From the NCBI RefSeq assembly GCF_009664835.1, contig NZ_CP045929.1:3286001-3350000 (forward strand): a stretch of 64,000 bases of DNA, given 5' to 3'. Below are positions 1 through 64,000 of this stretch, piece by piece. A program made the position numbers and the translations under genes. Within the stretch, counting starts at the first letter, position 1. Each line of letters opens with the position of its first letter. The notes under the pieces were generated by a model. The model had not been told where the DNA came from, made no database searches, and saw only the letters and a list, made by a program, of their open reading frames with translations. Origin of the DNA: Allosaccharopolyspora coralli (lineage in GTDB: Bacteria > Actinomycetota > Actinomycetes > Mycobacteriales > Pseudonocardiaceae).

Positions 1-353
1 CCCCCGTCGGCGTGCACAGCTTGACCGTCGGGCCGCTCGACGCCACCGCCCTCATGTGCGCCGCCACAGCCGGTCTGCTGTCCTCAGCCGTGCCGCTCGT
101 GGCCGACCTCTTCGCGCTGCGCCGCGTTCCCACCCACTTCTTCGGTCTGTTCATGAGCGCCAACCCCGTCTTCGCCGCCGTACTGGGGCTCCTCGTACTC
201 GACCAATCCCTGGGCTGGGCCGAATCCGCCGCGATCGTCGCCATCGTCGCGGCGAACGCCATCAGCATCCTCACCAGCCGCCCGCCCGGCGACACAACCC
301 CACCCCGCCACGTACCCCAGGATGAACTCTGTGGATCAGAGTTCCGGCGGTGA
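1..353 (+). CDS. EamA/DMT-family transporter, C-terminal part (5' cut by window edge)
   Basis: The frame is open from the first bases and ends at TGA 351-353, so only about the last 115 residues are present. Three or four hydrophobic segments are visible: TAGLLSSAVPLVADLFAL, an amphipathic FFGLFMSANPVFAAVLGLLVL helix pair, and AAIVAIVAANAISI. The pattern 'RRVP..FFGLFMSANPVFAAVLGL' followed by a late glycine-rich helix is typical of the second EamA repeat of drug/metabolite exporters such as the RhtA/YdcZ-like group. The substrate cannot be inferred. It is transcribed toward the Wadjet operon but ends about 130 bp before it. The tail after the last helix is short, polar and proline-rich. A small hairpin lies across the stop codon. 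Confidence 0.7.
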   Translation, partial: PVGVHSLTVGPLDATALMCAATAGLLSSAVPLVADLFALRRVPTHFFGLFMSANPVFAAVLGLLVLDQSLGWAESAAIVAIVAANAISILTSRPPGDTTPPRHVPQDELCGSEFRR

Positions 354-356
354 TCC
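325..356 (+). terminator. Small hairpin at end of transporter gene
   Basis: AACTCTG-tggat-CAGAGTT forms a perfect 7-bp stem inside the last codons. An alternative pairing is GGATCA with TGATCC across the stop codon. There is no U-tract. It may separate the transporter transcript from the Wadjet operon, but this is weak. Confidence 0.25.
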
Positions 357-482
357 GGCCTGTCGCCACGGGCACGGGGACCGCTCGGGGCGCAGGGACC
401 GCCTCGCCGACCACCGGCCGTGGGGTTCTGACGGGGGTGTGTCCTAGCCTCGGCGGTGACCTCGCAGGAAAGGGCCGCCTCG

Positions 483-2030
483 GTGGATCAGGATTTCGGG
501 ACGTTCGCTCACCTCACCTCACCCAAAGCAGCGCTGTACAGGGACATCATGGCGACGTTCCTGAAGGCCAAGCGCCGGTTCACCGTGCACCTCCGTCCCG
601 AGGACGTGGACGAGGAGCTGGACAACGGACCGGACGTTTCGGTGATCGCCGGTGCTCTCGCGCAGCTCGTGGAGTGGGGAAACCTCCGCGCTGATCCGGA
701 CACCAGCCGCGTCACCACCGTCGAGGACTTCCACCGCGCCCGGTTCCTCTACCAGCTGACGCGGCACGGCGAGGCCACCGAGCAGGCCCTGACGACCTAC
801 GACGAGGCGCTCGGCAGGCGTGGGGCGCTGCAGGCGGTGGCGCTGACCGACATCACCGACCGGTTGCGCGGATTGCTCGCCCTCGCAGGCGAGCCCGATC
901 CCGATCCGGCGAAGGTGCATCTGCTGCTGGACAGCCTCGTCGGCCGGTTCCGCGACCTCGCCGACAACGCGCAGGCGTTCATGCGATCCCTGCAGCGCAC
1001 GATCGATCTGCACGACACCGACGCGGATACGTTCCGCGCCTACAAGGACCGGCTGATCGACTACCTCGAGCGGTTCATCAAGGACCTCGTCAGTACCGGC
1101 GCAGAGATCGCCGGACTCGTCGAGTCCCTGGAGAACGCCGACGTGGGTCAGTTGCTGGAGATCGCGGCGCGACGCGAAGCCGAGGACGCCGCGCCCGGTG
1201 CCGACGACAACGACACCGAGGATTCGGACCCGCGTCGGGACGCGTTCGAACGGGGTCGCGTTCTCTGGCAGGAGCGCTGGCAGGGCTTTCGTGCGTGGTT
1301 CGTCAGCGATCAGCACCATCCGAGCCAGGCGAAGCTGCTGCGCAACCAGGCGCGTGCGGCGATCCCGCAGCTGCTGCAGGTGGTGGCCGCCCTCAACGAG
1401 CGTCGTGCCGGGCGGTCGGATCGCACGGCGGACTTTCGGACTTTGGCGCGCTGGTTCGCCCAGTCGCCCGACGAGGCGTCGCTGCATCGGCTGTGGCGCT
1501 CGGCGTTCGGGCTTTCCTCCGCGCGACACCTCACCGCCGACCCCGAGCAGGACGGCGCCGTCGCTTCCAGCACCCCGTGGGCGAGTGCTCCCCCGCTGTC
1601 CATCAGCCCACGGCTACGCAAAACCGGCAGCTACGAGCGGCGGGGCAAGCCCAATCGCGTGCTCGACCGGTCCGAACAACGCCGTTACCTGGCCGATCTC
1701 GCCGCCAAGGAAGCCGCCGAGACCGCCGCCGCGCGGGCCGCCCTGGTCACCAGCCACCCGACGCGGCTCTCCGACATCGCCACATTGGAACCGGGTGCGT
1801 TCCAGCTGTTCCTCGGACTGCTCGGCGACGCCCTGGCGGCACGGACACCGGGCGCCGATACGGTCCGCACCAGCACGTCCGACGGCAGCATGGCGATCCG
1901 GCTCCGTGTGCTCGACGGGCCCGGGGAGGCCGAGATCCACACCCCGCACGGTGTGCTGCGCGGCCCGGACTTCCTGGTCGAGATCACCGACCTCACCACG
2001 CGTGACGAAACGGAGGCGCGCAGCGCATGA
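483..2030 (+). CDS. jetA: Wadjet protein JetA (TIGR02677/DUF2397 family)
   Basis: First gene of a complete Wadjet anti-plasmid operon. In Wadjet, JetA is the kleisin-like subunit that bridges the SMC heads of JetC and binds JetB. The protein is about 515 residues, normal for TIGR02677. It opens with a winged-helix-like segment containing LTSPKAALYRDIMATF and LAQLVEWGNLRADPD, has long helical middle parts, and ends in a basic region with repeated R/A-rich helices. I prefer GTG 483 because AGGAAAGG lies just upstream; GTG 456 is also in frame and would be nearly leaderless behind a TAGCCT box. The stop overlaps jetB by 4 bp (ATGA), so translation is coupled. Identification rests on the family order TIGR02677-02678-02680-02679 and on the SMC partner. 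Confidence 0.9.
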   Translation: MDQDFGTFAHLTSPKAALYRDIMATFLKAKRRFTVHLRPEDVDEELDNGPDVSVIAGALAQLVEWGNLRADPDTSRVTTVEDFHRARFLYQLTRHGEATEQALTTYDEALGRRGALQAVALTDITDRLRGLLALAGEPDPDPAKVHLLLDSLVGRFRDLADNAQAFMRSLQRTIDLHDTDADTFRAYKDRLIDYLERFIKDLVSTGAEIAGLVESLENADVGQLLEIAARREAEDAAPGADDNDTEDSDPRRDAFERGRVLWQERWQGFRAWFVSDQHHPSQAKLLRNQARAAIPQLLQVVAALNERRAGRSDRTADFRTLARWFAQSPDEASLHRLWRSAFGLSSARHLTADPEQDGAVASSTPWASAPPLSISPRLRKTGSYERRGKPNRVLDRSEQRRYLADLAAKEAAETAAARAALVTSHPTRLSDIATLEPGAFQLFLGLLGDALAARTPGADTVRTSTSDGSMAIRLRVLDGPGEAEIHTPHGVLRGPDFLVEITDLTTRDETEARSA

Positions 2031-3238
2031 GCGCCGTCGACGATGTGCTCGCGTCCTCGCGCGCGGGCGAGCTGCGACGCGCCGCCCGCGCTCTGCTCCG
2101 GCGGCCGCTGGTGCGGGCCAGTGGCCCCGAGGCCGAGGCGTTCGTCCTGATCCGCAGGCACGCCGCCACGCTGCGCGAGTGGTTCGACCGCAACACCGGC
2201 TGGGCGCTGATCGTCGAGGCGGACCTGGCTCGACTGGTCAAGTACACCTCCCACACCGACGACCCCACCTATCCCGCCAGGGAGGCGCGGTCGAAACCTC
2301 CCTTCACCCGGCGCCGATACGTGCTGACCTGCCTGGCGCTGGCCACGCTGGACCGCGCCGAGACGCAGATCACCCTCGGTCGCCTCGCGGAGCAGATCGT
2401 TCTCGGGGCAGGCGACCCGGACCTGGTCGCGGCGGGCATGACCTTCACCCTCGAGGGGCGCGACGAGCGCAGCGACCTGGTCGCGGTGGTGCGGTTGCTG
2501 CTCGATCTCGGTGTGCTCAGCCGTGTCGCCGGTGACGAGGACGCGTTCGTCAAGGACACCGGCGACGTGCTCTACGACGTGCACCGCCGCGTGCTCGCCG
2601 GGCTGCTGGCCACTCCTCGGGGGCCGTCGACCGTGGCTACCGAGGCTTCCGAGACCTTCGAAGACCGCATCTCGGCGCTGACCGCCGAGACCCCGGCCAC
2701 CACCGACGATCTGCGCAACCGGCGGATCCGCCACCACCTGACCCGCCGACTGCTCGACGAACCGGTGCTGTACTACGACGAACTCGACGAGGCCGAGCGG
2801 ACCTACCTGTCCGGTCAGCGCACGGCCATCACCACACGCATCACCGAACTGACCGGTCTGGTGGCCGAGACCCGCGCCGAAGGCATCGCGATGGTCGACC
2901 CGTTCGACGACCTCACCGACGTGCGCATGCCCGAAACCGGAACCGAAGGTCACGCCACGCTGCTGCTCGCCGACCACCTCGCACGCAGTACCGAGTCGCC
3001 GGTCCCGCTGGAACGACTGCACCGGCACGTCCGCGAGCAGGCCGACGCACACCGTTCGTACTGGCGGCGCGACGCCGCCGAACCCGGTGCCGAGGTGGGG
3101 TTGACCACCGCCGCGCTGGACCGTCTGGAAGCGTTGCGCCTGATCTCCCGGGACGCCGAGACCGTGACCGCGTTGCCCGCACTGGCCCGCTACGCGCTGG
3201 CCGAACCGACCGTCCACTCCCCGCAGGAACGCCCGTGA
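2027..3238 (+). CDS. jetB: Wadjet protein JetB (TIGR02678/DUF2398 family)
   Basis: Second Wadjet gene, 403 residues, matching the usual size of DUF2398 proteins. JetB is the KITE-like dimeric winged-helix subunit that sits on the JetA kleisin in the JetABC motor. The sequence shows the family's N-terminal LLRRPLVRASGPEAEAFVLI block, then RNTGWALIVEADLARLVK, and RRYVLTCLALATLDRAETQITL. Central and C-terminal winged-helix segments follow (DLVAVVRLLLDLGVLSRVAGD and RHHLTRRLLDEPVLYYDEL). Start and stop each overlap the neighbours by 4 bp (ATGA with jetA, GTGA with jetC), so the four proteins are probably made in fixed proportion. No frameshift or internal stop is visible. Confidence 0.9.
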   Translation: MSAVDDVLASSRAGELRRAARALLRRPLVRASGPEAEAFVLIRRHAATLREWFDRNTGWALIVEADLARLVKYTSHTDDPTYPAREARSKPPFTRRRYVLTCLALATLDRAETQITLGRLAEQIVLGAGDPDLVAAGMTFTLEGRDERSDLVAVVRLLLDLGVLSRVAGDEDAFVKDTGDVLYDVHRRVLAGLLATPRGPSTVATEASETFEDRISALTAETPATTDDLRNRRIRHHLTRRLLDEPVLYYDELDEAERTYLSGQRTAITTRITELTGLVAETRAEGIAMVDPFDDLTDVRMPETGTEGHATLLLADHLARSTESPVPLERLHRHVREQADAHRSYWRRDAAEPGAEVGLTTAALDRLEALRLISRDAETVTALPALARYALAEPTVHSPQERP

Positions 3239-6200
3239 CCCGAGAACTCCCCGACCCGCAGCTGACCCGGTGGCAACCGCTTCGCGCCGGGCTGATCGAC
3301 CTGTTCTACTACGACTCCGAGGAATTCTGGTTCCACGACGGCCGTCTGCTGCTGCGCGGCAACAACGGAACCGGCAAGTCCAAGGTACTGGCGTTGACGC
3401 TGCCGTTCCTGCTCGACGGCGACCTGTCCCCGCACCGCGTCGAGCCCGACGCGGACCCGAAGAAGCGGATGGACTGGAACCTGCTGCTCGGCGGGGCGCA
3501 CCCCCATTCGGAACGGCTCGGCTACAGCTGGCTGGAGTTCGGCCGCCTCGACGAGCACGGCCGTGTGGACATCCGCACGCTGGGCTGCGGGATGAAAGCC
3601 GTCGCCGGGCGCGGCATCAGCCGCCACTGGTTCTTCGTCACCGACCAGCGCGTCGGCGACGAACTCGACCTCGTCGACGCCACCGGAACGGCCCTGAGCA
3701 AGGACCGGCTCACCGACGCGCTCGCCGACCGTGGCACCACCTACGACAGGGCACGCGACTATCGCCGAGCCGTCGACGAGGCCCTGTTCGGGTTCGGCGC
3801 CCAGCGCTACGGGGCGCTGGTCGACCTGCTGGTGCAGTTGCGCCAACCACACCTGTCCAAACGTCCCGACGAGAGGACGCTGTCGAACGCGCTCACCGAA
3901 GCACTGCCGCCGCTCGACCAGGCCGTCATCGCCGACGTCGCCGAAGCGTTCCGCAGCCTCGAAGAGGACCGGGAGTCGCTGCGGTCGATGACCGAGGCAC
4001 GCGAGGCCGCGACGTCCTTCCTCAGCCACTACCGCCGCTACGCCCGCATCGCGGCCCGCAGACGCGCGAGACAGCCGCGGGACGCCCAGACCGGCTACGA
4101 GCGCGTCAACCGCGACCTGTCCGCCGCCGAGGCCGACCACACCGCCGCCGAAGAACAGCTGGAAGCCGCGAAGAGCCGGGTACAGGAGCTGACCAACGCC
4201 CGAACCCAGTTGCAGGCCAAGGAGGGCGCACTGCGCGCCAGCCCGGAAATGCGCAGCGCGCAGGAGCTGGAGCGATCGTCAGAGGAAGTTCGGCGCCGAA
4301 CCGACGAAGCCCAACGCCTCGCCGGTGAGCGCGACAAGAGCCGGAACCGGCTCGCCACGCGTCGGGAACAGCACACCTCGGCCGAGTCACGTCTCGCCGG
4401 TACGCGCGAGGAACTGACCACCCGGCGACAGTCCGCGACCGAGGTTGCCTCGACGGCTCGGATCGCCGACAGCCACACCGAACACGTCGACACACCGCTG
4501 GAGGGCCACGCCGAACCGGCCGCCGTCCGCCGCGCGGCCGAGCAGCTGCGTGATCGGCAGCAACGCGCGGTCGATCACGTCGACGCCCTGCTCAACGACG
4601 TCGACACCGCCGACCGGAAGCTGGCCGACGCCCAGCGCCGGAGCGCCGAGCTCGACACCGAAGCCGGCGAGCTCGCCGAACGCACGGAATCCGCGGACAA
4701 CGCCGTCGAGCAACGCGGCGCCGATCTCGTCACGGCCGTGCGTGCGCATCTCGACGGCGCCACCGAGCTCCGGCTGCCGGACCCGGCGAGCACTCTCGCC
4801 GAGCTGGAACTGTGGGTGGAGACCCTCGACGGCACGAACCCCGCGGCGACCGCCGTGAACACCGCAGGCCACGCGGCGACGGGCGAACTCGCCCGGGCGG
4901 ACGCGGACCTGCAGGCCCAGCAACAGGACCGCAACCACCGCCGCGCCGAACTGATCGAGGAGATCGACCGGCTCGAGCGGGGCGAGGACACCAGCCCACC
5001 CACCCCGTACACCAGGGACTCCGCCGCGCGGGCCAACCGCGACGGGGCGCCACTGTGGCGGCTGGTCGACTTCGCCGACGAGGTCACCGCCGACGACCGA
5101 GCAGGCATCGAAGCTGCACTGGAAGCCGCGGGAATCCTCGACGGCTGGGTCATGCCGACGGGAGAGGTCTTGGATCCGGAGGCCGAGGACGTCGTGGTGC
5201 GTGCCGGAACACCGGCACGCACGTCGCTGGCCACGGCGCTGCGGCCGGCCGTCGATCGCGACGATCCGCGTGCGGCCACCGTCTCCGACGCGACCGTGAC
5301 CGAGGTCCTCACAGCCATCGGCCTCGCCGACGACGCGCTCGACACGGAGTCGACGACCGCGGTGAGCCGCCGGGGACGGTTCCGCAACGGCCCGGTGGAG
5401 GGCCGCTGGAACAAGCCGGTCGCGACCTACATCGGGCGCAGCACCCGTGAAGTCGCTCGCCGCGCCCGGCTGGCCGATCTGCGTGGCGAACTGACCACAC
5501 TGGACGCACAGCTGACCGAACTCGCGGATGGTCGCGCGCGCCTGGACGAACGATCGGCTGCTCTCAAGGCCGAGATGGTGAACCTGCCCGACGACGCCGC
5601 GTTGCGCGACGCCCACGCCCGGGTGAGTTCGCTGGTCGCCGAGCGCGAACGCCTGACCCAACGCCAGTCCGAGGCCACGCACGCGTTGGCGGCCGCCAAT
5701 GAGGAAAACCGAACCGCGCGATCCGCGCTGACCACCGGCGCCGACGACGCCGCACTTCCGTCCGATCGCAGCGCTCTGAACGAGGTGACGAGGGCGCTGC
5801 AGGAATACCGCACCCAGTTGGAGGGGCTCTGGCCGGCCTGGCGGGCCGTCGTCGACGCCGAGCGGCGCGCCGCGGACACCGCAGCCGAACTCGCCGATGC
5901 CGAAGCGGATCTCACCGACCTGGCCGAGCGCGCGAGCGAAGCCGAACAGGCCGCCCTGGCCGCAGGCGAACACCATCAGACGCTGCGCGACACGGTCGGC
6001 GCCGCGGTCGAGGAGCTCGAACGGCAACTCTCCGAGGTCACCAACTCGCTCAGCGCCAACACCCAGCACCGTGGTGAGGCGGACCGCGAGGTGGAGAACG
6101 CCCTCGACGCGCGCGGCAACGCCAACGGCCGCCGCGAACAACTCCGCACCGAACTCGCCGAAGCCACCGAGCACCGAACCGTGGCCACCGACTCCTTCCG

Positions 6201-7356
6201 GCGGTTCGCCCAGACCGGCCTGCTGGCCGTGGCGCTGCCCGAGCTCGAGGTGCCGGACTCCACGACCACCTGGTCGCCGGACCCGACCGTGCGACTGGCG
6301 CGCAAGGTCAACGACGAACTGTCCGATCACGCCGAGGACGACCACACCTGGGACCGCGCGCAGCGCAGAGTCACCGAGGAACACAAGACGCTCACCGAAA
6401 CGCTCACTCGCCAGGGAAACCGCGCCACGGCCGACTTGCTCGACGACGGCATCGTGGTCGAGGTCGAGTTCCACGGCCGCCGCACCTCCGTGCCCGATCT
6501 CGTCGACGCCCTCGAGACCGAAGTGTCCGATCGGGAGCGACTGCTCGACGAACGCGAGCGAGAGATTCTGGAGAACCATCTGGTCAACGAGGTGGCCAGC
6601 ACGCTGCAGGAACTCATCTCGGCAGCCGAGAATCAGGTCGCCCGCATGAATGAGGAACTCGCGGCCCGACCCACCAGCACCGGGATGCGGTTGCGTCTCG
6701 TCTGGCGTCCCCGGCCGGACGGGCCCACCGGTCTGAACGCGGCACGCGAACGCCTCCTGCGCCAGAACCCCGACGCGTGGTCCGAAGAGGACAGAAGCAC
6801 CGTCGGCAGTTTCCTGCAGGAACGCATCGCCGACGTCCGCGCGCGCGACACAGCGGGGACCTGGCTGGAGCAACTCACCACGGCACTCGACTATCGCGGC
6901 TGGCACCAATTCGTCATCGAACGCCACCAGAACGGGCAGTGGAAGTCGGCGACCGGGCCGGCCTCAGGCGGCGAACGCGTCTTGGCCGCGAGCGTGCCGC
7001 TGTTCGCCGCTGCTTCCTCGCACTACGCCTCGGCAGGCAACCCGCACGCACCCCGGCTGGTCACCCTCGACGAAGCCTTCGCAGGGGTCGACGACAACGC
7101 CCGAGCCAAATACCTCGGACTGCTGGCCGCGTTCGATCTCGACGTGGTCATGACCAGTGAACGTGAGTGGGGCTGCTACCCGGAGGTCCCCGGGCTGGCC
7201 ATCGCGCAACTGTCCCGCACCGAGGGAGTCGACGCGGTGCTGGTGACTCACTGGCAGTGGAACGGCAGTGACCGTGTCCAGCTCGAACGGCCTGACACGG
7301 ATGCGTCGACCCCTCAGCCACCACAGCCTTCCGCGCAGGACGGCTTGTGGGCGTGA
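3235..7356 (+). CDS. jetC: Wadjet SMC-like ATPase JetC (TIGR02680 family)
   Basis: The ATP-driven DNA-loop-extruding motor of Wadjet, 1373 residues. The N-terminal head carries Walker A GNNGTGKS at residues 42-49. Two long Glu/Arg/Ala-rich coiled coils (about 270-570 and 730-1000) flank a globular hinge-like segment with DGAPLWRLVDFADE and GVLD-type strands (about 600-720). The C-terminal head carries the ABC signature SGGERVLAAS near residue 1245 and Walker B LVTLDEAFAGVDD near 1277-1289, with the catalytic Glu intact. All ATPase motifs are therefore present, and this copy should be active. It overlaps jetB by 4 bp and jetD by 10 bp. The family is known to recognise and cleave small circular DNA together with JetA, B and D. 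Confidence 0.93.
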   Translation: MTRELPDPQLTRWQPLRAGLIDLFYYDSEEFWFHDGRLLLRGNNGTGKSKVLALTLPFLLDGDLSPHRVEPDADPKKRMDWNLLLGGAHPHSERLGYSWLEFGRLDEHGRVDIRTLGCGMKAVAGRGISRHWFFVTDQRVGDELDLVDATGTALSKDRLTDALADRGTTYDRARDYRRAVDEALFGFGAQRYGALVDLLVQLRQPHLSKRPDERTLSNALTEALPPLDQAVIADVAEAFRSLEEDRESLRSMTEAREAATSFLSHYRRYARIAARRRARQPRDAQTGYERVNRDLSAAEADHTAAEEQLEAAKSRVQELTNARTQLQAKEGALRASPEMRSAQELERSSEEVRRRTDEAQRLAGERDKSRNRLATRREQHTSAESRLAGTREELTTRRQSATEVASTARIADSHTEHVDTPLEGHAEPAAVRRAAEQLRDRQQRAVDHVDALLNDVDTADRKLADAQRRSAELDTEAGELAERTESADNAVEQRGADLVTAVRAHLDGATELRLPDPASTLAELELWVETLDGTNPAATAVNTAGHAATGELARADADLQAQQQDRNHRRAELIEEIDRLERGEDTSPPTPYTRDSAARANRDGAPLWRLVDFADEVTADDRAGIEAALEAAGILDGWVMPTGEVLDPEAEDVVVRAGTPARTSLATALRPAVDRDDPRAATVSDATVTEVLTAIGLADDALDTESTTAVSRRGRFRNGPVEGRWNKPVATYIGRSTREVARRARLADLRGELTTLDAQLTELADGRARLDERSAALKAEMVNLPDDAALRDAHARVSSLVAERERLTQRQSEATHALAAANEENRTARSALTTGADDAALPSDRSALNEVTRALQEYRTQLEGLWPAWRAVVDAERRAADTAAELADAEADLTDLAERASEAEQAALAAGEHHQTLRDTVGAAVEELERQLSEVTNSLSANTQHRGEADREVENALDARGNANGRREQLRTELAEATEHRTVATDSFRRFAQTGLLAVALPELEVPDSTTTWSPDPTVRLARKVNDELSDHAEDDHTWDRAQRRVTEEHKTLTETLTRQGNRATADLLDDGIVVEVEFHGRRTSVPDLVDALETEVSDRERLLDEREREILENHLVNEVASTLQELISAAENQVARMNEELAARPTSTGMRLRLVWRPRPDGPTGLNAARERLLRQNPDAWSEEDRSTVGSFLQERIADVRARDTAGTWLEQLTTALDYRGWHQFVIERHQNGQWKSATGPASGGERVLAASVPLFAAASSHYASAGNPHAPRLVTLDEAFAGVDDNARAKYLGLLAAFDLDVVMTSEREWGCYPEVPGLAIAQLSRTEGVDAVLVTHWQWNGSDRVQLERPDTDASTPQPPQPSAQDGLWA

Positions 7357-8615
7357 GCACCGATCACGAGCGGTTGACGCGGCTTCTCGGCGGGGACGAC
7401 CTCGCGTGGCTCGTCCAGCGGGCCCGGCGACGCATGGAGCTCGGCAAGCCACTCACCACGTCGGTCACCCTCTCCGAGGCGAACTCCGCGCAACGGGAGG
7501 CCGTGCACCGACTGCTCGGTCGTCGACCCCGTGCGGGAACCACTCTCACGGTCTCCCTGCCGGCCGTCGACGACGTGCTCCGGCAGTCCGGCGCGTGTCC
7601 TGACGGGTTGGAAGTCGCCGTCACCACCCTCACCGGCCCGGTTACCGTGCGATCAGAGGCGGCCGAACGGGAAGAACGCGGGTGGCGTGAGGCATTCGCC
7701 CCGTTGCGGGACGCAGTGCACGGCAGGGCCGAACTCGCCGACTGGTACGACCATCTGCACTCCAGCGGGCTCGTTCGCAGGCTCACCGGAACCTTCGAGC
7801 AGGCCGCACCAGTACTCCACAACCTCGCCGCGGTCGTCCGCGCCCTGCCCACGTCCGCCGAGCCGTTGGGACACTTCGCCGCCCGCATCACCGGCAGCGC
7901 GCATGCCCTCGACGACAACCGTCCACTGTCCACACTCACCCTCGGTGCCGCCCGCGCCGTGGCGGGCCTGCCCGACGGGTCCGGAGCACAGTGGCAGCGA
8001 GAGGTGTGGGCTGCCGTCGGCATCCTGCGCGACGAGCTGTCCTCGACGGTGCTGACGCTCGGCCTGCCCGGTGACGCGAGAACAGCTACCGGACGGGCAC
8101 TGGAGGCGTTACGCGGAGCCGGTCAACCAGCCGTACTGACGCTGCGCCAGCTGATCCACGACACTCCCGAGTGGACGATCGAGGGACAACCCGTCTCGAT
8201 CTGCGAGAACCCGGTGGTGGTCGCCGCCGCCGCCGACCGGCTCGGATCGATGTCGGCTCCTCTGGTCTGCGCCAACGGCCAGCCCGGCGCCGCCGTGATG
8301 CACCTGTTGCGTCAGCTCGCCACGTCGGCGGCCCGGTTGCGTTACCACGGTGATTTCGACTGGGGCGGCCTACGTATCGGCAACGTCGTGTTCGACCGAC
8401 TACCTGTCATTCCGTGGCGTTTCGACTCGGCGGCGTACGAGGCCGCCGTGACCGGGCACTCCTCACACCAGCTCGGCGACAAACCGGTTCACCCCAGCTG
8501 GGACGACCGCCTCGGCGCCCGGATGCAGCAGGTCGGCCTCGCAGTCGAAGAGGAACACGTCGTGGACGACCTGATCGACGACCTGTCGCTCTCCGAGCAG
8601 CACACCGATCCCTGA
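7347..8615 (+). CDS. jetD: Wadjet nuclease JetD (TIGR02679/DUF2399, Toprim fold)
   Basis: The DNA-cleaving subunit of Wadjet, 422 residues. JetD resembles topoisomerase VI/Spo11: an N-terminal winged-helix arm region followed by a C-terminal Toprim domain. The Toprim residues can be seen. Glu287 lies in ICENPVVVAAAA, and the Asp-x-Asp pair is D336/D338 in HGDFDWGGLRIGN. Earlier blocks (TLGAARAVAGLP, WAAVGILRDELSSTVLTLGLP) match the helical middle of the family. The GTG start overlaps the end of jetC by 10 bp, and the gene ends the operon, facing a convergent small gene. The complete motifs argue that cleavage activity is kept. My recollection is that the DUF2397/2398/2399 set is called type II Wadjet; the type number is from memory. 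Confidence 0.9.
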   Translation: MGVSTDHERLTRLLGGDDLAWLVQRARRRMELGKPLTTSVTLSEANSAQREAVHRLLGRRPRAGTTLTVSLPAVDDVLRQSGACPDGLEVAVTTLTGPVTVRSEAAEREERGWREAFAPLRDAVHGRAELADWYDHLHSSGLVRRLTGTFEQAAPVLHNLAAVVRALPTSAEPLGHFAARITGSAHALDDNRPLSTLTLGAARAVAGLPDGSGAQWQREVWAAVGILRDELSSTVLTLGLPGDARTATGRALEALRGAGQPAVLTLRQLIHDTPEWTIEGQPVSICENPVVVAAAADRLGSMSAPLVCANGQPGAAVMHLLRQLATSAARLRYHGDFDWGGLRIGNVVFDRLPVIPWRFDSAAYEAAVTGHSSHQLGDKPVHPSWDDRLGARMQQVGLAVEEEHVVDDLIDDLSLSEQHTDP

Positions 8616-8626
8616 GCTTGCCCCCG

Positions 8627-8657
8627 TAGCGCGGACACCGATGTAGATCGTCCGCTA
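8627..8657. terminator. Hairpin between convergent jetD and small membrane gene
   Basis: TAGCG-c-GGAC pairs with GTCCGCTA around a 13-nt loop, giving an 8-9 bp stem with one bulge. It lies 12 bp after the jetD stop and overlaps the TAG stop of the opposing gene, so it could end both transcripts. Confidence 0.4.
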
Positions 8658-8858
8658 TGCTTCTCGTTTCTTCAATTGCCTAGATCGCATCGTTTTTGAT
8701 GCCAGTAGAGAAATAAGAGAAACTGCTAACATGAACCATGAAACAGGGAAATTATTCCACCCCCAAAGAAGGGCGACAGAAGCGATAATCGAGACTACAC
8801 TGATCACCAATAGCGCGATTTGCGCATTGGTTCTTTTGAGTGCCCCTGTCGTGTTCAT
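8655..8858 (-). CDS. Small two-helix membrane protein, unknown
   Basis: A 67-residue protein with two predicted transmembrane helices (IALLVISVVSIIASVALLWGW and WFMLAVSLISLLAS) and a basic tail, TMRSRQLKKREA. I do not recognise a family. It is translationally coupled to the tiny gene upstream through an ATGA overlap at 8855-8858. The DNA (about 8660-8860) is clearly richer in A+T than its surroundings, with runs such as GAAATAAGAGAAA, which suggests recent import. It sits between Wadjet and the insertion sequences. It could be a phage- or plasmid-derived membrane protein, a small toxin or an accessory defence peptide; nothing in the sequence decides between these. Confidence 0.5.
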   Translation of the reverse strand: MNTTGALKRTNAQIALLVISVVSIIASVALLWGWNNFPVSWFMLAVSLISLLASKTMRSRQLKKREA

Positions 8859-9016
8859 GGCTGCCTCTTCCTGTTGTCAGCATTGAGTAGCGCCCCCCAG
8901 GCATTGATAACACTTGCAGCAGCGAAGGCCCCTCCCACGACCCCAGGCACCACCACCAGTCGCCAAGCCACTCGCGACGAACCCACCGACCGCAAGAACG
9001 GTACTACCGTAGGCAT
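8855..9016 (-). CDS. 53-residue membrane peptide, coupled to next gene; 5' end possibly lost
   Basis: The frame runs from ATG 9016 to TGA 8855 and encodes one hydrophobic helix (LVVVPGVVGGAFAAASVI) followed by a polar tail ending NADNRKRQP. The stop overlaps the start of the following small membrane protein, which argues that both are real. No good ribosome-binding site precedes ATG 9016, and the frame stays open upstream up to the IS30 boundary at 9031/9032. The original start may therefore have been removed when mobile elements landed. Conceptual removal of the IS30 copy and one GCG joins this frame in phase to the IS3 orfA remnant. No function can be given. Confidence 0.35.
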   Translation of the reverse strand: MPTVVPFLRSVGSSRVAWRLVVVPGVVGGAFAAASVINAWGALLNADNRKRQP

Positions 9017-9031
9017 TGAGCCGAGCAGGCG

Positions 9032-10130
9032 TTGAGTCCGGCGGTGTCAGTCGGTGGAAGCAAGTGAGCTGGTGAGGAGCTCGGTGAAGACTTCTGCTGG
9101 GGTTCGGTAGTCGAGTATACGGCGGGGGCGGTTGTTGAGTTCTTCGGCCACGGTGTCCAGGTAGGACTGGTGGTCGGTGATGTCGGTTGCTTTGGGGAAG
9201 TACTCGCGCAGCAGCCGGTTGGTGTTCTCGTTCGTGCCGCGTTCCCACGGCGAGTGCGGGTGGGCGAAGTAGATGTCGACGTCGGCGGCCAGCGACAACG
9301 CCGCGTGGCGTGCCATCTCCGAACCCTGATCCCAGGTCAGGCTGGTGAGCAGATGCGACGGCATGTCGTTGATCTTCGACAGGAGTGCGTCGTGGGTCGT
9401 GGTGGCGTCATGCCTGCCGTCGGGCAGCGCCACACAGCAGGTGTAGCGCGACGTACGCTCGACCAGGGTGGCCATGGCGGTTTTGCCGCCCTTGCCCACC
9501 ACGAGATCCCCTTCCCAGTGTCCGGGCACCCTGCGGTCGGCGACCTCGGCCGGGCGTTCCTCGATCGAGCGCATACCCACGATCCGCGCACCCGAGCTGC
9601 GGGCCCGGCCACGGGAGCGCCGCTGGCTACGCCCCGAGCGCAGCCAGATGCCTTGACGAGCCAGTTCGCCGGTGGGCAGCGCATAGATCCAGGTGTAGAT
9701 CGCCTCGTGAGACACCTGCCAAGCCTGCTGGCCCGGCCGTTCGTGCCGCAACCGGCCCGCGACCTGGTCCGGCGAGCAGCCCTCCCGCAGCTTGGTCGTG
9801 ACCACCTCACGCAGCACCGGATCTGTATCCAGCTTGCGGATCTTCGGCCGCGCTCGTGCCGACGTGGCCCGTCGTACGACTACCTGGGCCCGGTAATGCG
9901 CCCGGCCGCCATGGCGACGGATCTCGCGGCTGACCACGCTGGGATTCCGCTCGATCCGCTCCGCGATCACCGCCTGGTCCACGCCCTCGGCGATACCGCG
10001 CGAGATCTCTTCCCGATCGCCGCCCGTCAACATCGTGCGCTGTCCCACCCGGACACTCCTCGTCGGCCTTCCACACTCCACCGACGACATACCTACACCA
10101 AGATCACGTGCTTACACCGGTTGAGATCAA
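9032..10130 (-). mobile_element. IS30-family insertion sequence, complete
   Basis: The element is 1.1 kb with one transposase. Imperfect ~26-bp inverted ends can be aligned: the left end begins TTGAGTCCGGCGGTGT at 9032 and the right end, read inward, begins TTGATCTCAACCGGTGT from 10130. The bases outside are GCG on both sides (9029-9031 and 10131-10133), the short target duplication expected for IS30. The element lies inside an older IS3-family remnant. Confidence 0.75.
9047..10090 (-). CDS. IS30-family transposase
   Basis: The product has 347 residues, full length for the family. It has an N-terminal helix-turn-helix (REEISRGIAEGVDQAVIAER with SVVSREIRRHGG) that binds the element's ends. 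The retroviral-type DDE catalytic domain has acids visible at D195 (HWEGDLVVG), D254 (TWDQGSEMA) and E288 (RGTNENTNRL), followed by the usual REYFPKATDI and LNNRPRRILDYRTPAEVF blocks. No frameshift or internal stop is present, so the copy could still move. It is the only gene of the element and is transcribed away from the integrative-element genes. Confidence 0.92.
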   Translation of the reverse strand: MSSVECGRPTRSVRVGQRTMLTGGDREEISRGIAEGVDQAVIAERIERNPSVVSREIRRHGGRAHYRAQVVVRRATSARARPKIRKLDTDPVLREVVTTKLREGCSPDQVAGRLRHERPGQQAWQVSHEAIYTWIYALPTGELARQGIWLRSGRSQRRSRGRARSSGARIVGMRSIEERPAEVADRRVPGHWEGDLVVGKGGKTAMATLVERTSRYTCCVALPDGRHDATTTHDALLSKINDMPSHLLTSLTWDQGSEMARHAALSLAADVDIYFAHPHSPWERGTNENTNRLLREYFPKATDITDHQSYLDTVAEELNNRPRRILDYRTPAEVFTELLTSSLASTD

Positions 10131-10394
10131 GCGCGCTTTTTTCAGGAACTCGTTTTCCATCCGCAGCCGCTGCACTTCGGCTTCCAACTCGCTCAACCGC
10201 GCACGCTCCACGGGACTCATCTCGGGCTCGGGTTCCGGGTTCTCCCGCCGCCAGGTGTTGACCCAGTTGCCCAAGGTCCCCTCGTTGATCTGCAACTCCC
10301 GGGCCACCTCAGCCACCGGCCGACCGGTGCTCACTACCAGCTGCACCGCCTCGGCCTTGAACTGCGGGCTGAACTTCCGACGCTTCTCCGGCAC
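10131..10394 (-). pseudogene. IS3-family transposase orfA, 3'-truncated
   Basis: The first 88 or so codons encode a typical IS3 OrfA: the helix-turn-helix FSPQFKAEAVQLVVSTG...EVARELQINEGTLGNWVNTWR, then the leucine-zipper-like block SPVERARLSELEAEVQRLRM and ENEFLKKA. Immediately after KKA, where the family normally continues AAFFA and shifts frame on the A6G run, the gene meets the IS30 right end and the reading frame runs on into unrelated sequence (RLISTGVST). No orfB partner follows, so it cannot transpose by itself. OrfA alone might still bind ends of related elements. Confidence 0.75.
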
Positions 10395-10445
10395 GGACGC
10401 ATCCTCTCAGTCGAGAGGCCCTGTCCAAGATCCTTGATACACCTC
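10131..10445 (-). mobile_element. IS3-family element remnant, interrupted
   Basis: Only the orfA end survives. The outer end near 10420-10445 reads, on the minus strand, GTGTATCAAGGATCTTGGACAG, consistent with an IS3 terminal repeat, and is followed by a small hairpin CCTCTC/GAGAGG. The orfB half is absent on the far side of the IS30 copy, so a deletion preceded or accompanied the IS30 insertion. Confidence 0.55.
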
Positions 10446-11356
10446 ACAGCGCCACGATCGCTCGCTGCGTGGGCGATGCCAAAGCCATGAAAGTCGAACG
10501 CTTCCCCGTCTACGCCCCCGCCGCCCTGGCCGGGATCGCCGGACACATGCCCGCCACCATCACCACCCGCGCCATCACCATCCACATGCGCAAACGCGCC
10601 CCCGACGAACCCGTCGAAGAATTTCTCGAAGAAGACGTCGAAGGCGAAGCCGCACCGCTGCGCGAGGAACTCGCCGCCTGGACCGACCAGGCCAGCGACC
10701 ACCTCACCGGAGCACGACCGGTCATGCCGACCGGGGTGTTCGACCGCGCCGCCGAAATCTGGAAACCCCTCATCGCCCTCGCCGACCACGCAGGCGGGCA
10801 CTGGCCCGACACCGCCCGTGCGGCCTGCCAACACTTCGTCAACGCCACCGGCCCCGGCACCCAATCCCTCGGGGTGCGGCTGCTGGCCGACCTCCGCGAC
10901 CTGTTCACCACCCGCGCCGTCGACCGCATGACCACAGTGGACATCCTCCCGGCGCTGCACGCCCTCGACGAAGCACCGTGGGGCGACCTCTACGGCAAAC
11001 CCCTCGACCCCCGGCGCCTGTCCAAAGAACTCGCCCGCTACGGCGTCGCCTCCAAAAACATCAAGCAACCCAGCGGACAGGTCGCCAAAGGCTTCCGCAC
11101 CGACGGCGAAGACGGACTCGCCGACGCCTGGCGCCGCTACCTGCCCAGTGCCGCTACCCCCGCTACCGACGCTACCGCGCAGGTCACACCGGTAGCGGAC
11201 GACAAACCGGTGCCGCTACCAGCGCTACCCGACACCGACACAGGTAGCGGCGGTAGCGGCAACCAAAACCCCTCCGCTACCGCCCTGACCAGCGAAGTAG
11301 CGCCAGTAGCGGCAGTAGCGGACAACACCAGCCCCAGCTCAGAGGAGCCGCCCTGA
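10442..11356 (+). pseudogene. DUF3631-domain protein of an integrative element, C-terminal part only
   Basis: About 300 residues remain, starting in phase from within the IS3 end. GTG 10469 would be the first usable start, but no ribosome-binding site is seen. The segment VGDAKAMKVERFPVYAPAALAGIAGHMPATI...TRAITIHMRKRAPDEPVE is the DUF3631 signature found in the back half of large primase/ATPase-like proteins of actinobacterial integrative elements and phages. The normal N-terminal P-loop/primase half is missing, cut off by the IS3 insertion. The C-terminal ~70 residues are low-complexity and are encoded by the GTAGCG repeat cluster. Xis and integrase genes follow directly in the same direction, so this is the replication-type gene of the same, now crippled, element. 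Confidence 0.65.
11150..11325. repeat. Cluster of 12 GTAGCG/CGCTAC hexamers (iteron-like)
   Basis: Within about 175 bp the hexamer GTAGCG or its complement CGCTAC occurs about 12 times. Most sit in CGCTACC or GGTAGCGG, with short irregular spacing in both orientations. The cluster lies inside the 3' end of the DUF3631 gene. It could be codon-level low complexity, or initiator binding sites of the element's replication origin. Confidence 0.6.
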
Positions 11357-11409
11357 CCGCACGACCGCTTCGCCCGAACCGCGCATTCACCCGCCCAGGA
11401 GGAGGCACC

Positions 11410-11601
11410 GTGGCCAAGCGAACCGGCATTTGGATGACCGTCCCCGAGTTCTGCGAGGAGATGGCCATCTCTCGTTCCACCTTTGACGACTGGCGCGCCA
11501 AGCAGCGAGCGCCGAAGGCCATCCGCCTACCCAACGGCGCCCTACGCATCCGCCGCACCGACTTCGAGAACTGGCTCGACACCCTGGAGGACGCCGCATG
11601 A
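11410..11601 (+). CDS. Excisionase-like DNA-binding protein (Xis/HTH_17)
   Basis: A 63-residue MerR-like winged helix of the excisionase type. It carries WMTVPEFCEEMAISRSTFDDWRAKQ, RLPNGALRIRRTDFENWLD and an acidic end. Such proteins bend DNA at the attachment site and bias the integrase toward excision. The GTG start is preceded by a strong AGGAGGAGG. The stop overlaps the integrase start by 4 bp (ATGA), the standard xis-int arrangement of actinobacterial integrative elements. The gene is intact although the element around it is decayed. Confidence 0.85.
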   Translation: MAKRTGIWMTVPEFCEEMAISRSTFDDWRAKQRAPKAIRLPNGALRIRRTDFENWLDTLEDAA

Positions 11602-13013
11602 CCGAAACCACCTACGACGTCCGCATCTGGAAGATCCAGACACGCAAGAACAAGCAGGGCAAGATCACCAGCTACCGGGTCCGGTGGGAAGTTCAGAGGT
11701 CGGACCACTCCGAGTCGTTCAAGAACAAAGCCCAAGCAGAAAGTTTCCGCGCGGACCTGCTCCGTGCGGCTCGCAAGGGTGAAGCCTTCGTCGTGGACCG
11801 TGGCTTGCCCGTGTCCATGTTGCGACAGGTGAACGAGATGAGCTGGTTCGACTTCGCGTGCGCCTACGTGGACATGAAGTGGCCGGATCAGTCCGGCAAC
11901 TCCCGGAAGGGCATCGCAGAAACGTTGACCACGATCACGCCCGCTCTGCTCGCGACCGAACGGGGGAAGCCAGACGAGAAAGTCCTACGCGACGCTTTGC
12001 ACGGCTGGGCGTTCAACTGTTCCCGTCGCGACACCGTCGAGCAGCCACCGCGAGTCAGGTCAGCCTTGAAATGGCTGGCGTCGAACACGAAGCCGGTGAG
12101 CGTGCTGTCAGACGCCTCGCACCTTCGGGAAGCGCTGCGGCTGATTTCAACCCGGTTGGACGGCAAGCAGTCCGCAGCGTCGGTCGTCAGCCGCAAGCGT
12201 GCTGTGCTGTACAACGCCCTTGATTACGCTGTTGAGCGTCAACTGCTCGACCGCAATCGGTTGCCGGAGCTCAAGTGGGCCCCGCCGAAAAGCGTGCAGG
12301 CCATCGACAAGCGCACGGTAATCAACCACCAACAAGCGACGAAGCTGCTGGACGCAGTGGGCCGCCAGGAACCGAGCGGGTCCCGGCTCGTGGCCTTCTT
12401 CGCAGTCATGTACTACGCGGCTGCCCGACCGGGCGAAGCGGTCAACCTTCGCCGTAGCGATCTGATGTTGCCATCCCTGGCGCACGACCCAGCGACAGGG
12501 CAGTGGCAAGAGCCCGAGAACGCGTGGGGCGAACTGCTGCTGTCGGAATCAGCCCCCGAGACCGGAGCACGCTGGAGCACTACCGGCAGACGCCGAGACC
12601 GACGGCAGCTCAAACATCGAGGCAAAGGAGATACTCGCCCAGTACCGTGCCCGCCGCCTCTGGTGCGCATCCTGCGCACGCACACCGCGACCTACCCTCC
12701 TCGGCCCAATGGTCAACTCTTCTACGGGATGCAGGGCGGAGAGCTGCCCCAGAGCACCTACGGTCACGCCTGGGAACGGGCCCGCAAGGCGGCCTTGACG
12801 CCGGAAGAGTACAAGTCGCCACTGGCCAAGCGCCCCTACGATCTCCGACACGCGGCAGTATCCACCTGGCTCAGCGCAGGAGTCCCGCCTACACAGGTCG
12901 CTGAATGGGCAGGCCACAGCGTCACCGTTCTCCTGCAGATCTACGCCAAGACGCTCGCGGGCCAGGAGGAACTTGCCCGCAGGCGCGTCCAGCAACTCCT
13001 CGGGGAGGAGTAG
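11598..13013 (+). CDS. Tyrosine-type site-specific integrase
   Basis: The 471-residue recombinase has an N-terminal arm-binding/SAM-like part (about 1-220) and a C-terminal catalytic domain. Visible catalytic-site residues are R277 in AAARPGEAVNLR, R417 in PYDLRHAAVSTWL (Tyr stands at the usual His of HxxR, as I recall for this actinobacterial group), H440 in WAGHSVT, and the nucleophile Y449 in LLQIYAKTL. It is full length with no frameshift. Its 3' end lies 136 bp from the 3' end of a tRNA-Leu gene on the opposite strand, the expected attachment site. Direct repeats that could bind its arm domain lie in that gap. It ends the xis-int operon of the remnant integrative element. Confidence 0.92.
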   Translation: MTETTYDVRIWKIQTRKNKQGKITSYRVRWEVQRSDHSESFKNKAQAESFRADLLRAARKGEAFVVDRGLPVSMLRQVNEMSWFDFACAYVDMKWPDQSGNSRKGIAETLTTITPALLATERGKPDEKVLRDALHGWAFNCSRRDTVEQPPRVRSALKWLASNTKPVSVLSDASHLREALRLISTRLDGKQSAASVVSRKRAVLYNALDYAVERQLLDRNRLPELKWAPPKSVQAIDKRTVINHQQATKLLDAVGRQEPSGSRLVAFFAVMYYAAARPGEAVNLRRSDLMLPSLAHDPATGQWQEPENAWGELLLSESAPETGARWSTTGRRRDRRQLKHRGKGDTRPVPCPPPLVRILRTHTATYPPRPNGQLFYGMQGGELPQSTYGHAWERARKAALTPEEYKSPLAKRPYDLRHAAVSTWLSAGVPPTQVAEWAGHSVTVLLQIYAKTLAGQEELARRRVQQLLGEE

Positions 13014-13109
13014 CGCGAACCGTGGCCACTCATTGGCCAGAGACAGCCGCACAATCCCGCATACTGCCGGGAACAACCGCAGAAAGCGCGATCGACTGTC
13101 AACGGCTTC

Positions 13110-13146
13110 TGCGCAGGTCAGAGCCTGTTTTGCGCAGGTTACAGAG
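13110..13146. repeat. Paired direct repeats beside the tRNA 3' end, possible att arm sites
   Basis: TGCGCAGGTCAGAG at 13110-13123 and TGCGCAGGTTACAGAG at 13131-13146 are near-identical direct repeats with starts 21 bp apart (two helical turns). They lie between the integrase stop and the tRNA 3' end. The position and spacing fit arm-type binding sites for Int or Xis. Confidence 0.45.
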
Positions 13147-13148
13147 GG

Positions 13149-13222
13149 TGCCCCTGGTCCGATTCGAACGGACACTGGACGGATTTTGAGTCCGCTGCCT
13201 CTGCCGGTTGGGCTACAGGGGC
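13149..13222 (-). tRNA. tRNA-Leu (anticodon CAA), element attachment site
   Basis: On the minus strand a full 74-nt cloverleaf can be folded. The acceptor GCCCCTG pairs with CAGGGGC and the discriminator is A. The D-arm is GCC...GGC. The anticodon stem GCGGA/TCCGT holds the loop CTCAAAA (anticodon CAA). The T-arm is GTCCG-TTCGAAT-CGGAC. The 3' end is followed by CCC rather than an encoded CCA. The variable region is only five bases (CCAGT), unlike the long arm normal for leucine tRNAs, so the identity rests on the anticodon and discriminator A. The integrase beside its 3' end indicates that this gene is the chromosomal attachment site. Confidence 0.85.
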
Positions 13223-13356
13223 TGATGTTGACCTAGGATACGCGCAGGCAGTGGCCATCCTTCGGTCGGGGTCATCTGTGGCTCCTCGGCTGGTCTCGAA
13301 CGCCGGTACACGGCCGGATCGCATAGGTGTTCGAACGCTCAGTCCTCGCAACGGTC

Positions 13357-14304
13357 TCACCGAACCGGGTCGGGCGAAGACTCCGTGACGTGGCCCTGCT
13401 GGATGCGTTCCACTGCCAGCGGCGTGCCGAGTTCGTGTCGGTGCTGCGGGTTGCGCCGGTAGAACGCCAGGCAGTGGAACAGCAGCACCGGATCGCACTG
13501 CACGAACGCAGGGTTGATCTTGAGTCCGCCGGACCCGGGCCGCGAGATGCCGAGGTCGTGTGGGAGGTCGTCGGTCGACCAGCGCACCGAGACATCGATG
13601 AGTCGCCACTCGGGTCCCCGGAACTGCTCGCGAGTGACCGCCCGAACAACGCGCATCGCGTCCCACGACGCTCCCGAGCGCGCCGGGCCGCGTGCGACGA
13701 CGACACCGCTGGGCGACAACCACACCTCGGTGTCTCGACCATCGTCGAGCACGATGAACACGGCGCACCACCCTGCGAGGACAAACGCTGCGATCGACAG
13801 GAAGGCGTTCACAGCATTCAGCCGCTCCGCAGTCGAAAGAACGAAGACACAACCCGCACCGAGCAGAACGGTGCCGCCCCACCGCAGGAATGCACGCTCG
13901 CCGGCTCTCACCAGGACAACGGCTGGTTCCCCCGACGGTCGCAGCGTGTCGAGACGCAGTCTCACCGTGGCGCGATGGGCCGGGAACCCGGCCAGGCCCA
14001 CCCCCACCGAGGTCGCGACAAGCAAGAGGCCAAGAGCGAGAGAGAAAGACGTCAACGCCAGTGGCCCGCCCTCGTAGCGGTTCTGCGCCGCCCCACCGAG
14101 GAGGAACACGGCGGTGCCCAAGTTGAGGGAGGAAAGAAGGACCGAGGCGGCCCCACTTGCAGGTTCCCATCCGTCCGGCAAATCCAACGCACGGATCCCG
14201 TCCTCCGGCGGATGCGCGGCAAGGTACTTCAGGCGAACGGAATGAACCACGGCGACGACGAACTGCATCGCCGCCACCATCAGCGCCACCGCGATTGGCT
14301 CCAC
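13357..14304 (-). CDS. Membrane protein with C-terminal PH-like domain, unknown
   Basis: A 315-residue protein with five hydrophobic helices: AVALMVAAMQFVVAVV, VLLSSLNLGTAVFLLGG, FSLALGLLLVATSVGVGL, GGTVLLGAGCVFVL and AFLSIAAFVLAGWCAVFIVL. After them comes a soluble end with DTEVWLSPSGVVVARG...SWDAMRVVRAVTREQF, strands reminiscent of bacterial PH (bPH/YcxB-like) domains. I chose GTG 14304 because GGGGGGAG lies just upstream; longer versions have no membrane or domain logic. It starts about 160 bp from the left end of an intact IS3 element, so its promoter region may be affected. There is no clue to function beyond membrane location. Confidence 0.6.
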   Translation of the reverse strand: MEPIAVALMVAAMQFVVAVVHSVRLKYLAAHPPEDGIRALDLPDGWEPASGAASVLLSSLNLGTAVFLLGGAAQNRYEGGPLALTSFSLALGLLLVATSVGVGLAGFPAHRATVRLRLDTLRPSGEPAVVLVRAGERAFLRWGGTVLLGAGCVFVLSTAERLNAVNAFLSIAAFVLAGWCAVFIVLDDGRDTEVWLSPSGVVVARGPARSGASWDAMRVVRAVTREQFRGPEWRLIDVSVRWSTDDLPHDLGISRPGSGGLKINPAFVQCDPVLLFHCLAFYRRNPQHRHELGTPLAVERIQQGHVTESSPDPVR

Positions 14305-14506
14305 GTCGACTCCCCCCGTCTGTCGGTACGTCGCCGCCCGTTCTGCGATCGTCCGACGACATCGAATCAGATGGGCGAGCACGTGAGTGGAATCGGCTGC
14401 GTGCTGACACCGAGATCGTCCAGGCAGGGCTGGAAATCGGAGGCAACTAGAGGGCCGTGGCGTTTTCGGACAGGCAGCCAACTAAAATCGCTCCTTCGAG
14501 GGAAGG

Positions 14507-14806
14507 TTGTCTGTGTCTGGAACGAAGCGTCGGTCGTATTCTCCCGAGTTTCGGGATGAAGCGGCGAAGATGGTGACCGAGACCGGTCGTACGGTGGCCG
14601 AGGTTGCTCGCGAGCTCGGGTTGAATCAGCAGACCCTGCGGAACTGGGTGAACGCGTACGAGGCCGCGCACGATGCTCCGGAGCCGTCGTTGAGCGTGTC
14701 CGAGCGTGCGCGACTGCGTGAGCTGGAAGAAGAGAATCGTCAGCTGCGCATGAAGACGGAATTTCTGGGAAAAGCAGCCGCCTTCTTTGCCAGCGAGTAT
14801 CGGTGA
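14507..14806 (+). CDS. IS3-family transposase OrfA
   Basis: The 99-residue DNA-binding half of the transposase contains the helix-turn-helix YSPEFRDEAAKMV...VAEVARELGLNQQTLRNWV and the leucine-zipper-like ERARLRELEEENRQLRMKTE, ending FLGKAAAFFASEYR. Starts are TTG 14507 or GTG 14513. A slippery heptamer G GGA AAA lies in frame at 14767-14773. A -1 shift there enters the orfB frame, which stays open from this point, so an OrfAB fusion transposase can be made. The stop overlaps the apparent orfB start (GTGA). Confidence 0.88.
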   Translation: MSVSGTKRRSYSPEFRDEAAKMVTETGRTVAEVARELGLNQQTLRNWVNAYEAAHDAPEPSLSVSERARLRELEEENRQLRMKTEFLGKAAAFFASEYR

Positions 14807-15705
14807 GCCAGCGGTACGCGTTCATCGCTGCAGAGAAGGACACCACGGACGAACACGGCGTGAAGAGCTACACCGTGGAGAACATGTGTGCCTGGCTCAA
14901 CGTGTCGAAATCTGGATTCTACGACTGGCTGTCGCGACCCGAGTCGGACACCGACCGGCGCCGTCGCTACCTGGGCACGTTGATCAAGAAGTGTTTCGAC
15001 GACTCCGATGGCACCTACGGCCACCGGCGCATCCACGCGTGGCTGGCCCGCTGCGGAGAGCCGGCCACGCCGGAGCTCGTGCGCAGCATCATGCGGGATC
15101 AGCAGCTCGTCCCCTGCCAGCCTCGGCCCTGGCGCCCGAGCCTGACCCAGGCGAGCACGCACGTGCTGCCGGACCTGCTCAAACGTGACTTCACCGCCCG
15201 TGAGCCGGGCGAGAAATTGGTTGGCGACATCACCTATATCCCGACCGGACAGGGATGGGTGTATCTGGCCACGGTCATCGACTGTTATTCGAAAGCCGTC
15301 GTCGGATGGGCCATCGACGACCACTACCGCACACCACTTATCGAGAAGGCGATCCACATGGCTGCCCGCAACCACACCCTTCCCGCCCGCGCGATTTTCC
15401 ATTCAGACAGGGGCAGCAACTACACGTCCGCCGACTTCGCGATGACGCTACGCTCGCTCGGCATCCGACAATCCGTCGGACGCACCGGGATATGCTTCGA
15501 TAACGCCATGGCCGAATCCTTCTTCGCCACCCTGAAAAATGAACGCGTTCATCGAGTTACCTACCTCACCAAAGACCACGCCAAGGCTGACATTGCTTCC
15601 TATATCGAGCTTCGATACAATCACCGCAGGCTCCATTCCGCTATCGGATACAAGGCCCCGAACGAAGCCCATGCCGAGTACTACAACCATGCGAACGCGG
15701 CATAA
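14803..15705 (+). CDS. IS3-family transposase OrfB (DDE catalytic subunit)
   Basis: A 300-residue rve-type integrase domain. It starts with the HTH_21-like region ENMCAWLNVSKSGFYDWLSR and TYGHRRIHAWLAR. The DDE triad is visible at D142 (VGDITYIPT), D202 (HSDRGSNYTS) and E238 (NAMAESFFATLK), and the usual end RYNHRRLHSAIGYKAPNE is present. No disruption is visible, so together with OrfA the copy should be competent. The active product is probably the frameshifted OrfAB fusion rather than OrfB alone. Confidence 0.92.
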   Translation: MSQRYAFIAAEKDTTDEHGVKSYTVENMCAWLNVSKSGFYDWLSRPESDTDRRRRYLGTLIKKCFDDSDGTYGHRRIHAWLARCGEPATPELVRSIMRDQQLVPCQPRPWRPSLTQASTHVLPDLLKRDFTAREPGEKLVGDITYIPTGQGWVYLATVIDCYSKAVVGWAIDDHYRTPLIEKAIHMAARNHTLPARAIFHSDRGSNYTSADFAMTLRSLGIRQSVGRTGICFDNAMAESFFATLKNERVHRVTYLTKDHAKADIASYIELRYNHRRLHSAIGYKAPNEAHAEYYNHANAA

Positions 15706-15808
15706 AATAACCCACTAACAAGCCGTCCGAAAACAGGCCGGCCCCTCACCAAGGGCAGGCGCTGGCACTAGGGCCTGGTGCCGTGCTTCGTCGAACGATC
15801 CGGCCGGG

Positions 15809-16597
15809 TCAGGTGAGGCCGCCGTCGGCGTGGATGTTCTGGCCGGTCATCCATCCGTTGTCGGGGTGGACGAGTAACGCGACGAGGTCGGCGACGTCGC
15901 TGGGTCGCCCGATCCGGCCGAGCGCGGTCATGGCCGCTGCGCCGTCGAGCGCCTCCGGTGGGGCACCGGCGCGCAGGAGGTCGGTCTCGGTGGGGCCGAG
16001 GGAGACGGTGTTGGCGGTGATGCCGCGATGTCCGAGTTCGCGTGAGGCCACGCGGGTGATCTGTTCGATCGCGGCCTTGCTGGCCGCGTAGGCGGCCTCA
16101 CCGGCACTGGGCCAGGCGGTACCGATGGTGGACATCGTGATGATCCGCCCGTGATCCCGCAGACGACGGGCACCGTGCTGCACGGTGAGAAAGGCTCCGC
16201 GCGCATTCGTGGCCATGATTCGGTCCCATTCGTCGACGCTGAGTTCGTCGATCGGTGCCTGCGCCATGATTCCGGCGTTGGCTACCAACACGCTCAATCC
16301 GTCGACACCGGCGTCCCGGAACGCCTGGTCTGCCGTGGTGAACACCCGGTCGAACTGCTCCGGTACCGCCAGGTCGAGCTGTACGGCTCGTGCCCGGCCA
16401 CCCTGCGCGGTGATCTCGGCGACGAGCGTCTCGGCGGACGCGTGGTCGGTCGCGTAAGTGATCACCACGACGGCCCCGTCGGCGGCCAGGCGCGCGGCGA
16501 TCGCTCGGCCGATCCCGCGTGAGCCACCGGTGATCAACGCGCCTTGCCCGGACAACGGCTGGGTGTTTCGAGGTTCTGGTGCGGTTGGAGTCGTCAT
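15809..16597 (-). CDS. SDR-family NAD(P)-dependent oxidoreductase
   Basis: A classical short-chain dehydrogenase of 262 residues. It has the cofactor motif TGGSRGIG near residue 23, NAG in VLVANAGIM, a catalytic Ser in TMSTIGT, and Tyr/Lys in AYAASKAA. The C-terminus MTGQNIHADGGLT is typical of FabG-like enzymes. The substrate is unknown. It is divergent from a WYL regulator gene with 62 bp between the starts, and a palindromic site in that gap suggests that the regulator controls it. It lies just right of the IS3 element, about 70 bp from its end. Confidence 0.85.
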   Translation of the reverse strand: MTTPTAPEPRNTQPLSGQGALITGGSRGIGRAIAARLAADGAVVVITYATDHASAETLVAEITAQGGRARAVQLDLAVPEQFDRVFTTADQAFRDAGVDGLSVLVANAGIMAQAPIDELSVDEWDRIMATNARGAFLTVQHGARRLRDHGRIITMSTIGTAWPSAGEAAYAASKAAIEQITRVASRELGHRGITANTVSLGPTETDLLRAGAPPEALDGAAAMTALGRIGRPSDVADLVALLVHPDNGWMTGQNIHADGGLT

Positions 16598-16614
16598 GGT
16601 GGCAGCATGACGAG

Positions 16615-16635
16615 CGTTCCGGAACGTATCGTTCC
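16615..16635. promoter_or_regulatory. Overlapping palindromes between divergent SDR and WYL genes
   Basis: CGTTCCGGAACG (16615-16626, perfect) overlaps GGAACGTATCGTTCC (16621-16635, perfect arms around TAT). Three GGAACG/CGTTCC half-sites thus lie within 21 bp, 18 bp from the SDR start and 25 bp from the WYL start. This is probably the WYL regulator's operator. Confidence 0.65.
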
Positions 16636-16659
16636 GCGATTACTGGGATTCTTGCTCGT

Positions 16660-17628
16660 ATGGGCGATACCGCTTCACGTCTGCTGCACTTGCTCTCGTT
16701 GCTGCAAGCTCGTCAACACTGGTCAGGCGCTGCGTTGGCCTGCCGTCTGGACGTCACTACCCGCACCGTGCGCGCCGACGTGGAACGGCTGCGGTCGCTG
16801 GGCTATGACATCGACGCGACGCCCGGATCGAACGGCGGATACCGGCTGCGGGCCGGAACGCGGATGCCGCCCTTGCTGCTCGACGACGACGAAGCCGTGG
16901 CGGTGGCAGTCGGTCTGCGCACTGCTGCGGCCTCCGGCGTGGACGGGGTCGGAGACCACGCGATGCGCGCTGTGGCCAAACTCGAGCAGCTCTTACCGAG
17001 CCGGTTGCGTCACCGTCTGTCCACCGTGACGGCCGTCGCCGAGACCGTGCCCGCCGAGCGAGATCCTGTTGCGTGTGACGTTCTCGCGGCGGTGGCCACC
17101 GCGTGTCACCGCAACGAGCAGTTGCGGCTGGATTACTGCGACCGGCAGCAGGAAAGCACCCGGCGACAGGTCGAACCGCACCGACTGATCCATGTCGGTG
17201 GACGCTGGTACCTGGTGGCCTACGACCTCGACCGCGCCGACTGGCGCAGCTTTCGGCTTGACCGGATCAGCCCCAAGACGCCGACCGGGCCACGTTTCGT
17301 CCCTCGTGAGCTCCCCGGCCCCGACCTGGCCACCTTCGTCACGCGCGGGCGCATGCAGGCGCTGTGGAACTATCGCGCCCGGGTCACCGTGCACGCTCCT
17401 GCCGAGACCGTCGCCGGTCGGATACCCACCGGAATCTGGACCGTGCAGCCACTCGACGCGCACGCCAGCCAACTCGACGCCGGGGCCCACACCGCCGAAC
17501 TTCTCGCCGCCTACCTCGGCGCGCTCGGACTGGACTTCTCGATCGACCCCGAACAGGCGCCCGAACTCGCCGAAGCCGCAGCAACGCTCGCCCGGCGCTA
17601 CGCAGCGGCCGCGCCTCGAACCCCTTGA
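16660..17628 (+). CDS. WYL-domain transcriptional regulator (DeoR-like HTH)
   Basis: The protein has 322 residues. Its N-terminal helix-turn-helix is HWSGAALACRLDVTTRTVRADVERLRSLGYDI, and the WYL ligand-sensing domain (about 130-220) contains RRQVEPHRLIHVGGRWYLVAYDLDRADWRSFRLDRI. A WCX extension follows, ending in a helical tail. I chose ATG 16660 because it begins the conserved MGDTASRLLHLLSLLQ. The longer frame from 16579 would cross the operator. Regulators of this type usually control the adjacent divergent gene, here an SDR, and themselves. The ligand is not predictable. It is not a CRISPR- or BREX-associated type by context. Confidence 0.88.
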   Translation: MGDTASRLLHLLSLLQARQHWSGAALACRLDVTTRTVRADVERLRSLGYDIDATPGSNGGYRLRAGTRMPPLLLDDDEAVAVAVGLRTAAASGVDGVGDHAMRAVAKLEQLLPSRLRHRLSTVTAVAETVPAERDPVACDVLAAVATACHRNEQLRLDYCDRQQESTRRQVEPHRLIHVGGRWYLVAYDLDRADWRSFRLDRISPKTPTGPRFVPRELPGPDLATFVTRGRMQALWNYRARVTVHAPAETVAGRIPTGIWTVQPLDAHASQLDAGAHTAELLAAYLGALGLDFSIDPEQAPELAEAAATLARRYAAAAPRTP

Positions 17629-17675
17629 CGCGGACCGGGAATCGGTCATTGTCGTAGCCATCGTTCCGGGTCCAC

Positions 17676-17706
17676 TTGACCTCCAGTTTGGTGGAAGTTC
17701 TAGCCT
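17676..17706 (+). promoter_or_regulatory. MerR-type promoter before MFS gene
   Basis: TTGACC, a 19-bp spacer containing an imperfect dyad, then TAGCCT. The over-long 19-bp spacer is the hallmark of promoters activated by MerR proteins. The sequence matches the promoter at 19399-19429 at about two thirds of positions, including TTCTAGC at the right end. Confidence 0.6.
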
Positions 17707-17834
17707 TTCCCGGGACTCGCACTGGGCTCTGTCCACAGGCGACCAGTAGCACTGGCACCGCGTGTCAACGTGGCGATGATACCGCTCGACCGCGCATGGA
17801 ACGGCTCGGACAGTCGACCGGAAGAAAGGCATTG

Positions 17835-19373
17835 ATGACGATGGACAGGACGCTAGTTCGGGCCGGACGGCGGGAATGGTGGGGGCTGGTGGTCCTCGGG
17901 CTGCCGACGCTGCTCGTGTCGATGGACGCGAGCATTCTGTTGTTGGCACTGCCCCGGATCAGCGCACAGCTTGATCCCTCCAGCAGCGAGCTGCTCTGGA
18001 TCGTCGACATCTACACCTTCGTCATCGCGGGCACACTGGTGACGGCAGGGACGCTCGGCGATCGCATCGGCAGGCGACGACTGCTGCTGATCGGCGCCGC
18101 GTGCTTCGCGGCAGTGTCGGTACTCGCCGCGTTCTCCACGAGCGGACTCATGCTCGTTGCCGCACGCGGCCTGCTCGGGCTCGCTGGAGCGACGCTGATG
18201 CCGTCGACCCTGGCGCTGCTGACGACGATGTTCACCGTGCCTGCACAGCGCGCGCGGGCGATCGCTGTCTGGATGAGCTGCTTTTCGGCCGGGGTCGCGC
18301 TGGGCCCGGTCGTGGGGGGATTGCTCGTTCAGTGGTTCTGGTGGGGCGCAGTGTTCCTCGCAGGCGTTCCGATCATGGCGCTGTTGTTGGTTCTGGCCCC
18401 CCGCGTCCTTCCGGAGCATCGCGAACCGAACGCGGGCCGCCTGGATCCGGCAAGCGTGCTTCTCTCGCTGATCGCAGTGATGGGTGTGATCTACGGCCTC
18501 AAGGAACTCGCGACAGGCGGCAAGGCGTCGACAGCGTTGATCGCCGTCTCGGCCGGAGTGGCTGGGGGCGTCGTGTTCGCTCGGCGCCAGCTCACCCTCG
18601 CCCAACCGCTCGTGGACCTGCGTTTGTTCGCCAACCGCATTTTCACCACTGGCATGCTCACCCTGCTGATGGGACTGCTGACCACTGCCGGGATCCAGAT
18701 CTTCGTTACCCAGTACTTGCAGATCGTGCTCGGTCTCTCGCCGTTGGCGGCGGGTGTGTGGATGGTGCCGCAGGCGCTGGCAGTCATCGTCGGTACGCAG
18801 CTGTCGCCCTGGCTCGCCGCACGGGTCCGTGTCGCCTCCATCGTGGCGGGCGGCCTCGTCGTCAGCGGGCTCGGCTTTCTCGTCCTCACGCAGATCGGCG
18901 GGACACTCGCCGTGGCGGTGGTCGTCCTCGGCAACGTCGTCATCAGCCTCGGGATCGCGCCACTCATGGCGCTGAGCGCCGAGCTCGTGGTCGGCAGCGT
19001 GCCCGAAGGCAAGACAGGGAACGCCTCCGCACTCAACGAGACCTTCGGCGAGCTCGGGGCAGCGCTCGGTGTCGCCTTGCTCGGCAGCCTGGGAACCGCG
19101 CTCTACCGCACCCGGATGGCCGACACCGCCTCCGATCTCCCTCCTGGGGCGCGCGCTGAAGCGGGCGACACGGTCGGGGGTGCGGCCGCCGTCGGCGAAC
19201 GTTTACCGGCGGACGAGGGCACGCTCGTGCTCGACGCCGCTCGGGCCGCGTTCACGGACACGGTGCAGACCGTGTCGATCGTGGCCGCCGTCGTGACCTT
19301 CGCCCTGTCCGCGCTGGTGTTCCGGGCACTTCGCGAGGTGCGAACAGAAGACCGGTCGCACGCCTTGAGCTGA
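17835..19373 (+). CDS. MFS drug exporter, 14-helix DHA2 type
   Basis: A 512-residue integral membrane protein of the EmrB/QacA group. It starts with LPTLLVSMDASILLLALPRI (DHA2 motif with Asp in helix 1), the WIVDIYTFVIAGTLVTAGTLGDRIGRRRLL motif A region, and motif C-like GVALGPVVGGLL. About 14 hydrophobic segments follow. The ATG at 17835 is preceded by GGAAGAAAGG, whereas longer frames lack a ribosome-binding site. Such pumps export cationic dyes, antiseptics or antibiotics using the proton gradient. The upstream MerR-type promoter shared with the next gene suggests inducible expression as part of a small detoxification regulon. The C-terminus is cytoplasmic. Confidence 0.87.
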   Translation: MTMDRTLVRAGRREWWGLVVLGLPTLLVSMDASILLLALPRISAQLDPSSSELLWIVDIYTFVIAGTLVTAGTLGDRIGRRRLLLIGAACFAAVSVLAAFSTSGLMLVAARGLLGLAGATLMPSTLALLTTMFTVPAQRARAIAVWMSCFSAGVALGPVVGGLLVQWFWWGAVFLAGVPIMALLLVLAPRVLPEHREPNAGRLDPASVLLSLIAVMGVIYGLKELATGGKASTALIAVSAGVAGGVVFARRQLTLAQPLVDLRLFANRIFTTGMLTLLMGLLTTAGIQIFVTQYLQIVLGLSPLAAGVWMVPQALAVIVGTQLSPWLAARVRVASIVAGGLVVSGLGFLVLTQIGGTLAVAVVVLGNVVISLGIAPLMALSAELVVGSVPEGKTGNASALNETFGELGAALGVALLGSLGTALYRTRMADTASDLPPGARAEAGDTVGGAAAVGERLPADEGTLVLDAARAAFTDTVQTVSIVAAVVTFALSALVFRALREVRTEDRSHALS

Positions 19374-19398
19374 CTCGGGGTCAAGGCCATCGCGCTCG

Positions 19399-19429
19399 TT
19401 GACTTCGAGTGCGGTTGAGCTTCTAGCGT
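19399..19429 (+). promoter_or_regulatory. MerR-type promoter before LLM oxidoreductase gene
   Basis: TTGACT, a 19-bp spacer, then TAGCGT, 35 bp before the ATG. The right end TTCTAGC and the spacing equal those of the promoter at 17676-17706, so one regulator probably serves both. Confidence 0.6.
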
Positions 19430-19463
19430 CAGGTCAACCGGGAAACACGATCCAGGGGGCGAG

Positions 19464-20297
19464 ATGACGAAGATTGACTTCGGGCCGGTGGGGGTGGCAC
19501 TGAACGTGTCAGACGACGACTCGTATGTCGCTGAGGCGGCCGAGTTGGAGACGCTCGGGTATTCGTCGGTGTGGCTGCCGGGCGGAGAGTTGGACTCGCT
19601 CGAGCGCCTCGCTGATCTCCTTGCCGCGACCAGGACTGTGCCGGTCGCGCCGGCCATCATTCCGCCCGATGTGTACGCCGACGATGCGGTGGCCGCGGTC
19701 TACGCTCGGCTCGAGCGAACCCACCCGGGGCGATTCATCGTGGGCCTAGGGAGCCCGCACCGCCCGCGACAGTTGCGGGCCCTCAACGACTATCTTGACC
19801 GACTGGACGCGGCTGACCCGCCGGTGCCGGCCGAGCGGCGCATCCTCGCAGCGTTGGGGCCCCGCAATCTCGAACTCGCCCGCGATCGGGCGGCCGGGGC
19901 GGTGCCGCTGCTCGTCACACCCGGCTACACAGCCTGGGCACGCGAGATCCTGGGTGCGGAGTCCACTTTGGTCGTCTATCAGCTCGCGGTCGCCGATACC
20001 GACCCGCACCGAGCCCGCCGAACTGCGCGCGAACCGACGCTGCGGGGACTCCTCGGCGTGGGCGGGTATGCGGACAACGCGCGACGGATGGGGTTCAGCG
20101 ATCAGGACATCGCCGAGCTCAGCGACCGGCTCGTCGACGGGCTGATCGGTTGGGGCGACGAAACGGCGATCGCCGGGCGTGTACAGGACCATCTGAACAG
20201 CGGCGCCGACCACGTGGTGCTCGGCGACGACGACCAGCCCGGTGCGATCGAAGTGGCACGGCAACTCGCTCCCCGGTTGGCGAAGACGGCCGGGTGA
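19464..20297 (+). CDS. LLM-class F420-dependent oxidoreductase
   Basis: The 277-residue luciferase-like (TIM-barrel) protein belongs to the actinobacterial TIGR03620-like group. It has LGYSSVWLPGGELDSLERLADLLAATRTVPVAPAI, RTHPGRFIVGLGSPHRPRQ, and RILAALGPRNLELARDRAAGAVPLLVTPGYT near the cofactor site. A GWGDE..I..RVQDHLNSGADHVVL end completes it. Members use reduced F420 rather than FMN. The substrate is unknown. It lies 90 bp after an MFS exporter and ahead of a Ddn-like F420 reductase and a MerR regulator, and its own promoter is MerR-like. ATG 19464 follows GGGGGCGAG. A role in detoxifying the compound sensed by the MerR protein is an inference. Confidence 0.82.
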   Translation: MTKIDFGPVGVALNVSDDDSYVAEAAELETLGYSSVWLPGGELDSLERLADLLAATRTVPVAPAIIPPDVYADDAVAAVYARLERTHPGRFIVGLGSPHRPRQLRALNDYLDRLDAADPPVPAERRILAALGPRNLELARDRAAGAVPLLVTPGYTAWAREILGAESTLVVYQLAVADTDPHRARRTAREPTLRGLLGVGGYADNARRMGFSDQDIAELSDRLVDGLIGWGDETAIAGRVQDHLNSGADHVVLGDDDQPGAIEVARQLAPRLAKTAG

Positions 20298-20381
20298 ACA
20301 CGTTCGGGTTGTGGCCTGTCCTCAACCTCGACCGTTCGGCCCAGACGAGCGAGTGGACCACCCGTGGGTCGCCGCTGTGGA

Positions 20382-20412
20382 TTGACCTTGACACTAATGT
20401 CAGGGCGTTAAC
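20382..20412 (+). promoter_or_regulatory. MerR-type promoter with strong dyad before ddn-merR pair
   Basis: TTGACC, a 19-bp spacer, then GTTAAC, ending 8 bp before the ATG at 20421. Centred in it is the near-perfect dyad CCTTGACA-ctaa-TGTCAGGG. The transcript probably starts at or next to the ATG (leaderless). Confidence 0.7.
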
Positions 20413-20420
20413 TTGGCCCG

Positions 20421-20915
20421 ATGGGCGCTCAGATCAACAGCTGGGACGACCGCATCGTCGCCGAGTTTCGAGCCCATGGCGGGTACGTGGAGTGGAGCAG
20501 TGAGGACGACCTCGCTGCGGGGCGCCCGATCCCGCCTCGGCCGCCGGGTTTCGACCAGCGCCAGGGTGTGCCGATCATCCTGGTACACCACATCGGAGCC
20601 AAGACCGGGCGTCAGCGGGTGAACCCGATGATGTACCAGTCAGTCGGGAACGCGTTCGCCGTCTTCGCCACCTACGGTGGCAGTCCGCGCCATCCGGGGT
20701 GGTTTCGCAATCTGTTGGCGCACCCCCGGACCACGGTCGAGGTGGACGGGCAAAGCGTCCCGGTTCTCGCTCGGGTCACCGAGGGTGCGGAGCGTGAGCG
20801 AATCTGGGGCCGACAGGTCGCGTTCATGCCGGCGTTCGCAGAGTTCGAGGCAGCCGCGGCCAGGCAGATCCCGGTTGTCGTGTTGGAACGTCTTCAGCAC
20901 CATCCGAGACTATGA
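20421..20915 (+). CDS. Nitroreductase/deazaflavin-dependent oxidoreductase (Ddn-like)
   Basis: The 164-residue split-barrel protein is of the F420-dependent nitroreductase (Ddn/FDOR-A) family. It contains VPIILVHHIGAKTGRQRVNPMMYQ, FAVFATYGGSPRHPGWFRNLLAHPRTTVEVDG, and an FAEFEAAAARQIPVVVLERL C-terminus, the standard family blocks including the phosphate-binding GAKTGR and PGWFRNL. Family members reduce quinones, nitroimidazoles and enoates with F420H2. The ATG start is only a few bases from the predicted transcription start. The stop overlaps the MerR gene by 4 bp, so reductase and regulator form an operon. It may reduce the inducer of that regulator. Confidence 0.87.
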   Translation: MGAQINSWDDRIVAEFRAHGGYVEWSSEDDLAAGRPIPPRPPGFDQRQGVPIILVHHIGAKTGRQRVNPMMYQSVGNAFAVFATYGGSPRHPGWFRNLLAHPRTTVEVDGQSVPVLARVTEGAERERIWGRQVAFMPAFAEFEAAAARQIPVVVLERLQHHPRL

Positions 20916-21331
20916 CTGCACTGCCCGACCACGGTTGCTCGAGCGCCGACGACGAGAGCCACGAGATCAAGATCGGTGAGCTCGCTCGCCGCACCGGGGT
21001 CAGCACCCGCTCGCTCCGGTACTACGAACAGCGCGGCCTGCTGACCGCGCGCCGCGACCACAACGGATACCGTCGCTACAGCACCGACGCCGTCGACCTT
21101 GTGCTCAACCTGCGTCGTCTGCTCAAGTCTGGCCTGTCTGTGGCCGACGTCCACCGATTCGGGTCGTGCGTCGCGAGTCCTGACCTCGATTCGACTCCGT
21201 GTGTACCGGCGCTGGCGGTGTACGAGCAGCGACTCCGCACCCTCGACGAGCAGATCGCCACCCTCACTCATCTTCGCCACAACCTTGCCGCACACACCGA
21301 ACACCTGCGTGCGCGGATCGAGGCCGAATGA
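20912..21331 (+). CDS. MerR-family transcriptional regulator
   Basis: The 139-residue protein has a winged-helix N-terminal domain (IKIGELARRTGVSTRSLRYYEQRGLLTARRDHNGYRRYSTDAV, about 20-62). A long dimerisation coiled coil follows (VYEQRLRTLDEQIATLTHLRHNLAAHTEHL). Between them sits a short segment with two cysteines (FGSCVASPDLDSTPCVPAL), which could sense thiols, metals or electrophiles. MerR proteins twist promoters with 19-bp spacers, and such a promoter stands in front of this two-gene operon, so autoregulation is likely. The dyads before the MFS and LLM genes have the same architecture but a different core sequence. Whether the same protein binds them is open. Confidence 0.9.
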   Translation: MTALPDHGCSSADDESHEIKIGELARRTGVSTRSLRYYEQRGLLTARRDHNGYRRYSTDAVDLVLNLRRLLKSGLSVADVHRFGSCVASPDLDSTPCVPALAVYEQRLRTLDEQIATLTHLRHNLAAHTEHLRARIEAE

Positions 21332-21354
21332 TCCTTTCGGAGCGGCCGATCGAG

Positions 21355-21579
21355 TCAGCGCCAGGGCGTGACCAGGTCGGTGAGGGTGTCTGTCAGGGCG
21401 GCCATGAGCAATGGCCCGAACGTGATGCGTCGGACGCCGGCGGCTCGGAGTTGGTCGAACGAGCCTGAGGGAGCGCCGTCCACCGGGTGCGCGGTGACGT
21501 TGACGGGGCCGGTGCGTGGTGGACGAACGGGAGCGTATCCACGACCTTTCACGCACACCACCCCACCGCTGCCGTTCAT
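21355..21579 (-). pseudogene. C-terminal remnant of PEP mutase/isocitrate-lyase family protein
   Basis: The last ~50 codons (TGPVNVTAHPVDGAPSGSFDQLRAAGVRRITFGPLLMAALTDTL) match the C-terminal end of phosphoenolpyruvate mutase/isocitrate lyase superfamily enzymes, where the 'PVNV' strand and 'GV.R.S.GP' strand close the barrel. The catalytic front of the barrel (about 200 residues) is absent. The first ~25 codons look unrelated. The ATG overlaps the stop of the adjacent monooxygenase gene (ATGA), so a short coupled peptide could still be made, but not a functional enzyme. It is probably a deletion relic. Confidence 0.5.
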
Positions 21580-21878
21580 GCTGCGTCGTCCCCGGTCAGC
21601 GACCGCATGTCGGCGACGTCGTACTCGGTGACCGATGCCGCGAGGATGGCGTTGCTCTGGTCGTCGCCGGGGCCGTCGCCGCGGAAGGCCTCGACCGCCG
21701 CTCGCGTTTCCCAGCGCTCGAAGACGTTGATGCGGCCGGGGTCGAGCAGGTCGGCGGTGATGGCGAAGTCGAGGCAGCCGGTTGCCTGCCGTGCCTGTTC
21801 GACCACGGCCACGCAGCCCGCGAGGTAGCTCTCGCGCTGCTGGGGCTCGACGGTGATGTGTCCTGCGACGATGACCAT
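21576..21878 (-). CDS. Antibiotic biosynthesis monooxygenase (ABM) domain protein
   Basis: The 100-residue single ABM-domain protein has a ferredoxin-like fold of the YgiN type. It contains VIVAGHITVEPQQRESYLAGCVAVVEQARQATGCLDFAITADLLDPGRINVFERWETRAAVEAFRG. The length and the 'E.W.....l..f' pattern are typical. Such proteins act on quinones or polyketides without cofactor, or serve as small stress proteins. The start is supported by GAGGAG upstream. It is coupled to a decayed PEP-mutase-type remnant downstream and lies opposite the MerR operon. The partner substrate is unknown. Confidence 0.8.
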   Translation of the reverse strand: MVIVAGHITVEPQQRESYLAGCVAVVEQARQATGCLDFAITADLLDPGRINVFERWETRAAVEAFRGDGPGDDQSNAILAASVTEYDVADMRSLTGDDAA

Positions 21879-22071
21879 GGGCGTGCTCCTCGGAGGTCGG
21901 GTCTCATGGCGGCGTGCTGGTGTAGACGCTCAGGTCACGTCGAGCTCATCGGGCTCCGCACGAGTCCGATCGCCTTTCAGTCAGCCCGGCGCGCATGCGG
22001 TTATCGTGGAGAGTAACCGGCCCGACACGCCGGGTGGCCGAGTTCGACGAGGGCGTCGGTGAGGAGTGGCG

Positions 22072-22299
22072 ATGCAGGACGACGTGTTCCACCGCCGCTG
22101 GGCGGTGACGGAGGACGAACTGCTGCAGATGCTCTGGCGATGCCACGCGGGCGAGAGCCCGGACGTGGTGCTGCTGGAACTGCACGCCCGCGACCGGGAT
22201 GCGCCTGCTGGCCGAATGCGGTCGAACAGCAGGGCGCCGAGGACGACTCGCCATTTTCACCACGACCGCAATCGCCACCGGCGCTACGCCGACCGCTGA
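22072..22299 (+). CDS. Small hypothetical protein, possibly frameshifted at its end
   Basis: The first ~42 residues (MQDDVFHRRWAVTEDELLQMLWRCHAGESPDVVLLELHARD) look like a compact conserved actinobacterial small protein with even acidic/aromatic composition. ATG 22072 has GAGGAG at a good distance. After HARD the frame turns arginine/proline-rich (APAGRMRSNSRAPRTTRHFHHDR), which looks like out-of-frame sequence. One other frame there reads NAVEQQGAEDDS, a more natural acidic end. A +1/-1 error or an authentic frameshift near 22190-22220 is possible. No function is known to me. A hairpin of the TGGTCCG family follows the stop. Confidence 0.5.
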   Translation: MQDDVFHRRWAVTEDELLQMLWRCHAGESPDVVLLELHARDRDAPAGRMRSNSRAPRTTRHFHHDRNRHRRYADR

Positions 22300-22311
22300 G
22301 AACGCATTGTG

Positions 22312-22344
22312 AAACTGGGGTGGTCCGTACTGCCGCCCCGGTTT
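22312..22344 (+). terminator. Hairpin with TGGTCCG...CCGCCCC apex
   Basis: AAACTGGGGTGG pairs with CCGCCCCGGTTT around TCCGTACTG, an 11-12 bp stem with two mismatches, 12 bp after a stop codon. Its apex is shared with the hairpin at 28418-28455 although the outer stem differs. Confidence 0.55.
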
Positions 22345-22445
22345 CGGAGGCTGCCGGGAGACCCGGAGATCGCATTCGCCGGACGGTGCGACACCGTGCC
22401 GGATACCGTGGCCGCAGAGACCGCGACCTACGGAGACCGTGATCG

Positions 22446-23201
22446 ATGAAGAACCTCCTGGCAGGAACCCGTGCGCTCGTTACGGGGTTCGGCACGATCG
22501 TGCGGTCGCCGCGCATGCTGCTACTCGGCGCGTTGCCCGCGCTCATCACCTCCGTGCTGTTGCTGGGTCTGCTGGGGATGTTGGCGTACTTCGCCGGTGA
22601 CATCGTGACGTCGCTGACCCCGTTCGCCGACGGCTTCTCGGAGGGCGTGCGCGACGCGATCCGGGTCCTCGCCGCGGTCGCCCTCGTCGGTGCCGCTGCG
22701 GTGGCGGGGTCGCTGTCGTTCATCGCGCTCACGCTGCTCATCGGCGGCCCGTTCTACGAGACCATCGCCGAACGCACCGAGCGTCAACTCGGCCTCGACA
22801 CCCACGACGACGGGTCGGGGACGCTGCGCTCGCTCGGCCGCGGCGTCCGGGACTCCCTGAAGCTCGTGGTGATCGCCGCGCTCGGGACGGTCGTGCTGTT
22901 CGTCATCGGGTTCGTTCCCGTGGTCGGTCAGGCCATCGCATTGGTCCTCGCGGCGCTCTTCGGGGCCTGGGTGATCAGTCTGGAGATGATCGGACTCGTT
23001 TTCCAGCGGCGTGGCCTGCGTCTCGGTGATCGACACCGTGCGCTGCGACGGAACAAGGCGGTCGTGGTCGGCTTCGGGGTGCCCACCTACGTGCTGTGTT
23101 TGGTGCCGGTCGTGCAGCTCATCGCGATCCCGTCCGCGGTCGTCGGCGGAACGCTGCTCGCGCACCGTTTCCTCGGGCCTGCGCCCGATCAGCCGAGCTG
23201 A
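22446..23201 (+). CDS. EI24-domain membrane protein (CysZ-like fold)
   Basis: The 251-residue polytopic protein is of the EI24/CysZ superfamily. It has the start LLAGTRALVTGFGTIVRSPRMLLLGALPALIT, a helical pair with SFIALTLLIGGPFYETIAERTER, GLGVRDSLKLVV-type repeats, and an end of PSAVVGGTLLAHRFLG. E. coli CysZ imports sulfate; actinobacterial EI24 proteins are mostly uncharacterised. About six membrane segments can be drawn. It is transcribed toward the M20 amidohydrolase gene with a 30-bp gap, so the two may share a transcript, although no functional link is evident. No key motif is missing. Confidence 0.85.
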   Translation: MKNLLAGTRALVTGFGTIVRSPRMLLLGALPALITSVLLLGLLGMLAYFAGDIVTSLTPFADGFSEGVRDAIRVLAAVALVGAAAVAGSLSFIALTLLIGGPFYETIAERTERQLGLDTHDDGSGTLRSLGRGVRDSLKLVVIAALGTVVLFVIGFVPVVGQAIALVLAALFGAWVISLEMIGLVFQRRGLRLGDRHRALRRNKAVVVGFGVPTYVLCLVPVVQLIAIPSAVVGGTLLAHRFLGPAPDQPS

Positions 23202-23233
23202 CGGTGCCGTCCTGTCGGGATTACGGTGGCGTG

Positions 23234-24553
23234 GTGACCACTCATGAACCGGTGCCGCCCGACGATTCGTACCTGAAAGCCGTCATCGAGCGGACCGCGA
23301 ACGCGGTCGCCGAGGCCGAGCCGCCGACATCACCGCACGACGGTTCCGACACGGACACCCGCGCCGAGGTCGAGCGGTGGATCCAGGCCCACGGCAGCGA
23401 CCTGCTGACCCTCAGCCACGCCCTGCACGCCGACCCCGAGGAAGGGTTCGACGAGCACCGGTCGGTGCAGCGGGTCGTCGGCCTGCTCGGTCAGCACGGG
23501 CACGAACCGGAAGTCGGGCTCGCTGGTCTGCCCACCGCGTTCCGCGCGACCTCCGGCAGCAGCGGTCCGCACGTGGCGGTGCTCGCCGAGTACGACGCGC
23601 TGCCCGGGATCGGCCACGGTTGCGGACACAACATCATCTGTGCGGGTGGAGTCGGCGGGTTCCTCGCCTCGGCCGGTGTCGCCGAGCGGCTCGGCGGCCG
23701 GATCAGCCTGGTCGGGACCCCGGCCGAAGAAGGCGGCGGTGGTAAGGAAACGCTGGCGCGCCAAGGGGTTTTCGACGACGTCGACGCGGTCGTCATGGTG
23801 CACCCGTTCTCGCACGACATCGCCACGCACCCGTTCCTCGGCCGGCGCCAGGTCGAGATCGTTTTCCACGGGGTCGCCGCCCACGCGTCGGCGCAGCCGT
23901 TCATGGGACGCAACGCGCTCGACGCCGCCGTCGCGACCTACCAAGGCATCGCGGCGTTGCGGCAACACCTGCCCTCGACCGACCGTGTCCACGGGATCTT
24001 CACCGACGGCGGCGCACGCCCGAACGTCGTGCCGGACAGGGCCGCGCTGCAGTTCTACCTGCGCTCCGCCGAGCCCGCGCCGTTGAAGGACCTCGCACGG
24101 CGGATCGAGGCGGTCGCGCGGGGCGCGGCCGAGATGACCGGCTGCGGCGTCGAACTGGTGTGGGACGAGCAGCCCGCCTACCTGCCGATCCGGCACAACG
24201 AGGCACTCGCGGCTCGGTGGGCGAGCCACCAGCGCACGCGGGGCCGGACGGCGCTGCCTCGGGGAGTGGTGCCGGAGTCCCTCACGGGCTCCACGGACCT
24301 CGGCAACCTCAGTTTCCGGATGCCCGCCATCCACCCGATGATCGGCCTCGACGGCGACGGTTTGTCCTTGCACACCGTCGAGTTCGCCGACGCCGCCGGG
24401 TCGGCGAGCGGGGACAGGGCGGTCGAGGACGCGGCGCTCGGGCTGGCGATGACCACAGTGGACTACCTCGCCGACGCCAAGCTACGCGAGGCGGTCCACG
24501 CCGAGTTCGACGCCGCGGGCGGCCCCCTCGACGTCCCCAGCTTCTTCGCCTGA
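23234..24553 (+). CDS. M20-family amidohydrolase (AbgB/PepM20D-like)
   Basis: The product has 439 residues. The metal site is seen in EYDALPGIGHGCGHN (Asp, His), GTPAEEGGGGK (catalytic Glu-Glu) and MVHPFSHD. A dimerisation domain contains FHGVAAHASAQPFMGRNALDAAV. These are features of the M20D amidohydrolases that remove an acyl or aminobenzoyl group from amino acids. The start is GTG 23231 or 23234, because the earlier frame codes arginine-rich nonsense. An AbgT-type transporter lies 1.5 kb downstream, which suggests cleavage of N-acyl or p-aminobenzoyl-glutamate-like compounds. However, a convergent ribokinase gene separates the two. A large repeat array follows its stop. Confidence 0.85.
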   Translation: MTTHEPVPPDDSYLKAVIERTANAVAEAEPPTSPHDGSDTDTRAEVERWIQAHGSDLLTLSHALHADPEEGFDEHRSVQRVVGLLGQHGHEPEVGLAGLPTAFRATSGSSGPHVAVLAEYDALPGIGHGCGHNIICAGGVGGFLASAGVAERLGGRISLVGTPAEEGGGGKETLARQGVFDDVDAVVMVHPFSHDIATHPFLGRRQVEIVFHGVAAHASAQPFMGRNALDAAVATYQGIAALRQHLPSTDRVHGIFTDGGARPNVVPDRAALQFYLRSAEPAPLKDLARRIEAVARGAAEMTGCGVELVWDEQPAYLPIRHNEALAARWASHQRTRGRTALPRGVVPESLTGSTDLGNLSFRMPAIHPMIGLDGDGLSLHTVEFADAAGSASGDRAVEDAALGLAMTTVDYLADAKLREAVHAEFDAAGGPLDVPSFFA

Positions 24554-24558
24554 CAACG

Positions 24559-24971
24559 GCGCGAACGGCACTTTCGCCTCGTCTGGTGAGGCGAGCGGCA
24601 CTTTCGCCTCGTCTGGTGAGGCGAGCGGCACTTTCGCCCCATCTGGTGGAGATGGTGCGAGCGGCACTTTCGCCTCGTCTGGTGAGGCGAGCGGCACTTT
24701 CGCCCCGTCTGGTGGGGTGAACGGCACTTTCGCCTCATCCGGTGGAGACGAGGTGAACGGCACTTTCGCCTCATCCGGTGGAGACGAGGTGAACGGCACT
24801 TTCGCCTCGTCTGGTGAGGCGAACGGCACTTTCGCCTCATCCCGGTGGAGATGAGGCGAGTGGCACTTTCGCCTCGTCTGGTGAGGCGAACGGCACTTTC
24901 GCCTCATCCGGTGGAGATGGTGCGAACGGCACTTTCGCCCCATCTGGTGGGGTGAGAGTGCCGTTCGCCCC
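24559..24971. repeat. Tandem array: 12 GGCACTTTCGCC units plus one inverted copy
   Basis: Units of about 30 or 39 bp each contain GCGAACGGCACTTTCGCC or GCGAGCGGCACTTTCGCC, followed by TCGTCTGGTGAGGC or the longer form CATCCGGTGGAGATGG. Twelve are in direct orientation; the last half-unit is inverted (GTGCCGTTCGCCCC), making a terminal stem-loop. Neighbouring units can also pair (GGCGAA with TTCGCC). The array fills the gap between two convergent genes. It has no unique spacers, so it is not CRISPR. Confidence 0.9.
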
Positions 24972-24974
24972 GGG

Positions 24975-25892
24975 TTACTGGGGCGGGGAGTGGACTTGCT
25001 CGGCGGTTGGCATGGCGGCCTGAGCGCCGAGGGCCGTCACGGCCCTTGCCGAGGCTTGCACCGCCCACCGCACCGCGTCGAGTGTGTCCGTTCCCCGCAC
25101 GAGCGCGTCCGCCAGTGCGCCGCAGAACGTGTCGCCCGCTCCGGTCGGGTCGGCGACCTCGACCTCGGATGCGGGCACGTGCGTGTGGCTGTCGCCGTCG
25201 ACGAGCAGTGCACCGTCGGAGCCGAGCGTGACGACCACGGCGCGCGGGCCGTCCAGGGAACGGGCCAACTCGGTCGCCTCGTCAATGGTGCGTGGCTCCG
25301 GCGCTCCGGCGAGCACACCGAGTTCGGAGCGGTTGGGTACCAGGACGTCGACCTGCCGCAGGGTCTCCTGGTCGACCGGGCGAGCGGGGGCGGGGTTGAG
25401 CACGACGGTTCCTTCGGCCAGCCGCACCGCCTCGTCGACGGCGTCCTCGGGGATCTCCATCTGCACGACCACGACGTCGGCACGGCGGACCACATCGCCT
25501 GCGGCCCGGACGTCGTCGGCGGTCAACCGCGCGTTCGCCCCGGGGCTGACGACGACGGTGTTCTCGCCTGCCTCGTCGACGAGAATGTAGGCGACACCGG
25601 ACCGAGCCCCCTCGCTCTCGCCGAGTGCGTCCTGGCCGACCCCTTCGGCCCGCAGCGTCTCCCGCAGCACTCCCGCCGGGTGGTCGTCGCCGACGAGGCC
25701 GACGATCGCCACGTCGCGCCCGAGACGTGCGGCGGCGACCGCCTGGTTCGAGCCCTTGCCGCCCGCGAACTCGCGCAGGTCCGAGCCGAGGACCGTTTCG
25801 CCCGGTTCTGGTAGCCGTCGCACCTCCAGCACGTGGTCGACGTTGAGTGAGCCGACCACCGTCACCTCCGGTGGCCGCGCAACGGTCGACAT
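24975..25892 (-). CDS. rbsK: Ribokinase-like PfkB-family sugar kinase
   Basis: The 305-residue protein carries the PfkB signatures FAGGKGSNQAVAAARLG (near residue 45) and DPTGAGDTFCGALADAL (catalytic Asp and anion hole, near 255). It also has VNVDHVLEVRRLPEPGET at the N-terminus, a pattern that favours ribokinase over fructokinase. It phosphorylates ribose or a similar pentose at O5 using ATP. ATG 25892 has an excellent GAGGAGGAG; the longer frame has none. It stands alone, convergent with the M20 gene across the repeat array and divergent from AbgT. No transporter or deoC is adjacent, so a nucleoside-salvage or general role cannot be told apart. Confidence 0.85.
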   Translation of the reverse strand: MSTVARPPEVTVVGSLNVDHVLEVRRLPEPGETVLGSDLREFAGGKGSNQAVAAARLGRDVAIVGLVGDDHPAGVLRETLRAEGVGQDALGESEGARSGVAYILVDEAGENTVVVSPGANARLTADDVRAAGDVVRRADVVVVQMEIPEDAVDEAVRLAEGTVVLNPAPARPVDQETLRQVDVLVPNRSELGVLAGAPEPRTIDEATELARSLDGPRAVVVTLGSDGALLVDGDSHTHVPASEVEVADPTGAGDTFCGALADALVRGTDTLDAVRWAVQASARAVTALGAQAAMPTAEQVHSPPQ

Positions 25893-26074
25893 CAGTGCTC
25901 CTCCTCGCCTCGGGCACAGGGACGGTAGTCGGCCCCGTGGTCGATCTCCAACTCTCGCGCATTCCACATAGGCCGCCCGAGTGGAGTTCGGGAGGTGAAC
26001 GAGTGGCGTGTGGGGTTTCATGGTCGGCGAGTCAGCGGCATACTCCGCACGCTTGATCTCGTGGGAGGTGCAGG

Positions 26075-27655
26075 GTGAACGCCGAGACGCAGCGCAGCCG
26101 GGTCGATCGTCTCCTCGACCGCATCGAACGGATCGGCAACAAGCTACCGGAGCCGTTCATCCTGTTCGCGATCCTGCTCGGGCTGCTCGCGGTCGTCTCC
26201 ACCGTGATGGCGATGCTCGGGGTGACCGCGCAGGTCCCCGGGCAGGCCGAGCCGGTGGTAATCCGTGGCGCGTTCACGCCCGAAGGCGTCGAGTTCCTGT
26301 TCACCACGCTCGCCGACAACTTCGTCGAGTTCCCGCCGCTGAAGAACGTGGTGACGATCCTGCTCGCGGTCGGGCTCGCCGAGCGGACCGGCCTGCTCAC
26401 TGCGTTCATCCGGTGGGCGTTCGGTTCCGCGCCGCCGTGGCTGTTGCCGTACGCGGTGGGCGTGATCGGCGTGTCGGCCAACGTCATGTCCGATGCGGCG
26501 TTCGTGGTGATTCCGCCGCTGGCAGCGCTGGTGTTCTCGGCAGCCGGGCGGCATCCGGTCGCCGGGCTGCTCGGCGGTTTCGCCGCCGTCGGCGCCGGTT
26601 ACTCGACGTCGGTCATCGTGACCAGCCTGGATGCCTTGTTCGCCGGGATCACCTCGGGAATCGCCGAGTCGATGCCGGATCCGGGGACCCCCGTCAATCC
26701 GGCGTCCAACCTGTACTTCAACGCCGTGTCCGCGGTCCTGCTCGGTGTTCTCGCCGGTGTCATCATCGCCCGCGTCGTCGAGCCCGCGATGGAACGCGCG
26801 GGTGTCTCCCGGGTCGAGGTCGACGACGAGGAGACCGACGCCGGCGAGGCGGGGAAGTCCCGCCAGGGCGAGGTCACGACGGTGGAACTGACCCGCGTCG
26901 AACGCCGGGGCCTGGTCCTCGCCGGCCTCACCGTGCTGCTGGCCACGGCAGGCGTGCTCGCGCTGGCTCTGATCCCCGGTTCACCGCTGCAGAACGACAC
27001 CGGCGGCTTCCTGCCGGAGTCGCCGTTGTTGGACTCCATCGTCACGCTGGCGTTCCTGCTGTTCTTCCTGCCCGCGCTGGTCTACGGCATCGTCGTGGGC
27101 GCCATTCGTCGCAGTGCCGACATCCCCGCGCTCATGGCGAGGGCGATCCGGGACCTCGCCGGGTTCCTCGTGCTGGCGTTCATCCTCGGCCAGTTCATCG
27201 CGCTGTTCGACTGGTCGCGGATCGGCACCTGGGTGGCCGTCGTCGGCGCCGACGGCCTGCAGGCCATCGGGCTGACCGGATTCCCGGCGATCGTCGCGTT
27301 CATGCTGCTCGCCTCGCTGCTCAACCTGTTCATCATCTCCGGGTCGAGTCTGTGGACCCTGATGGCGGGCGTGTTCGTGCCGTTGTTCCTGCTGCTGGGC
27401 TTCGAACCCGGTTTCATCCAGGCCGCGTTCCGTGTCGGGGACGCCGCCACGCAGGTCATGACGCCGCTGAACCCGTACATGATCGTGCTGTTGACCTTCG
27501 TGCGGCGCTACGAGCCGCACGCCGGGATCGGCACCGTGATGGCGCGGATGGTGCCGTTCGTCGTGCCGTTCTGGCTGACCTGGGCCGCGGTGCTGGCCGT
27601 GTTCTACTTCGCGGGTGTGCCCATCGGGCCGGGAATGGACGCCCGGCTGCCGTGA
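26075..27655 (+). CDS. AbgT-family transporter
   Basis: The product has 526 residues with about 11 membrane helices. It carries the AbgT blocks RIGNKLPEPFILFAIL, NFVEFPPLKNVVTILLAVGLAERTGLL, GVIGVSANVMSDAAFVVIPPLAA, FISGSS-type re-entrant loop FIISGSSLWTLMAGVFVPLF, and QVMTPLNPYMIVLLTFVRRY near the end. E. coli AbgT takes up p-aminobenzoyl-glutamate; other members (MtrF, YdaH) export sulfonamides. GTG 26075 follows GAGGTGCAGG. The nearby M20 amidohydrolase points to import and hydrolysis of a folate breakdown product or related acyl amino acid, but the two genes are not in one operon. Confidence 0.9.
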   Translation: MNAETQRSRVDRLLDRIERIGNKLPEPFILFAILLGLLAVVSTVMAMLGVTAQVPGQAEPVVIRGAFTPEGVEFLFTTLADNFVEFPPLKNVVTILLAVGLAERTGLLTAFIRWAFGSAPPWLLPYAVGVIGVSANVMSDAAFVVIPPLAALVFSAAGRHPVAGLLGGFAAVGAGYSTSVIVTSLDALFAGITSGIAESMPDPGTPVNPASNLYFNAVSAVLLGVLAGVIIARVVEPAMERAGVSRVEVDDEETDAGEAGKSRQGEVTTVELTRVERRGLVLAGLTVLLATAGVLALALIPGSPLQNDTGGFLPESPLLDSIVTLAFLLFFLPALVYGIVVGAIRRSADIPALMARAIRDLAGFLVLAFILGQFIALFDWSRIGTWVAVVGADGLQAIGLTGFPAIVAFMLLASLLNLFIISGSSLWTLMAGVFVPLFLLLGFEPGFIQAAFRVGDAATQVMTPLNPYMIVLLTFVRRYEPHAGIGTVMARMVPFVVPFWLTWAAVLAVFYFAGVPIGPGMDARLP

Positions 27656-27697
27656 CATCCTGGGGCGGTCCCCGCCCCCGGACTGTGAGCTCTTGCT

Positions 27698-28405
27698 GTG
27701 GATGACCTCGTGCGCCAGTGGACGGCGCAACTGCTCGACTCGGGAAACGTGGTCTCGCTCGGCGTCGGCGCCGTGGCGTTGCTGCTCGTGCTGAACACGA
27801 GTGCGTGGCTGGTGCTGCGCAACGTGGTGACCATCGCCCACGAGGGCGGCCACGCCGTCGTCGCCCTGCTCAGCGGGCGGCAGCTCAACGGCATCCGGCT
27901 GCACTCCGACACCTCTGGGCTGACGGTCTCCACCGGCCGTTCCACCGGCCCCGGCATGGTGTTCACGCTGCTCGCCGGCTACCCGGCGGTGTCGTTGCTC
28001 GGCCTCGGCGGCGCGGCGCTGGTGGCTTTCGACCGCACCCGGCTGATGCTGTGGATCGCCGTCGGCCTGTTGGCGCTCATGCTGCTGGCGGTGCGCAACG
28101 CCTTCGCCGTGCTCTCGGTGGTCGCCACCGGCGGAGCGCTGTTCGCGGTGTCCTGGTTCGCCCCGCCACAGTGGCAAGCGCTGTGCTGCCTGCTGTTGAG
28201 CTGGTTCCTGCTGATCGGGTCGATCCGGCCGGTCGGCGAGCTGCGATCCAAGCGTGCCAGGGGACGGGCACCGGACTCGGACGCCGATCAGCTCGCGCGC
28301 CTCACCCGGGTTCCCGCTGCCGTGTGGCTCGCCGTGTGGTTCCTGGTCGGCGTGGCAGCGCTGCTCGTCGGCGGGCGCTGGCTGCTGCTCGTCCCGCAGA
28401 TCTGA
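27698..28405 (+). CDS. M50-like membrane metallopeptidase
   Basis: The 235-residue protein has the zinc motif HEGGH (residues 48-52, in VVTIAHEGGHAVVALL) inside a membrane helix, as in site-2-type M50 peptidases, and six or so hydrophobic segments. The actinobacterial 'M50 family' group shows the same SGRQLNGIRLHSDTSGLT block. A second metal ligand (Asp in an NPDG-like motif) is not clear, although NAF at the fourth helix may correspond. It could therefore be a protease or a non-catalytic relative. GTG 27698 lies 40 bp after the AbgT stop, so co-transcription is possible. A strong hairpin follows the stop. Confidence 0.8.
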   Translation: MDDLVRQWTAQLLDSGNVVSLGVGAVALLLVLNTSAWLVLRNVVTIAHEGGHAVVALLSGRQLNGIRLHSDTSGLTVSTGRSTGPGMVFTLLAGYPAVSLLGLGGAALVAFDRTRLMLWIAVGLLALMLLAVRNAFAVLSVVATGGALFAVSWFAPPQWQALCCLLLSWFLLIGSIRPVGELRSKRARGRAPDSDADQLARLTRVPAAVWLAVWFLVGVAALLVGGRWLLLVPQI

Positions 28406-28417
28406 GAGCGTGATTGG

Positions 28418-28455
28418 GAGCTTGGGGAGTGGTCCGGTACCGCCGCCCGGAGCTC
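28418..28455 (+). terminator. Hairpin with TGGTCCG...CCGCCC apex
   Basis: GAGCTTGGGGAGTGG pairs with CCGCCCGGAGCTC around the self-complementary loop CCGGTACCG, 12 bp after a stop codon. It has the same apex as at 22312-22344 but a different outer stem (GAGCT/AGCTC instead of AAAC/GTTT). Confidence 0.6.
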
Positions 28456-28609
28456 TCACAAAAACCAGTTCCCCACATGCGCGCTGAGACGCTGTCGTTG
28501 ATCCGCGGGGGTGGTCGCTTGCCGCTCAGAACAAGATCAAAGGCAGGCACGGACCGCCCTGTGAACGGCGTCTCTTGCTGATCGAGGGCGGCTGCAGCAA
28601 CATCACGGC

Positions 28610-29515
28610 GTGACCTCCACACCAGGCGGCGGCCTTGTCACGCTTCCCGGTCGTGACCCACTGACGCTGCGACGCGTCGGTTTCGGTGCGATGCAGCTCT
28701 GCGGACCCGGCGTGCTCGGTCCGCCCGCCGATCGCGCCGGTGCGGTGCGCATCCTGCGGCGCGCCGTCGAGCTGGGCGTCAACCACATAGACACCAGCGA
28801 CTTCTACGGGCCGTGGGTCGTCAACGAACTCATCGCCGAGGCGCTGCACCCGTACCGCGACGAGCTGGTGCTGGCCACCAAGATCGGTGCCTATCGAGAC
28901 CAGCAGGGTGGCTGGTTGCCGTCGGGGCATCCGGACGCCTTGCGTGCCCAGGTGCACGACAACCTGCGACGACTCAAGGTCGAGGTCCTCGACGTCGTCT
29001 ACCTGCGGCACCTCGCGGATCGTGCCGGGGTGGACTTCGCGGACCAGCTCGGGGCGCTCACCGAGCTCCGCGACGCCGGGTTGCTGCGGCACATCGGACT
29101 GTCGAACGTCACCCTCGAGCAGTTCGAGCGTGCGCGCGGGCTGACCGACGTCTCGGTCGTGCAGAACCTCTACAACGTGGTCAACCGCAGCGACGCCGCA
29201 CTCCTGACGCGGACCGCCGAGTGCGGCATGGGCTTCGTGCCGTTCTTCCCGCTGGGTTCGGGCTTCCAGGACAGTCGCGCCCGTGGACACAGTGTGCTCG
29301 CCGGGGTCGCCGACCGGCACGAAGCGACCTCAGCGCAGATCTCGCTGGCCTGGCTGTTGCAGACCGCGCCGCACGTGGTGCTCATCCCCGGCACCACCTC
29401 GCCCTCGCATCTGGAGGAGAACACCTCCGTGGGCGACATTGAGCTGACGCCGGACGACGTCGCCGCACTCGACGCGCTCGTCGCGGACGGCGACACGCTT
29501 GAGCCTGCGCATTGA
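28610..29515 (+). CDS. Aldo/keto reductase family oxidoreductase
   Basis: The protein has 301 residues, a TIM barrel. Catalytic residues appear as Asp and Tyr in NHIDTSDFYGP, Lys in LVLATKIGAY and His in VVYLRHL. The C-terminal NADPH loop is VVLIPGTTSPSHLEENTS. It is of the 'oxidoreductase' AKR group that reduces aldehydes or ketones, with unknown substrate. The GTG start at 28610 gives a full barrel; no better start is present. It stands alone between the M50 gene and the GGDEF/EAL gene. No regulatory site is obvious in the 200-bp upstream gap apart from the hairpin of the preceding gene. Confidence 0.87.
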   Translation: MTSTPGGGLVTLPGRDPLTLRRVGFGAMQLCGPGVLGPPADRAGAVRILRRAVELGVNHIDTSDFYGPWVVNELIAEALHPYRDELVLATKIGAYRDQQGGWLPSGHPDALRAQVHDNLRRLKVEVLDVVYLRHLADRAGVDFADQLGALTELRDAGLLRHIGLSNVTLEQFERARGLTDVSVVQNLYNVVNRSDAALLTRTAECGMGFVPFFPLGSGFQDSRARGHSVLAGVADRHEATSAQISLAWLLQTAPHVVLIPGTTSPSHLEENTSVGDIELTPDDVAALDALVADGDTLEPAH

Positions 29516-29704
29516 CGGCGGACGCCGACTGACCGTGACGGTCAGCTCCGACGTCGTCCAGCTCGGGGAGGGTTTGCATCACCCAGTAGTCTTACGCACA
29601 CGCATCGGTACTACGGAGAGGTGGAACGTCGCACGCTCGTACCGTCCGGAGGCGGGGCTCTCGGCGGTGGGGTGGACGACGGTCTCGACGCCCGGATTGG
29701 CGGC

Positions 29705-31840
29705 ATGAACCGAGAACCAGGAACGGCCCCCGCGTTGTCCGACGAGCAGTCGCGCACCGAGTTCGCCCGCGCCTGGGCGGGCACGCTCGCGGCCGGTGCC
29801 TGCCTGTCGCACTCGACCGCCGAGGTCGAGCAGCGCCTGCGTGAGGTGGTCGACGACCTCGCCGAAACCGCCCCGCACGAATGGGACACCGCAGGTCAGC
29901 GCATCGGTCGTGCTCTCGTCGAGGTGCACGCCGTCGGCGGAACGGGCCTCGCGGACACACTCGACCTGCTCCGCGCGTGGCTGCTCGAGGACGCCACCGA
30001 CGCGGAAGCCCTCGAGCGAGTGTTCACGCTCGTGTCCGCGGTCGCGGCCGCGTACGCGGCGGCCGATCGGGAGAGCGTGTTCGCCCAGCAGGAAACCGTC
30101 GCGAGTGCGCTGTGGGAGTCCATGCAGCATGCGCAGCGCGAACGAGAGTTCAGCGAACGGCGTTTCCGTGAGGTGTTCACCGCCGCCCCGATCGGGGTGG
30201 CGATCTGCGAGCTCGACGGCTCGATCACCGAGGTCAACCTCGCTTTCCAGGACATCCTCGGCAGGCTCGACGACGAGCTGGTCGGAAGCCGGATGCATGG
30301 TCTCTTCCATGCCGACGACCGCGACTACCTCGCCGCCGTCTACGCGGACCTCGTGCACGGCGGCTCGTTCCGGCTGCGGGAGCCCCGGCGGCTCATGCGC
30401 GGCGACGGCGACGCGGTCTGGACCTACCTCGCGGTGTCGGTGCTCTACGGCGACGATGCGACGCCGCGCGGGCTCATCACCATGGTCGAGGACATCAGCG
30501 AACTCACGCATCTGCAGGAACGACTCCAGTACCAGGCGCTGCACGATGCCATGACCGGGTTGCCGAACCGGCAGTTCTTCCGTACGCAGCTGGAGACGAC
30601 CCTGGCGAACGCCGCGCCGGGGTCCGCCGTGACGCTGTACCACCTCGGCCTCGACGGCTTCGCGCTCATCAACGACGGTCTGGGGTTCGAGGTCGGCGAC
30701 ACCGTCGTCAGGGTGGTCGCCAAGCGGTTGGCGACCCTCGCGAGTGAACAGGGCGCGTTGCTGGCACGGCTCGGCGGCACGGAGTTCGCGCTGCTCGTGG
30801 TGGGCGACTCGGTGCAACCCGGCGTCGCGCCGTTCGCCGCACACATCAACGACGTGCTCGCGGAGCCGATCACGGTCGCCGACACCGGCATCGCGACGTC
30901 GGCGAGCATCGGGGTCGTGACGCGCGCCGTCGACGACGAGGAGCCCGCCGATCTGCTGTGGGCCTCCGACGTGGCGTTGCGGTGGGCCGAAGACGCGGGC
31001 AAGCGGCAGTGGGCGATGTTCGACCCGGACCGCGCCCCCCACGAGCGCACCGACGCCCGTCTCGCCGCGATGATGCCGGGGGCCCTGGCAGCAGGGGAGT
31101 TCGAGGTCCTGTTCCAGCCGCTGGTGAGCATGTCGGACGACTCGCTGATCGGCGTGGAGGCTCAGCTGAGCTGGGACACGGTCGAGCACGGACGGCTGGA
31201 CCACGCGTCGTGCCTCGGGCTCGCCGAGCGCTCCGGTGTGACGCTGGCGCTGCGGGACTGGTTGCTGCGCAGCGCGTGGGAGCACGTGGGCGAGTGGCAG
31301 CGCGACGGCCGTCACGTGCGGGTGATCTTCGGGTTGAGCCACAACCAGTCGCAGGACCCGGACCTGGTCGCGGCGGTGCGGGCGGTCGTCGACGACGCCG
31401 ATGTCGACCCGCAGTGGTTGCGGCTGTGCATGCCGGTCGCGGCGGTGCTGGACGAGGACGGTGAGGCGAGCGAGAACGTCCGGATCCTGCAGGACATCGG
31501 CGTCCAGCCCGCGCTGCACGGCTTCGAGGCCTCGCCGCGGGAGCTGCGGCGCGTGCGGGAGCTGCCGGTGCACGCGGTGCAGATTTCCGAGAGCCTCGTC
31601 CAGATGGTCGGGCAGCAGGATTCGGGACGGGACTCGCCGGAGTTCCTCTCGATCGCCACGGTCGTGTCGATGGTGCGGGACGAGGGCATCCCGGTCGCCG
31701 TCGGCGGCGTGGACACCGAGGAACAGGCGGCACGGTTGAGCGCCATGGGCTGCGACGTCGGTCTCGGGACTCGGTTCGGCGACGCGATCCTGCCGTGGGA
31801 AGTACCGGAGCTGCTGTCCCCTCGGTCGGAAACCGCGTGA
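29705..31840 (+). CDS. PAS-GGDEF-EAL protein with degenerate catalytic sites
   Basis: The 711-residue protein has a helical N-terminus (about 1-145) and a PAS domain (about 150-265, RFREVFTAAPIGVAICELDGSITEVNLAFQ). A GGDEF domain starts at HDAMTGLPNRQFF (about 280-440) and an EAL domain (about 465-700) follows. The GGDEF motif reads GGTEF near residue 357. The EAL motif reads EAQL near 485, and later EAL landmarks are lost: HGFEAS replaces DDFGTG, VQISES replaces the Lys strand, and GTRFG replaces QGY. It is therefore probably a c-di-GMP sensor, or a signalling protein without synthetic or hydrolytic activity. ATG 29705 begins the conserved part. Confidence 0.85.
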   Translation: MNREPGTAPALSDEQSRTEFARAWAGTLAAGACLSHSTAEVEQRLREVVDDLAETAPHEWDTAGQRIGRALVEVHAVGGTGLADTLDLLRAWLLEDATDAEALERVFTLVSAVAAAYAAADRESVFAQQETVASALWESMQHAQREREFSERRFREVFTAAPIGVAICELDGSITEVNLAFQDILGRLDDELVGSRMHGLFHADDRDYLAAVYADLVHGGSFRLREPRRLMRGDGDAVWTYLAVSVLYGDDATPRGLITMVEDISELTHLQERLQYQALHDAMTGLPNRQFFRTQLETTLANAAPGSAVTLYHLGLDGFALINDGLGFEVGDTVVRVVAKRLATLASEQGALLARLGGTEFALLVVGDSVQPGVAPFAAHINDVLAEPITVADTGIATSASIGVVTRAVDDEEPADLLWASDVALRWAEDAGKRQWAMFDPDRAPHERTDARLAAMMPGALAAGEFEVLFQPLVSMSDDSLIGVEAQLSWDTVEHGRLDHASCLGLAERSGVTLALRDWLLRSAWEHVGEWQRDGRHVRVIFGLSHNQSQDPDLVAAVRAVVDDADVDPQWLRLCMPVAAVLDEDGEASENVRILQDIGVQPALHGFEASPRELRRVRELPVHAVQISESLVQMVGQQDSGRDSPEFLSIATVVSMVRDEGIPVAVGGVDTEEQAARLSAMGCDVGLGTRFGDAILPWEVPELLSPRSETA

Positions 31841-31853
31841 ACCGTGGGTTCAC
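31837..31853. promoter_or_regulatory. Perfect palindrome before the 31872 gene
   Basis: GTGAACCGTGGGTTCAC is a perfect 7-3-7 dyad overlapping the stop of the preceding gene. A third half-site, GTGAACC, is the start of the next gene itself (31872-31878). It resembles an autorepressor operator. Confidence 0.55.
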
Positions 31854-31871
31854 ACGATGTAGGCTGTCGTT

Positions 31872-32594
31872 GTGAACCCAAGGTTGTCAGAATCCCGTAG
31901 TGCGATCCCGGAGCGGGTTCGTCAGCGCGTGGCGCCGGACGCGGCGGACATGGTCGAACAACTCACCGCGCGTCTCCGGCGCGATCCGGCGCTCGCCGTC
32001 GAGGACCCGGGTGCGAAACCCGCCGACCACGGCGCGGACCAGCAGTACCGGTGGCGGTCGCTGTGCCGGTTCCACGCGGCGCTGGCCACCGAGCAGGTGG
32101 TCACCGACGCCGCCGTTGCTCACGCGGGGCGGGAGGCCGCCGATGCGGTCTGGCTGGGCGCCAGCCTCGCCGACCTCAGTGCCGTCACCGGCAAGACACG
32201 GCAGGCCGCACGCAAGAAGTGGCCCGACCTCGGGTCCGTGTATCGGCGCCGGAAATGGCTGGCCAACCAGGTCGAGGCGGTGCACTACGCGGCCAGGCTC
32301 CTCGCCGACGCGGCCGAGCAGCTCACGCCCGCGAAAGGGGGTGCGGCGTACGAAGAGGCGATCGACAGGCTCGTGGACGCGTTACGCCGGAGTGAGCAGG
32401 CGTTCGGCGAGCAGGAACCGGCCGATGCGGCGGCACGATGGCGGGAGCTGGACGAACTCATCGACCGGCACGTGCGCACCGTTCTCGACCTGGCCGCGCC
32501 GGACCCGGCCGACGGCTCCGCCGACTTCGCCGCGCACGGCGCCACCGGCGTACTGACCTACTACGACATGGCCACCACATCCAAAGACGCGTGA
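31872..32594 (+). CDS. Hypothetical protein with helix-turn-helix-like segment
   Basis: The 240-residue, mostly helical and acidic protein belongs to no family I can name. A candidate DNA-binding helix pair is AVWLGASLADLSAVTGKTRQAARKKWPDLGSVYRRRKWL (about residues 92-130), where 'TGKTRQAARKKWP' looks like a recognition helix. The rest (YEEAIDRLVDALRRSEQAF and the end) is helical and could dimerise. The GTG start is itself one half-site of a GTGAACC repeat set, so the protein may repress its own gene by blocking translation and transcription start. The stop codon lies inside a 44-bp palindrome shared with another locus. Confidence 0.65.
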   Translation: MNPRLSESRSAIPERVRQRVAPDAADMVEQLTARLRRDPALAVEDPGAKPADHGADQQYRWRSLCRFHAALATEQVVTDAAVAHAGREAADAVWLGASLADLSAVTGKTRQAARKKWPDLGSVYRRRKWLANQVEAVHYAARLLADAAEQLTPAKGGAAYEEAIDRLVDALRRSEQAFGEQEPADAAARWRELDELIDRHVRTVLDLAAPDPADGSADFAAHGATGVLTYYDMATTSKDA

Positions 32595-32632
32595 GCCTTT
32601 TTGGTGGCTATAGCGACCAAAAAGGCTCACGC
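32589..32632. repeat. 44-bp palindrome, copy 1 (GCTATAGC core)
   Basis: GCGTGAGCCTTTTTGGT plus its exact complement flank gGCTATAGCg; a single G/G mismatch breaks perfect symmetry. It lies between convergent stops (32594 and 32642) and includes the TGA of the left gene, so it can act as a bidirectional terminator with T5/A5 runs in the stem. A second copy is at 53189-53232. Confidence 0.85.
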
Positions 32633-32641
32633 GCTGGACCG

Positions 32642-34093
32642 TCAGTCGCGGTAGACGGGCTGGGTCTGCGGGTTGAACTCGCGGAACTTGACCTTCTCAG
32701 CCGGGTCCGTTCGCGGGTCGTTCAGCTTGAGGACGTCGAGTCCCTCCTGGATCCCGCTGGAGTAGATGTGGCCGTTGTAGTAGTACGCCGACCACGAACC
32801 GGCGATCTGCAGATCCGAGCTGAACGGTGACCGGTCGAAGTAGGCGATCTCCTGCGGATTCGCCGAATCGGTGAAGTCCCACACCGACACCCCGCCCTGG
32901 TACCAGGCCTGAACCATGATGTCCTTGCCCGGAACGGGAATCAGCGAGCCGTTGTGCGCCACGCAGTTCTCCGAGTCCTCTTGGTTCCGCGGGATCTTGA
33001 AGTACGACGCGAACGACAACTCGTTGTCGGCCGAGAGGTCGTAGATCGCGTCCGCGCCCTTGAGTGGCCCGGTTTCGTCGTTGCAGGTCGCAGCGCCGCC
33101 GCCGCCGAGTTCGTCGGTGAACACGACCTTCGTCCCGGTGTTGTTGAACGTCGCCGAGTGCCAGAACGCGAAGTTCTCGTCGTCGCGAACCTGCTCGACG
33201 ACCCGCGGCTTCTCGCGGTCGGAGATGTCGAAGATCACCCCGTCACCCATGCAGGCGCCCGCGGCGATGTCCTTGGACGGGAACGCCGTGATGTCGTGGC
33301 AGCCGGTGGTCGCGCTGGTGCTCGGCGACCCGGGATTACCGCCGTCCGGGAAGATCACGGGAGCGTCGATGAGCTCCGGCTCGGCCGGGTTGTTGCCCGG
33401 AACCTTGATGATCGAGATCTTGTCGTGCGGCGGCTGACAGTTCGGGAACTCCGCGCTCGGCGCGTACGACGAGACGTAGAGGTAGACGTCGTTGCCCTGC
33501 TTCGCCGGCGCGAGCGTGTGCGTGTGCGAGCCGCAATCGGTGCGGACCGACGACAGGTAGCGCGGCTTCTCCGGGTTGCTGACGTCGAAGATCTTCATGC
33601 CTTCCCAGCCGTTGGGGTCGGCGGCGTCGGTCTCCTCGCTGTCGCACGTGTCGTTCGTGCGCGGGTAGTCGGTGGAGACGAACAACAGTTTGCCCGAGAT
33701 CGACACGTCGCCCTGACCGCCCGGGCAGGCGACCTGGCTGACGACCTTCGGGCTCTCCGGCTTGTTGATGTCGTAGACGACGAAGCCGTCGTAGTTGCCG
33801 ACGAACGCGTGCTTGCCTTGGAAGGCGATGTCCGTGCCGTAGGCGCCGACATTGTTGAACGGTGGCTGCTTGGGCAGGTTCGCCAGGTGCTCGATGTTGT
33901 CGCTGTGGCTGACCTCGCGGTCGACCGACTGCTGGGCGACGACGGGAGAGTTCGACGGTGTCTCGGGCTTCTCGGCGGGTGGTGTCGCCGAGGCCGAGCC
34001 GACGACCACACTCATCACGAGGGCGAACGCGCCCAGGATCGTCGTGGTCACGCGGAATCTTCGCCGACGCTTCGGGGGGCACTGTGGTGTCAC
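32642..34093 (-). CDS. Secreted LVIVD-repeat beta-propeller protein
   Basis: The 483-residue protein has a signal peptide: the basic KRRRRFRVTTT, hydrophobic ILGAFALVMSVVVG, and SASA cleavage region. Six or so repeats of the LVIVD type follow (FVGNYDGFVVYDINKPESPKVVSQV, GMKIFDVSNPEKPRYLSSV, GVIFDISDREKPRVVEQV, GGVSVWDFTDSANPQEIAYF), which build a beta-propeller. Function is unknown; such proteins are extracellular in actinomycetes. GTG 34093 has GGAAGTGAGG upstream. It is divergent from a DUF305 lipoprotein gene, 176 bp apart, a neighbourhood I recall as recurrent, so the two may work together at the cell surface, perhaps in metal handling. Cysteines in the extracellular part probably form disulfides. 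Confidence 0.85.
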   Translation of the reverse strand: MTPQCPPKRRRRFRVTTTILGAFALVMSVVVGSASATPPAEKPETPSNSPVVAQQSVDREVSHSDNIEHLANLPKQPPFNNVGAYGTDIAFQGKHAFVGNYDGFVVYDINKPESPKVVSQVACPGGQGDVSISGKLLFVSTDYPRTNDTCDSEETDAADPNGWEGMKIFDVSNPEKPRYLSSVRTDCGSHTHTLAPAKQGNDVYLYVSSYAPSAEFPNCQPPHDKISIIKVPGNNPAEPELIDAPVIFPDGGNPGSPSTSATTGCHDITAFPSKDIAAGACMGDGVIFDISDREKPRVVEQVRDDENFAFWHSATFNNTGTKVVFTDELGGGGAATCNDETGPLKGADAIYDLSADNELSFASYFKIPRNQEDSENCVAHNGSLIPVPGKDIMVQAWYQGGVSVWDFTDSANPQEIAYFDRSPFSSDLQIAGSWSAYYYNGHIYSSGIQEGLDVLKLNDPRTDPAEKVKFREFNPQTQPVYRD

Positions 34094-34269
34094 GACCGCC
34101 TCACTTCCGTTGTCCGGTTGTACCGCCGCGGCCACGAGTTCCGAGTGTTCCCGGTTGGTGGTACCGCGCGCGGTCCACACGACAGTATGTTGTGCGGGAG
34201 AGCGTGAACCAATAGTCCGAATAGGGCATCGTTGCGCCGGATGTCGGACGGTCGGTGGGAGAGGTGTGA

Positions 34270-34935
34270 ATGGTGCGTGCTCGTGTGAGTGTGGTGACTG
34301 TGCTGGCCGCCGCGGTGCTCGCCGGCTGCGGTGTCGCGGAGCCGGAAGTGGTGAAACCGGGGGCGCCGGGGGACGAGCCGACCGTCGTCACCGGGCCGGA
34401 AGCCGGCGACATCGGCGCGAACAGCGCCCCCGGTCCCGCCGAGACGACTTACGTGCAGATGATGATCCCCCACCACGAGCAGGCGCTGGAGATGACGGCA
34501 CTCGTTCCGGACCGGGTGCGGGATCCGTCGGTGCGCGGTCTCGCCGACCGCATCGACGGAGTGCAGGGACCGGAGATCAAGATGATGCAGTCCTGGCTGA
34601 ACAGGCACAACCGTCCCGACGTTCCCGGTCACTCCGGCCACTCGGGACACGGCGTTGCGCCCGAGTCATCGGACGCGGCGGCGCCCGTCGAAAGTCACTC
34701 GATGCCGGGCATGGCAACACCGGAGCAGATGCGGCAACTCGCCGCCGCCGACGGCGCCCAGTTCGACCGCCTGTTCCTCGAGTTGATGATCCGCCACCAC
34801 GAGGGCGCGGTGCGGATGGCGACCGATTTCCTCAGCAACGGCACGGACGAGCAGGTCGTCGAAATGGCGCAGGACGTGCTCGTCACCCAGACAGACGAGA
34901 TCGCCACCATGCGGGGGATGCTCGCCGAGATCTGA
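34270..34935 (+). CDS. DUF305-domain lipoprotein, His/Met-rich
   Basis: The 221-residue protein has a lipobox LAGC at residues ~16-19 (VVTVLAAAVLAGCG), so it is anchored to the outer face of the membrane. It has two DUF305/ferritin-like repeats: YVQMMIPHHEQALEMTALV and LFLELMIRHHEGAVRMATDFL. Each carries the MI-x-HH-E motif proposed to bind metal, often copper. A linker PGHSGHSGHG and SMPGMATPEQM adds His and Met. It is divergent from the secreted LVIVD protein. A role in periplasmic copper binding is inference from motif content; some relatives lie next to multicopper oxidases, but none is seen here. Confidence 0.88.
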   Translation: MVRARVSVVTVLAAAVLAGCGVAEPEVVKPGAPGDEPTVVTGPEAGDIGANSAPGPAETTYVQMMIPHHEQALEMTALVPDRVRDPSVRGLADRIDGVQGPEIKMMQSWLNRHNRPDVPGHSGHSGHGVAPESSDAAAPVESHSMPGMATPEQMRQLAAADGAQFDRLFLELMIRHHEGAVRMATDFLSNGTDEQVVEMAQDVLVTQTDEIATMRGMLAEI

Positions 34936-35922
34936 TCACTCGCCGCGGAACGCCCGCAGCAGCCGGTCGGCGGCGAGGCTTGCGGTGAGCTCCCCGGCCC
35001 GCACCTGCGTCTGCACCTCGTCGAGGATGTCGGTGACTCGCGGGTTGCGGGTCAGGTCGGCCATGAGGTGCTCGCGCACCAGCGCCCACGTCCAGTCGAT
35101 CTGTTGGCGGCTGCGCTTGTCCGCGAGCTCGCTCGTCTCGGTCAGCGTCGCGCGGTGCTGCTCGACCTGGTCCCACACGTCGGCGAGCCCGGTGCCTTCC
35201 AGCCCCGAGCAGGTCAGCACCGGTGGTTTCCACGACACGCTCGCCGGGGTGAGCATCCGCAGCGCGCTGCGCAGTTCGCGAGCGGCTTTGCGTGCCTCGC
35301 CCTCGTGGGGGCCGTCGGCCTTGTTCACCGCGACGAGATCCGCGATCTCGAGCACGCCCTTCTTGATCCCCTGCAGCTGGTCGCCGGTCCGCGCCAAAGC
35401 CAGCACGAGGAAACAGTCGACCATGTCGGCGACGGTGATCTCGGACTGTCCGACACCGACGGTCTCGACGAGCACGACATCGTGGCCTGCCGCCTCCATG
35501 AGCACCATGGTCTCCCGCGTCGCGCGGGCGACCCCGCCGAGCGTGCCCGCGGTGGGGGAGGGGCGGACGAACGCCGCCGGGTCCGAGGCGAGCGCGCCCA
35601 TCCTCGTCTTGTCGCCGAGAATGCTGCCGCCCGTGCGGCTCGACGACGGATCGACGGCGAGCACAGCGACCCGGTGCCCGCGCCCGGTGAGCATCGAGCC
35701 GAGTCCCTCGATGAACGTCGACTTGCCGACGCCGGGTACTCCGGTGATGCCCACGCGATGCGCGTTGCCGCTGTGCGGCAGCAGCTCCACGAGCAGCTGC
35801 TGTGCCTTGTCCCGATGGTCGGGGTGGGTGGATTCGACGAGCGTGATCGCCCTGGCCAGCACGGTGCGCGAACCGTCGAGCACGCCCTTGGCGTACTCGT
35901 CGACGCTGAGGGTGCGAGGCAT
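34936..35922 (-). CDS. meaB: MeaB, methylmalonyl-CoA mutase-associated GTPase
   Basis: The 328-residue G3E GTPase has Walker A GITGVPGVGKST at residues 58-69, switch AVDPSSSRTGGSILGDKTRM, Walker B VLVETVGVGQSE and NKADG for guanine specificity. MeaB gates adenosylcobalamin transfer and protects methylmalonyl-CoA mutase from inactivation. It is the third gene of mutA-mutB-meaB and starts 8 bp after the mutB stop. It ends at the very base where the convergent DUF305 gene stops (34935/34936), leaving no room for a separate terminator. No motif is missing. Confidence 0.95.
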   Translation of the reverse strand: MPRTLSVDEYAKGVLDGSRTVLARAITLVESTHPDHRDKAQQLLVELLPHSGNAHRVGITGVPGVGKSTFIEGLGSMLTGRGHRVAVLAVDPSSSRTGGSILGDKTRMGALASDPAAFVRPSPTAGTLGGVARATRETMVLMEAAGHDVVLVETVGVGQSEITVADMVDCFLVLALARTGDQLQGIKKGVLEIADLVAVNKADGPHEGEARKAARELRSALRMLTPASVSWKPPVLTCSGLEGTGLADVWDQVEQHRATLTETSELADKRSRQQIDWTWALVREHLMADLTRNPRVTDILDEVQTQVRAGELTASLAADRLLRAFRGE

Positions 35923-35930
35923 CGGCGGAG

Positions 35931-38147
35931 TCAGTTCTCGGCCGCGTCGAGCTTGTCGAGCAGGCCGAGCGCGGCTTCGGCGATGACCGTGCCGGGCGGG
36001 AAGATCGCCGCGGCACCGGCCTCGCGCACCGCGTCGAAGTCGGCGGGCGGGATGACGCCGCCGACGACGACCAGGATGTCCTCCCGGCCGACTTCGCGCA
36101 GTTCCTCGCGCAGCGCGGGCACGAGGGTGAGGTGACCGGCCGCCAGCGAGGACACGCCCACGACGTGCACGTCCGACTCGGCTGCCTGCCGTGCGACCTC
36201 GGCCGGTGTCTGGAACAACGGGCCGACGTCGACGTCGAAGCCGATGTCGGCGAACGCGGTGGCGATGACCTTCTGCCCCCGGTCGTGGCCGTCCTGGCCC
36301 ATCTTCGCGACGAGAATGCGGGGCCTGCGGCCTTCGCCCTGCTCGAACGTCTCCACGCGTTCCCGCGCTCGGTCGATGGCCGCCGAGTCGCCCGCTTCGT
36401 CCCGGTACACCCCGGAAATCGTACGGATCTGCCCGGTGTGCCTGCCGAAGACCTTCTCCATCGCGTCGGAGATCTCCCCGACGGTCGCTTTCGCCCGCGC
36501 GGCGTCCACGGCGAGCGTGAGCAGGTTGTGGTCGAGGTCGCGCGGGCGGTTGTCGTCGAGCGCGGCCTCGGCGGCGGCGGTGAGCTTGCGCAGCGCATCC
36601 TCACATGCCTGCTGATCACGTTCGTCGCGGAGCCGCCGCAGCTTGTCGAGCTGCTGGGCGCGCACGTCGGCGTTGTCGACGCGGAGGACCTCGATCTCCT
36701 CGTCGTCCCCGTCGTGCGGGTACTTGTTGACCCCGATCAGCGGCTGCCTGCCGGAGTCGATGCGGGCCTGGGTGCGGGCGGCGGCTTCCTCGATGCGCAT
36801 CTTCGGGATGCCGGCGTCGATGGCCTGTGCCATGCCGCCCGCGTCCTCGACCTCGGTGATGTGGGCCCAGGCGCGTTCGGCGAGGTCGGCGGTGAGCCGT
36901 TCGATGTAGTGACTGCCGCCCCACGGGTCGATGACCCGCGTGGTCCCCGACTCCTGCTGCAGCACCAGTTGCGTGTTGCGGGCGATGCGCGCGGAGAAGT
37001 CGGTCGGCAGCGCGAGCGCCTCGTCGAGTGCGTTGGTGTGCAACGATTGCGTGTGCCCCTGTGTGGCGGCCATCGCTTCCACACAGGTGCGTGCGACGTT
37101 GTTGTAGGCGTCCTGGGCGGTCAGCGACCAGCCGGAGGTCTGCGAATGGGTGCGCAGCGACAGCGATTTCTCGTTCTCCGGCCCGAACTGCTTGATCAGC
37201 TTCGCCCACAGCAGCCGGGCGGCGCGCAGCTTCGCGACCTCCATCGCGAAGTTCATGCCGATGCCCCAGAAGAACGACAGTCGCGGCGCGAACGCGTCGA
37301 CGTCCAGCCCGGCTTCACGACCCGCGCGTACGTACTCGATGCCGTCGGCCAGCGTGTAGCCCAGCTCCAGGTCGGCCGTGGCCCCGGCTTCCTGGATGTG
37401 ATATCCGGAAATCGAGATGGAGTTGAACTTCGGCATCTTCTGCGAGGTGTAGGAGAAGATGTCGGAGATGATCCGCATCGACGGCTGCGGCGGATAAATG
37501 TAGGTGTTGCGGACCATGAACTCTTTGAGAATGTCGTTCTGGATGGTCCCCGCGAGCTGCTCGGGCGCGACACCTTGTTCCTCGGCGGCGACGATGTAGA
37601 GCGCCAGCACCGGCAGCACCGCGCCGTTCATCGTCATGGACACGCTCATCCGGTCCAACGGGATGCCGTCGAAGAGCTGGCGCATGTCGTAGATCGAGTC
37701 GATCGCCACGCCCGCCATGCCGACGTCGCCGGAGACCCGCGGGTGATCGGAGTCGTAACCGCGGTGGGTGGCCAGGTCGAAGGCGACGGACAGGCCCTTC
37801 TGCCCGGCCGCCAGGTTGCGGCGGTAGAACGCGTTGGAAGCCGCGGCGGTGGAGAATCCCGCGTACTGGCGCACGGTCCACGGCTGGTTGACGTACATCG
37901 TCGGGTACGGCCCGCGCAGGTACGGCGCGATCCCCGGGTACGTCTCGAGGAAGTCCAGCTCGCCGGTGTCGTCACCGGTGTAGAGCGGTTTGACGCCGAC
38001 GCCTTCGGGTGCCTCCCAGGTCAGCGCGTCGGCTTCCTTGCCGGTCGAGTCGAGCACGGCGCGGTTCCACCGCTCGGTGTCGTGGCCGGTGCGCACGGGG
38101 TCGAGCGGTACGGTGGAGAAGTCGGGAACGACGCGGTCGCTGCTCAT
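35931..38147 (-). CDS. mutB: Methylmalonyl-CoA mutase large (catalytic) subunit
   Basis: The protein has 738 residues. The N-terminal TIM barrel begins with [25 protein letters not shown] and [22 protein letters not shown] (substrate Tyr in the loop), with [15 protein letters not shown] and the [10 protein letters not shown]-like [12 protein letters not shown] region. The C-terminal cobalamin-binding domain carries DGHDRG (axial His) near residue 617, then SSLAAGH and VVVGGVIPP. It interconverts (R)-methylmalonyl-CoA and succinyl-CoA using adenosylcobalamin, linking propionate, odd-chain and branched-chain breakdown with the TCA cycle. ATG 38147 overlaps the mutA stop (ATGA), so the heterodimer subunits are translated in step. 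Confidence 0.96.
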
Positions 38148-40021
38148 CGGGACACTCCCCACGTGCGGTGGATCCGGTGCAGCGCGTCGAGAGCGTCGCA
38201 ACCGGTGTGGATGCTGAAGTCCACTGCGGACGGTGCGTTGTCGGGCGAACCGGCGAACAGGACGAGTTCCGCACCGGCCGCGCGCAGTGCGTCCGCCGTC
38301 TCGGCCGCGCGGTCGGCGTAGACCTTGTCACTTGAGCACAGGACGACCACTCGCGACTCCTGCTCCCGGTAGGCGGCGAGCACCTCGTCGGTGGACTCGG
38401 TCGCTCCCGCTTCGGTGGCGTCGATTCCGCCTGCCGCCACCAGGTTGCGGGTGAACGACGCGCGAGCGGTGTACGAGGCGAGCGGTCCGAGCGTCGCGAG
38501 GAACACCGTAGGGCGCGACGCGGCGGCGTCGGCGGCGTCGCGAAGTGCCTCGTAGTCCGCTGCGTAACGGACCCGGGCAAGGCCGCCGGACGGTGGTTCC
38601 GGAGCCTGTTCCCGTTCGAGCAGCGGTTCGTCGAGGTTGGGGAACTCGCTGATGCCGGTGATCGGGTCCGTGCGGTGCGCGAGCGCCCGACGTCGGCGCT
38701 GCCACGTCGCGTCGAGATCCGTTGCCGCGGAACCGGATTCGAGTGCGGCGTGAAGCCCGCCTGCCGCCTCGACACCCTGGAACGTCTCCCACGCGGCGTG
38801 GGCGAGCTCGTCGGTCAACGACTCGACGTACCAGGAGCCGCCTGCCGGATCGATCACCTGGGCGAGGTGGGACTCGTCCAACAGCAAAGCCTGGGTGTTG
38901 CGCGCGAGGCGGCGGGCGAACGAATCCGGAAGGCCGATCGCGGCATCGAACGGCTGCACGGTCACCGCCTGCGCCCCGCCCACTCCGGCCGCGAACGCCG
39001 CGATCGTCGTGCGCAGCATGTTCACCCACGGGTCGCGGCGGGTCATCATCGCCGACGACGTCACCGCGTGCTGCTGCTGGGCGCGGGCGGACTCGGAGGC
39101 TTCGCTGGCGCGGGTGACCTGTTCCCAGAGGCGACGAGCGGCGCGCAGCTTCGCGATGGTGAGGAACTGGTCGGCGCTGGCGGCGAAGCGGAACTCCAGC
39201 AGGCCCGCGGCCGTGTCCACGTCCAGGCCGGCCTCGGTGAGCAGACGCAGATACGTCGTCCCGGCGGCCAGCGAGTAGGCGAGTTCCTGCGCGTCGGACC
39301 CGCCCGCGTCGTGGTACGGCAGGCCGTCCACGGTGATCGCCCGCAACTGCGGTTGCTGCTCGGCGCAGTGGCGCGCGAGTGCTACGGATGCGGTCGTGTC
39401 GACGTTGACGCCGGTCCTGGCCTGGACGGACAGCGGATCGAGGCCGAGGTTGCCGGTCAGCGCGGCGGCTGGAACGCCCTGCTCGTCGGCCAGTCGCAGC
39501 AGCGCCTCCGCGGCCTGCGGGCCGTCGGCGCCCGCGTCGAGCACGACGCTGACCATGTCGAGGTGGACCTCGGCGAGCGCGTCGCCGAGCGAGTCGACCG
39601 CGAGCCCGGCGCCTCCCAGCTCCAGCCAGATGGAGTTGGCGCCGTTGACCAGGTCGGCGAGGATCTCGCGGTTCGTCACGGCCGCGTCCGGGTGCGCGTG
39701 CCGCACCCGGACCTCCCACCCCTCGGCGACACTGCCCTCGGGTCGGGCGCCGCGCACGTACGGCGCCGCGCCCGGAAGACCGGAGGCGGTCGCGTCTCGG
39801 TTCGTGTAGAGGGGGTGGACGGTGATGCCGTCGTAGGTCTCGGTGGCGAGCACGTCCTCGACGACCTCGGGTGTCGGCGCGTCCTCGGCGAGCAGCTTCG
39901 TCCGGCGCAGCACCTTCTCGACGTGCGCCTGCCACTGCGCGTACGTCGGCGTGGGGAACTCGTCACCGAGGACGAGTCCGGTGCCGCCGCTCACCGTTGA
40001 GAGTCGGTCCTGGGACGCCAT
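38144..40021 (-). CDS. mutA: Methylmalonyl-CoA mutase small subunit
   Basis: The 625-residue paralogue of MutB keeps the barrel blocks ([117 protein letters not shown]). Its C-terminal domain lacks the cobalamin DxHxxG motif, as expected of the non-catalytic partner. It is the first gene of the operon. ATG 40021 is chosen as the start of the conserved protein; the upstream Shine-Dalgarno sequence is weak. It overlaps mutB by 4 bp. No cobalamin riboswitch is recognisable in the ~230 bp upstream, only a perfect 28-bp palindrome. Confidence 0.94.
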
Positions 40022-40170
40022 GAGTGATGATGGTAGGCCGCGCGTTCGCGCATCGATCCCCCTCGGCAGTGTGACACACCTCGCAGTATCCATCCGAGCA
40101 CCTCAGAAGCTCCCGCACGACAACTTGCACGATTCCGAACCTCCCCCACCAAGCAACCACTTGCTCACCA

Positions 40171-40198
40171 GGTGGCAAATTCGCGCGAATTTGCCACC
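40171..40198. promoter_or_regulatory. Perfect 28-bp palindrome upstream of mutA
   Basis: GGTGGCAAATTCGC followed directly by its exact reverse complement, without a loop. It lies 150 bp before mutA and 52 bp after the stop of the next minus-strand gene. It could be a dimer-binding operator for the mutase operon or a terminator. GGGGAGATGTCCCC, another small dyad, lies close to its right. Confidence 0.7.
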
Positions 40199-40249
40199 CC
40201 GCTGTCCACAGGGAGGGGAGATGTCCCCACCGGGTTGGGGGATGTGGGG

Positions 40250-40453
40250 TCAGGAGGAGCTTCGGGGCGAGTAGAGGTGGTAGGTCCAGCCTGCCTCGGC
40301 GGAGTAGTGGAGCTCGTAGTGCGTCTCGATCTTCGGGCCCTCGTGCAGATGGATGTGCCGGAGCAGCCTGCCGCACACCGCTTCGGAGTCGCGGAGCTCC
40401 TGGACGCGCCCGTCCAGCGGCCCGCCGAGGAAGTGCACCGTGCGCTCGGCCAT
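40250..40453 (-). CDS. Small hypothetical protein, 67 residues
   Basis: The protein begins MAERTVHFLGGPLDGRVQELRDSEAVC and ends GPKIETHYELHYSAEAGWTYHLYSPRSSS. The 'FLGGPLDG' opening followed by a beta-rich body resembles small actinobacterial/phage proteins with the same opening that I know only as hypothetical. ATG 40453 has GAAGGAG at the right distance, which supports a real gene. It is transcribed in the same direction as mutA, 230 bp before it, with a 28-bp palindrome in between. It has one Cys and no membrane helix. No function is proposed. Confidence 0.6.
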   Translation of the reverse strand: MAERTVHFLGGPLDGRVQELRDSEAVCGRLLRHIHLHEGPKIETHYELHYSAEAGWTYHLYSPRSSS

Positions 40454-40546
40454 CGCTGCACTCCTTCGCGCTGCGTACCGGTCGCCTCCATCGTCCTCAC
40501 CACTGCGGTCGCACGCGAACCGCGAGCGGATCATGCCGCGCGGACT

Positions 40547-41083
40547 TCAGGTCGGGAGTTGCTGGCCCTGGGCGTCGATGTAGCGAATCTGCAGCCCGAC
40601 GGCCCCGTCGGGCCGGGGTGTGACGGCGGTGAACAGCGGGATCGGCACCTCCGGATGGCGCAGTACGCGGACCCGCTCGCTCCGCCCGTCCGGGGACGTC
40701 AGCTCGACCAGTTCCGCCCGTTCCGGAACGGTTCCGAAGGTCAGCAGGGATCCGCTTTCCGCGAAGTCCACGGTCTGCGGGCGGAACCCCGGGTCGGTCA
40801 GCGTCGTGCACCCGCGGACGTTCTGCAGTCCGTCGACGTAGGACTGCAAGCACTGCCTGCCTTCCGAGACCTGGGACGTCAGCGACCACGAATGCCCGGA
40901 CTCCCAGCCGTCGGCGACGGTGACCTCGTGGCTCATCGAGATCTCGATCCGCTCACTGCTCGGCAGCCACGCGGCCGGAACCAGGCGGGCACCGAAGAAC
41001 ACGGTCGCGCCCCAGATCGCCAGATACACGACCCCGGCGAGGGCCACGACCGCGAGCGGCCAGCGGATCCACCTCCGCGACAT
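40547..41083 (-). CDS. Membrane-anchored hypothetical protein
   Basis: The 178-residue protein begins MSRRWIRWPLAVVALAGVVYLAIWGATVFFGARLVP, a single N-terminal membrane anchor with positive residues inside. An extracellular beta-rich domain of about 140 residues follows, with two cysteines (QCLQSY and RGCTTL) that could bridge. No lipobox is present. ATG 41083 has GGGGAGG directly upstream; the longer frame overlaps the divergent helicase promoter and is discarded. I recognise no family. It is divergent from the helicase gene, with 157 bp between starts. Confidence 0.6.
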   Translation of the reverse strand: MSRRWIRWPLAVVALAGVVYLAIWGATVFFGARLVPAAWLPSSERIEISMSHEVTVADGWESGHSWSLTSQVSEGRQCLQSYVDGLQNVRGCTTLTDPGFRPQTVDFAESGSLLTFGTVPERAELVELTSPDGRSERVRVLRHPEVPIPLFTAVTPRPDGAVGLQIRYIDAQGQQLPT

Positions 41084-41240
41084 GCCTCCCCGTTCCCCGG
41101 ATTGTGCACCGACCGTGCACGCAGTGCCTCTCCCCGTGACCTTACCGACCGAACGCGGCCTGACTGCGGAGCGCGGATCGCCGTGCCGCGACGGACCCGG
41201 CTGTTCGAGGTCAGAGCTGACCAGGGACGATCGGACGACC

Positions 41241-43748
41241 ATGACGCTCACCGACCAGCTCCCCGCCGCGGCCGAACCCGACAGCCTGCTCGACGCGTTC
41301 GTCGACTGGACATCGGGGCAGGGCATCGACCTTTACCCGGCGCAGGAGGAAGCGCTCATGGAGGTCGTGTCCGGGGCGAACGTCATCCTCAGCACCCCCA
41401 CCGGGTCCGGTAAGAGTCTCGTCGCCACCGGCGCCCACTTCGCCGCGCTCGGCGCGGGCCGCCGCAGCTTCTACACGGCGCCGATCAAAGCGCTGGTCTC
41501 GGAGAAGTTCTTCGCGCTCGTCGACGTTTTCGGCGCCGCGAAGGTGGGCATGATGACCGGCGACTCCAGCGTCAACGCCGAGGCACCGATCATCTGCTGC
41601 ACCGCCGAGATCCTCGCCAACATCGCGTTGCGCGACGGAAAGCGCGCCGACGTCGGCCAGGTCGTCATGGACGAGTTCCACTTCTACGCCGAACCGGAAC
41701 GCGGCTGGGCGTGGCAGGTGCCGCTGCTCGAACTGCCGCAGGCACAGTTCGTGCTCATGTCGGCCACGCTCGGCGACGTCACCCGCTTCGAGAAGGAGCT
41801 CACCCACCGCACCGGCCGGGACACCGCCGTCGTCAGCTCCGCCGAACGGCCGGTGCCGCTGACGTTCCGATACGCGATGACGCCGCTGCACGAGACCCTC
41901 GAGGAACTGCTCGGCGGCGACCAGGCTCCGATCTACGTCGTGTACTTCAACCAGGCCTCGGCGCTGGAGCAGGCGCAGGCGTTGATGAGTGTCAACGTGG
42001 CCAGCCGTGAACACCGCGACCGGATCGCCGAGGCTCTCGGCGACTTCCGGTTCACCGCAGGTTTCGGCAAGACCCTCTCGCGGTTGGTGCGACACGGCAT
42101 CGGGGTTCACCACGCGGGGATGCTGCCGAAGTACCGGCGCCTGGTGGAGCAGCTCGCGCAGGCAGGCCTGCTCAAGGTGATCTGCGGAACCGACACGCTC
42201 GGCGTCGGTATCAACGTGCCGATCCGCACCGTGCTGCTCACCGGGCTGACGAAGTACGACGGCGTGCGCACCCGGCACCTCAAGGCCCGCGAGTTCCACC
42301 AGATCGCGGGTCGGGCCGGCCGCGCCGGGTACGACACCTCGGGTTACGTCGTGGTGCAGGCGCCGGAGCACGTCATCGAGAACGAGCGCGCGATCGCCAA
42401 GGCCGGCGACGATCCGAAGAAGAAGCGCAAGGTCGTCCGCAAGAAGGCGCCCGAAGGGTTCGTCTCGTGGAGCGAGAAGACCTTCGAGAAGCTGCGCGAG
42501 GCCGAACCGGAGCCGCTGACGTCGAGTTTCGGCGTGAGCCACTCGATGCTGCTCAACGTCATCAACCGGCCCGGCGACGCGTTCACCGCGATGCGGCAGC
42601 TGCTCGAGACCAATCACGAGGACCGGCCCGCCCAGCGTCGCCACATCCTCCGCGCGATCGCGATCTACCGTGCGCTGCTGGCCGCCGGGGTGGTGGAGGA
42701 ACTCGACACTCCCGACGACGACGGCCGGTCGGTGCGGGTGACGGTGGACCTGCAGTTCGACTTCGCGCTCAACCAGCCGCTGTCGCCGTTCGCGCTGGCC
42801 GCGATCGAACTGCTCGATCAGGAGGCCTCCCCGACGTACGCGCTCGACGTCCTGTCCGTCATCGAGTCCACGTTGGACAATCCCCGGCAGGTGCTGTCGC
42901 AGCAGCAGTTCAAGGCGCGCGGTGAGGCCGTGCAGCAGATGAAGGCCGACGGACTCGAGTACGACGAGCGGATGGAACTGCTCGAGGACGTCACGCATCC
43001 GAAACCTCTGCAGGAGATGCTCGACGCGGCCTACGAGATGTACCGGCAGGGGCATCCGTGGGTCGCCGAACACGAACTCGCCCCGAAGTCGGTGGCCCGC
43101 GACATGTACGAGCGCGCGATGAACTTCGTCGAGTACGTCAACCACTACGGTCTCGCCCGTTCCGAAGGTCTCGTGTTGCGGTACCTCGCCGACGTCTACA
43201 AGGCGCTGCGGCACACGGTTCCCGACGACAGCAAGACCGAGGACCTCACCGACATCGAGGAATGGCTGGGAGAACTCGTCCGCCAGGTCGACTCGAGCCT
43301 GCTCGACGAGTGGGAACGGCTGCGCAATCCCGTCGAGGACGACGGCGCTCCGGTGGCGCCGCCCACCGAGGAACCGACCGGGATCACCGCGAACAAGCGG
43401 GCGTTCCGGGTGCAGGTGCGCAACGCGATGTTCCGCCGCGTCGAACTCGCGGCACGCCGTGACCACGATGCGCTCGGTGCGTTCGACGACGACTGGACCG
43501 CCCAGGACTGGGCGGAGGCGCTGGACGACTACTTCGAGGAGTACGACGAGCTCGGCACCGGGGCCGATGCACGCGGGCCGCACCTCCTTGCAGTGACGGA
43601 GGAATCGGGCCGGTGGCTCGTGCGGCAGACCTTCCACGACCCGGAGGGCGACCGCGACTGGGGAATCAGTGCTGAGGTCGACCTCGCTGCCTCCGACGAG
43701 GAAGGCGCCGCGGTTGTCCGGGTCACCGACGTGGGCACGTTCGACTGA
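41241..43748 (+). CDS. Ski2-like DEAD/DEAH-box helicase
   Basis: The 835-residue superfamily 2 helicase has Walker A STPTGSGKS (residues 51-59), motif Ib region, DEFH box (D144-H147 in VVMDEFHFYAEPERG), motif III MSATLGD, motif IV region YVVYFNQASA, and motifs V/VI ICGTDTLGVGINVPIRTVLLTGL with HQIAGRAGRAGYD. The long C-terminal half resembles the DUF3516 extension found in actinobacterial members. It probably unwinds RNA or DNA-RNA structures; the exact role is unclear. ATG 41241 starts the conserved part. It ends just before a three-copy 64-bp hairpin repeat. No partner gene is in the neighbourhood. Confidence 0.88.
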   Translation: MTLTDQLPAAAEPDSLLDAFVDWTSGQGIDLYPAQEEALMEVVSGANVILSTPTGSGKSLVATGAHFAALGAGRRSFYTAPIKALVSEKFFALVDVFGAAKVGMMTGDSSVNAEAPIICCTAEILANIALRDGKRADVGQVVMDEFHFYAEPERGWAWQVPLLELPQAQFVLMSATLGDVTRFEKELTHRTGRDTAVVSSAERPVPLTFRYAMTPLHETLEELLGGDQAPIYVVYFNQASALEQAQALMSVNVASREHRDRIAEALGDFRFTAGFGKTLSRLVRHGIGVHHAGMLPKYRRLVEQLAQAGLLKVICGTDTLGVGINVPIRTVLLTGLTKYDGVRTRHLKAREFHQIAGRAGRAGYDTSGYVVVQAPEHVIENERAIAKAGDDPKKKRKVVRKKAPEGFVSWSEKTFEKLREAEPEPLTSSFGVSHSMLLNVINRPGDAFTAMRQLLETNHEDRPAQRRHILRAIAIYRALLAAGVVEELDTPDDDGRSVRVTVDLQFDFALNQPLSPFALAAIELLDQEASPTYALDVLSVIESTLDNPRQVLSQQQFKARGEAVQQMKADGLEYDERMELLEDVTHPKPLQEMLDAAYEMYRQGHPWVAEHELAPKSVARDMYERAMNFVEYVNHYGLARSEGLVLRYLADVYKALRHTVPDDSKTEDLTDIEEWLGELVRQVDSSLLDEWERLRNPVEDDGAPVAPPTEEPTGITANKRAFRVQVRNAMFRRVELAARRDHDALGAFDDDWTAQDWAEALDDYFEEYDELGTGADARGPHLLAVTEESGRWLVRQTFHDPEGDRDWGISAEVDLAASDEEGAAVVRVTDVGTFD

Positions 43749-43770
43749 CCGGAACCGCCGGGCCAAGACG

Positions 43771-43950
43771 AGGCGAACGGCACTTTCGCCCCATGTGATG
43801 GGGTGAGTGTGCCGTTCGCCTCTCGGTTGGGGTGGTGCGATCGGCGCTTTCGCCTCATGTGATGGGGTGAGTGTGCCGTTCGCCTCTCGGTTGGGGTGGT
43901 GCGAACGGCACTTTCGCCCCACGAGACGGGGTGAGCGTGCCGTTCGCCTC
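43771..43950. repeat. Three tandem 64-bp hairpin repeats (GGCACTTTCGCC family)
   Basis: Each unit reads GGCGAACGGCAC-TTTCGCCCCAT-gtg-ATGGGGTGA-GTGTGCCGTTCGCC, a long stem-loop with an inner CCCAT/ATGGG stem. Unit ends fall at 43822, 43886 and 43950, exactly 64 bp apart, joined by TCTCGGTTGGGGTGGT. The second unit has GCGATCGGCGC in the left arm. The core equals the array at 24559-24971. It begins 22 bp after the helicase stop. Confidence 0.85.
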
Positions 43951-43962
43951 GAGGGGCGGTGT

Positions 43963-44006
43963 GCGGGGGTGGTCGAGCAACCCCCAGCTGTCCGACCACC
44001 CCCCGC
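43963..44006. terminator. GC-rich hairpin
   Basis: GCGGGGGTGGTCG pairs with CGACCACCCCCCGC, a 13-bp stem with one bulge, around an 18-nt loop. It follows the three hairpin repeats. The remaining ~270 bp up to the stress-protein gene hold no gene or motif that I recognise. Confidence 0.5.
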
Positions 44007-44275
44007 TTCCGACTATGAGACGCAGCGACTCCCGTTCCGGTTGCCTCTCGACGGGAATCGAAGCACGGTCCCGGCAGAACCAGGCCGAGCACGTGGTCAG
44101 GAGTAGGCGCGCGAGAGAGCGTCTGCGCAGGTGATCTCCGTCTCCGTCGGGAACTGTACACACTGGCCGGTCGGTCCCGGGGTTTCGTCCGGGAGCAATC
44201 TTCGACATGCTCCTGGGGAGGAAGCCTCATAGGCTGACGCCGGGCGCATGCCCGAACCAGTGGAGGGAGTTGGTC

Positions 44276-44698
44276 ATGGCGAACGAGTTGCCGGTGGTGG
44301 TCGTCGGAATCGACGGGTCCGAGGAGTCCGGGCGCGCGTTGCGCTGGGGAGCCGAGTACGTCCACCTTCGCGGCGGCATCGTGCACGCGATCTGCGTCTG
44401 GGCCCAGCCGGTCCAGCTCGGCTACCGGCTGCCCACGCCCGACCGCGAGCTCGAGGAACACGGTCAAGCCATGCTCGACTCGGCCGTCACGACCGCGCGC
44501 CAGGAGTTCCCTGACGTGCAGCTCAAACAGCGGCTCATCCGCGGGCACGTGGTGGACGAGCTCGTGGAGTTCAGCAAGCAGGCGGACCTGATGGTGCTCG
44601 GCAACAAGGGCCACGGCGCCTTCACCGGGATGCTGGTCGGCTCGGTGGCCATGAAGGTCGTCCACCACGCCACGTGCCCGGTGCTCGTGGTGCGCTAG
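44276..44698 (+). CDS. Universal stress protein (UspA family)
   Basis: The 140-residue single Usp domain has VVVVGIDGSEESGRALRWGAEY at the N-terminus and the ATP-binding block GNKGHGAFTGMLVGSVAMKVVHHATCPVLVVR at the end (G-x2-G-x9-G-S pattern intact). It should therefore bind ATP like the MJ0577/mycobacterial type. ATG 44276 is preceded by GGAGGGAG. It is monocistronic, preceded by a 527-bp non-coding stretch filled with hairpin repeats. A dormancy or redox stress role is known for the family; the specific one here is not evident. Confidence 0.92.
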   Translation: MANELPVVVVGIDGSEESGRALRWGAEYVHLRGGIVHAICVWAQPVQLGYRLPTPDRELEEHGQAMLDSAVTTARQEFPDVQLKQRLIRGHVVDELVEFSKQADLMVLGNKGHGAFTGMLVGSVAMKVVHHATCPVLVVR

Positions 44699-44732
44699 CC
44701 CTCGCCCGAGAGCGCTGGTCTCGGCTGCGCGG

Positions 44733-45113
44733 TCACGAGTCGAGTTCGGCACGGAGCCGGGAGCCGGCGTTGAGGCGCCATCCCTGGTCGAGCAGCCCGG
44801 TGATCTCGCCCCAGTCCGGTTCGCCGTCCAGGCGCACGCCGAGCCAGCCACGCGTGCCGAGATACGGCGGCACGAAGTAGTGCTCCGGAGCTGACGAGAC
44901 CAGCGCTTCCTGCTCGCCGGGCGGCGCCTTGACCCACACCGCGAGCCGACCGTCGTCGTGGTGATTGACGAGCAACCACGCGAACCGTTTGCCGCGTACG
45001 AAGAAGCCCACGTGCCCGTGAGACTCCTCGGCGGAGGTGCCGGGCAGGTCCGCCACGATGGTGCGGAGCCGCTCCTCGGCGGCACGCCGGTCCTGTTCTC
45101 CCCAGCCGGTCAT
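44733..45113 (-). CDS. MmcQ/YjbR-family DNA-binding-like protein
   Basis: The 126-residue protein is of the MmcQ/YjbR (CyaY-like fold) family. It has EERLRTIVADLPGTSAEESHGHVGFFVRGKRFAWLLVNHHDDG, LAVWVKAPPGEQEALVSSAPEHYFVPPYLGTRGWLGVRLDGEPDWGEI, and a helical end. Function is unknown in spite of the name; the fold resembles frataxin, and DNA binding is only inferred. ATG 45113 begins the conserved region; the longer frame is arginine-rich. It lies downstream of a GNAT acetyltransferase in the same direction with a ~40-bp gap, so both may be co-transcribed. Confidence 0.8.
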   Translation of the reverse strand: MTGWGEQDRRAAEERLRTIVADLPGTSAEESHGHVGFFVRGKRFAWLLVNHHDDGRLAVWVKAPPGEQEALVSSAPEHYFVPPYLGTRGWLGVRLDGEPDWGEITGLLDQGWRLNAGSRLRAELDS

Positions 45114-45154
45114 CCGCCTACGGTAGTCGCGGACCACGACGTCGACTCGTCGAA

Positions 45155-45724
45155 TCAGCCGGTCGCCGCCCATTCCACCCGGTCGAGGGCGTACTCGGTG
45201 TCGCCGTGCTCGCTGCCCGGCAATGGGTCCGGCCAGTCGAGGTGCACCGTCCGGACGTGGCGAAGGCCGCACTTCTCCAGGACCCGCCGTGAGCCGGTGT
45301 TCACCGCCATCGTGCTCGCCACGACCCGGCGTACCCCGAGTACCCGGAACCCGTTGTCGATCAGGGCGCGTGCGCCTTCGGTGGCGTAGCCGTGGCCCCA
45401 TGCGGCCGTGCGGAGCCGGTAGCCGAGTTCGACGGTCGCTGGGTCGTGCTCGGGCCGGAACTCGAACCATCCGAGGAACTCTCCGGAGGACACGCCGACC
45501 GCCGCCCACCAGCCGAACGAGTCCGACCGGGCGTGCCAGTCGAGCATCCGCGGCAGAACCTCGTCGCGGACCGTCTCCCGAGGAGTCGGGCTGCCGCCGG
45601 AGAGATACCGCATCACCTCGGGGTCGGAGTCGAGCGCGACGAGCGAGTCGACGTCGTCGCCGGTGAACTGCCGCAGCAGGAGCCGTGGCGTACGCAGGTG
45701 CACCCTCACCTGCACAGTGTCCAC
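45155..45724 (-). CDS. GNAT-family N-acetyltransferase (RimJ/RimL-like)
   Basis: The 189-residue protein starts VRVHLRTPRLLLRQFTGDDVDSLVALDSDPEVMRYL, the RimJ/RimL-type opening. It then has the acetyl-CoA binding region ELGYRLRTAAWGHGYATEGARALIDNGF (Q/RxxGxG/A variant) and VNTGSRRVLEKCGLRHV. It acetylates an N-terminal amine or small amine substrate; the target is unknown. It stands 17 bp downstream of fhs on the same strand, so it may belong to the tail of that operon, though a functional link with one-carbon metabolism is not obvious. Confidence 0.85.
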   Translation of the reverse strand: MDTVQVRVHLRTPRLLLRQFTGDDVDSLVALDSDPEVMRYLSGGSPTPRETVRDEVLPRMLDWHARSDSFGWWAAVGVSSGEFLGWFEFRPEHDPATVELGYRLRTAAWGHGYATEGARALIDNGFRVLGVRRVVASTMAVNTGSRRVLEKCGLRHVRTVHLDWPDPLPGSEHGDTEYALDRVEWAATG

Positions 45725-45740
45725 CCTCGCACCACCGGTT

Positions 45741-47438
45741 TCAGCTCAGCCCGACGACCTCTCCGTTCTCGTCGAGGTCGATGCGTTCGGCTGCCGGATG
45801 CGAACCGAGTCCCGGCATGGTTCGCATGTCCCCGCAGATCGCGTACACGAACCCGGCACCGACCGAGGCACGCACCTCGCGAACCGGCAGCGTCCAGCCC
45901 GTCGGTGCCCCCAGCAACGCCGGGTCGGAACTCAGCGACAGGTGCGTCTTGGCGATGCACACCGGCAGGTTCCCGAACCCGAGACGGGTGTACTCGTCGA
46001 GTGCGCGAGAGGCTGCCGGCTGGTACGTCACGTCCGAGGCACCGTAGACCTTCGTCGCGATGGTCTCGATCTTCGTACGGAGGTCGTCGCCGTCGTCGTA
46101 GAGCATCTCGAAACGACTCGGTTCGCGGGTGGCGGCCGCGACGGCGTCGGCGAGATCGAGAGCTCCTTTCCCGCCGTCGCTGAAATGTTTCGTCACGGCG
46201 ACGTGAGCTCCGGCTTCCTCTGCGACCCGGCGGATCGCGTCGTGCTCACTGGCGTGGTCGGTCGGGAAGGCGTTGATCGCGACCACGGGCGATACTCCGT
46301 GTACCCGGAGGTTGTCGATCTGCTTGCGCAGGTTGTCCGCTCCGGTCAGCACGTCCTCGGGGCTCTCGGCCACCATCCCGTCCGGCAGGTCTTTTCCCGC
46401 CACGACCTTGTACCGCCCGGAGTGTGCCTTCAGCGCGCGCACCGTCGCGACGAGCACCGCCGCGTCCGGGACGAGACCGGAGGCACGGCATTTGATGTTG
46501 AAGAACCGTTCCGCCCCCATGTCGGCACCGAATCCGGCCTCGGTGACGACGATGTCCGCACAGCGCAACGCGATCCGGTCGGCCACGATGGAGGAGTTGC
46601 CGTGTGCGATGTTGCCGAACGGTCCGGCGTGGACGAAGACCGGTGCGTTCTCCACCGTCTGCATCAAGTTGGGTTTGAGTGCCTCACGCAGCAACACCGC
46701 CATCGCCCCTGCCGCCTGCAGCTGTTCGGCGTTGACCGGTTGTCCGTCGGTGTCGTAGCCGACGACGATGCGCCCGAGCCTGCGCCGCAGGTCCGCGAGT
46801 GAGGTCGCCAGCGCCAGCACGGCCATGACCTCGCTGGCTGCGGTGATGTCGAAACCCGCCTGGCGCGGTGTTCCGTCCACGCGAGCGCCGAGGCCGGTGA
46901 CGATGTTGCGGAGTTCGCGGTCGTTGACGTCCATGACGCGACGCCACGTGATCCGCGCCGGGTCGATGCCCAGGGCGTTGCCGTGGTGGATGTGGTTGTC
47001 CACCATGGCGGCGAGCATGTTGTGGGCGGCGGTGACCGCGTGCATGTCGCCGGTGAGATGCAGATTCAGCGCCTCCATCGGTACGACCTGGCTGTACCCA
47101 CCGCCCGCGGCGCCACCCTTGATGCCGAACGTCGGTCCCATCGACGGTTGCCGGATCGCGATCGCCGCGCGGTGCCCGCGTTGCCGCAGTGCCTGCCCGA
47201 GGCCGACGGTCGTGGTGGTCTTTCCTTCGCCGAGCGGGGTCGGCGTGATCGCCGAGACCACCACGTACTTGCCGCGCGGCCGGTCGGCGAGCTCGTCCAT
47301 CGCGGACAGCGACACCTTCGCGACGTGCCGTCCGTAGGGCTCGAGCAGGTGTTCGTCGAGTCCGAGCTCGCGACCGACGTCCGTTAGCTGCGCGGGGATG
47401 CTCGCGCGGGAAATCTCCAGGTCGGAGGGAATGGTCAT
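45741..47438 (-). CDS. fhs: Formate-tetrahydrofolate ligase
   Basis: The 565-residue protein is full length for the family. It has the P-loop TPTPLGEGKTTT (residues 65-76), GIKGGAAGGGYSQVVPMEALNLHLTGD, HVTAAHNMLAA-type sequence, and the formyl phosphate region GFGADMGAERFFNIKCR. It interconverts formate + ATP + THF and 10-formyl-THF. In a demethylation setting it can run toward formate and ATP, conserving energy from the methyl group. ATG 47438 has GGAGGTCC just upstream and overlaps the metF stop by 4 bp. It is the last core gene of the one-carbon cluster, downstream of metF and the GcvT/DmdA-like gene, as in O-demethylation clusters (ligM-metF-ligH) of sphingomonads. Confidence 0.95.
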   Translation of the reverse strand: MTIPSDLEISRASIPAQLTDVGRELGLDEHLLEPYGRHVAKVSLSAMDELADRPRGKYVVVSAITPTPLGEGKTTTTVGLGQALRQRGHRAAIAIRQPSMGPTFGIKGGAAGGGYSQVVPMEALNLHLTGDMHAVTAAHNMLAAMVDNHIHHGNALGIDPARITWRRVMDVNDRELRNIVTGLGARVDGTPRQAGFDITAASEVMAVLALATSLADLRRRLGRIVVGYDTDGQPVNAEQLQAAGAMAVLLREALKPNLMQTVENAPVFVHAGPFGNIAHGNSSIVADRIALRCADIVVTEAGFGADMGAERFFNIKCRASGLVPDAAVLVATVRALKAHSGRYKVVAGKDLPDGMVAESPEDVLTGADNLRKQIDNLRVHGVSPVVAINAFPTDHASEHDAIRRVAEEAGAHVAVTKHFSDGGKGALDLADAVAAATREPSRFEMLYDDGDDLRTKIETIATKVYGASDVTYQPAASRALDEYTRLGFGNLPVCIAKTHLSLSSDPALLGAPTGWTLPVREVRASVGAGFVYAICGDMRTMPGLGSHPAAERIDLDENGEVVGLS

Positions 47439-48280
47439 GCCGGGACCTCCTCGATGCGCGCCGCGAGATCGTCGCGCCACCGAGCGGTGGTGGCGACCTC
47501 GTTGAAGGTGAACAGGTGCCAGCCGGCGACGTCGTACCAGGGCTCGAGCAGGTAGGGGGACAGCTGCTCGACCACGTCGTCGGCCGTGTAGCGGGACAGC
47601 AGTTTGCCGAGCCCGCCGCGTTGCTTGCGCAGGAACCGCATCGAGTCCCCGAGTCCGATCTTCAGCGAGATCCGCAGCAGTCTGGTCACGTCCACCGAGC
47701 CGGGAATGCCGATGTACACGGGCAGGTCGATGCCACGCCGCCGGACCGCGGTCAGCCAGTCGCCGATGGTCTGCGAGTCGTAACAGATCTGTGAGACGAC
47801 GTAGTCGGCGTGGACCGATTTGCGTTCCATCGCCTCGACCAGATCCTCGTCGGAGATCGCGGAGTGCCGCTCGGGGTAGCCGGTGATCCCGATGCGCGAC
47901 GGTCGCCGCCCGGAGTCCGTGATCGCCCGCAACAGCGCGAGTGCGTCCGGAAACGGTCCCGCCGGTGTGGGCCCGTCACCGGCGATCACGAACACCTCGC
48001 TGACCCCCGCGTCGTGGATCCTGTCGAGCAGTGACGACAGCTGGGACGTACCGACGACCTGCCGAGCCGCCAGATGCGGTACCGCGTGCATCCCACGAGC
48101 CGCGAGATCCTCGGCGACGTCCACTGTGGTCTCCGGACCGCGTGACGGCGACGAGGTCACCGTGACCGTGGTTCCGGTCGGCAGGGCGTCGACTCGGTCG
48201 AGCACCCCGTGGGTGGGCAGCACTTCGAAACGGGCTCTGCCGAGCAGGCTCCGAAGCTGCTGCGTGCTGGTCGCGTCCAT
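47435..48280 (-). CDS. metF: Methylenetetrahydrofolate reductase
   Basis: The 281-residue TIM-barrel flavoprotein of the MTHFR family has TVTVTSSPSRGPETTVDVAEDLAARGMHAVPHLAARQV, VSEVFVIAGDGPTPAG, GITGYPERH, DYVVSQICYDSQTIGDWL and LPVYIGIPGSVDVTRLL. In this cluster its likely job is oxidation of 5-methyl-THF, the product of methyl transfer from the substrate, to 5,10-methylene-THF. A methionine-biosynthetic role is the alternative. ATG 48280 starts the conserved region. It lies 16 bp after the GcvT-like gene and overlaps fhs by 4 bp, a tight operon. Confidence 0.88.
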   Translation of the reverse strand: MDATSTQQLRSLLGRARFEVLPTHGVLDRVDALPTGTTVTVTSSPSRGPETTVDVAEDLAARGMHAVPHLAARQVVGTSQLSSLLDRIHDAGVSEVFVIAGDGPTPAGPFPDALALLRAITDSGRRPSRIGITGYPERHSAISDEDLVEAMERKSVHADYVVSQICYDSQTIGDWLTAVRRRGIDLPVYIGIPGSVDVTRLLRISLKIGLGDSMRFLRKQRGGLGKLLSRYTADDVVEQLSPYLLEPWYDVAGWHLFTFNEVATTARWRDDLAARIEEVPA

Positions 48281-48296
48281 CCCACACCTGCCTGTG

Positions 48297-49499
48297 TCAC
48301 GCGCCGACGGTGCGCCGCTGCTGTGCCTTCGGGATGTCCTTGCTCGGGTCGTGGAAGGGTTTCCGGACGACCGTCGCGCGCTGCGGACCGTGCTGGGTCT
48401 CGATCCGCAGCTCCGTGTCGAGCTCCTGGTAGGCGATCGGCACCATGGCGTAGCCGATGTTGCGTTCGAGCCGCGGCGACCAGCACGCCGAGGTGACCTC
48501 ACCGATCCGCAGGCCGTGCGGGTCGTGCACCGGGAAAACGTCGATCATGGCGCCGTCGTTGAACGAGCCGACCCCGGGGCCGTCGATCTCCACACCGACC
48601 AGCTTGCGCGAGACGCCCTCTTCCTTGATGCGCTGCAACGCGGCTTTGCCGAGGAAGTCCGCGTCCTGGTCGAGGTCGACCATCCAGGTCGCTTCGAAGC
48701 CGTAACCCACCTCGAAGGGGTTGGTGTCGTAGGTGATGTCGCACCCCCACGACAGGATTCCGGCTTCGATGCGCCGAATGTGGCACGGTCCGATGACGTC
48801 CATGTCGTGGGCCCGGCCGGCTTCCCAGATCCTGTCCCAGAGCCGGACGCCGTTCTTGCTCGCGTCGTGCAGGTAGATCTCGTAGCCGAGCTCGGCGGTG
48901 TAGCCGGTGCGGGAGACCACGACGTCCATGTCGTCGAGTGTTCGGTCCACCGCGTAGTAGTACGGAACATCCATGATGGACTCCCCGAACAGGTCCACCA
49001 TCACGTCCCCGGAGCGTGGCCCCTGAATCTGGACCGGGGCGACGTCGGGAACCCGGATCTGCACGTTCATCCCCATGCTGTGCGCGAGTCCTTTGGCCCA
49101 CAGCAGCACGTCGCTGTCGGCGAGCGAGAGCCAGAAGTGGTTCTCGCCGAGCCGCAGGAGTACCGGGTCGTTGATGATCCCACCGTCCTCGGCCGTGATG
49201 AACACGTACTTGCACTGGCCGATGCGGCACTTGTTCAGGTCACGCGGCACGAGCATGTTCGTGAACTCGAACGCGTCCGGTCCGGTGATCTCCACCTGTC
49301 GCTCGACACCGACGTCCCAGAGAGTGACGCCGTTGAGCAGGTGCCAGTACTCGTGGACCGGATCTCCGTAGTGCCGGGGGTGGTAAGTGTGGTTGTACAC
49401 GCTGTAGAGCCCGACACCGTGGCGGCGCGAGGCGTAGAAGTACGGTGATTTGCCGATCCTCGGGTACTGCAGGACACCGGGCGCGGGATTGACGGTCAT
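48297..49499 (-). CDS. GcvT-family THF-dependent methyltransferase/demethylase (DmdA-like)
   Basis: The product has 400 residues. The GcvT fold is seen in VERQVEITGPDAFEFTNMLVPRDLNKCRIGQCKYVFITAEDGGIINDPV, SLADSDVLLWAKGLAHSMG, QIQGPRSGDVMVDLFG and SRTGYTAELGYEIYLHD. C-terminal barrel signatures are GVEIDGPGVGSFNDGAMIDVF and GEVTSACWSPRLERNIGYAMV. The 'ADSDVLLWAKGLA' and 'GQCKYV...GGIINDPV' blocks resemble DMSP demethylase DmdA more than the glycine-cleavage T protein. DmdA-type enzymes move a methyl group directly to THF, giving 5-methyl-THF, which fits the metF and fhs genes behind it. The substrate is not known. ATG 49499 has GAGGAG upstream. Confidence 0.85.
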   Translation of the reverse strand: MTVNPAPGVLQYPRIGKSPYFYASRRHGVGLYSVYNHTYHPRHYGDPVHEYWHLLNGVTLWDVGVERQVEITGPDAFEFTNMLVPRDLNKCRIGQCKYVFITAEDGGIINDPVLLRLGENHFWLSLADSDVLLWAKGLAHSMGMNVQIRVPDVAPVQIQGPRSGDVMVDLFGESIMDVPYYYAVDRTLDDMDVVVSRTGYTAELGYEIYLHDASKNGVRLWDRIWEAGRAHDMDVIGPCHIRRIEAGILSWGCDITYDTNPFEVGYGFEATWMVDLDQDADFLGKAALQRIKEEGVSRKLVGVEIDGPGVGSFNDGAMIDVFPVHDPHGLRIGEVTSACWSPRLERNIGYAMVPIAYQELDTELRIETQHGPQRATVVRKPFHDPSKDIPKAQQRRTVGA

Positions 49500-49600
49500 G
49501 GTGTGCTCCTCGGGAACGAGAAAAGGGTGTGCCGAGCCACCGGGTCCGGCGGATCCGGGTGCGATTGGGGTAACGGGGTGGATCGGACGGCGCTGTTGGT

Positions 49601-52108
49601 TCAACGCCGCATGCGGCTCATGTCTGGATCGAAGAACGGATCGGCGACGACGGTGGCCGCATGTCGCCGGTCGAAGTACGACACCCGCAGGGGAGTGCCC
49701 TCGCTGCTGTACTCGGCGGGAAGCCACGCGTAGGCGAGGCTCGCGTCGACGGTGTGGCCGTAGGCGGCGCTGGTGGTGAACCCCACCGCAGCGTCGTCGA
49801 CGAACACCGGCTCGTTTCCGGAGACGACCGTGCCGTCGTCGATCCGCAGGCAACGCAGGAGTTTGCGCGGGTCGGATTCGCGTCGGCGCAGGAGCGCGTC
49901 CCGGCCCACGAACTCGCCCTTGTCGGGTTTGACGGCGAATCCGAGTCCGGACTCGTCGGGATCGTGCACGCTCCACATGTCGGCTCCCCAGGCGCGGTAG
50001 CCCTTCTCTATCCGCAGGGCGTTGAACGCCCCGCGCCCGGCGGGAACGATCCCGTACTCCGCGCCGGCTTCGGCGAGCAGGTCCCACAGGCGCAGGCCGA
50101 ACTCGGCGCTGGTGTAGAGCTCCCAACCGAGCTCGCCCACATAGGACAGTCGGAGCGCGGTGACCGGCACTTCGCCGACGAAGAGCCGCCGGGCCCGGAA
50201 GAAGCGGAACGCCTCGTGCGAGACGTCGATGCTCGCCAACTCGGCGAGTACCTCCCTGGCGTGCGGTCCCCACAGGCCGATGCAACAGGTTCCGCCAGTG
50301 ATGTCGCGGACGAACGTGGTGTCGTCGGCATGGTCCTGCATCCAGGCGATGTCGCGTTGCCCGTTGCACCCGACCTGAAAGGTGTTTTCGGACAGACGGG
50401 CGACGGTGATGTGCGCTCGGACTCCGGCGTTCGGTTCGAGCATGAGAGTGTAAGTCACGTATCCGGGTGTGCGGTCGAGCTGGTTGGTCGTGAGTCGTTG
50501 CAGCAGGCCGAGTGCGCCCCGTCCGGAGACCTCGGCGCGAGCGAGCGAGCTCATGTCGTACATCGCGACGCCCTCGCGGGTCGCCTGCTGTTCCGCCGCG
50601 ACGATCGGGGACCAGTAACGCCCGGCCCAGTCACCAGGAGGGTGGATCGTTCTTTCGTCCACAAGAGACTTGTTCGTCTCGAACCAGTGCGGGCGCTCCC
50701 ATCCGTTGGCTTCGAGGAAGAACGCTTCGTGTTCCCGGTGGCGCACGTAGAACGGACTGGTGCGCAGCGGACGCGGGTGCTCGGGCGGCTGTTGCGGATG
50801 CACGATGTCATAGACCTCGCGGAAGTTCTGCGCGCTGCGTTCGGCCACGTACGAGGGGCCGTGCGCGAAGCCTTCGAACCGCCGGATGTCTCCGGACCGC
50901 AGGTCGATCGTGGGCTGCTCGCCCGTCATCCACTCGGCGACGGCCTCGCCGACACCGGCCGAGTGGGTGATCCAGACGGCTTCGGCGATCCAGAAGTTCG
51001 GGACCTCGCGGGAGAGCCCGAGTACCGGCGAGCCGTCGGGTGTGAACAGGAACAGGCCGTTCATACCCTCCGCGATCTCGCTGTCCTGCAGAAACGGCAG
51101 CAGTGTTCGGGCGTCCGACCAGGGCGTCTCGAAGTCTTCGGGGGTGAAGTCGTGTACCGAGGCCATGCCTTTCCAGCCGCCGCCGGACGAGGGAGCTTCG
51201 GCGCCGTCGCCGACAGCCGCGGTGCGTGTCAGGTCGCTGGCCCGGACCGGAATCGCGCGATGCTGGTAGGAACCGATGCCCACGCGGTCGTGGATCTGCC
51301 GGAAGTACATCGACCGGTCCTGGTGCCGCAGGATCGGTTGTGCGACTTCGGCAGCGTGGCCCGCCCATTCGGGCAGCGGCGTGGTGACCGCGTACTGGTG
51401 GGCAAGTGGCTGGACGGGAACGGACACCCCGGCCATCGCGCCGACGCTCGGACCCCAGATTCCCGCGCAGCACAGCACCCGGTCCACCTCGACGTCGCCA
51501 CGGGAGGTGTGGACGACGGAGATTCGTCCGCTGTCGAAGGAGAATCCGGTGACCTCGGTGTGGTCGGCGAACCGGGCTCCACGCCGCTCGGCCGCCGCGG
51601 CCATCGCCTCGGCTGCGCGCACGGGCTTGGCGATGCCGTCCGTGGGTACGTGCAGCCCACCGTGGATGAGCGCGGCGTCGATCTCGGGAATACGTTCCAG
51701 GACTTCCGAAGCGCCGAGCAGTTCGGCCTCGACACCCCATGCCTGGGCTTGGCCCAGCTTGCGGTGCAGTTCGTGCCAGCGTTCGGGGGTCGCGGCGACC
51801 TCGATCCCGCCGACCTGGTGGAAACAGTCGGCCTCGAAGCTCGTGAACCGCTCGACGGTGCGCGCGGCGAGCTGGGTCATGGTCTGGGAGGCGTTGGTCT
51901 GGAACACGAGGCCGGGTGCGTGCGCACTGGAGCCCCCGGTGGCGAACAGCGGTCCCTGCTCAAGGACGAGGACGTCGGTGAGGCCGCGTTCGGCGAGAGC
52001 GAGCGCGGCGCTGCATCCCACGATCCCGGCGCCGATGACGACGACCTCGGCGCGCGGTCCGAGGGTGCTCTGGAAGGTGGGGGCGGTGCCCGCCGCGGTG
52101 GATGTCAT
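49601..52108 (-). CDS. FAD-dependent dimethylglycine/sarcosine dehydrogenase-like protein
   Basis: The 835-residue, two-part protein has an N-terminal DAO-type FAD domain with VVVIGAGIVGCSAALALAERG (residues ~22-42). GGSSAHAPGLVFQ carries a His at the place where dimethylglycine dehydrogenases bind FAD covalently. The DAO part extends to about 380, followed by an FAO_M-like linker. A C-terminal GcvT pair (AEVSGRGALGLLQRLTTNQLD, LSYVGELGWELYTSAE) can catch the released formaldehyde unit on THF. It oxidatively N-demethylates a methylated amine such as dimethylglycine or sarcosine. ATG 52108 is preceded by an inverted repeat that looks like the GntR operator. The gene heads the cluster, 101 bp before the GcvT-like gene. 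Confidence 0.88.
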   Translation of the reverse strand: MTSTAAGTAPTFQSTLGPRAEVVVIGAGIVGCSAALALAERGLTDVLVLEQGPLFATGGSSAHAPGLVFQTNASQTMTQLAARTVERFTSFEADCFHQVGGIEVAATPERWHELHRKLGQAQAWGVEAELLGASEVLERIPEIDAALIHGGLHVPTDGIAKPVRAAEAMAAAAERRGARFADHTEVTGFSFDSGRISVVHTSRGDVEVDRVLCCAGIWGPSVGAMAGVSVPVQPLAHQYAVTTPLPEWAGHAAEVAQPILRHQDRSMYFRQIHDRVGIGSYQHRAIPVRASDLTRTAAVGDGAEAPSSGGGWKGMASVHDFTPEDFETPWSDARTLLPFLQDSEIAEGMNGLFLFTPDGSPVLGLSREVPNFWIAEAVWITHSAGVGEAVAEWMTGEQPTIDLRSGDIRRFEGFAHGPSYVAERSAQNFREVYDIVHPQQPPEHPRPLRTSPFYVRHREHEAFFLEANGWERPHWFETNKSLVDERTIHPPGDWAGRYWSPIVAAEQQATREGVAMYDMSSLARAEVSGRGALGLLQRLTTNQLDRTPGYVTYTLMLEPNAGVRAHITVARLSENTFQVGCNGQRDIAWMQDHADDTTFVRDITGGTCCIGLWGPHAREVLAELASIDVSHEAFRFFRARRLFVGEVPVTALRLSYVGELGWELYTSAEFGLRLWDLLAEAGAEYGIVPAGRGAFNALRIEKGYRAWGADMWSVHDPDESGLGFAVKPDKGEFVGRDALLRRRESDPRKLLRCLRIDDGTVVSGNEPVFVDDAAVGFTTSAAYGHTVDASLAYAWLPAEYSSEGTPLRVSYFDRRHAATVVADPFFDPDMSRMRR

Positions 52109-52117
52109 GATCGCCAC

Positions 52118-52157
52118 CTGTTGCGTATAAAACAACCAACTTCGTATAACGCAACAG
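52118..52157 (-). promoter_or_regulatory. Inverted repeat before the demethylation operon
   Basis: CTGTTGCGTATA at 52118 and TATAACGCAACAG at 52145-52157 are inverted arms about 15 bp apart. Inner TTCGTATAACGCAA is also nearly symmetric. They sit 10-50 bp before the ATG of the flavoprotein gene. The TA-rich core contrasts with the GC-rich surroundings. It is probably the promoter/operator bound by the adjacent GntR-FCD regulator. Confidence 0.6.
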
Positions 52158-52494
52158 TGCGCCCGGATCTCGGGACGCGTCAAGAGCGGCAGAGAGTGGA
52201 TTTTCGCCGGTGATCACGAGCGCCCTCGAGCGAGAAACGGAGGCGAAAACACGCAGTGATCAGCGGGTTGGGCTCGTAGCCCGGACGAGCTAGTTCCGGC
52301 GGTGGAACGGGCCAATGACAGCGCGCGAGCAGTGTGTCAACTGTGAATTCTCGGTTCCGGTACGGCCACGACGGTGGGCGGAATACCGGGCGCGCGCCCG
52401 GGGGCCAATTCTGTCCGTGCCCGACCGCGATCATCGAGATCGCAGCGGCCGGCGACCGTCACCGACCGCAACGTGCCGTTGCCGAGTCCAGCGC
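52158..52494. other. Intergenic stretch without gene
   Basis: No convincing gene. TTTTCGCC (about 52200) and GGCGAAAA (about 52242) could form a stem, and two TGATCA boxes lie nearby; otherwise nothing is recognised. Confidence 0.4.
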
Positions 52495-53139
52495 TCAGAG
52501 GGCCGCGCGGATGGCGGCTTCGAAGTGGCGGACGTGGGCCACGGCGAGCCGGTCGGCCTTGCCCGCGTCGCCCTGGACGACGGCGTCGAGCAGCGCAGAG
52601 TGTTCGGCGACGTGCTCTGATACGTCGCTGAGGCGCTCGAAGAACAGGCACCAGATCCGCAGCGCCAGGTTGTAGTGCTCGTCGAGCATCGCCCGCAGGT
52701 AGGGGTTGTGAGTGCACCGGTACAACGTGCGGTGGACTCGCGCGTCGAGGTCCATGACCGGAGCCCGAGCATTCCCGGAGCGATCCACGAGAGCGCGCAA
52801 CTCGGCGAGCTCCGCACGCTCGGCGGCAGTCGACCGCTCCGCCGCGCGGCGCGCGCCGTGACCTTCCAGTTGCAGGCGCACGTCCGCGATCAAGCCGTGG
52901 TCGGTGATGTTCACCTCGGTGACGAAGCTGCCGCGCCGGGGGTAGATCGCGATCATGGATTCCCGCTCCAGCCGCTTCACCGCCTCGCGGAACGGGGTGC
53001 GCCCCACGTCGAGTTCGGCGGTGAGTACGTCCTCGCGCACGGGGGACCCCGGAGTCAGCTCCAGCGCGACGATGCGGTCCCGAAGTGCCAGGTAGGCGCG
53101 TTCTGCCTGCGACCCGGCTCCGTTGACCTGCTCTCTCAT
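52495..53139 (-). CDS. GntR-family regulator, FCD (FadR-type) domain
   Basis: The 214-residue protein has a winged helix (AERAYLALRDRIVALELTPGSPVREDVLTAELDVGRTPFREAVKRLERESMIAIYPRRGSFV, about 12-72) followed by an all-helical FCD domain. The FCD domain carries the metal-site residues D (MDLDARVHRTLYRCTHN) and H (EHSALLDAV; AVAHVRHFEAA). Such regulators are released from DNA by small carboxylates. The gene directly precedes the one-carbon/demethylase operon on the same strand, so it probably senses the substrate or an intermediate. ATG 53139 is chosen because the longer frame reads through a dispersed 44-bp palindrome. Confidence 0.88.
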   Translation of the reverse strand: MREQVNGAGSQAERAYLALRDRIVALELTPGSPVREDVLTAELDVGRTPFREAVKRLERESMIAIYPRRGSFVTEVNITDHGLIADVRLQLEGHGARRAAERSTAAERAELAELRALVDRSGNARAPVMDLDARVHRTLYRCTHNPYLRAMLDEHYNLALRIWCLFFERLSDVSEHVAEHSALLDAVVQGDAGKADRLAVAHVRHFEAAIRAAL

Positions 53140-53188
53140 GCCCACCAGTCTAAACGGTGACTGACATTCCAGTCTTCGCCCAGCGCGA

Positions 53189-53232
53189 GCGTGAGTCTTT
53201 TTGGTGGCTATAGCAACCAAAAAGACTCACGC
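53189..53232. repeat. 44-bp palindrome, copy 2 (GCTATAGC core)
   Basis: The same element as at 32589-32632, but the arms read GCGTGAGTCTTTTTGGT and its complement. The C-to-T change in one arm is matched by G-to-A in the other. The core is GGCTATAGCA. It stands between the divergent gntR and iclR genes, so it is not a convergent terminator there. Confidence 0.85.
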
Positions 53233-53618
53233 CCGGACTGGGCCGAGTCCACTGTGGCTGTACATGAGAATGTCGCGGTGGCACAACGTTGAACCGTCCC
53301 GCGTGGACTCCGGGGGGCCGCCTTGTCGAGCCGTGCGACCGGCGGCCTTGGCCTGGTGTGTGTCGTCGCGGAGAGACTCGTCGGCAGGGATGCCGCGCTC
53401 GAAACCCTGCTTGGTCACGCACCGGTGATCGTGTGACAGACTGGACCGACCCCGGAGTACCGGCCCCGCTGCGCGCGTTCGTTGTCGGAGTCGTGCCGAC
53501 GCGCGTCGACCGGAGCCATCTCCGACGGGTGGCTGTGCCGGAGGTAGTGTTGCGCAGGGCGGAACGTGCCTTATCCTGTGCACAGTCGGAAATTGCTGTC
53601 GACCAGGTCGGTGCCGTC
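53233..53618. other. Intergenic stretch between gntR and iclR
   Basis: No gene is supported here; open frames are short and arginine/proline-rich. The iclR promoter must lie in the last ~100 bp; TTATCCTGTGCACAG around 53571-53585 (contains TGTGCACA) is a possible operator. Confidence 0.4.
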
Positions 53619-54410
53619 GTGACCAACGAGGAACAGGCACGAGGGCGCGGTTCCGGAGCGCTCGTGCAGTCGGTGGACCGGGCCATCACCGTGCTCGAAC
53701 TGCTCGCCCGCCACGGTGAAGTGGGGATCACCGACATAGCCGCGGAGCTCGGTGTGCACAAGTCCACCATCTCGCGGCTCGTGAGCGTGCTGGAGGCACG
53801 CGGGCTCGTCGAGCAGATCAGCGAACGCGGCAAGTACGCGATCGGGTTCGGCATGCTCCGGCTCGCCGGGGCGGCGGCCGACCGCATGGATCTGCCCAAA
53901 CTCGGACACCCGTACTGCGAGTCGCTGGCCACCGAGCTCGGCGAAACCGTCAACATCGCCATCCGCGACGACGAAGTGGCGATCAACATCAGTCAGGCCA
54001 GGGGCACGGCGGCGGTCACCGCCCACAACTGGGTCGGGCAGCGCACGCCGCTGCACGCCACGTCGAGCGGCAAGGTGCTGCTGGCCCACGCTCCCGAATC
54101 GGACCAGGATGCTCTGCTGGCCGAGCCGCTGGAGCAGTACACCGTGCGGACCGTCGTCGACCCCGACGAACTCCGCTCGGACTTCGCACTGATCGTCCGT
54201 GACGGCTATGCCACCTCCTACGAGGAACTCGAACTCGGCCTCAACGCGGCCGCCGTCGCCGTTCACGACCAGGACGGCGCGGTCGTCGCCGCGCTCAGTG
54301 CCTCCGGCCCGTCGTACCGGTTCTCGCGACGGCGGATGCGCGACGTCGTGGGTGCGATGACCGGAGCGGCGAAAGACCTCTCGGCGCAGCTGGGGTACAT
54401 GGAGGTGTGA
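53619..54410 (+). CDS. IclR-family transcriptional regulator
   Basis: The 263-residue protein has an N-terminal winged helix (SVDRAITVLELLARHGEVGITDIAAELGVHKSTISRLVSVLEARGLVEQ) and a C-terminal GAF-like effector domain (YCESLATELGETVNIAIRDDEVAINISQ, TPLHATSSGKVLLAH, VRDGYATSYEELELGLNAAAVAVHDQDGAVVAALSASGPSYRFS), complete for the family. GTG 53619 is used because it starts the ordinary IclR N-terminus; the longer frame is not protein-like. IclR proteins regulate acetate, aromatic or amine catabolism. Here the divergent neighbour is the GntR-controlled demethylation operon, so a joint role is possible but unproven. Confidence 0.88.
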   Translation: MTNEEQARGRGSGALVQSVDRAITVLELLARHGEVGITDIAAELGVHKSTISRLVSVLEARGLVEQISERGKYAIGFGMLRLAGAAADRMDLPKLGHPYCESLATELGETVNIAIRDDEVAINISQARGTAAVTAHNWVGQRTPLHATSSGKVLLAHAPESDQDALLAEPLEQYTVRTVVDPDELRSDFALIVRDGYATSYEELELGLNAAAVAVHDQDGAVVAALSASGPSYRFSRRRMRDVVGAMTGAAKDLSAQLGYMEV

Positions 54411-54532
54411 GTCGGCTGGTGACCAGCGCGGATGTGGTTCACGCTGGGACGTGACCGCTGTTCCGGCGGTCGAGGACCGGCAGGGCGCGTGTCCGCTCGC
54501 GTCGGCGCGCGCCGACGGAGGAGTGAGTAGTC

Positions 54533-54952
54533 ATGGCCACCGCACGCGAGATCATGCACGCTGGCGCGACCTGTGTCGGTGAGGACGAGTCGATGCTCAC
54601 CGCCGCTCGGATGATGCGAGACCTCGATGTCGGGTCGCTGCCGATCTGCGGTAACGACGACCGGCTCAAAGGCATGATCACCGACCGGGACATCGTCATG
54701 CGCTGCTGCGCCGAGAAGCGTGATCCGGCCGACGTCACTGCCTCGGAGATGGCGAACGGAATGCTGTACTGGGTCACGGCGGACGACGACATGGCCGGTG
54801 TGCTGGCGATGATGGAGGAACACCAGGTGCGGCGGATGCCGGTGATCGACCAGCATCGGCTGGTGGGCATGATCTGTGAGTCCGACCTGGCCCGCAACGT
54901 CACCGACGAGCAGCTCGCGCACTTCGTCGGGCGGGTGTCCTCCCGGGCGTGA
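54533..54952 (+). CDS. CBS-domain pair protein
   Basis: The 139-residue tandem CBS pair is AREIMHAGATCVGEDESMLTAARMMRDLDVGSLPICGNDDRLKGMITDRDIVMRCC, then SEMANGMLYWVTADDDMAGVLAMMEEHQVRRMPVIDQHRLVGMICESDLAR. Stand-alone CBS pairs bind adenosine nucleotides and act as energy or stress sensors. In mycobacteria the similar hypoxic response protein 1 is part of the dormancy regulon, but I cannot assign that role here. It is monocistronic, and ATG 54533 follows GGAGGAGTGAG. Confidence 0.88.
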   Translation: MATAREIMHAGATCVGEDESMLTAARMMRDLDVGSLPICGNDDRLKGMITDRDIVMRCCAEKRDPADVTASEMANGMLYWVTADDDMAGVLAMMEEHQVRRMPVIDQHRLVGMICESDLARNVTDEQLAHFVGRVSSRA

Positions 54953-55068
54953 GTTCGCGGCCGGGGCGTAGAGCGGTTCGGCCCGGCTCGGCGCGACGAC
55001 GAGCAGGGGCCACGGAAGCTCGGTCGCCTCGGCCGGCCGGGGCTCCGGGAGCGCCCCACCTTGACGGC

Positions 55069-55094
55069 AAGTAATGAACCGGTGTTCACTTCTT
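55069..55094. promoter_or_regulatory. TetR operator-like palindrome with promoter
   Basis: AAGTAATGAACCGG and TGTTCACTTCTT form a 26-bp imperfect palindrome with core TGAAC-CGGT-GTTCA. TTGACG lies at 55061-55066 as a -35 box. The palindrome ends 2 bp before the TetR start, so the regulator should block its own promoter; the transcript is nearly leaderless. Confidence 0.65.
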
Positions 55095-55096
55095 GA

Positions 55097-55702
55097 GTGG
55101 CGTACCGGCGGACCGAGAAGGTGCAGCGGCGGCTCGACGCGCAGCGCGACGCGCTCGTCGACGCCGCCGCGGCACTGCTCGCCGAGGGCGGGTGCCCGTC
55201 CGTGTCCGTCGCCGCCGTCGCCGAGCGCGCAGAGGTCGCCGTTGGCACCGTGTACCGGCACTTCGCGGGCAAGGCCGGACTCGTCGTCGAAGTGTTCCGG
55301 CGGATCGTGTCCAAAGAGGTCGCCGCCGTCGAGCAGGTCTCGGCCTCCCCCGGTGACCCTGTCGAACGAGCGGCCACCGTGCTGGAAACGTTCGCCCGGC
55401 GCGCGATGAAAACGCCGCGCCAGGCTTACGCGTTGCTCGCCGAGCCCGTCGATCCCGAGGTGGAGGCCGAGCGGCTGGTGTTCCGTCGCGCCTACCGCGA
55501 TGTGCTCGCCGCGCACATTCGAGCCGGGGTGCGGTCCGGGCACCTGCCCGCGCAGGACGCCGACGTCACCGCGGCCGCCCTCGTCGGGGCCACCGCCGAA
55601 GTCCTCATCGGACCGTTGACCTCAGGGAACACCGAGATAGTGCCCGAACTTCGTACGTTCACGCTCCGTGCATTGGGAGGCCACGATGGCCGCGACACAT
55701 GA
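55097..55702 (+). CDS. TetR-family transcriptional regulator
   Basis: The 201-residue protein has an N-terminal helix-turn-helix (RDALVDAAAALLAEGGCPSVSVAAVAERAEVAVGTVYRHFAGKAGLVVEVFRR) and an all-helical ligand domain. The GTG start lies 2 bp after a palindromic site. Its 3' end overlaps the acyl-CoA dehydrogenase gene by 17 bp, so the two form an operon and the dehydrogenase is presumably in its regulon. The ligand may be an acyl-CoA, as for many TetR proteins next to acyl-CoA dehydrogenases. That is inference from context. Confidence 0.88.
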   Translation: MAYRRTEKVQRRLDAQRDALVDAAAALLAEGGCPSVSVAAVAERAEVAVGTVYRHFAGKAGLVVEVFRRIVSKEVAAVEQVSASPGDPVERAATVLETFARRAMKTPRQAYALLAEPVDPEVEAERLVFRRAYRDVLAAHIRAGVRSGHLPAQDADVTAAALVGATAEVLIGPLTSGNTEIVPELRTFTLRALGGHDGRDT

Positions 55703-57311
55703 CGTCACCAACCAGGTGCCCGACCTCGTCGGGCACGACGTGGCCCACGACCCCGCATTGCTCGAGTCCCTGCACCGGCACGGTGCTGGCTGGGCCGAGG
55801 CCGAACTGCGTGAACTCGGCGTCCACGCAGGGTCGGCGAAGGCACAGGAACGGGGCCGGCTGGCGAACGAGAACCCGCCGAACCTGCACACGCACGATCG
55901 CGTCGGACACCGCATCGACGAGGTCGAGTTCCACCCGAGCTGGCACGAGCTCATGGAGGTCGCGGTCTCCCGTGGCCTGCACGCGGCACCATGGCGGGAC
56001 GAGCGCCCGGGGGCCCACCTCGCCCGCGCGTCGAAGCTGCACGTGTGGGGCCAGGTCGAAGCCGGACACACCTGCCCGATCTCGATGACCTACGCGGCGG
56101 TTCCCGCGCTGCGGCACTCACCCGAACTCGCCGCCACCTACGAATCGCTGCTCGCCTCGACCCGGTACGACCCCGGTCTCGGTGTCCCCGCAGGTAAGAG
56201 CGGGCTCATCGCGGGCATGTCGATGACCGAGAAGCAGGGCGGATCGGACGTGCGAGCCAACACGACCGAGGCCACACCGACGGACTCCGGCGGCCACGTC
56301 CTCGTCGGGCACAAGTGGTTCACCTCCGCGCCGATGTCGGACATGTTCCTCACGCTCGCGCAGGCTCCCGGGGGGCTGTCGTGTTTCCTGGTTCCGCGCG
56401 TCCTTCCCGATGGCAATCGAAACCCGATTCGGTTGCAGCGGTTGAAGAACAAGCTCGGTAACCGGTCGAACGCCTCCGCCGAGATCGAGTACGACGGAGC
56501 CCTCGGCTGGCTCGTCGGCGACGAGGGCAGGGGTGTGCGGACGATCATCGAAATGGTCAACAACACGCGACTCGACTGCGTGATCGGCGCGGCTTCCGGC
56601 ATGCGTGCGGGCGCGGTGCGCGCCGTGCACCACGCTCGGCACCGCGCGGCGTTCGGCTCCGCACTCGTCGACCAGCCGCTCATGCGCAACGTCCTCGCCG
56701 ATCTCGTCGTGGAGTCCGACGCGGCGACGACGATCGCGATGCGGTTGGCCGCTGCAGCCGACCGCGTCGACGATCCTCAGGAGCAGGCGCTGCGCAGGCT
56801 CGGGCTGGCGGTGACGAAGTACTGGGTGTGCAAGCGCGGGCCCGCGCACGCCGCCGAGGCCGTCGAATGTCTCGGCGGCAACGGCTACGTCGAGGACTCC
56901 GGCATGCCGAGAGTGTACCGGGAGGCTCCGTTGCTGGGCATCTGGGAAGGTTCCGGCAACGTCGCCGCGCTCGACGTGTTGCGTGCCATGGCCAAACAGC
57001 CCGACTCGGTCGAGGCGTTGTTCACCGAGATCGCACCGGTCGAGGGTGCCGACTCGCGACTCGACCGCGCGGTGTCCGAGGTGAAGAAGGAACTCGCCGA
57101 CTTCACCGATGCCGAGTACCGGGCACGCCGTGTCGTCGAGCGGATGGCTCTGGTGCTTCAAGGTGCCGGGCTCGTCCGGCACGGCCACGAAGCGGTCGCC
57201 GACGCTTTCTGCGCCTCGAGGCTGGAAGGGGACGGGGGGCTCGCGTTCGGGACGCTTCCCGTGGGGACCGACACCGAGTCGATCATCGAGCGAGCGCGGG
57301 CACGGTTCTGA
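55686..57311 (+). CDS. AidB-like acyl-CoA dehydrogenase
   Basis: The 541-residue protein is of the AidB/isovaleryl-CoA-dehydrogenase-like subgroup. The start TNQVPDLVGHDVAHDPALLESL is the AidB adaptive-response N-domain. FAD-binding blocks are GLIAGMSMTEKQGGSDVRANTT and GHKWFTSAPMSDMFLTLAQ, followed by RLKNKLGNRSNASAEIEYDGA and VECLGGNGYVEDSGMPRVYREAPLLGIWEGSGNV. E. coli AidB binds DNA and FAD and responds to alkylation, although its enzymatic role is doubtful. ATG 55686 has GGGAGG upstream and lies inside the end of the tetR gene. It is longer than ordinary acyl-CoA dehydrogenases, as AidB proteins are. Confidence 0.9.
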   Translation: MAATHDVTNQVPDLVGHDVAHDPALLESLHRHGAGWAEAELRELGVHAGSAKAQERGRLANENPPNLHTHDRVGHRIDEVEFHPSWHELMEVAVSRGLHAAPWRDERPGAHLARASKLHVWGQVEAGHTCPISMTYAAVPALRHSPELAATYESLLASTRYDPGLGVPAGKSGLIAGMSMTEKQGGSDVRANTTEATPTDSGGHVLVGHKWFTSAPMSDMFLTLAQAPGGLSCFLVPRVLPDGNRNPIRLQRLKNKLGNRSNASAEIEYDGALGWLVGDEGRGVRTIIEMVNNTRLDCVIGAASGMRAGAVRAVHHARHRAAFGSALVDQPLMRNVLADLVVESDAATTIAMRLAAAADRVDDPQEQALRRLGLAVTKYWVCKRGPAHAAEAVECLGGNGYVEDSGMPRVYREAPLLGIWEGSGNVAALDVLRAMAKQPDSVEALFTEIAPVEGADSRLDRAVSEVKKELADFTDAEYRARRVVERMALVLQGAGLVRHGHEAVADAFCASRLEGDGGLAFGTLPVGTDTESIIERARARF

Positions 57312-57568
57312 GAAGTTGTCTATGGTCTGTGGTGGTGGTCACCTACCGGCGTCCCAGCTTGCCGCTCGCGGCGTTGGGGTCGCCTCGAGTACCAGCACGT
57401 ACGCAGCGGCGGCCCCGGCCTTGCGAGCGACAACCTGGAACGCCGGAGCTTCTCACCGTGCTCGGGCTGAGCACGCGAGACCATGCCCTGACGGGCATCA
57501 GAACAAGAACACACACAAGCTGAGACGAGATCCGGCCGTGCGTGCGTCCACACGGCCGGATCTCGCGG

Positions 57569-58261
57569 TCACTGCGGGACTGTCCCGCGAACGACCTCGG
57601 CCAGTTCCGCCGGACGCGTCAACATCGGACCGTGGCCGCTGTCGACGTCCACCGCGCGGTTCGTGTGCTGAGCCATGTCGCGTTGCAGTTCCGGGGAGAA
57701 CACCCGGTCCTGGGTGCACACGACGTAGGTCGACCGGTGTTCCCGCCAGCCCAGCGCCGGTGCTGTTTCGCCGAAGCTGGATACCTGATGCACGCCGAGC
57801 GAGTCCAGCACCGGGGCCACCTGCTCGTCCGTGGCGTCGTTGAACACGATCTCGCGAGCGATCTTCCTGTCCAGGCCGGCCGTGCCGTCGTCGTGCATGA
57901 CGAAACCGTCCCCGATCGTGCTCGGTGACGGATCACGACCCATCAAGTCCTGTAGGGACTCTCCTTCTCGCGGGAGCGCCGCGCAGACGTACACGAGGTG
58001 CGCGACCCGATCGTTTCCCGCCGCTGCCGCGGTGATCACCATTCCCGCGTAGGAATGCCCCACGAGCACCGCGGGTTCGTCGAGCCCTTCGAGCGCTGCG
58101 CGGACGGTTTCCGCGTCGGCGGAGAGGTTGCCCGCAGGCCCCTGGGTCGGCAGATCGACGGTGTGCGCCCGAAGTCCGCTGCCTTCGAGTTCGCTCACGA
58201 CGTCCTGCCAGGCCCAGCCGCCGGTCCACGCGCCGTGGACGAGCAGGATCGGTGGACTCAT
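57569..58261 (-). CDS. Alpha/beta-hydrolase (esterase/lactonase type)
   Basis: The 230-residue protein has the oxyanion loop VHGAWTGGWAWQDV, nucleophile elbow GHSYAGM (Ser near residue 69), and the catalytic His in DSGHGPML near 217. The acid is probably in CTQDRVFSPE near 190. It resembles the small plant-methylesterase/hydroxynitrile-lyase-like hydrolases common in actinomycetes. It hydrolyses an ester or similar bond; the substrate is unknown. It is convergent with the AidB-like gene across 257 bp in which I see no gene. It lies downstream of the OsmC gene on the same strand, 143 bp apart. Confidence 0.85.
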   Translation of the reverse strand: MSPPILLVHGAWTGGWAWQDVVSELEGSGLRAHTVDLPTQGPAGNLSADAETVRAALEGLDEPAVLVGHSYAGMVITAAAAGNDRVAHLVYVCAALPREGESLQDLMGRDPSPSTIGDGFVMHDDGTAGLDRKIAREIVFNDATDEQVAPVLDSLGVHQVSSFGETAPALGWREHRSTYVVCTQDRVFSPELQRDMAQHTNRAVDVDSGHGPMLTRPAELAEVVRGTVPQ

Positions 58262-58404
58262 CTCGGATTCCTCCTACGAGGTTGCGCGGATTGATCTGCG
58301 TTGGTGGTTCACCATGCTTGACCGCCTCAATCCGCGCGGCCTCTACGTGGTGGTTTCGCGGGCTGAGGGAGCCGTGCGAACGCTCGGGTGAGCGAGTCGG
58401 ATCG

Positions 58405-58836
58405 TCAGGCCAGTGTGGCGTCCATCGTGATCGTGGTGCCCGTCAGCGCGGCCGAGACGGGGCAGATCTCCTTGGCCTTCTGCGCGGCGTCCTGGAAGGT
58501 GGCGTCGTCGGCGCCGGGAACGGCCGCACGGACGGTCAGGTGGATTCCGGTGATCGCGAACCCGTCGCCCTTCTTGCCGAAGCTGACCTCGGCGCTCGTG
58601 TCGATGGTCTCGGGGGTGAGCTCGGAACCGCCGAGCAGGCCGGACAGTTGCATCGAGAAACACGAGGAGTGCGCGGCCGCGATGAGTTCCTCAGGGCTGG
58701 TCTGCCCGTTGGGGTCCTCAGAGCGGGTCGCGAACGAGACCGGGAACTGCCCCGCGTTCGACGAGTCGAGCGTGACGTTCCCGGATCCGGACCCCAGATC
58801 GCCGGTCCAGTGCGTCGTCGCGTTGCGGTCAACCAT
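58405..58836 (-). CDS. OsmC-family peroxiredoxin
   Basis: The 143-residue protein has both redox cysteines, Cys in AAAHSSCFSMQLSGLL and Cys in AKEICPVSAAL, as well as the catalytic Arg/Glu environment (EELIAAAHSS). It fits OsmC rather than Ohr by its N-terminus ATTHWTGDLGSGSGNVTLDSS. It reduces organic hydroperoxides, usually with dihydrolipoyl or mycothiol-type reductants. The start is ATG 58836. It is divergent from an Old Yellow Enzyme gene, which suggests joint expression under oxidative or electrophile stress, although no shared operator is evident in the 305-bp gap. Confidence 0.9.
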   Translation of the reverse strand: MVDRNATTHWTGDLGSGSGNVTLDSSNAGQFPVSFATRSEDPNGQTSPEELIAAAHSSCFSMQLSGLLGGSELTPETIDTSAEVSFGKKGDGFAITGIHLTVRAAVPGADDATFQDAAQKAKEICPVSAALTGTTITMDATLA

Positions 58837-59141
58837 GAGACTTCTCCCTTACGCGTGCTCGGTTGTCACTCGCTTGCCGGTACGTGCAACGCCGCCGAGT
58901 ATCGCTGACGTTCCATGATCCCGCGGTGCGGAATCTCACCGGGTTCGGCACCAGTCCGAATCGCGCGCGGCTCCGAAGTCGTTGCTCGGAGCCTTCCACT
59001 GCCTCGGTTCCGTTCATATCGGACAGGTGTCCGGTGTGGACCCTGGACTGTGAAGTGACACTCATCGTCGGACCGGAATGCCGTCCCGTCCCTGCCGAGT
59101 TGTTGAACGTGAGAGTAATCGGCGACGGAAGGACACCGGAC
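58837..59141. other. Divergent intergenic region osmC / Old Yellow Enzyme
   Basis: 305 bp without a supported gene. Short related boxes (ATCGGACAGGTGTCCGG, TCGGACCGGAATG) lie at about 59018-59082; ACAGGTGT/CCGG may be half of a dyad. No riboswitch is recognised. Confidence 0.4.
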
Positions 59142-60221
59142 GTGACCACCTCCCTGAAACAGAACAGCACCTTGCTGGAACCGTTGCGCGCGGGCGCCTT
59201 TTCGCTCCCGCACCGGATTCTCATGGCACCGTTGACGCGCAACCGGGCGGACCGCGACGGAACGCCGAACGAGCTGCAGGCGACCTATTATGCGCAGCGT
59301 GCGCAGGCCGGTCTCGTCATCAGCGAGGGGAGCCAGCCTTCCGCGGTCGGCCAGGGGTACCCGAATACTCCCGGTGTCCACACCGACGCCCAGCAGAACG
59401 GATGGGCTCGGATCGTGCGCAGTGTGCGTGACGAGGGTGGTCAGTTCGTCGTCCAGCTGATGCACGCGGGTCGCATCTCGCACGTCGACACCACCGGCAC
59501 GCAGCCCGTCGCACCGTCGGCGGTGCGGGCCGCGGGGCAGATCTTCACCGAGTCCGGGATGCAGGCACACTCGGATCCGCGCGCATTGGACACGGATGAG
59601 ATCGCGTCCGTCATCGCGGAGTTCGTCGACGCCGCGCGGCGCTCGGTCGCGGCAGGTGCCGACGGGGTCGAACTGCACGCGGCCAACGGGTACCTGCTGC
59701 ACCAATTCCTCGCCGACGGCGTCAACCAGCGCACCGACCGCTACGGCGGAGATCCCGAGAACCGCGCCCGGTTCGTGCTGGACACGGCACGGGCCGTGGC
59801 CAACGAGATCGGAGCCGACCGGGTCGGTGTCCGTGTGTCGCCGGGCCACCCGTTCAACGACGTCAGCGAGACCGACCTGTCGGTCTACGACGTGCTCGCG
59901 ACCGGCCTCGGCGAGATCGGCATCGCGTACCTGCACGTTCTCTGCGAGGCCGACGACCCGGTACTGGCGAAGCTGCGCGGCGCGTTCCCCGGAGTGCTGG
60001 TGTTCAACTCCGGGTTCGGCGCGGACTCCGACCCGCACGAGCTCGAGCAGCTCGTCAAGGACGGGCGGGTCGATGCCGTCGCCGTGGGTCGGAAGTTCCT
60101 CGCCAACCCGGACCTGGTCGACCGGTGGACGCAGGGAGCGGAACTCAACGAGCCCGACCAGTCGACGTTCTACGGCGGCGACCACCGCGGCTACACCGAC
60201 TACCCGAAGCTGACGGAGTGA
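59142..60221 (+). CDS. Old Yellow Enzyme family alkene reductase
   Basis: The 359-residue FMN-dependent TIM barrel is of the NemA/OYE class. It carries HRILMAPLTRNRA, the substrate-binding FVVQLMHAGRISH, and the diagnostic ELHAANGYLLHQFLADGVNQRTDRYGGDPENRARF. The FMN-phosphate region is VLVFNSGFGADSDPHEL, then DAVAVGRKFLANPDLVDRW. It reduces activated C=C bonds of enals, maleimides or nitro compounds with NADPH. GTG 59142 follows GGAAGGACACC. It is divergent from osmC and is followed by one copy of a downstream repeat. An electrophile-stress role is likely. Confidence 0.92.
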   Translation: MTTSLKQNSTLLEPLRAGAFSLPHRILMAPLTRNRADRDGTPNELQATYYAQRAQAGLVISEGSQPSAVGQGYPNTPGVHTDAQQNGWARIVRSVRDEGGQFVVQLMHAGRISHVDTTGTQPVAPSAVRAAGQIFTESGMQAHSDPRALDTDEIASVIAEFVDAARRSVAAGADGVELHAANGYLLHQFLADGVNQRTDRYGGDPENRARFVLDTARAVANEIGADRVGVRVSPGHPFNDVSETDLSVYDVLATGLGEIGIAYLHVLCEADDPVLAKLRGAFPGVLVFNSGFGADSDPHELEQLVKDGRVDAVAVGRKFLANPDLVDRWTQGAELNEPDQSTFYGGDHRGYTDYPKLTE

Positions 60222-60248
60222 CCGGGGGCGGGTTGATTCGCGTGGTCG

Positions 60249-60335
60249 GTTCCGTGGCGGAACCTCACCTCGCGGCTGGCTGCGGGACCGTCGGCTTCGG
60301 GTAGCCACCGACGTCACGTCGGCGCTGTCCTCGCT
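60249..60335 (+). repeat. ~85-bp downstream repeat, copy A
   Basis: It begins GGTTCCGTGGCGGAACC (itself a GGTTCCG/CGGAACC hairpin), then TCACCTCGCGGCTGGCTGCG and GGACCGTCGGC, and ends ACGTCGGCGCTGTC. About 80% of positions recur at 62421-62498 after another gene's stop. A 14-bp insertion lies in the middle of this copy. Confidence 0.65.
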
Positions 60336-60475
60336 GGCAACGAGCTGAGAACCCGCCGGTCGTCGGTCTAGGCAGGCGGCGGGGAACTCCTCGGGCAGCG
60401 TGCGCGTCCACAGCCCTCAACCCCTCGGACGCTCCTGAAAGTTCCCGATCGAATCACGACAGGAGAGTGAGAGTC

Positions 60476-61213
60476 ATGTCGAACATCGACGGCAAGGTCG
60501 TCGCCATCACCGGCGCGAGCAGCGGGTTGGGTGAGGCGACCGCACGCTTGTTGGCCGAACGCGGGGCCCGGGTCTTTCTGGGTGCTCGCCGCAAGGAGAA
60601 CCTCGACGAGGTCGCCGAGAGCATCCGCTCCGACGGCGGCGAGGTCGACGTCCACACCGTCGACGTGACCCGCAAGGACCAGGTCGAGGACTTCGTCTCC
60701 GCCGCTGTCGGCCGGTTCGGCCGCGTGGACGTCCTGGTCAACAACGCAGGCTTGATGCCGTTGGCGCCGCTGGACGCCACCAAGGTCGACGAGTGGGAAC
60801 AGATGGTCGACGTCAACATCAAGGGTGTGCTCTACGGCATCGCGGCCACGCTGCCCAGGATGCGGGAGCAGGGCAGCGGGCACGTGATCACACTGTCGTC
60901 CGTGGCCGGTCACGTCGTCTTCCCGAATTCCGCCGTCTACAGCGGAACGAAGTACGCGGTTCGCGCGATCTCCGAGGGCCTGCGCCAGGAGGCCGGGGAG
61001 AACATCCGCACCACGATCATCTCGCCCGGCGCCGTGCAGTCGGAACTCACGCAGACGATCTCCCACGAGGAGACCGCCGAGAGCGTCGCGCACCTCTACG
61101 CGAGTGCGATCGACTCCGGTGCGGTGGCGCGCGCGATCGCCTACGCCATCGACGAGCCCGGCGAGGTCGACATCAACGAGATCGTCCTGCGGCCGACGGC
61201 GCAGGCATTGTGA
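60476..61213 (+). CDS. SDR-family oxidoreductase
   Basis: The 245-residue classical SDR has TGASSGLGEATARLLAERGA (TGxxxGxG near residue 12), VLVNNAGLMPL, a catalytic Ser in ITLSSVAGHV, and Tyr-x3-Lys in YSGTKYAVRAI. It belongs to the YdfG/'cyclohexanol dehydrogenase-like' group often annotated as NADP-dependent 3-hydroxy acid or serine dehydrogenase. The substrate is unknown. ATG 60476 follows AGGAGAG. It stands alone and ends in front of a strong hairpin terminator. Confidence 0.9.
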   Translation: MSNIDGKVVAITGASSGLGEATARLLAERGARVFLGARRKENLDEVAESIRSDGGEVDVHTVDVTRKDQVEDFVSAAVGRFGRVDVLVNNAGLMPLAPLDATKVDEWEQMVDVNIKGVLYGIAATLPRMREQGSGHVITLSSVAGHVVFPNSAVYSGTKYAVRAISEGLRQEAGENIRTTIISPGAVQSELTQTISHEETAESVAHLYASAIDSGAVARAIAYAIDEPGEVDINEIVLRPTAQAL

Positions 61214-61227
61214 TCTCACCCGAGCGA

Positions 61228-61256
61228 AACCCCCACGCCTTCGCCGCGTGGGGGTT
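61228..61256 (+). terminator. Strong hairpin terminator after SDR gene
   Basis: AACCCCCACGC pairs perfectly with GCGTGGGGGTT (11 bp) around CTTCGCC, 14 bp after the stop. It is followed by CTCG rather than a T-run, as is common in high-GC actinomycetes. Confidence 0.8.
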
Positions 61257-61438
61257 CTCGTATGCGCGACCGCCCGTCGAGTTCGGCCCCGTCCGGCGCG
61301 GAAGGTGACGCTGCGGGGCGAGCTGTTCACGCGGCGAATCCGGGAGAGTGGCCGCGGGTTCACGGTGTGGGAGAAGGTGGCATCGGGAGCCGGTCCGGAC
61401 GAGACTGCCCGGGCACCGTCAGCGCAGGAAGGACCGAC

Positions 61439-62398
61439 ATGGCATCGATGCGGCAGGTCGCCGAGTTCGTCTCCCGGTGGTTCGTGGCGTTCGTACTGCT
61501 CGCCGCGGTCGTCGGCATGGTGCTGCCCGCGCAGACGGAGGTCTTGGCGCCTGCGGTTCCGTACCTGCTCGGACTGATCATGTTCGGCATGGGGCTGACG
61601 TTGCGGCTCTCCGACTTCACCGTCGTGGGGCGGCACCCGCAGGCGTTCGGCGTCGGCGTGCTCGCTCAGTTCGTCGTGATGCCCTGCGTGGGCTGGGTGC
61701 TGGGAGCCGGTCTCGGGCTGTCGCCGGAACTTGCGGTCGGCATGATTCTCGTCGGCGCGGCGCCAGGAGGCACCGCCTCGAACGTGGTCGTGTACCTCGC
61801 GAAGGGCGACGTCGCGCTGTCGGTCGCGATGACCTCGGCCTCGACCCTGCTCGCGCCGTTGCTCACCCCGCTGATCGTGCTGGCGCTGGCCGGGTCGACC
61901 CTGCCGGTGAACCCGGGGGAGCTGTTCGTGTCGATCGTGGCCATCGTGCTCGTTCCGGTCGTTCTCGGCGTGCTCGCCCGCGCTCTCGTGCCTCGAGCCG
62001 TCGAGGCGTCGCTGCCGGTGCTGCCGTGTGTGTCCGTTCTCGGGATCGCCGTCGTGGTCGCCGCCGTGGTCGGGGGCAGCGCGGAGGCCGTGTTCTCCAG
62101 CGGTGTGCTGGTGTTGCTGGCGGTGGTGCTGCACAACGGTTTCGGGTTGTTGCTCGGGTACGGAGCGGCGCGCCTGATGGGGCTGCCGGAATCGGCGCGT
62201 CGGGCGATCAGCGTCGAGGTCGGTATGCAGAACTCCGGCCTCGCCGCGAGCTTGGCGACCACGCATTTCACCGTCATCGCCGCGCTGCCCGCTGCCGTGT
62301 TCTCCCTGTGGCACAACGTCTCGGGCGCTGTCGCGGCGTCCTACTGGGCACGACGTCCGATTCCCACGGAGCCGGAATCGGCTGACAGCACGGCATGA
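61439..62398 (+). CDS. Bile acid:sodium symporter (BASS) family transporter
   Basis: The 319-residue membrane protein has nine or ten helices. The family blocks are LIMFGMGLTLRLSDF, the discontinuous helix region GMILVGAAPGGTASNVVVYLAKGDVALSVAMTSASTLLAPLLTPLI, and VEVGMQNSGLAASLATTHF (sodium/substrate crossover). Known members carry bile acids, pantoate or organic anions with sodium, so the cargo here is open. ATG 61439 follows GGAAGGACC. It is monocistronic and followed by a copy of the downstream repeat. Confidence 0.9.
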   Translation: MASMRQVAEFVSRWFVAFVLLAAVVGMVLPAQTEVLAPAVPYLLGLIMFGMGLTLRLSDFTVVGRHPQAFGVGVLAQFVVMPCVGWVLGAGLGLSPELAVGMILVGAAPGGTASNVVVYLAKGDVALSVAMTSASTLLAPLLTPLIVLALAGSTLPVNPGELFVSIVAIVLVPVVLGVLARALVPRAVEASLPVLPCVSVLGIAVVVAAVVGGSAEAVFSSGVLVLLAVVLHNGFGLLLGYGAARLMGLPESARRAISVEVGMQNSGLAASLATTHFTVIAALPAAVFSLWHNVSGAVAASYWARRPIPTEPESADSTA

Positions 62399-62420
62399 GG
62401 CACGCGCTTGTGGCCGGGTT

Positions 62421-62498
62421 GGTTCGGTAGCGGAATCTCACCTCGCCCCTGGCTGCGGGATCGTCGACATCGTTACGTCGACGCTGTCGCCAGCCAGG
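62421..62498 (+). repeat. ~80-bp downstream repeat, copy B
   Basis: GGTTCGGTAGCGGAATC, TCACCTCGCCCCTGGCTGCG, GGATCGTCGAC and ACGTCGACGCTGTC match copy A at 60249-60335 in order. It lies 23 bp after the transporter stop and 22 bp before the recQ stop on the other strand. Confidence 0.65.
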
Positions 62499-62520
62499 AC
62501 CAGCCCTCCCCTCGGGCGGC

Positions 62521-64000
62521 CTAGCCCGCGGGTTCGGCGAGCGCGTCGAGGACCCCTTGGCCGTACTTGTCGAGTTTCGCCTCGCCGACACCGGTGACGG
62601 TCGCCAGCTCGTCGAGGGTCGACGGTGCGACGGTGGCGATCTGGCGCAGCGTCGAGTCGTGGAAGATGACGTACGCGGGCACACCCTGCTGTTTGGCGGT
62701 GACGGCTCGCCAAGCACGTAGCTGCTCGAAGCGCGGTTCGGCGTCCTGAGAAAGCTGCTCAACCGGCGAAGCCCGCTTGGCCTTGGCGGGCTTGTTGGTG
62801 ACTCGCGCCGGCTCCTGGCGAAGGGACACCGTGCGTCGTTGCCCCAGAACCTCTCCGCTGGACTCGGTGAGGGTGAGTGTCCCGTGATCGCCTTCCACGG
62901 TCAGGAGTCCCTGGGCGAGCAGTTGTCGCACGACCCCGCGCCACTCGATCTCGCGGAGTTCGGTGCCGACGCCGAAGACCGTCAGCGTGTCGTGCCGGTT
63001 CTGCTCGACCTTGGGCGTGGTCTTGCCGAGCAGGATGTCGACGATCTGTCCGGTGCCGAACTTCTGGTTCCGCTCGTTCCTCAGTCGGTACACAGTGGAC
63101 AAAAGCTTCTGCGCCGGAACGGTGCCGTCCCACGACTGAGGCGGGTTCAGGCACGTGTCGCAGTTGCCGCACGGCGCACCCTGCTGTCCGAAGTGGGCGA
63201 GCAGCTGCACGCGACGGCACTCGACGGTCTCGCACAAGGCCAGCATCGCGTCCAGCTGGGCGCCCAGCTTCCGCCGATGTGCCGCGTCGCCCTCCGAGTT
63301 GTCGATCATCTTGCGTTGTTGCACGACGTCTTGCAGTCCGTACGCCAGCCACGCCGTCGACGGGAGGCCGTCTCGTCCCGCACGGCCGGTTTCCTGGTAA
63401 TACCCCTCCACCGACTTGGGGAGGTCGAGGTGAGCCACGAAGCGGACGTCCGGCTTGTCGATGCCCATCCCGAACGCGATGGTGGCGACCACGACCAGGC
63501 CGTCCTCGCGCAGGAATCGCGCTTGGTGTCGCGCGCGGACGTCGGCGTCCAGTCCCGCGTGGTACGGAACGGCCTCGATCCCGTTGTCTCGCAGGAACTG
63601 CGCGACCTTCTCCGTCGAGGACCGGGAAAGGCAATAGACGATTCCGGCGTCACCGACGTGTTCGGTGCGCAGCAGTTCCAGCAGCTGCTTCTTCGGGTCC
63701 TTTTTCGCCACGATCCGGTACTGAATGTTCGGACGGTCGAAACTCGCCACGAAATGGCGCGCCTCGCGCAGGTTGAGGCGTTCGGTGATCTCGGCGTGAG
63801 TGGCCTCGGTCGCGGTCGCGGTCAGCGCGATGCGCGGCACCGACGGCCACCGCTCGTGCAGTTCGGAGAGCGTGAGGTAGTCCGGACGGAAGTCGTGGCC
63901 CCATTGGGACACGCAATGCGCCTCGTCGATCGCGAACAGCGCGACCTCGCCGCGGCCGAGGAGGTTCACGGTCGAGTCCAGCCGGAGCCGTTCCGGAGCG
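62521..64000 (-). CDS. recQ: RecQ-family ATP-dependent DNA helicase, N-terminus beyond window
   Basis: About 493 residues of the C-terminal part are present; the frame is open at the right edge ([10 protein letters not shown]...), so the Walker A part is outside. It shows the DEAH box [19 protein letters not shown], motif [15 protein letters not shown], and motifs [45 protein letters not shown]. The RecQ zinc site has four cysteines ([23 protein letters not shown]), followed by the winged helix. A C-terminal HRDC domain contains [32 protein letters not shown]. It unwinds recombination and replication intermediates. All visible motifs are intact. Confidence 0.94.

Follow-up and report, generated by a model that had tools for sequence, protein, structure and literature searches.

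A five-gene cluster with the makings of a folate-linked demethylation pathway lies within the stretch of Allosaccharopolyspora coralli DNA analysed here (64,000 nucleotides; hereafter, the window). Judging from the gene neighbourhoods of related loci, its four-gene operon is probably used for the catabolism of glycine betaine, with a first step that would proceed without oxygen. The best reading of the second gene product, DmdAL, is that of a glycine betaine:THF methyltransferase, an assignment that again draws on gene neighbourhoods.

Gene content of the cluster

Open reading frames, together with profile and sequence comparison, gave five genes on the minus strand, in the order and extent first proposed (Table 1). 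The operon runs DMGO2–DmdAL–MetF2–Fhs, and a separate gene, GntR2, lies alongside. The stop codon of metF overlaps the start codon of fhs in an ATGA (47438–47435), and the dmdA-like gene and metF are separated by 16 nt; co-transcription is therefore likely. Further, genomes both close and remote carry the same gene set, so the arrangement is not due to chance. The gene identities in the original prediction (an N-demethylating flavoprotein, a DmdA-like methyltransferase distinct from GcvT, MetF and Fhs, together forming a THF-linked demethylation cluster) are confirmed. No transporter was recognised within the cluster, and no riboswitch was matched in Rfam at E up to 1 across positions 44000–55000.

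Table 1. Features of the cluster, with positions in the window
Feature	Position	Strand	Basis
GntR2, GntR/FCD-family regulator, 214 aa	52495..53139	-	Pfam FCD and GntR; identity to GntR1
Operator-like inverted repeat CTGTTGCGT-N22-ACGCAACAG	52118..52157	.	Immediately upstream of DMGO2
DMGO2, N,N-dimethylglycine oxidase-type flavoprotein, 835 aa	49601..52108	-	876 bits to 1pj5
DmdAL, DmdA-type THF methyltransferase (putative), 400 aa	48297..49499	-	Profile, alignment, tree, fold
MetF2, MTHFR-family protein, SYK-6 type, 281 aa	47435..48280	-	PF02219; nearest solved relative
Fhs, formate-THF ligase, 565 aa	45741..47438	-	NCBIfam NF010030 over cut-off

DMGO2 is a single chain with DAO, FAO_M, GCV_T and GCV_T_C domains (Pfam), comprising an FAD part and a GcvT-type folate part. 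Its full-length relative is the N,N-dimethylglycine oxidase (DMGO) of Arthrobacter globiformis (876 bits over residues 21–834), while mammalian DMGDH scores 366–373 bits; DMGO2 is therefore of the oxidase type. The flavoprotein had been described as DMGDH-like, of which the N-demethylating family stands and the dehydrogenase assignment does not. H225 and Y259, which we take to be active-site residues of DMGO, are conserved in the DMGO2 alignment. A dimethylglycine/sarcosine gene cluster of A. globiformis was reportedly described by Meskys et al. in 2001, and sox genes adjoin the operon in relatives that carry DmdAL.

The predicted likeness to the ligM-metF-ligH layout of Sphingobium SYK-6 is borne out: a THF methyltransferase, an MTHFR and a formate-THF ligase lie side by side (in SYK-6, presumably as contiguous genes), and the nearest solved relative of MetF2 is the SYK-6 enzyme. 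Unlike the SYK-6 system, the window's cluster contains no recognised genes of aromatic catabolism.

Identity of the DmdA-type protein

DmdAL scores 338.6 bits against the NCBIfam DmdA model NF009133, short of the cut-off of 410. The GcvT models give 177.7 bits (NF001567; cut-off 300) and 141.1 bits (TIGR00528; cut-off 235.85), and both cut-offs are missed, as are those of NCBIfam for LigM (38.0 bits; 580) and DesA (50.1 bits; 800). Among the fold matches listed, the closest solved structure is DmdA (Z 48.6; rmsd 1.4 over 369; 36% identity), which ranks first in both the Foldseek 'pdb' and VIA lists. GcvT follows at Z about 43, and LigM, far from DmdAL by profile also, at Z about 28; Tdm (9q59), which falls outside the fold matches listed, was compared by sequence only.

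The phylogenetic tree, drawn from 66 of the 119 aligned sequences and with a bootstrap that had not fully settled, separates the DmdA-type proteins from GcvT, DMGO, SoxA and Tdm by a 100/99 branch. DmdAL lies across this branch from GcvT, which is represented by a single row on a long branch. The window's DmdAL falls into a clade of its own, and the four true DmdA group together at 100/99 within a separate branch of 25 rows. The genome carries a separate GcvT-like gene (at 3406112); as anticipated, neither profile cut-offs nor tree group DmdAL with the genome's own GcvT.

Comparison with DmdA (Pelagibacter, 3tfh; roseobacters) reveals two sets of residues. Firstly, those matching E204, Y206 and D108 of the Pelagibacter enzyme are kept in DmdAL. 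Secondly, Y39, H40, R42, Y44, Y180, Y181, H240, R242 and W272 are fixed in the DmdAL clade (60 or 61 of 61 sequences) and differ in all four DmdA; these nine residues may line the pocket. Besides their fold, the two proteins would presumably have a reaction type in common, in which THF takes a methyl group from an onium carboxylate with no net redox change; they differ in clade and in genomic context, no dmdB or dmdD above 200 bits lying within 10 kb of the window's gene or those of its clade. Trp197 of Pelagibacter DmdA, probably the W171 of PMC7487153 under an offset in numbering, was considered as a DMSP signature and rejected: DmdAL has Tyr200 at this position, but so do three roseobacter DmdA carry Tyr, and the residue is not diagnostic.

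It is a possibility of some weight, if short of probable, that DmdAL founds a corrinoid-free, oxygen-independent glycine betaine:THF methyltransferase family spread across several phyla, with DmdA having arisen inside it rather than directly from GcvT.

Gene neighbourhoods and candidate substrates

Of 297 Pseudonocardiaceae genomes, 94 have DmdAL (counted at E ≤ 1e-60; 92 at ≥65% identity, two at 44–45%), which is also found in Halomonadaceae and other phyla. Neighbouring genes were counted by tblastn, with thresholds set for this analysis, at 80 named loci (the best 80 of at least 592 confirmed stretches); neighbours were labelled by BLAST against the genes of this genome, the majority of which were checked by NCBIfam, and gene calls came from a crude GC3 caller. 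At 49 of these best 80, a dimethylglycine (DMG) oxidase/dehydrogenase gene lies in the neighbourhood of DmdAL (L049, with a 252-bit partial match, and L054 fall under the threshold). By chance, a random site would have a DMG gene nearby in about 1% of cases, as estimated from the two DMGO genes of this genome. The same 80 loci include MetF at 37, Fhs at 33, Sox at 16, ETF-beta and GbdR-like genes at 10 each, and OpuA-type and BHMT-like genes at three each. Of the 12 nearest (10 Pseudonocardiaceae, two Nocardiopsidaceae), 10 have a DMG gene and 10 have Sox; tblastn found neither MetF nor Fhs at the two Nocardiopsidaceae loci. The DMG gene was absent, by tblastn, from 17 of the 31 of the best 80 binned as far (30 far loci plus L062, at 68% identity with a split alignment). 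These gaps count against the glycine betaine reading. Overall, the same gene set is found in relatives, and the cluster is co-conserved, as the original reading requires.

Betaine-related genes accompany DmdAL elsewhere. A GbdR-like gene is present at each of the 10 Halomonadaceae loci (a representative scored 440 bits; cut-off 480). Directly upstream of DmdAL at L061 are genes for a binding protein of the OpuAC type and for a permease that passes the choline-ABC cut-off (367.5 vs 363).

The A. coralli chromosome also has a canonical betaine locus: ~370 kb away, a Rieske-type GbcA-like gene is found with a second DMGO (DMGO1), sox (a SoxA piece, cut by the locus edge, scores 993 against a cut-off of 1164), glyA, sda and purU. 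The reported lack of a betaine oxygenase hence holds for the parts of the window examined (38–62 kb), but not for the genome. Where this locus has GbcA beside DMGO1, the operon has a DmdA-type gene beside DMGO2. GbcAB, a Rieske glycine betaine monooxygenase from an unrelated protein family, achieves the same net step as that proposed for DmdAL; it needs O2 and NADH, and the methyl is lost as formaldehyde. An S-(hydroxymethyl)mycothiol dehydrogenase at the canonical locus (670.6 bits; cut-off 512.9) fits formaldehyde release there; the DmdAL operon carries MetF2 and Fhs instead.

The two loci share putative regulatory features. GntR2 (FCD match 4.3e-21, Pfam) is 44.8% identical over 203 aa to GntR1 of the canonical locus, which itself gave no NCBIfam match. 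A strict form of the operator-like pattern had no match in the canonical locus and missed the second site; loosened after this failure, it finds, at ≤3 mismatches, two sites genome-wide, one at the window's operon and one at the canonical locus, and, in the same loosened form, none in 10 simulated genomes. A GTTGCG-N-CGCAAC repeat adjoins DMGO2 upstream in 10 of 11 relatives (DMGO2 matches of ≥64% identity; L043 and L050 are apparently the same genome). This repeat, looser still than the loosened operator pattern, has 28 occurrences across the full set of 100 loci (1.85 Mb), of which 10 fall at the listed DMGO2 genes. GntR2 would regulate the operon via the GTTGCG...CGCAAC repeat.

Across the 297 genomes, 58 carry both DmdAL and GbcA, 36 DmdAL only, 115 GbcA only and 88 neither (Fisher p 0.45), which does not support the two as strict alternatives. 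Since this genome has both, a different betaine could be the operon's substrate: the same chemistry may act on some other onium compound, whether quaternary ammonium or sulfonium (stachydrine, beta-alanine betaine, gamma-butyrobetaine, DMSP), whose N-methyl amino acid product DMGO2 would then act upon. Roseobacter plasmids carry homologues at 52% identity together with acyl-CoA synthetase and enoyl-CoA hydratase genes, a DMSP-like context which indicates that substrates vary in the wider family, and the marine homologue L106 adjoins a TauD-type gene (best NCBIfam matches, below cut-off, to trimethylaminoethylphosphonate and gamma-butyrobetaine dioxygenases). We nevertheless consider another substrate unlikely for the window's operon: close relatives have sarcosine oxidase genes next to the operon, other loci have GbdR-like regulators and OpuA-type transporters, DMGO2 resembles true DMGO down to H225 and Y259, DmdAL misses the DmdA cut-off, and the operator-like site is common to operon and GbcA locus. 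DmdB/DmdD-type genes (>200 bits within 10 kb) were found at none of 111 placed loci, many of them partial, except five on roseobacter plasmids (dmdB and dmdD at L144; dmdB-type at L146 and L139–L141). A DMSP pathway was therefore rejected for the window's operon, neither it nor its clade having such genes in range. Where the substrate was first left open (a betaine, stachydrine-like or DMSP-like compound), neighbourhoods favour glycine betaine.

The folate domain of DMGO2 bears on a different alternative, in which DmdAL has an accessory folate role in dimethylglycine/sarcosine oxidation (for instance, as a formaldehyde/iminium trap) and is not a quaternary ammonium demethylase. Catalytic Asp552 of DMGO is His566 in DMGO2 (codon CAC, 50411–50413), placing its methylene-THF branch in doubt; of the oxidative methylene-THF route originally assigned to the flavoprotein, the DMGO-type enzyme is present and its catalytic residue is not. 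The lost function could pass to a separate folate protein, and DmdAL does often lie near GcvT-domain oxidases. However, His566 was rejected as a clade trait: among 68 DMG-type matches at 67 related loci, the position is Asp in 66, Glu in two and His in none, so that elsewhere DmdAL stands beside enzymes with the acidic residue. DmdAL is, moreover, DmdA-like, and the product of DmdA is methyl-THF rather than methylene-THF (in the cited portion of PMC5395565); MetF, which methyl-THF formation would call for, is present alongside DmdAL at the 37 loci counted above. An accessory role is thus quite improbable.

Proposed pathway and its significance

MetF2 (50 bits to PF02219) is the genome's only PF02219 match, although FAD-independent mycobacterial-type MTHFR may escape that model; Fhs (821.4 bits to NF010030; cut-off 652) is the only PF01268 match. 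While such sole copies could point to biosynthetic one-carbon supply, with MetF2 making 5-methyl-THF for methionine and Fhs assimilating formate, this is very improbable given the catabolic DMGO at the head of the operon and the affinity of the MetF2 family to the SYK-6 enzyme (profile 194 bits, next 70; structure Z 29.5 at 30% identity, next Z 25.3), which is reported to oxidise 5-methyl-THF (PMC12585457).

In the favoured pathway, glycine betaine catabolism, (i) DmdAL would demethylate glycine betaine once, with no net redox change, to dimethylglycine, THF taking up the methyl group to become 5-methyl-THF, (ii) DMGO2, of known family, would oxidise dimethylglycine, its putative substrate, to sarcosine, (iii) sarcosine oxidase, encoded here at the other betaine locus, would give glycine, (iv) MetF2 is proposed to oxidise 5-methyl-THF to methylene-THF, (v) a putative FolD would convert this to formyl-THF, and (vi) Fhs, proposed to run in this direction, would free formate with a gain of ATP.

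The cluster had been put forward as a candidate for an undescribed pathway; the DMGO and sarcosine oxidase steps are already known, and only the first demethylation would be new. Even this has a postulated precedent: Sun et al. (2011) placed a SAR11 aminomethyltransferase in glycine betaine metabolism, SAR11_1303 and SAR11_1304 lying near opuA transporter genes, a role postulated without activity being shown in the part of that paper cited here (PMC3160333; compared by description). For aerobes, the sections cited describe a first glycine betaine demethylation by the oxygenase GbcAB (PMC3691474) or by a homocysteine methyltransferase, BHMT/Bmt (PMC12366255). Within the portion of the open-licence full-text literature covered, we found no report of such a glycine betaine:THF enzyme being tested.

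Glycine betaine is among the commonest osmolytes. If the proposed pathway is correct, the folate route would save the methyl group as 5-methyl-THF, which could feed methionine directly, and could yield ATP through Fhs and operate at low oxygen. Proteins annotated as glycine cleavage T or aminomethyltransferase would also gain a function. Six Actinopolyspora genomes carry SoxB-SoxA, GntR2, DMGO2, DmdAL, MetF2 and Fhs together; five lack any GbcA-family match at 1e-20 (the sixth has one weak match, 134 bits), and none of the six has a stand-alone BHMT match, BHMT-model matches being confined to frames of 1050–1244 aa, the size of MetH. The pathway would explain possible betaine use by GbcA-free halophiles such as these, and would provide a plausible ancestor for the oceanic DMSP demethylase.

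The operon and its DmdA-like protein

The window covers 3286001-3350000 of the host genome (one contig of 4.83 Mb, 99.8% complete), whose family, Pseudonocardiaceae, also includes Saccharopolyspora, Actinopolyspora and Amycolatopsis. It carries a minus-strand gene series around DmdAL, a putative DmdA-like THF methyltransferase. Genome-wide, MetF2 is the only match to the Pfam MTHFR family (PF02219), and Fhs the only match to the FTHFS family.

Genes of the DmdAL operon, with positions in the window
Gene	Position	Strand	Remarks
GntR2, GntR/FCD regulator	52495-53139	-	First gene of the minus-strand series
DMGO2	49601-52108	-	Homologous along its full length to Arthrobacter N,N-dimethylglycine oxidase (876 bits)
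DmdAL, DmdA-like protein	48297-49499	-	Downstream of DMGO2
MetF2, short MTHFR	47435-48280	-	Downstream of DmdAL
Fhs	45741-47438	-	Last gene in the series

By sequence, DmdAL is neither a GcvT nor a true DmdA. It falls below the curated cut-offs for DmdA (338.6 vs 410 bits) and GcvT (177.7 vs 300 bits), and also below those for LigM and DesA. The best structural match of its AlphaFold model (pLDDT 91.6) is DmdA of Pelagibacter, with Z 48.6 and an rmsd of 1.4 across 369 residues. GcvT and the mammalian DMGDH come next (Z about 43-44), and LigM matches much more weakly (Z about 28). A 66-row tree parts DmdA-type proteins from GcvT, DMGO, SoxA and Tdm with 100/99 support, and places DmdAL in a five-row Pseudonocardiaceae clade (100/100) adjoined by two Nocardiopsidaceae rows (92/93). 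The four true DmdA proteins are nested within a separate 25-row branch; since the outgroup branches are long and the bootstrap is not settled, this nesting is a lead.

Alignment reveals that E207 and Y209 of DmdAL are the retained equivalents of Pelagibacter DmdA E204 and Y206, which an inferred numbering offset equates with the folate residues E178 and Y180 named in PMC7487153. D111 is likewise the retained equivalent of Asp552 in DMGO. Nine positions (Y39, H40, R42, Y44, Y180, Y181, H240, R242 and W272) are invariant in 60 or 61 of the 61 DmdAL clade members, and differ in all four DmdA. The Trp named as key for DMSP in PMC7487153 was rejected as a diagnostic: it is Tyr in DmdAL, yet also Tyr in three roseobacter DmdA, and so the position is uninformative.

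Gene neighbourhoods and the candidate substrate

Gene context points to glycine betaine as the substrate. In the proposed pathway, DmdAL would act as a glycine betaine:THF methyltransferase, MetF2 would oxidise the resulting 5-methyl-THF, and Fhs would release formate with ATP. Neighbours were counted, using tblastn thresholds, at the best 80 of 592 confirmed stretches. Of these 80 loci, 49 have a dimethylglycine (DMG) oxidase/dehydrogenase, 37 have MetF, 33 have Fhs and 16 have sarcosine oxidase (Sox); ETF-beta and a GbdR-like gene occur at 10 each, OpuA-type and BHMT-like genes at three each, and the glycine betaine oxygenase GbcA at none. A second set of 20 loci from relatives gave similar genes (DMG 16, MetF 19, Fhs 17, ETF-beta 12, Sox 5). 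As a rough yardstick, two DMGO genes per 4.83 Mb would place a DMGO in ~1% of random 21 kb stretches (a calculated estimate). Among 31 loci binned as far, 17 carry no DMG gene at the tblastn thresholds, which counts against the betaine reading.

Three architectures recur. Firstly, in the nearest Pseudonocardiaceae, sox genes lie divergent from GntR-DMGO2-DmdAL-MetF2-Fhs. Secondly, other Pseudonocardiaceae and other Actinomycetota show the order DmdAL-MetF2-Fhs-DMG dehydrogenase-ETF. Thirdly, in Halomonadaceae, DmdAL, accompanied by MetF2 in 8/10 loci, has as neighbours a DMG dehydrogenase, Fhs and a regulator gene; one representative regulator matches Pseudomonas GbdR at 440 bits, below the cut-off of 480. 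At one locus (L061), an OpuAC-type binding protein is encoded directly upstream of DmdAL, preceded by a permease that passes the choline-ABC cut-off; this neighbourhood also includes a BHMT-like gene. DmdB/DmdD-type homologues above 200 bits were found within 10 kb of the 111 placed loci (many incomplete) only at five roseobacter plasmid loci.

MetF2 is closest to the SYK-6 MTHFR among solved relatives (profile 194 bits vs 70 for the next; structural Z 29.5 vs 25.3), an enzyme which, working with LigM, is reported to run as a 5-methyl-THF oxidant (PMC12585457): it converts 5-methyl-THF oxidatively. The likeness to ligM-metF-ligH noted in the original prediction therefore holds for the module, and fails for the methyltransferase itself. 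Since MetF2 is the sole PF02219 match, methionine synthesis may rely on MetF2, DmdAL or an MTHFR of the FAD-independent type, which escapes Pfam.

Further observations speak against the betaine reading. In DMGO2, His566 (codon at 50411-50413) replaces the catalytic Asp552 of DMGO. This position was compared in 68 DMG-type hits from 67 related loci: it is Asp in 66, Glu in two (L106, L107) and His in none; His is seen in the host genome only. A D552A mutant structure is on record (3gsi, by title), and so others regard the residue as important. DMGO2 may retain a working oxidase half but not methylene transfer; alternatively, the His566 base may be an error. Plasmids of Phaeobacter and Loktanella carry homologues of 52% identity beside genes for an acyl-CoA synthetase and an enoyl-CoA hydratase; substrates therefore probably differ within the wider DmdAL family. 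In a further clade (L091-L093, L095, L097, L098), Tyr35 and Asp111 are replaced by Cys and Asn.

Several other neighbourhoods were recorded. Members of the latter clade mostly have sox genes and a SoxB-like single flavoprotein as neighbours, and OpuA or BHMT-like genes are present at some of these loci. The roseobacter plasmid loci L139, L140 and L141 (52% homologue) combine the acyl-CoA synthetase and enoyl-CoA hydratase with an Lrp regulator and OsmC, a gene set that is possibly an unrecognised DMSP-analogue demethylation module. On Haloarcula marismortui pHMA411 (L143), a 39% homologue near an MTHFR, a long FAD oxidoreductase and a Rieske oxygenase marks a putative betaine-like cluster in haloarchaea.

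The canonical betaine locus and regulation

A canonical betaine locus lies near 2.955-2.972 Mb on the same chromosome. S-(hydroxymethyl)mycothiol dehydrogenase, serine hydroxymethyltransferase, SoxB, L-serine ammonia-lyase and PurU score above NCBIfam cut-offs; a ferredoxin-reductase type, DMGO1 and a SoxA piece (partial, at the locus edge) score below. The best match of its Rieske protein is GbcA, at 224 bits against a cut-off of 670, and so the name rests on context.

An inverted repeat, GTTGCG-N24-CGCAAC (52120-52155), lies upstream of DMGO2, and such a repeat directly precedes DMGO2 in 10 of the 11 relatives examined; it is a putative operator for GntR2. The strict pattern has no match in the canonical locus. 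A loosened pattern, allowing ≤3 mismatches, matches twice genome-wide (upstream of DMGO2, and at 2956940, between the ferredoxin-reductase and mycothiol-dehydrogenase genes of the canonical locus) and never in ten simulated genomes. GntR1, of the canonical locus, is 45% identical to GntR2. A common operator at both loci would suggest a common effector.

Other features were noted in the window. A divergent IclR-type regulator gene (53289-54410; best NCBIfam match BhcR, 172 bits vs cut-off 350) adjoins the cluster, and several relatives' clusters also have IclR-type genes nearby. A near-perfect, terminator-like palindrome around CTTTTTGGTGGCTATAGCNACCAAAAAG occurs at 32591-32630 and 53191-53230; at ≤2 mismatches it has 101 genome sites (reversed control, 0), one of them between GbcA and GntR1.

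Relation to the oxygenase route

Across 297 genomes of the family (E <= 1e-60), DmdAL occurs in 94 and the canonical-locus GbcA in 173: both in 58, DmdAL only in 36, GbcA only in 115, neither in 88. Given no association (p 0.45) and 58 genomes with both, the two routes are not strict alternatives. All six Actinopolyspora genomes (g38; L044, L152-L156) hold SoxB, SoxA, GntR2, DMGO2, DmdAL, MetF2 and Fhs within 20 kb. Five lack a GbcA-family match at 1e-20, and the sixth has a weak one (134 bits); their matches to the BHMT model fall inside reading frames as long as MetH (1050-1244 aa).

A role in betaine metabolism was postulated by Sun et al. 2011 for a SAR11 aminomethyltransferase beside betaine transporter genes (PMC3160333). 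The accessible open-licence full-text literature yielded no experimentally tested betaine:THF methyltransferase of the DmdA-like kind. DmdA-type THF methyltransferases are known; their placement in the proposed betaine pathway would be new. In Actinopolyspora, where the search covered the GbcA family and the BHMT model, DmdAL is the sole candidate found for the conversion of betaine to DMG.
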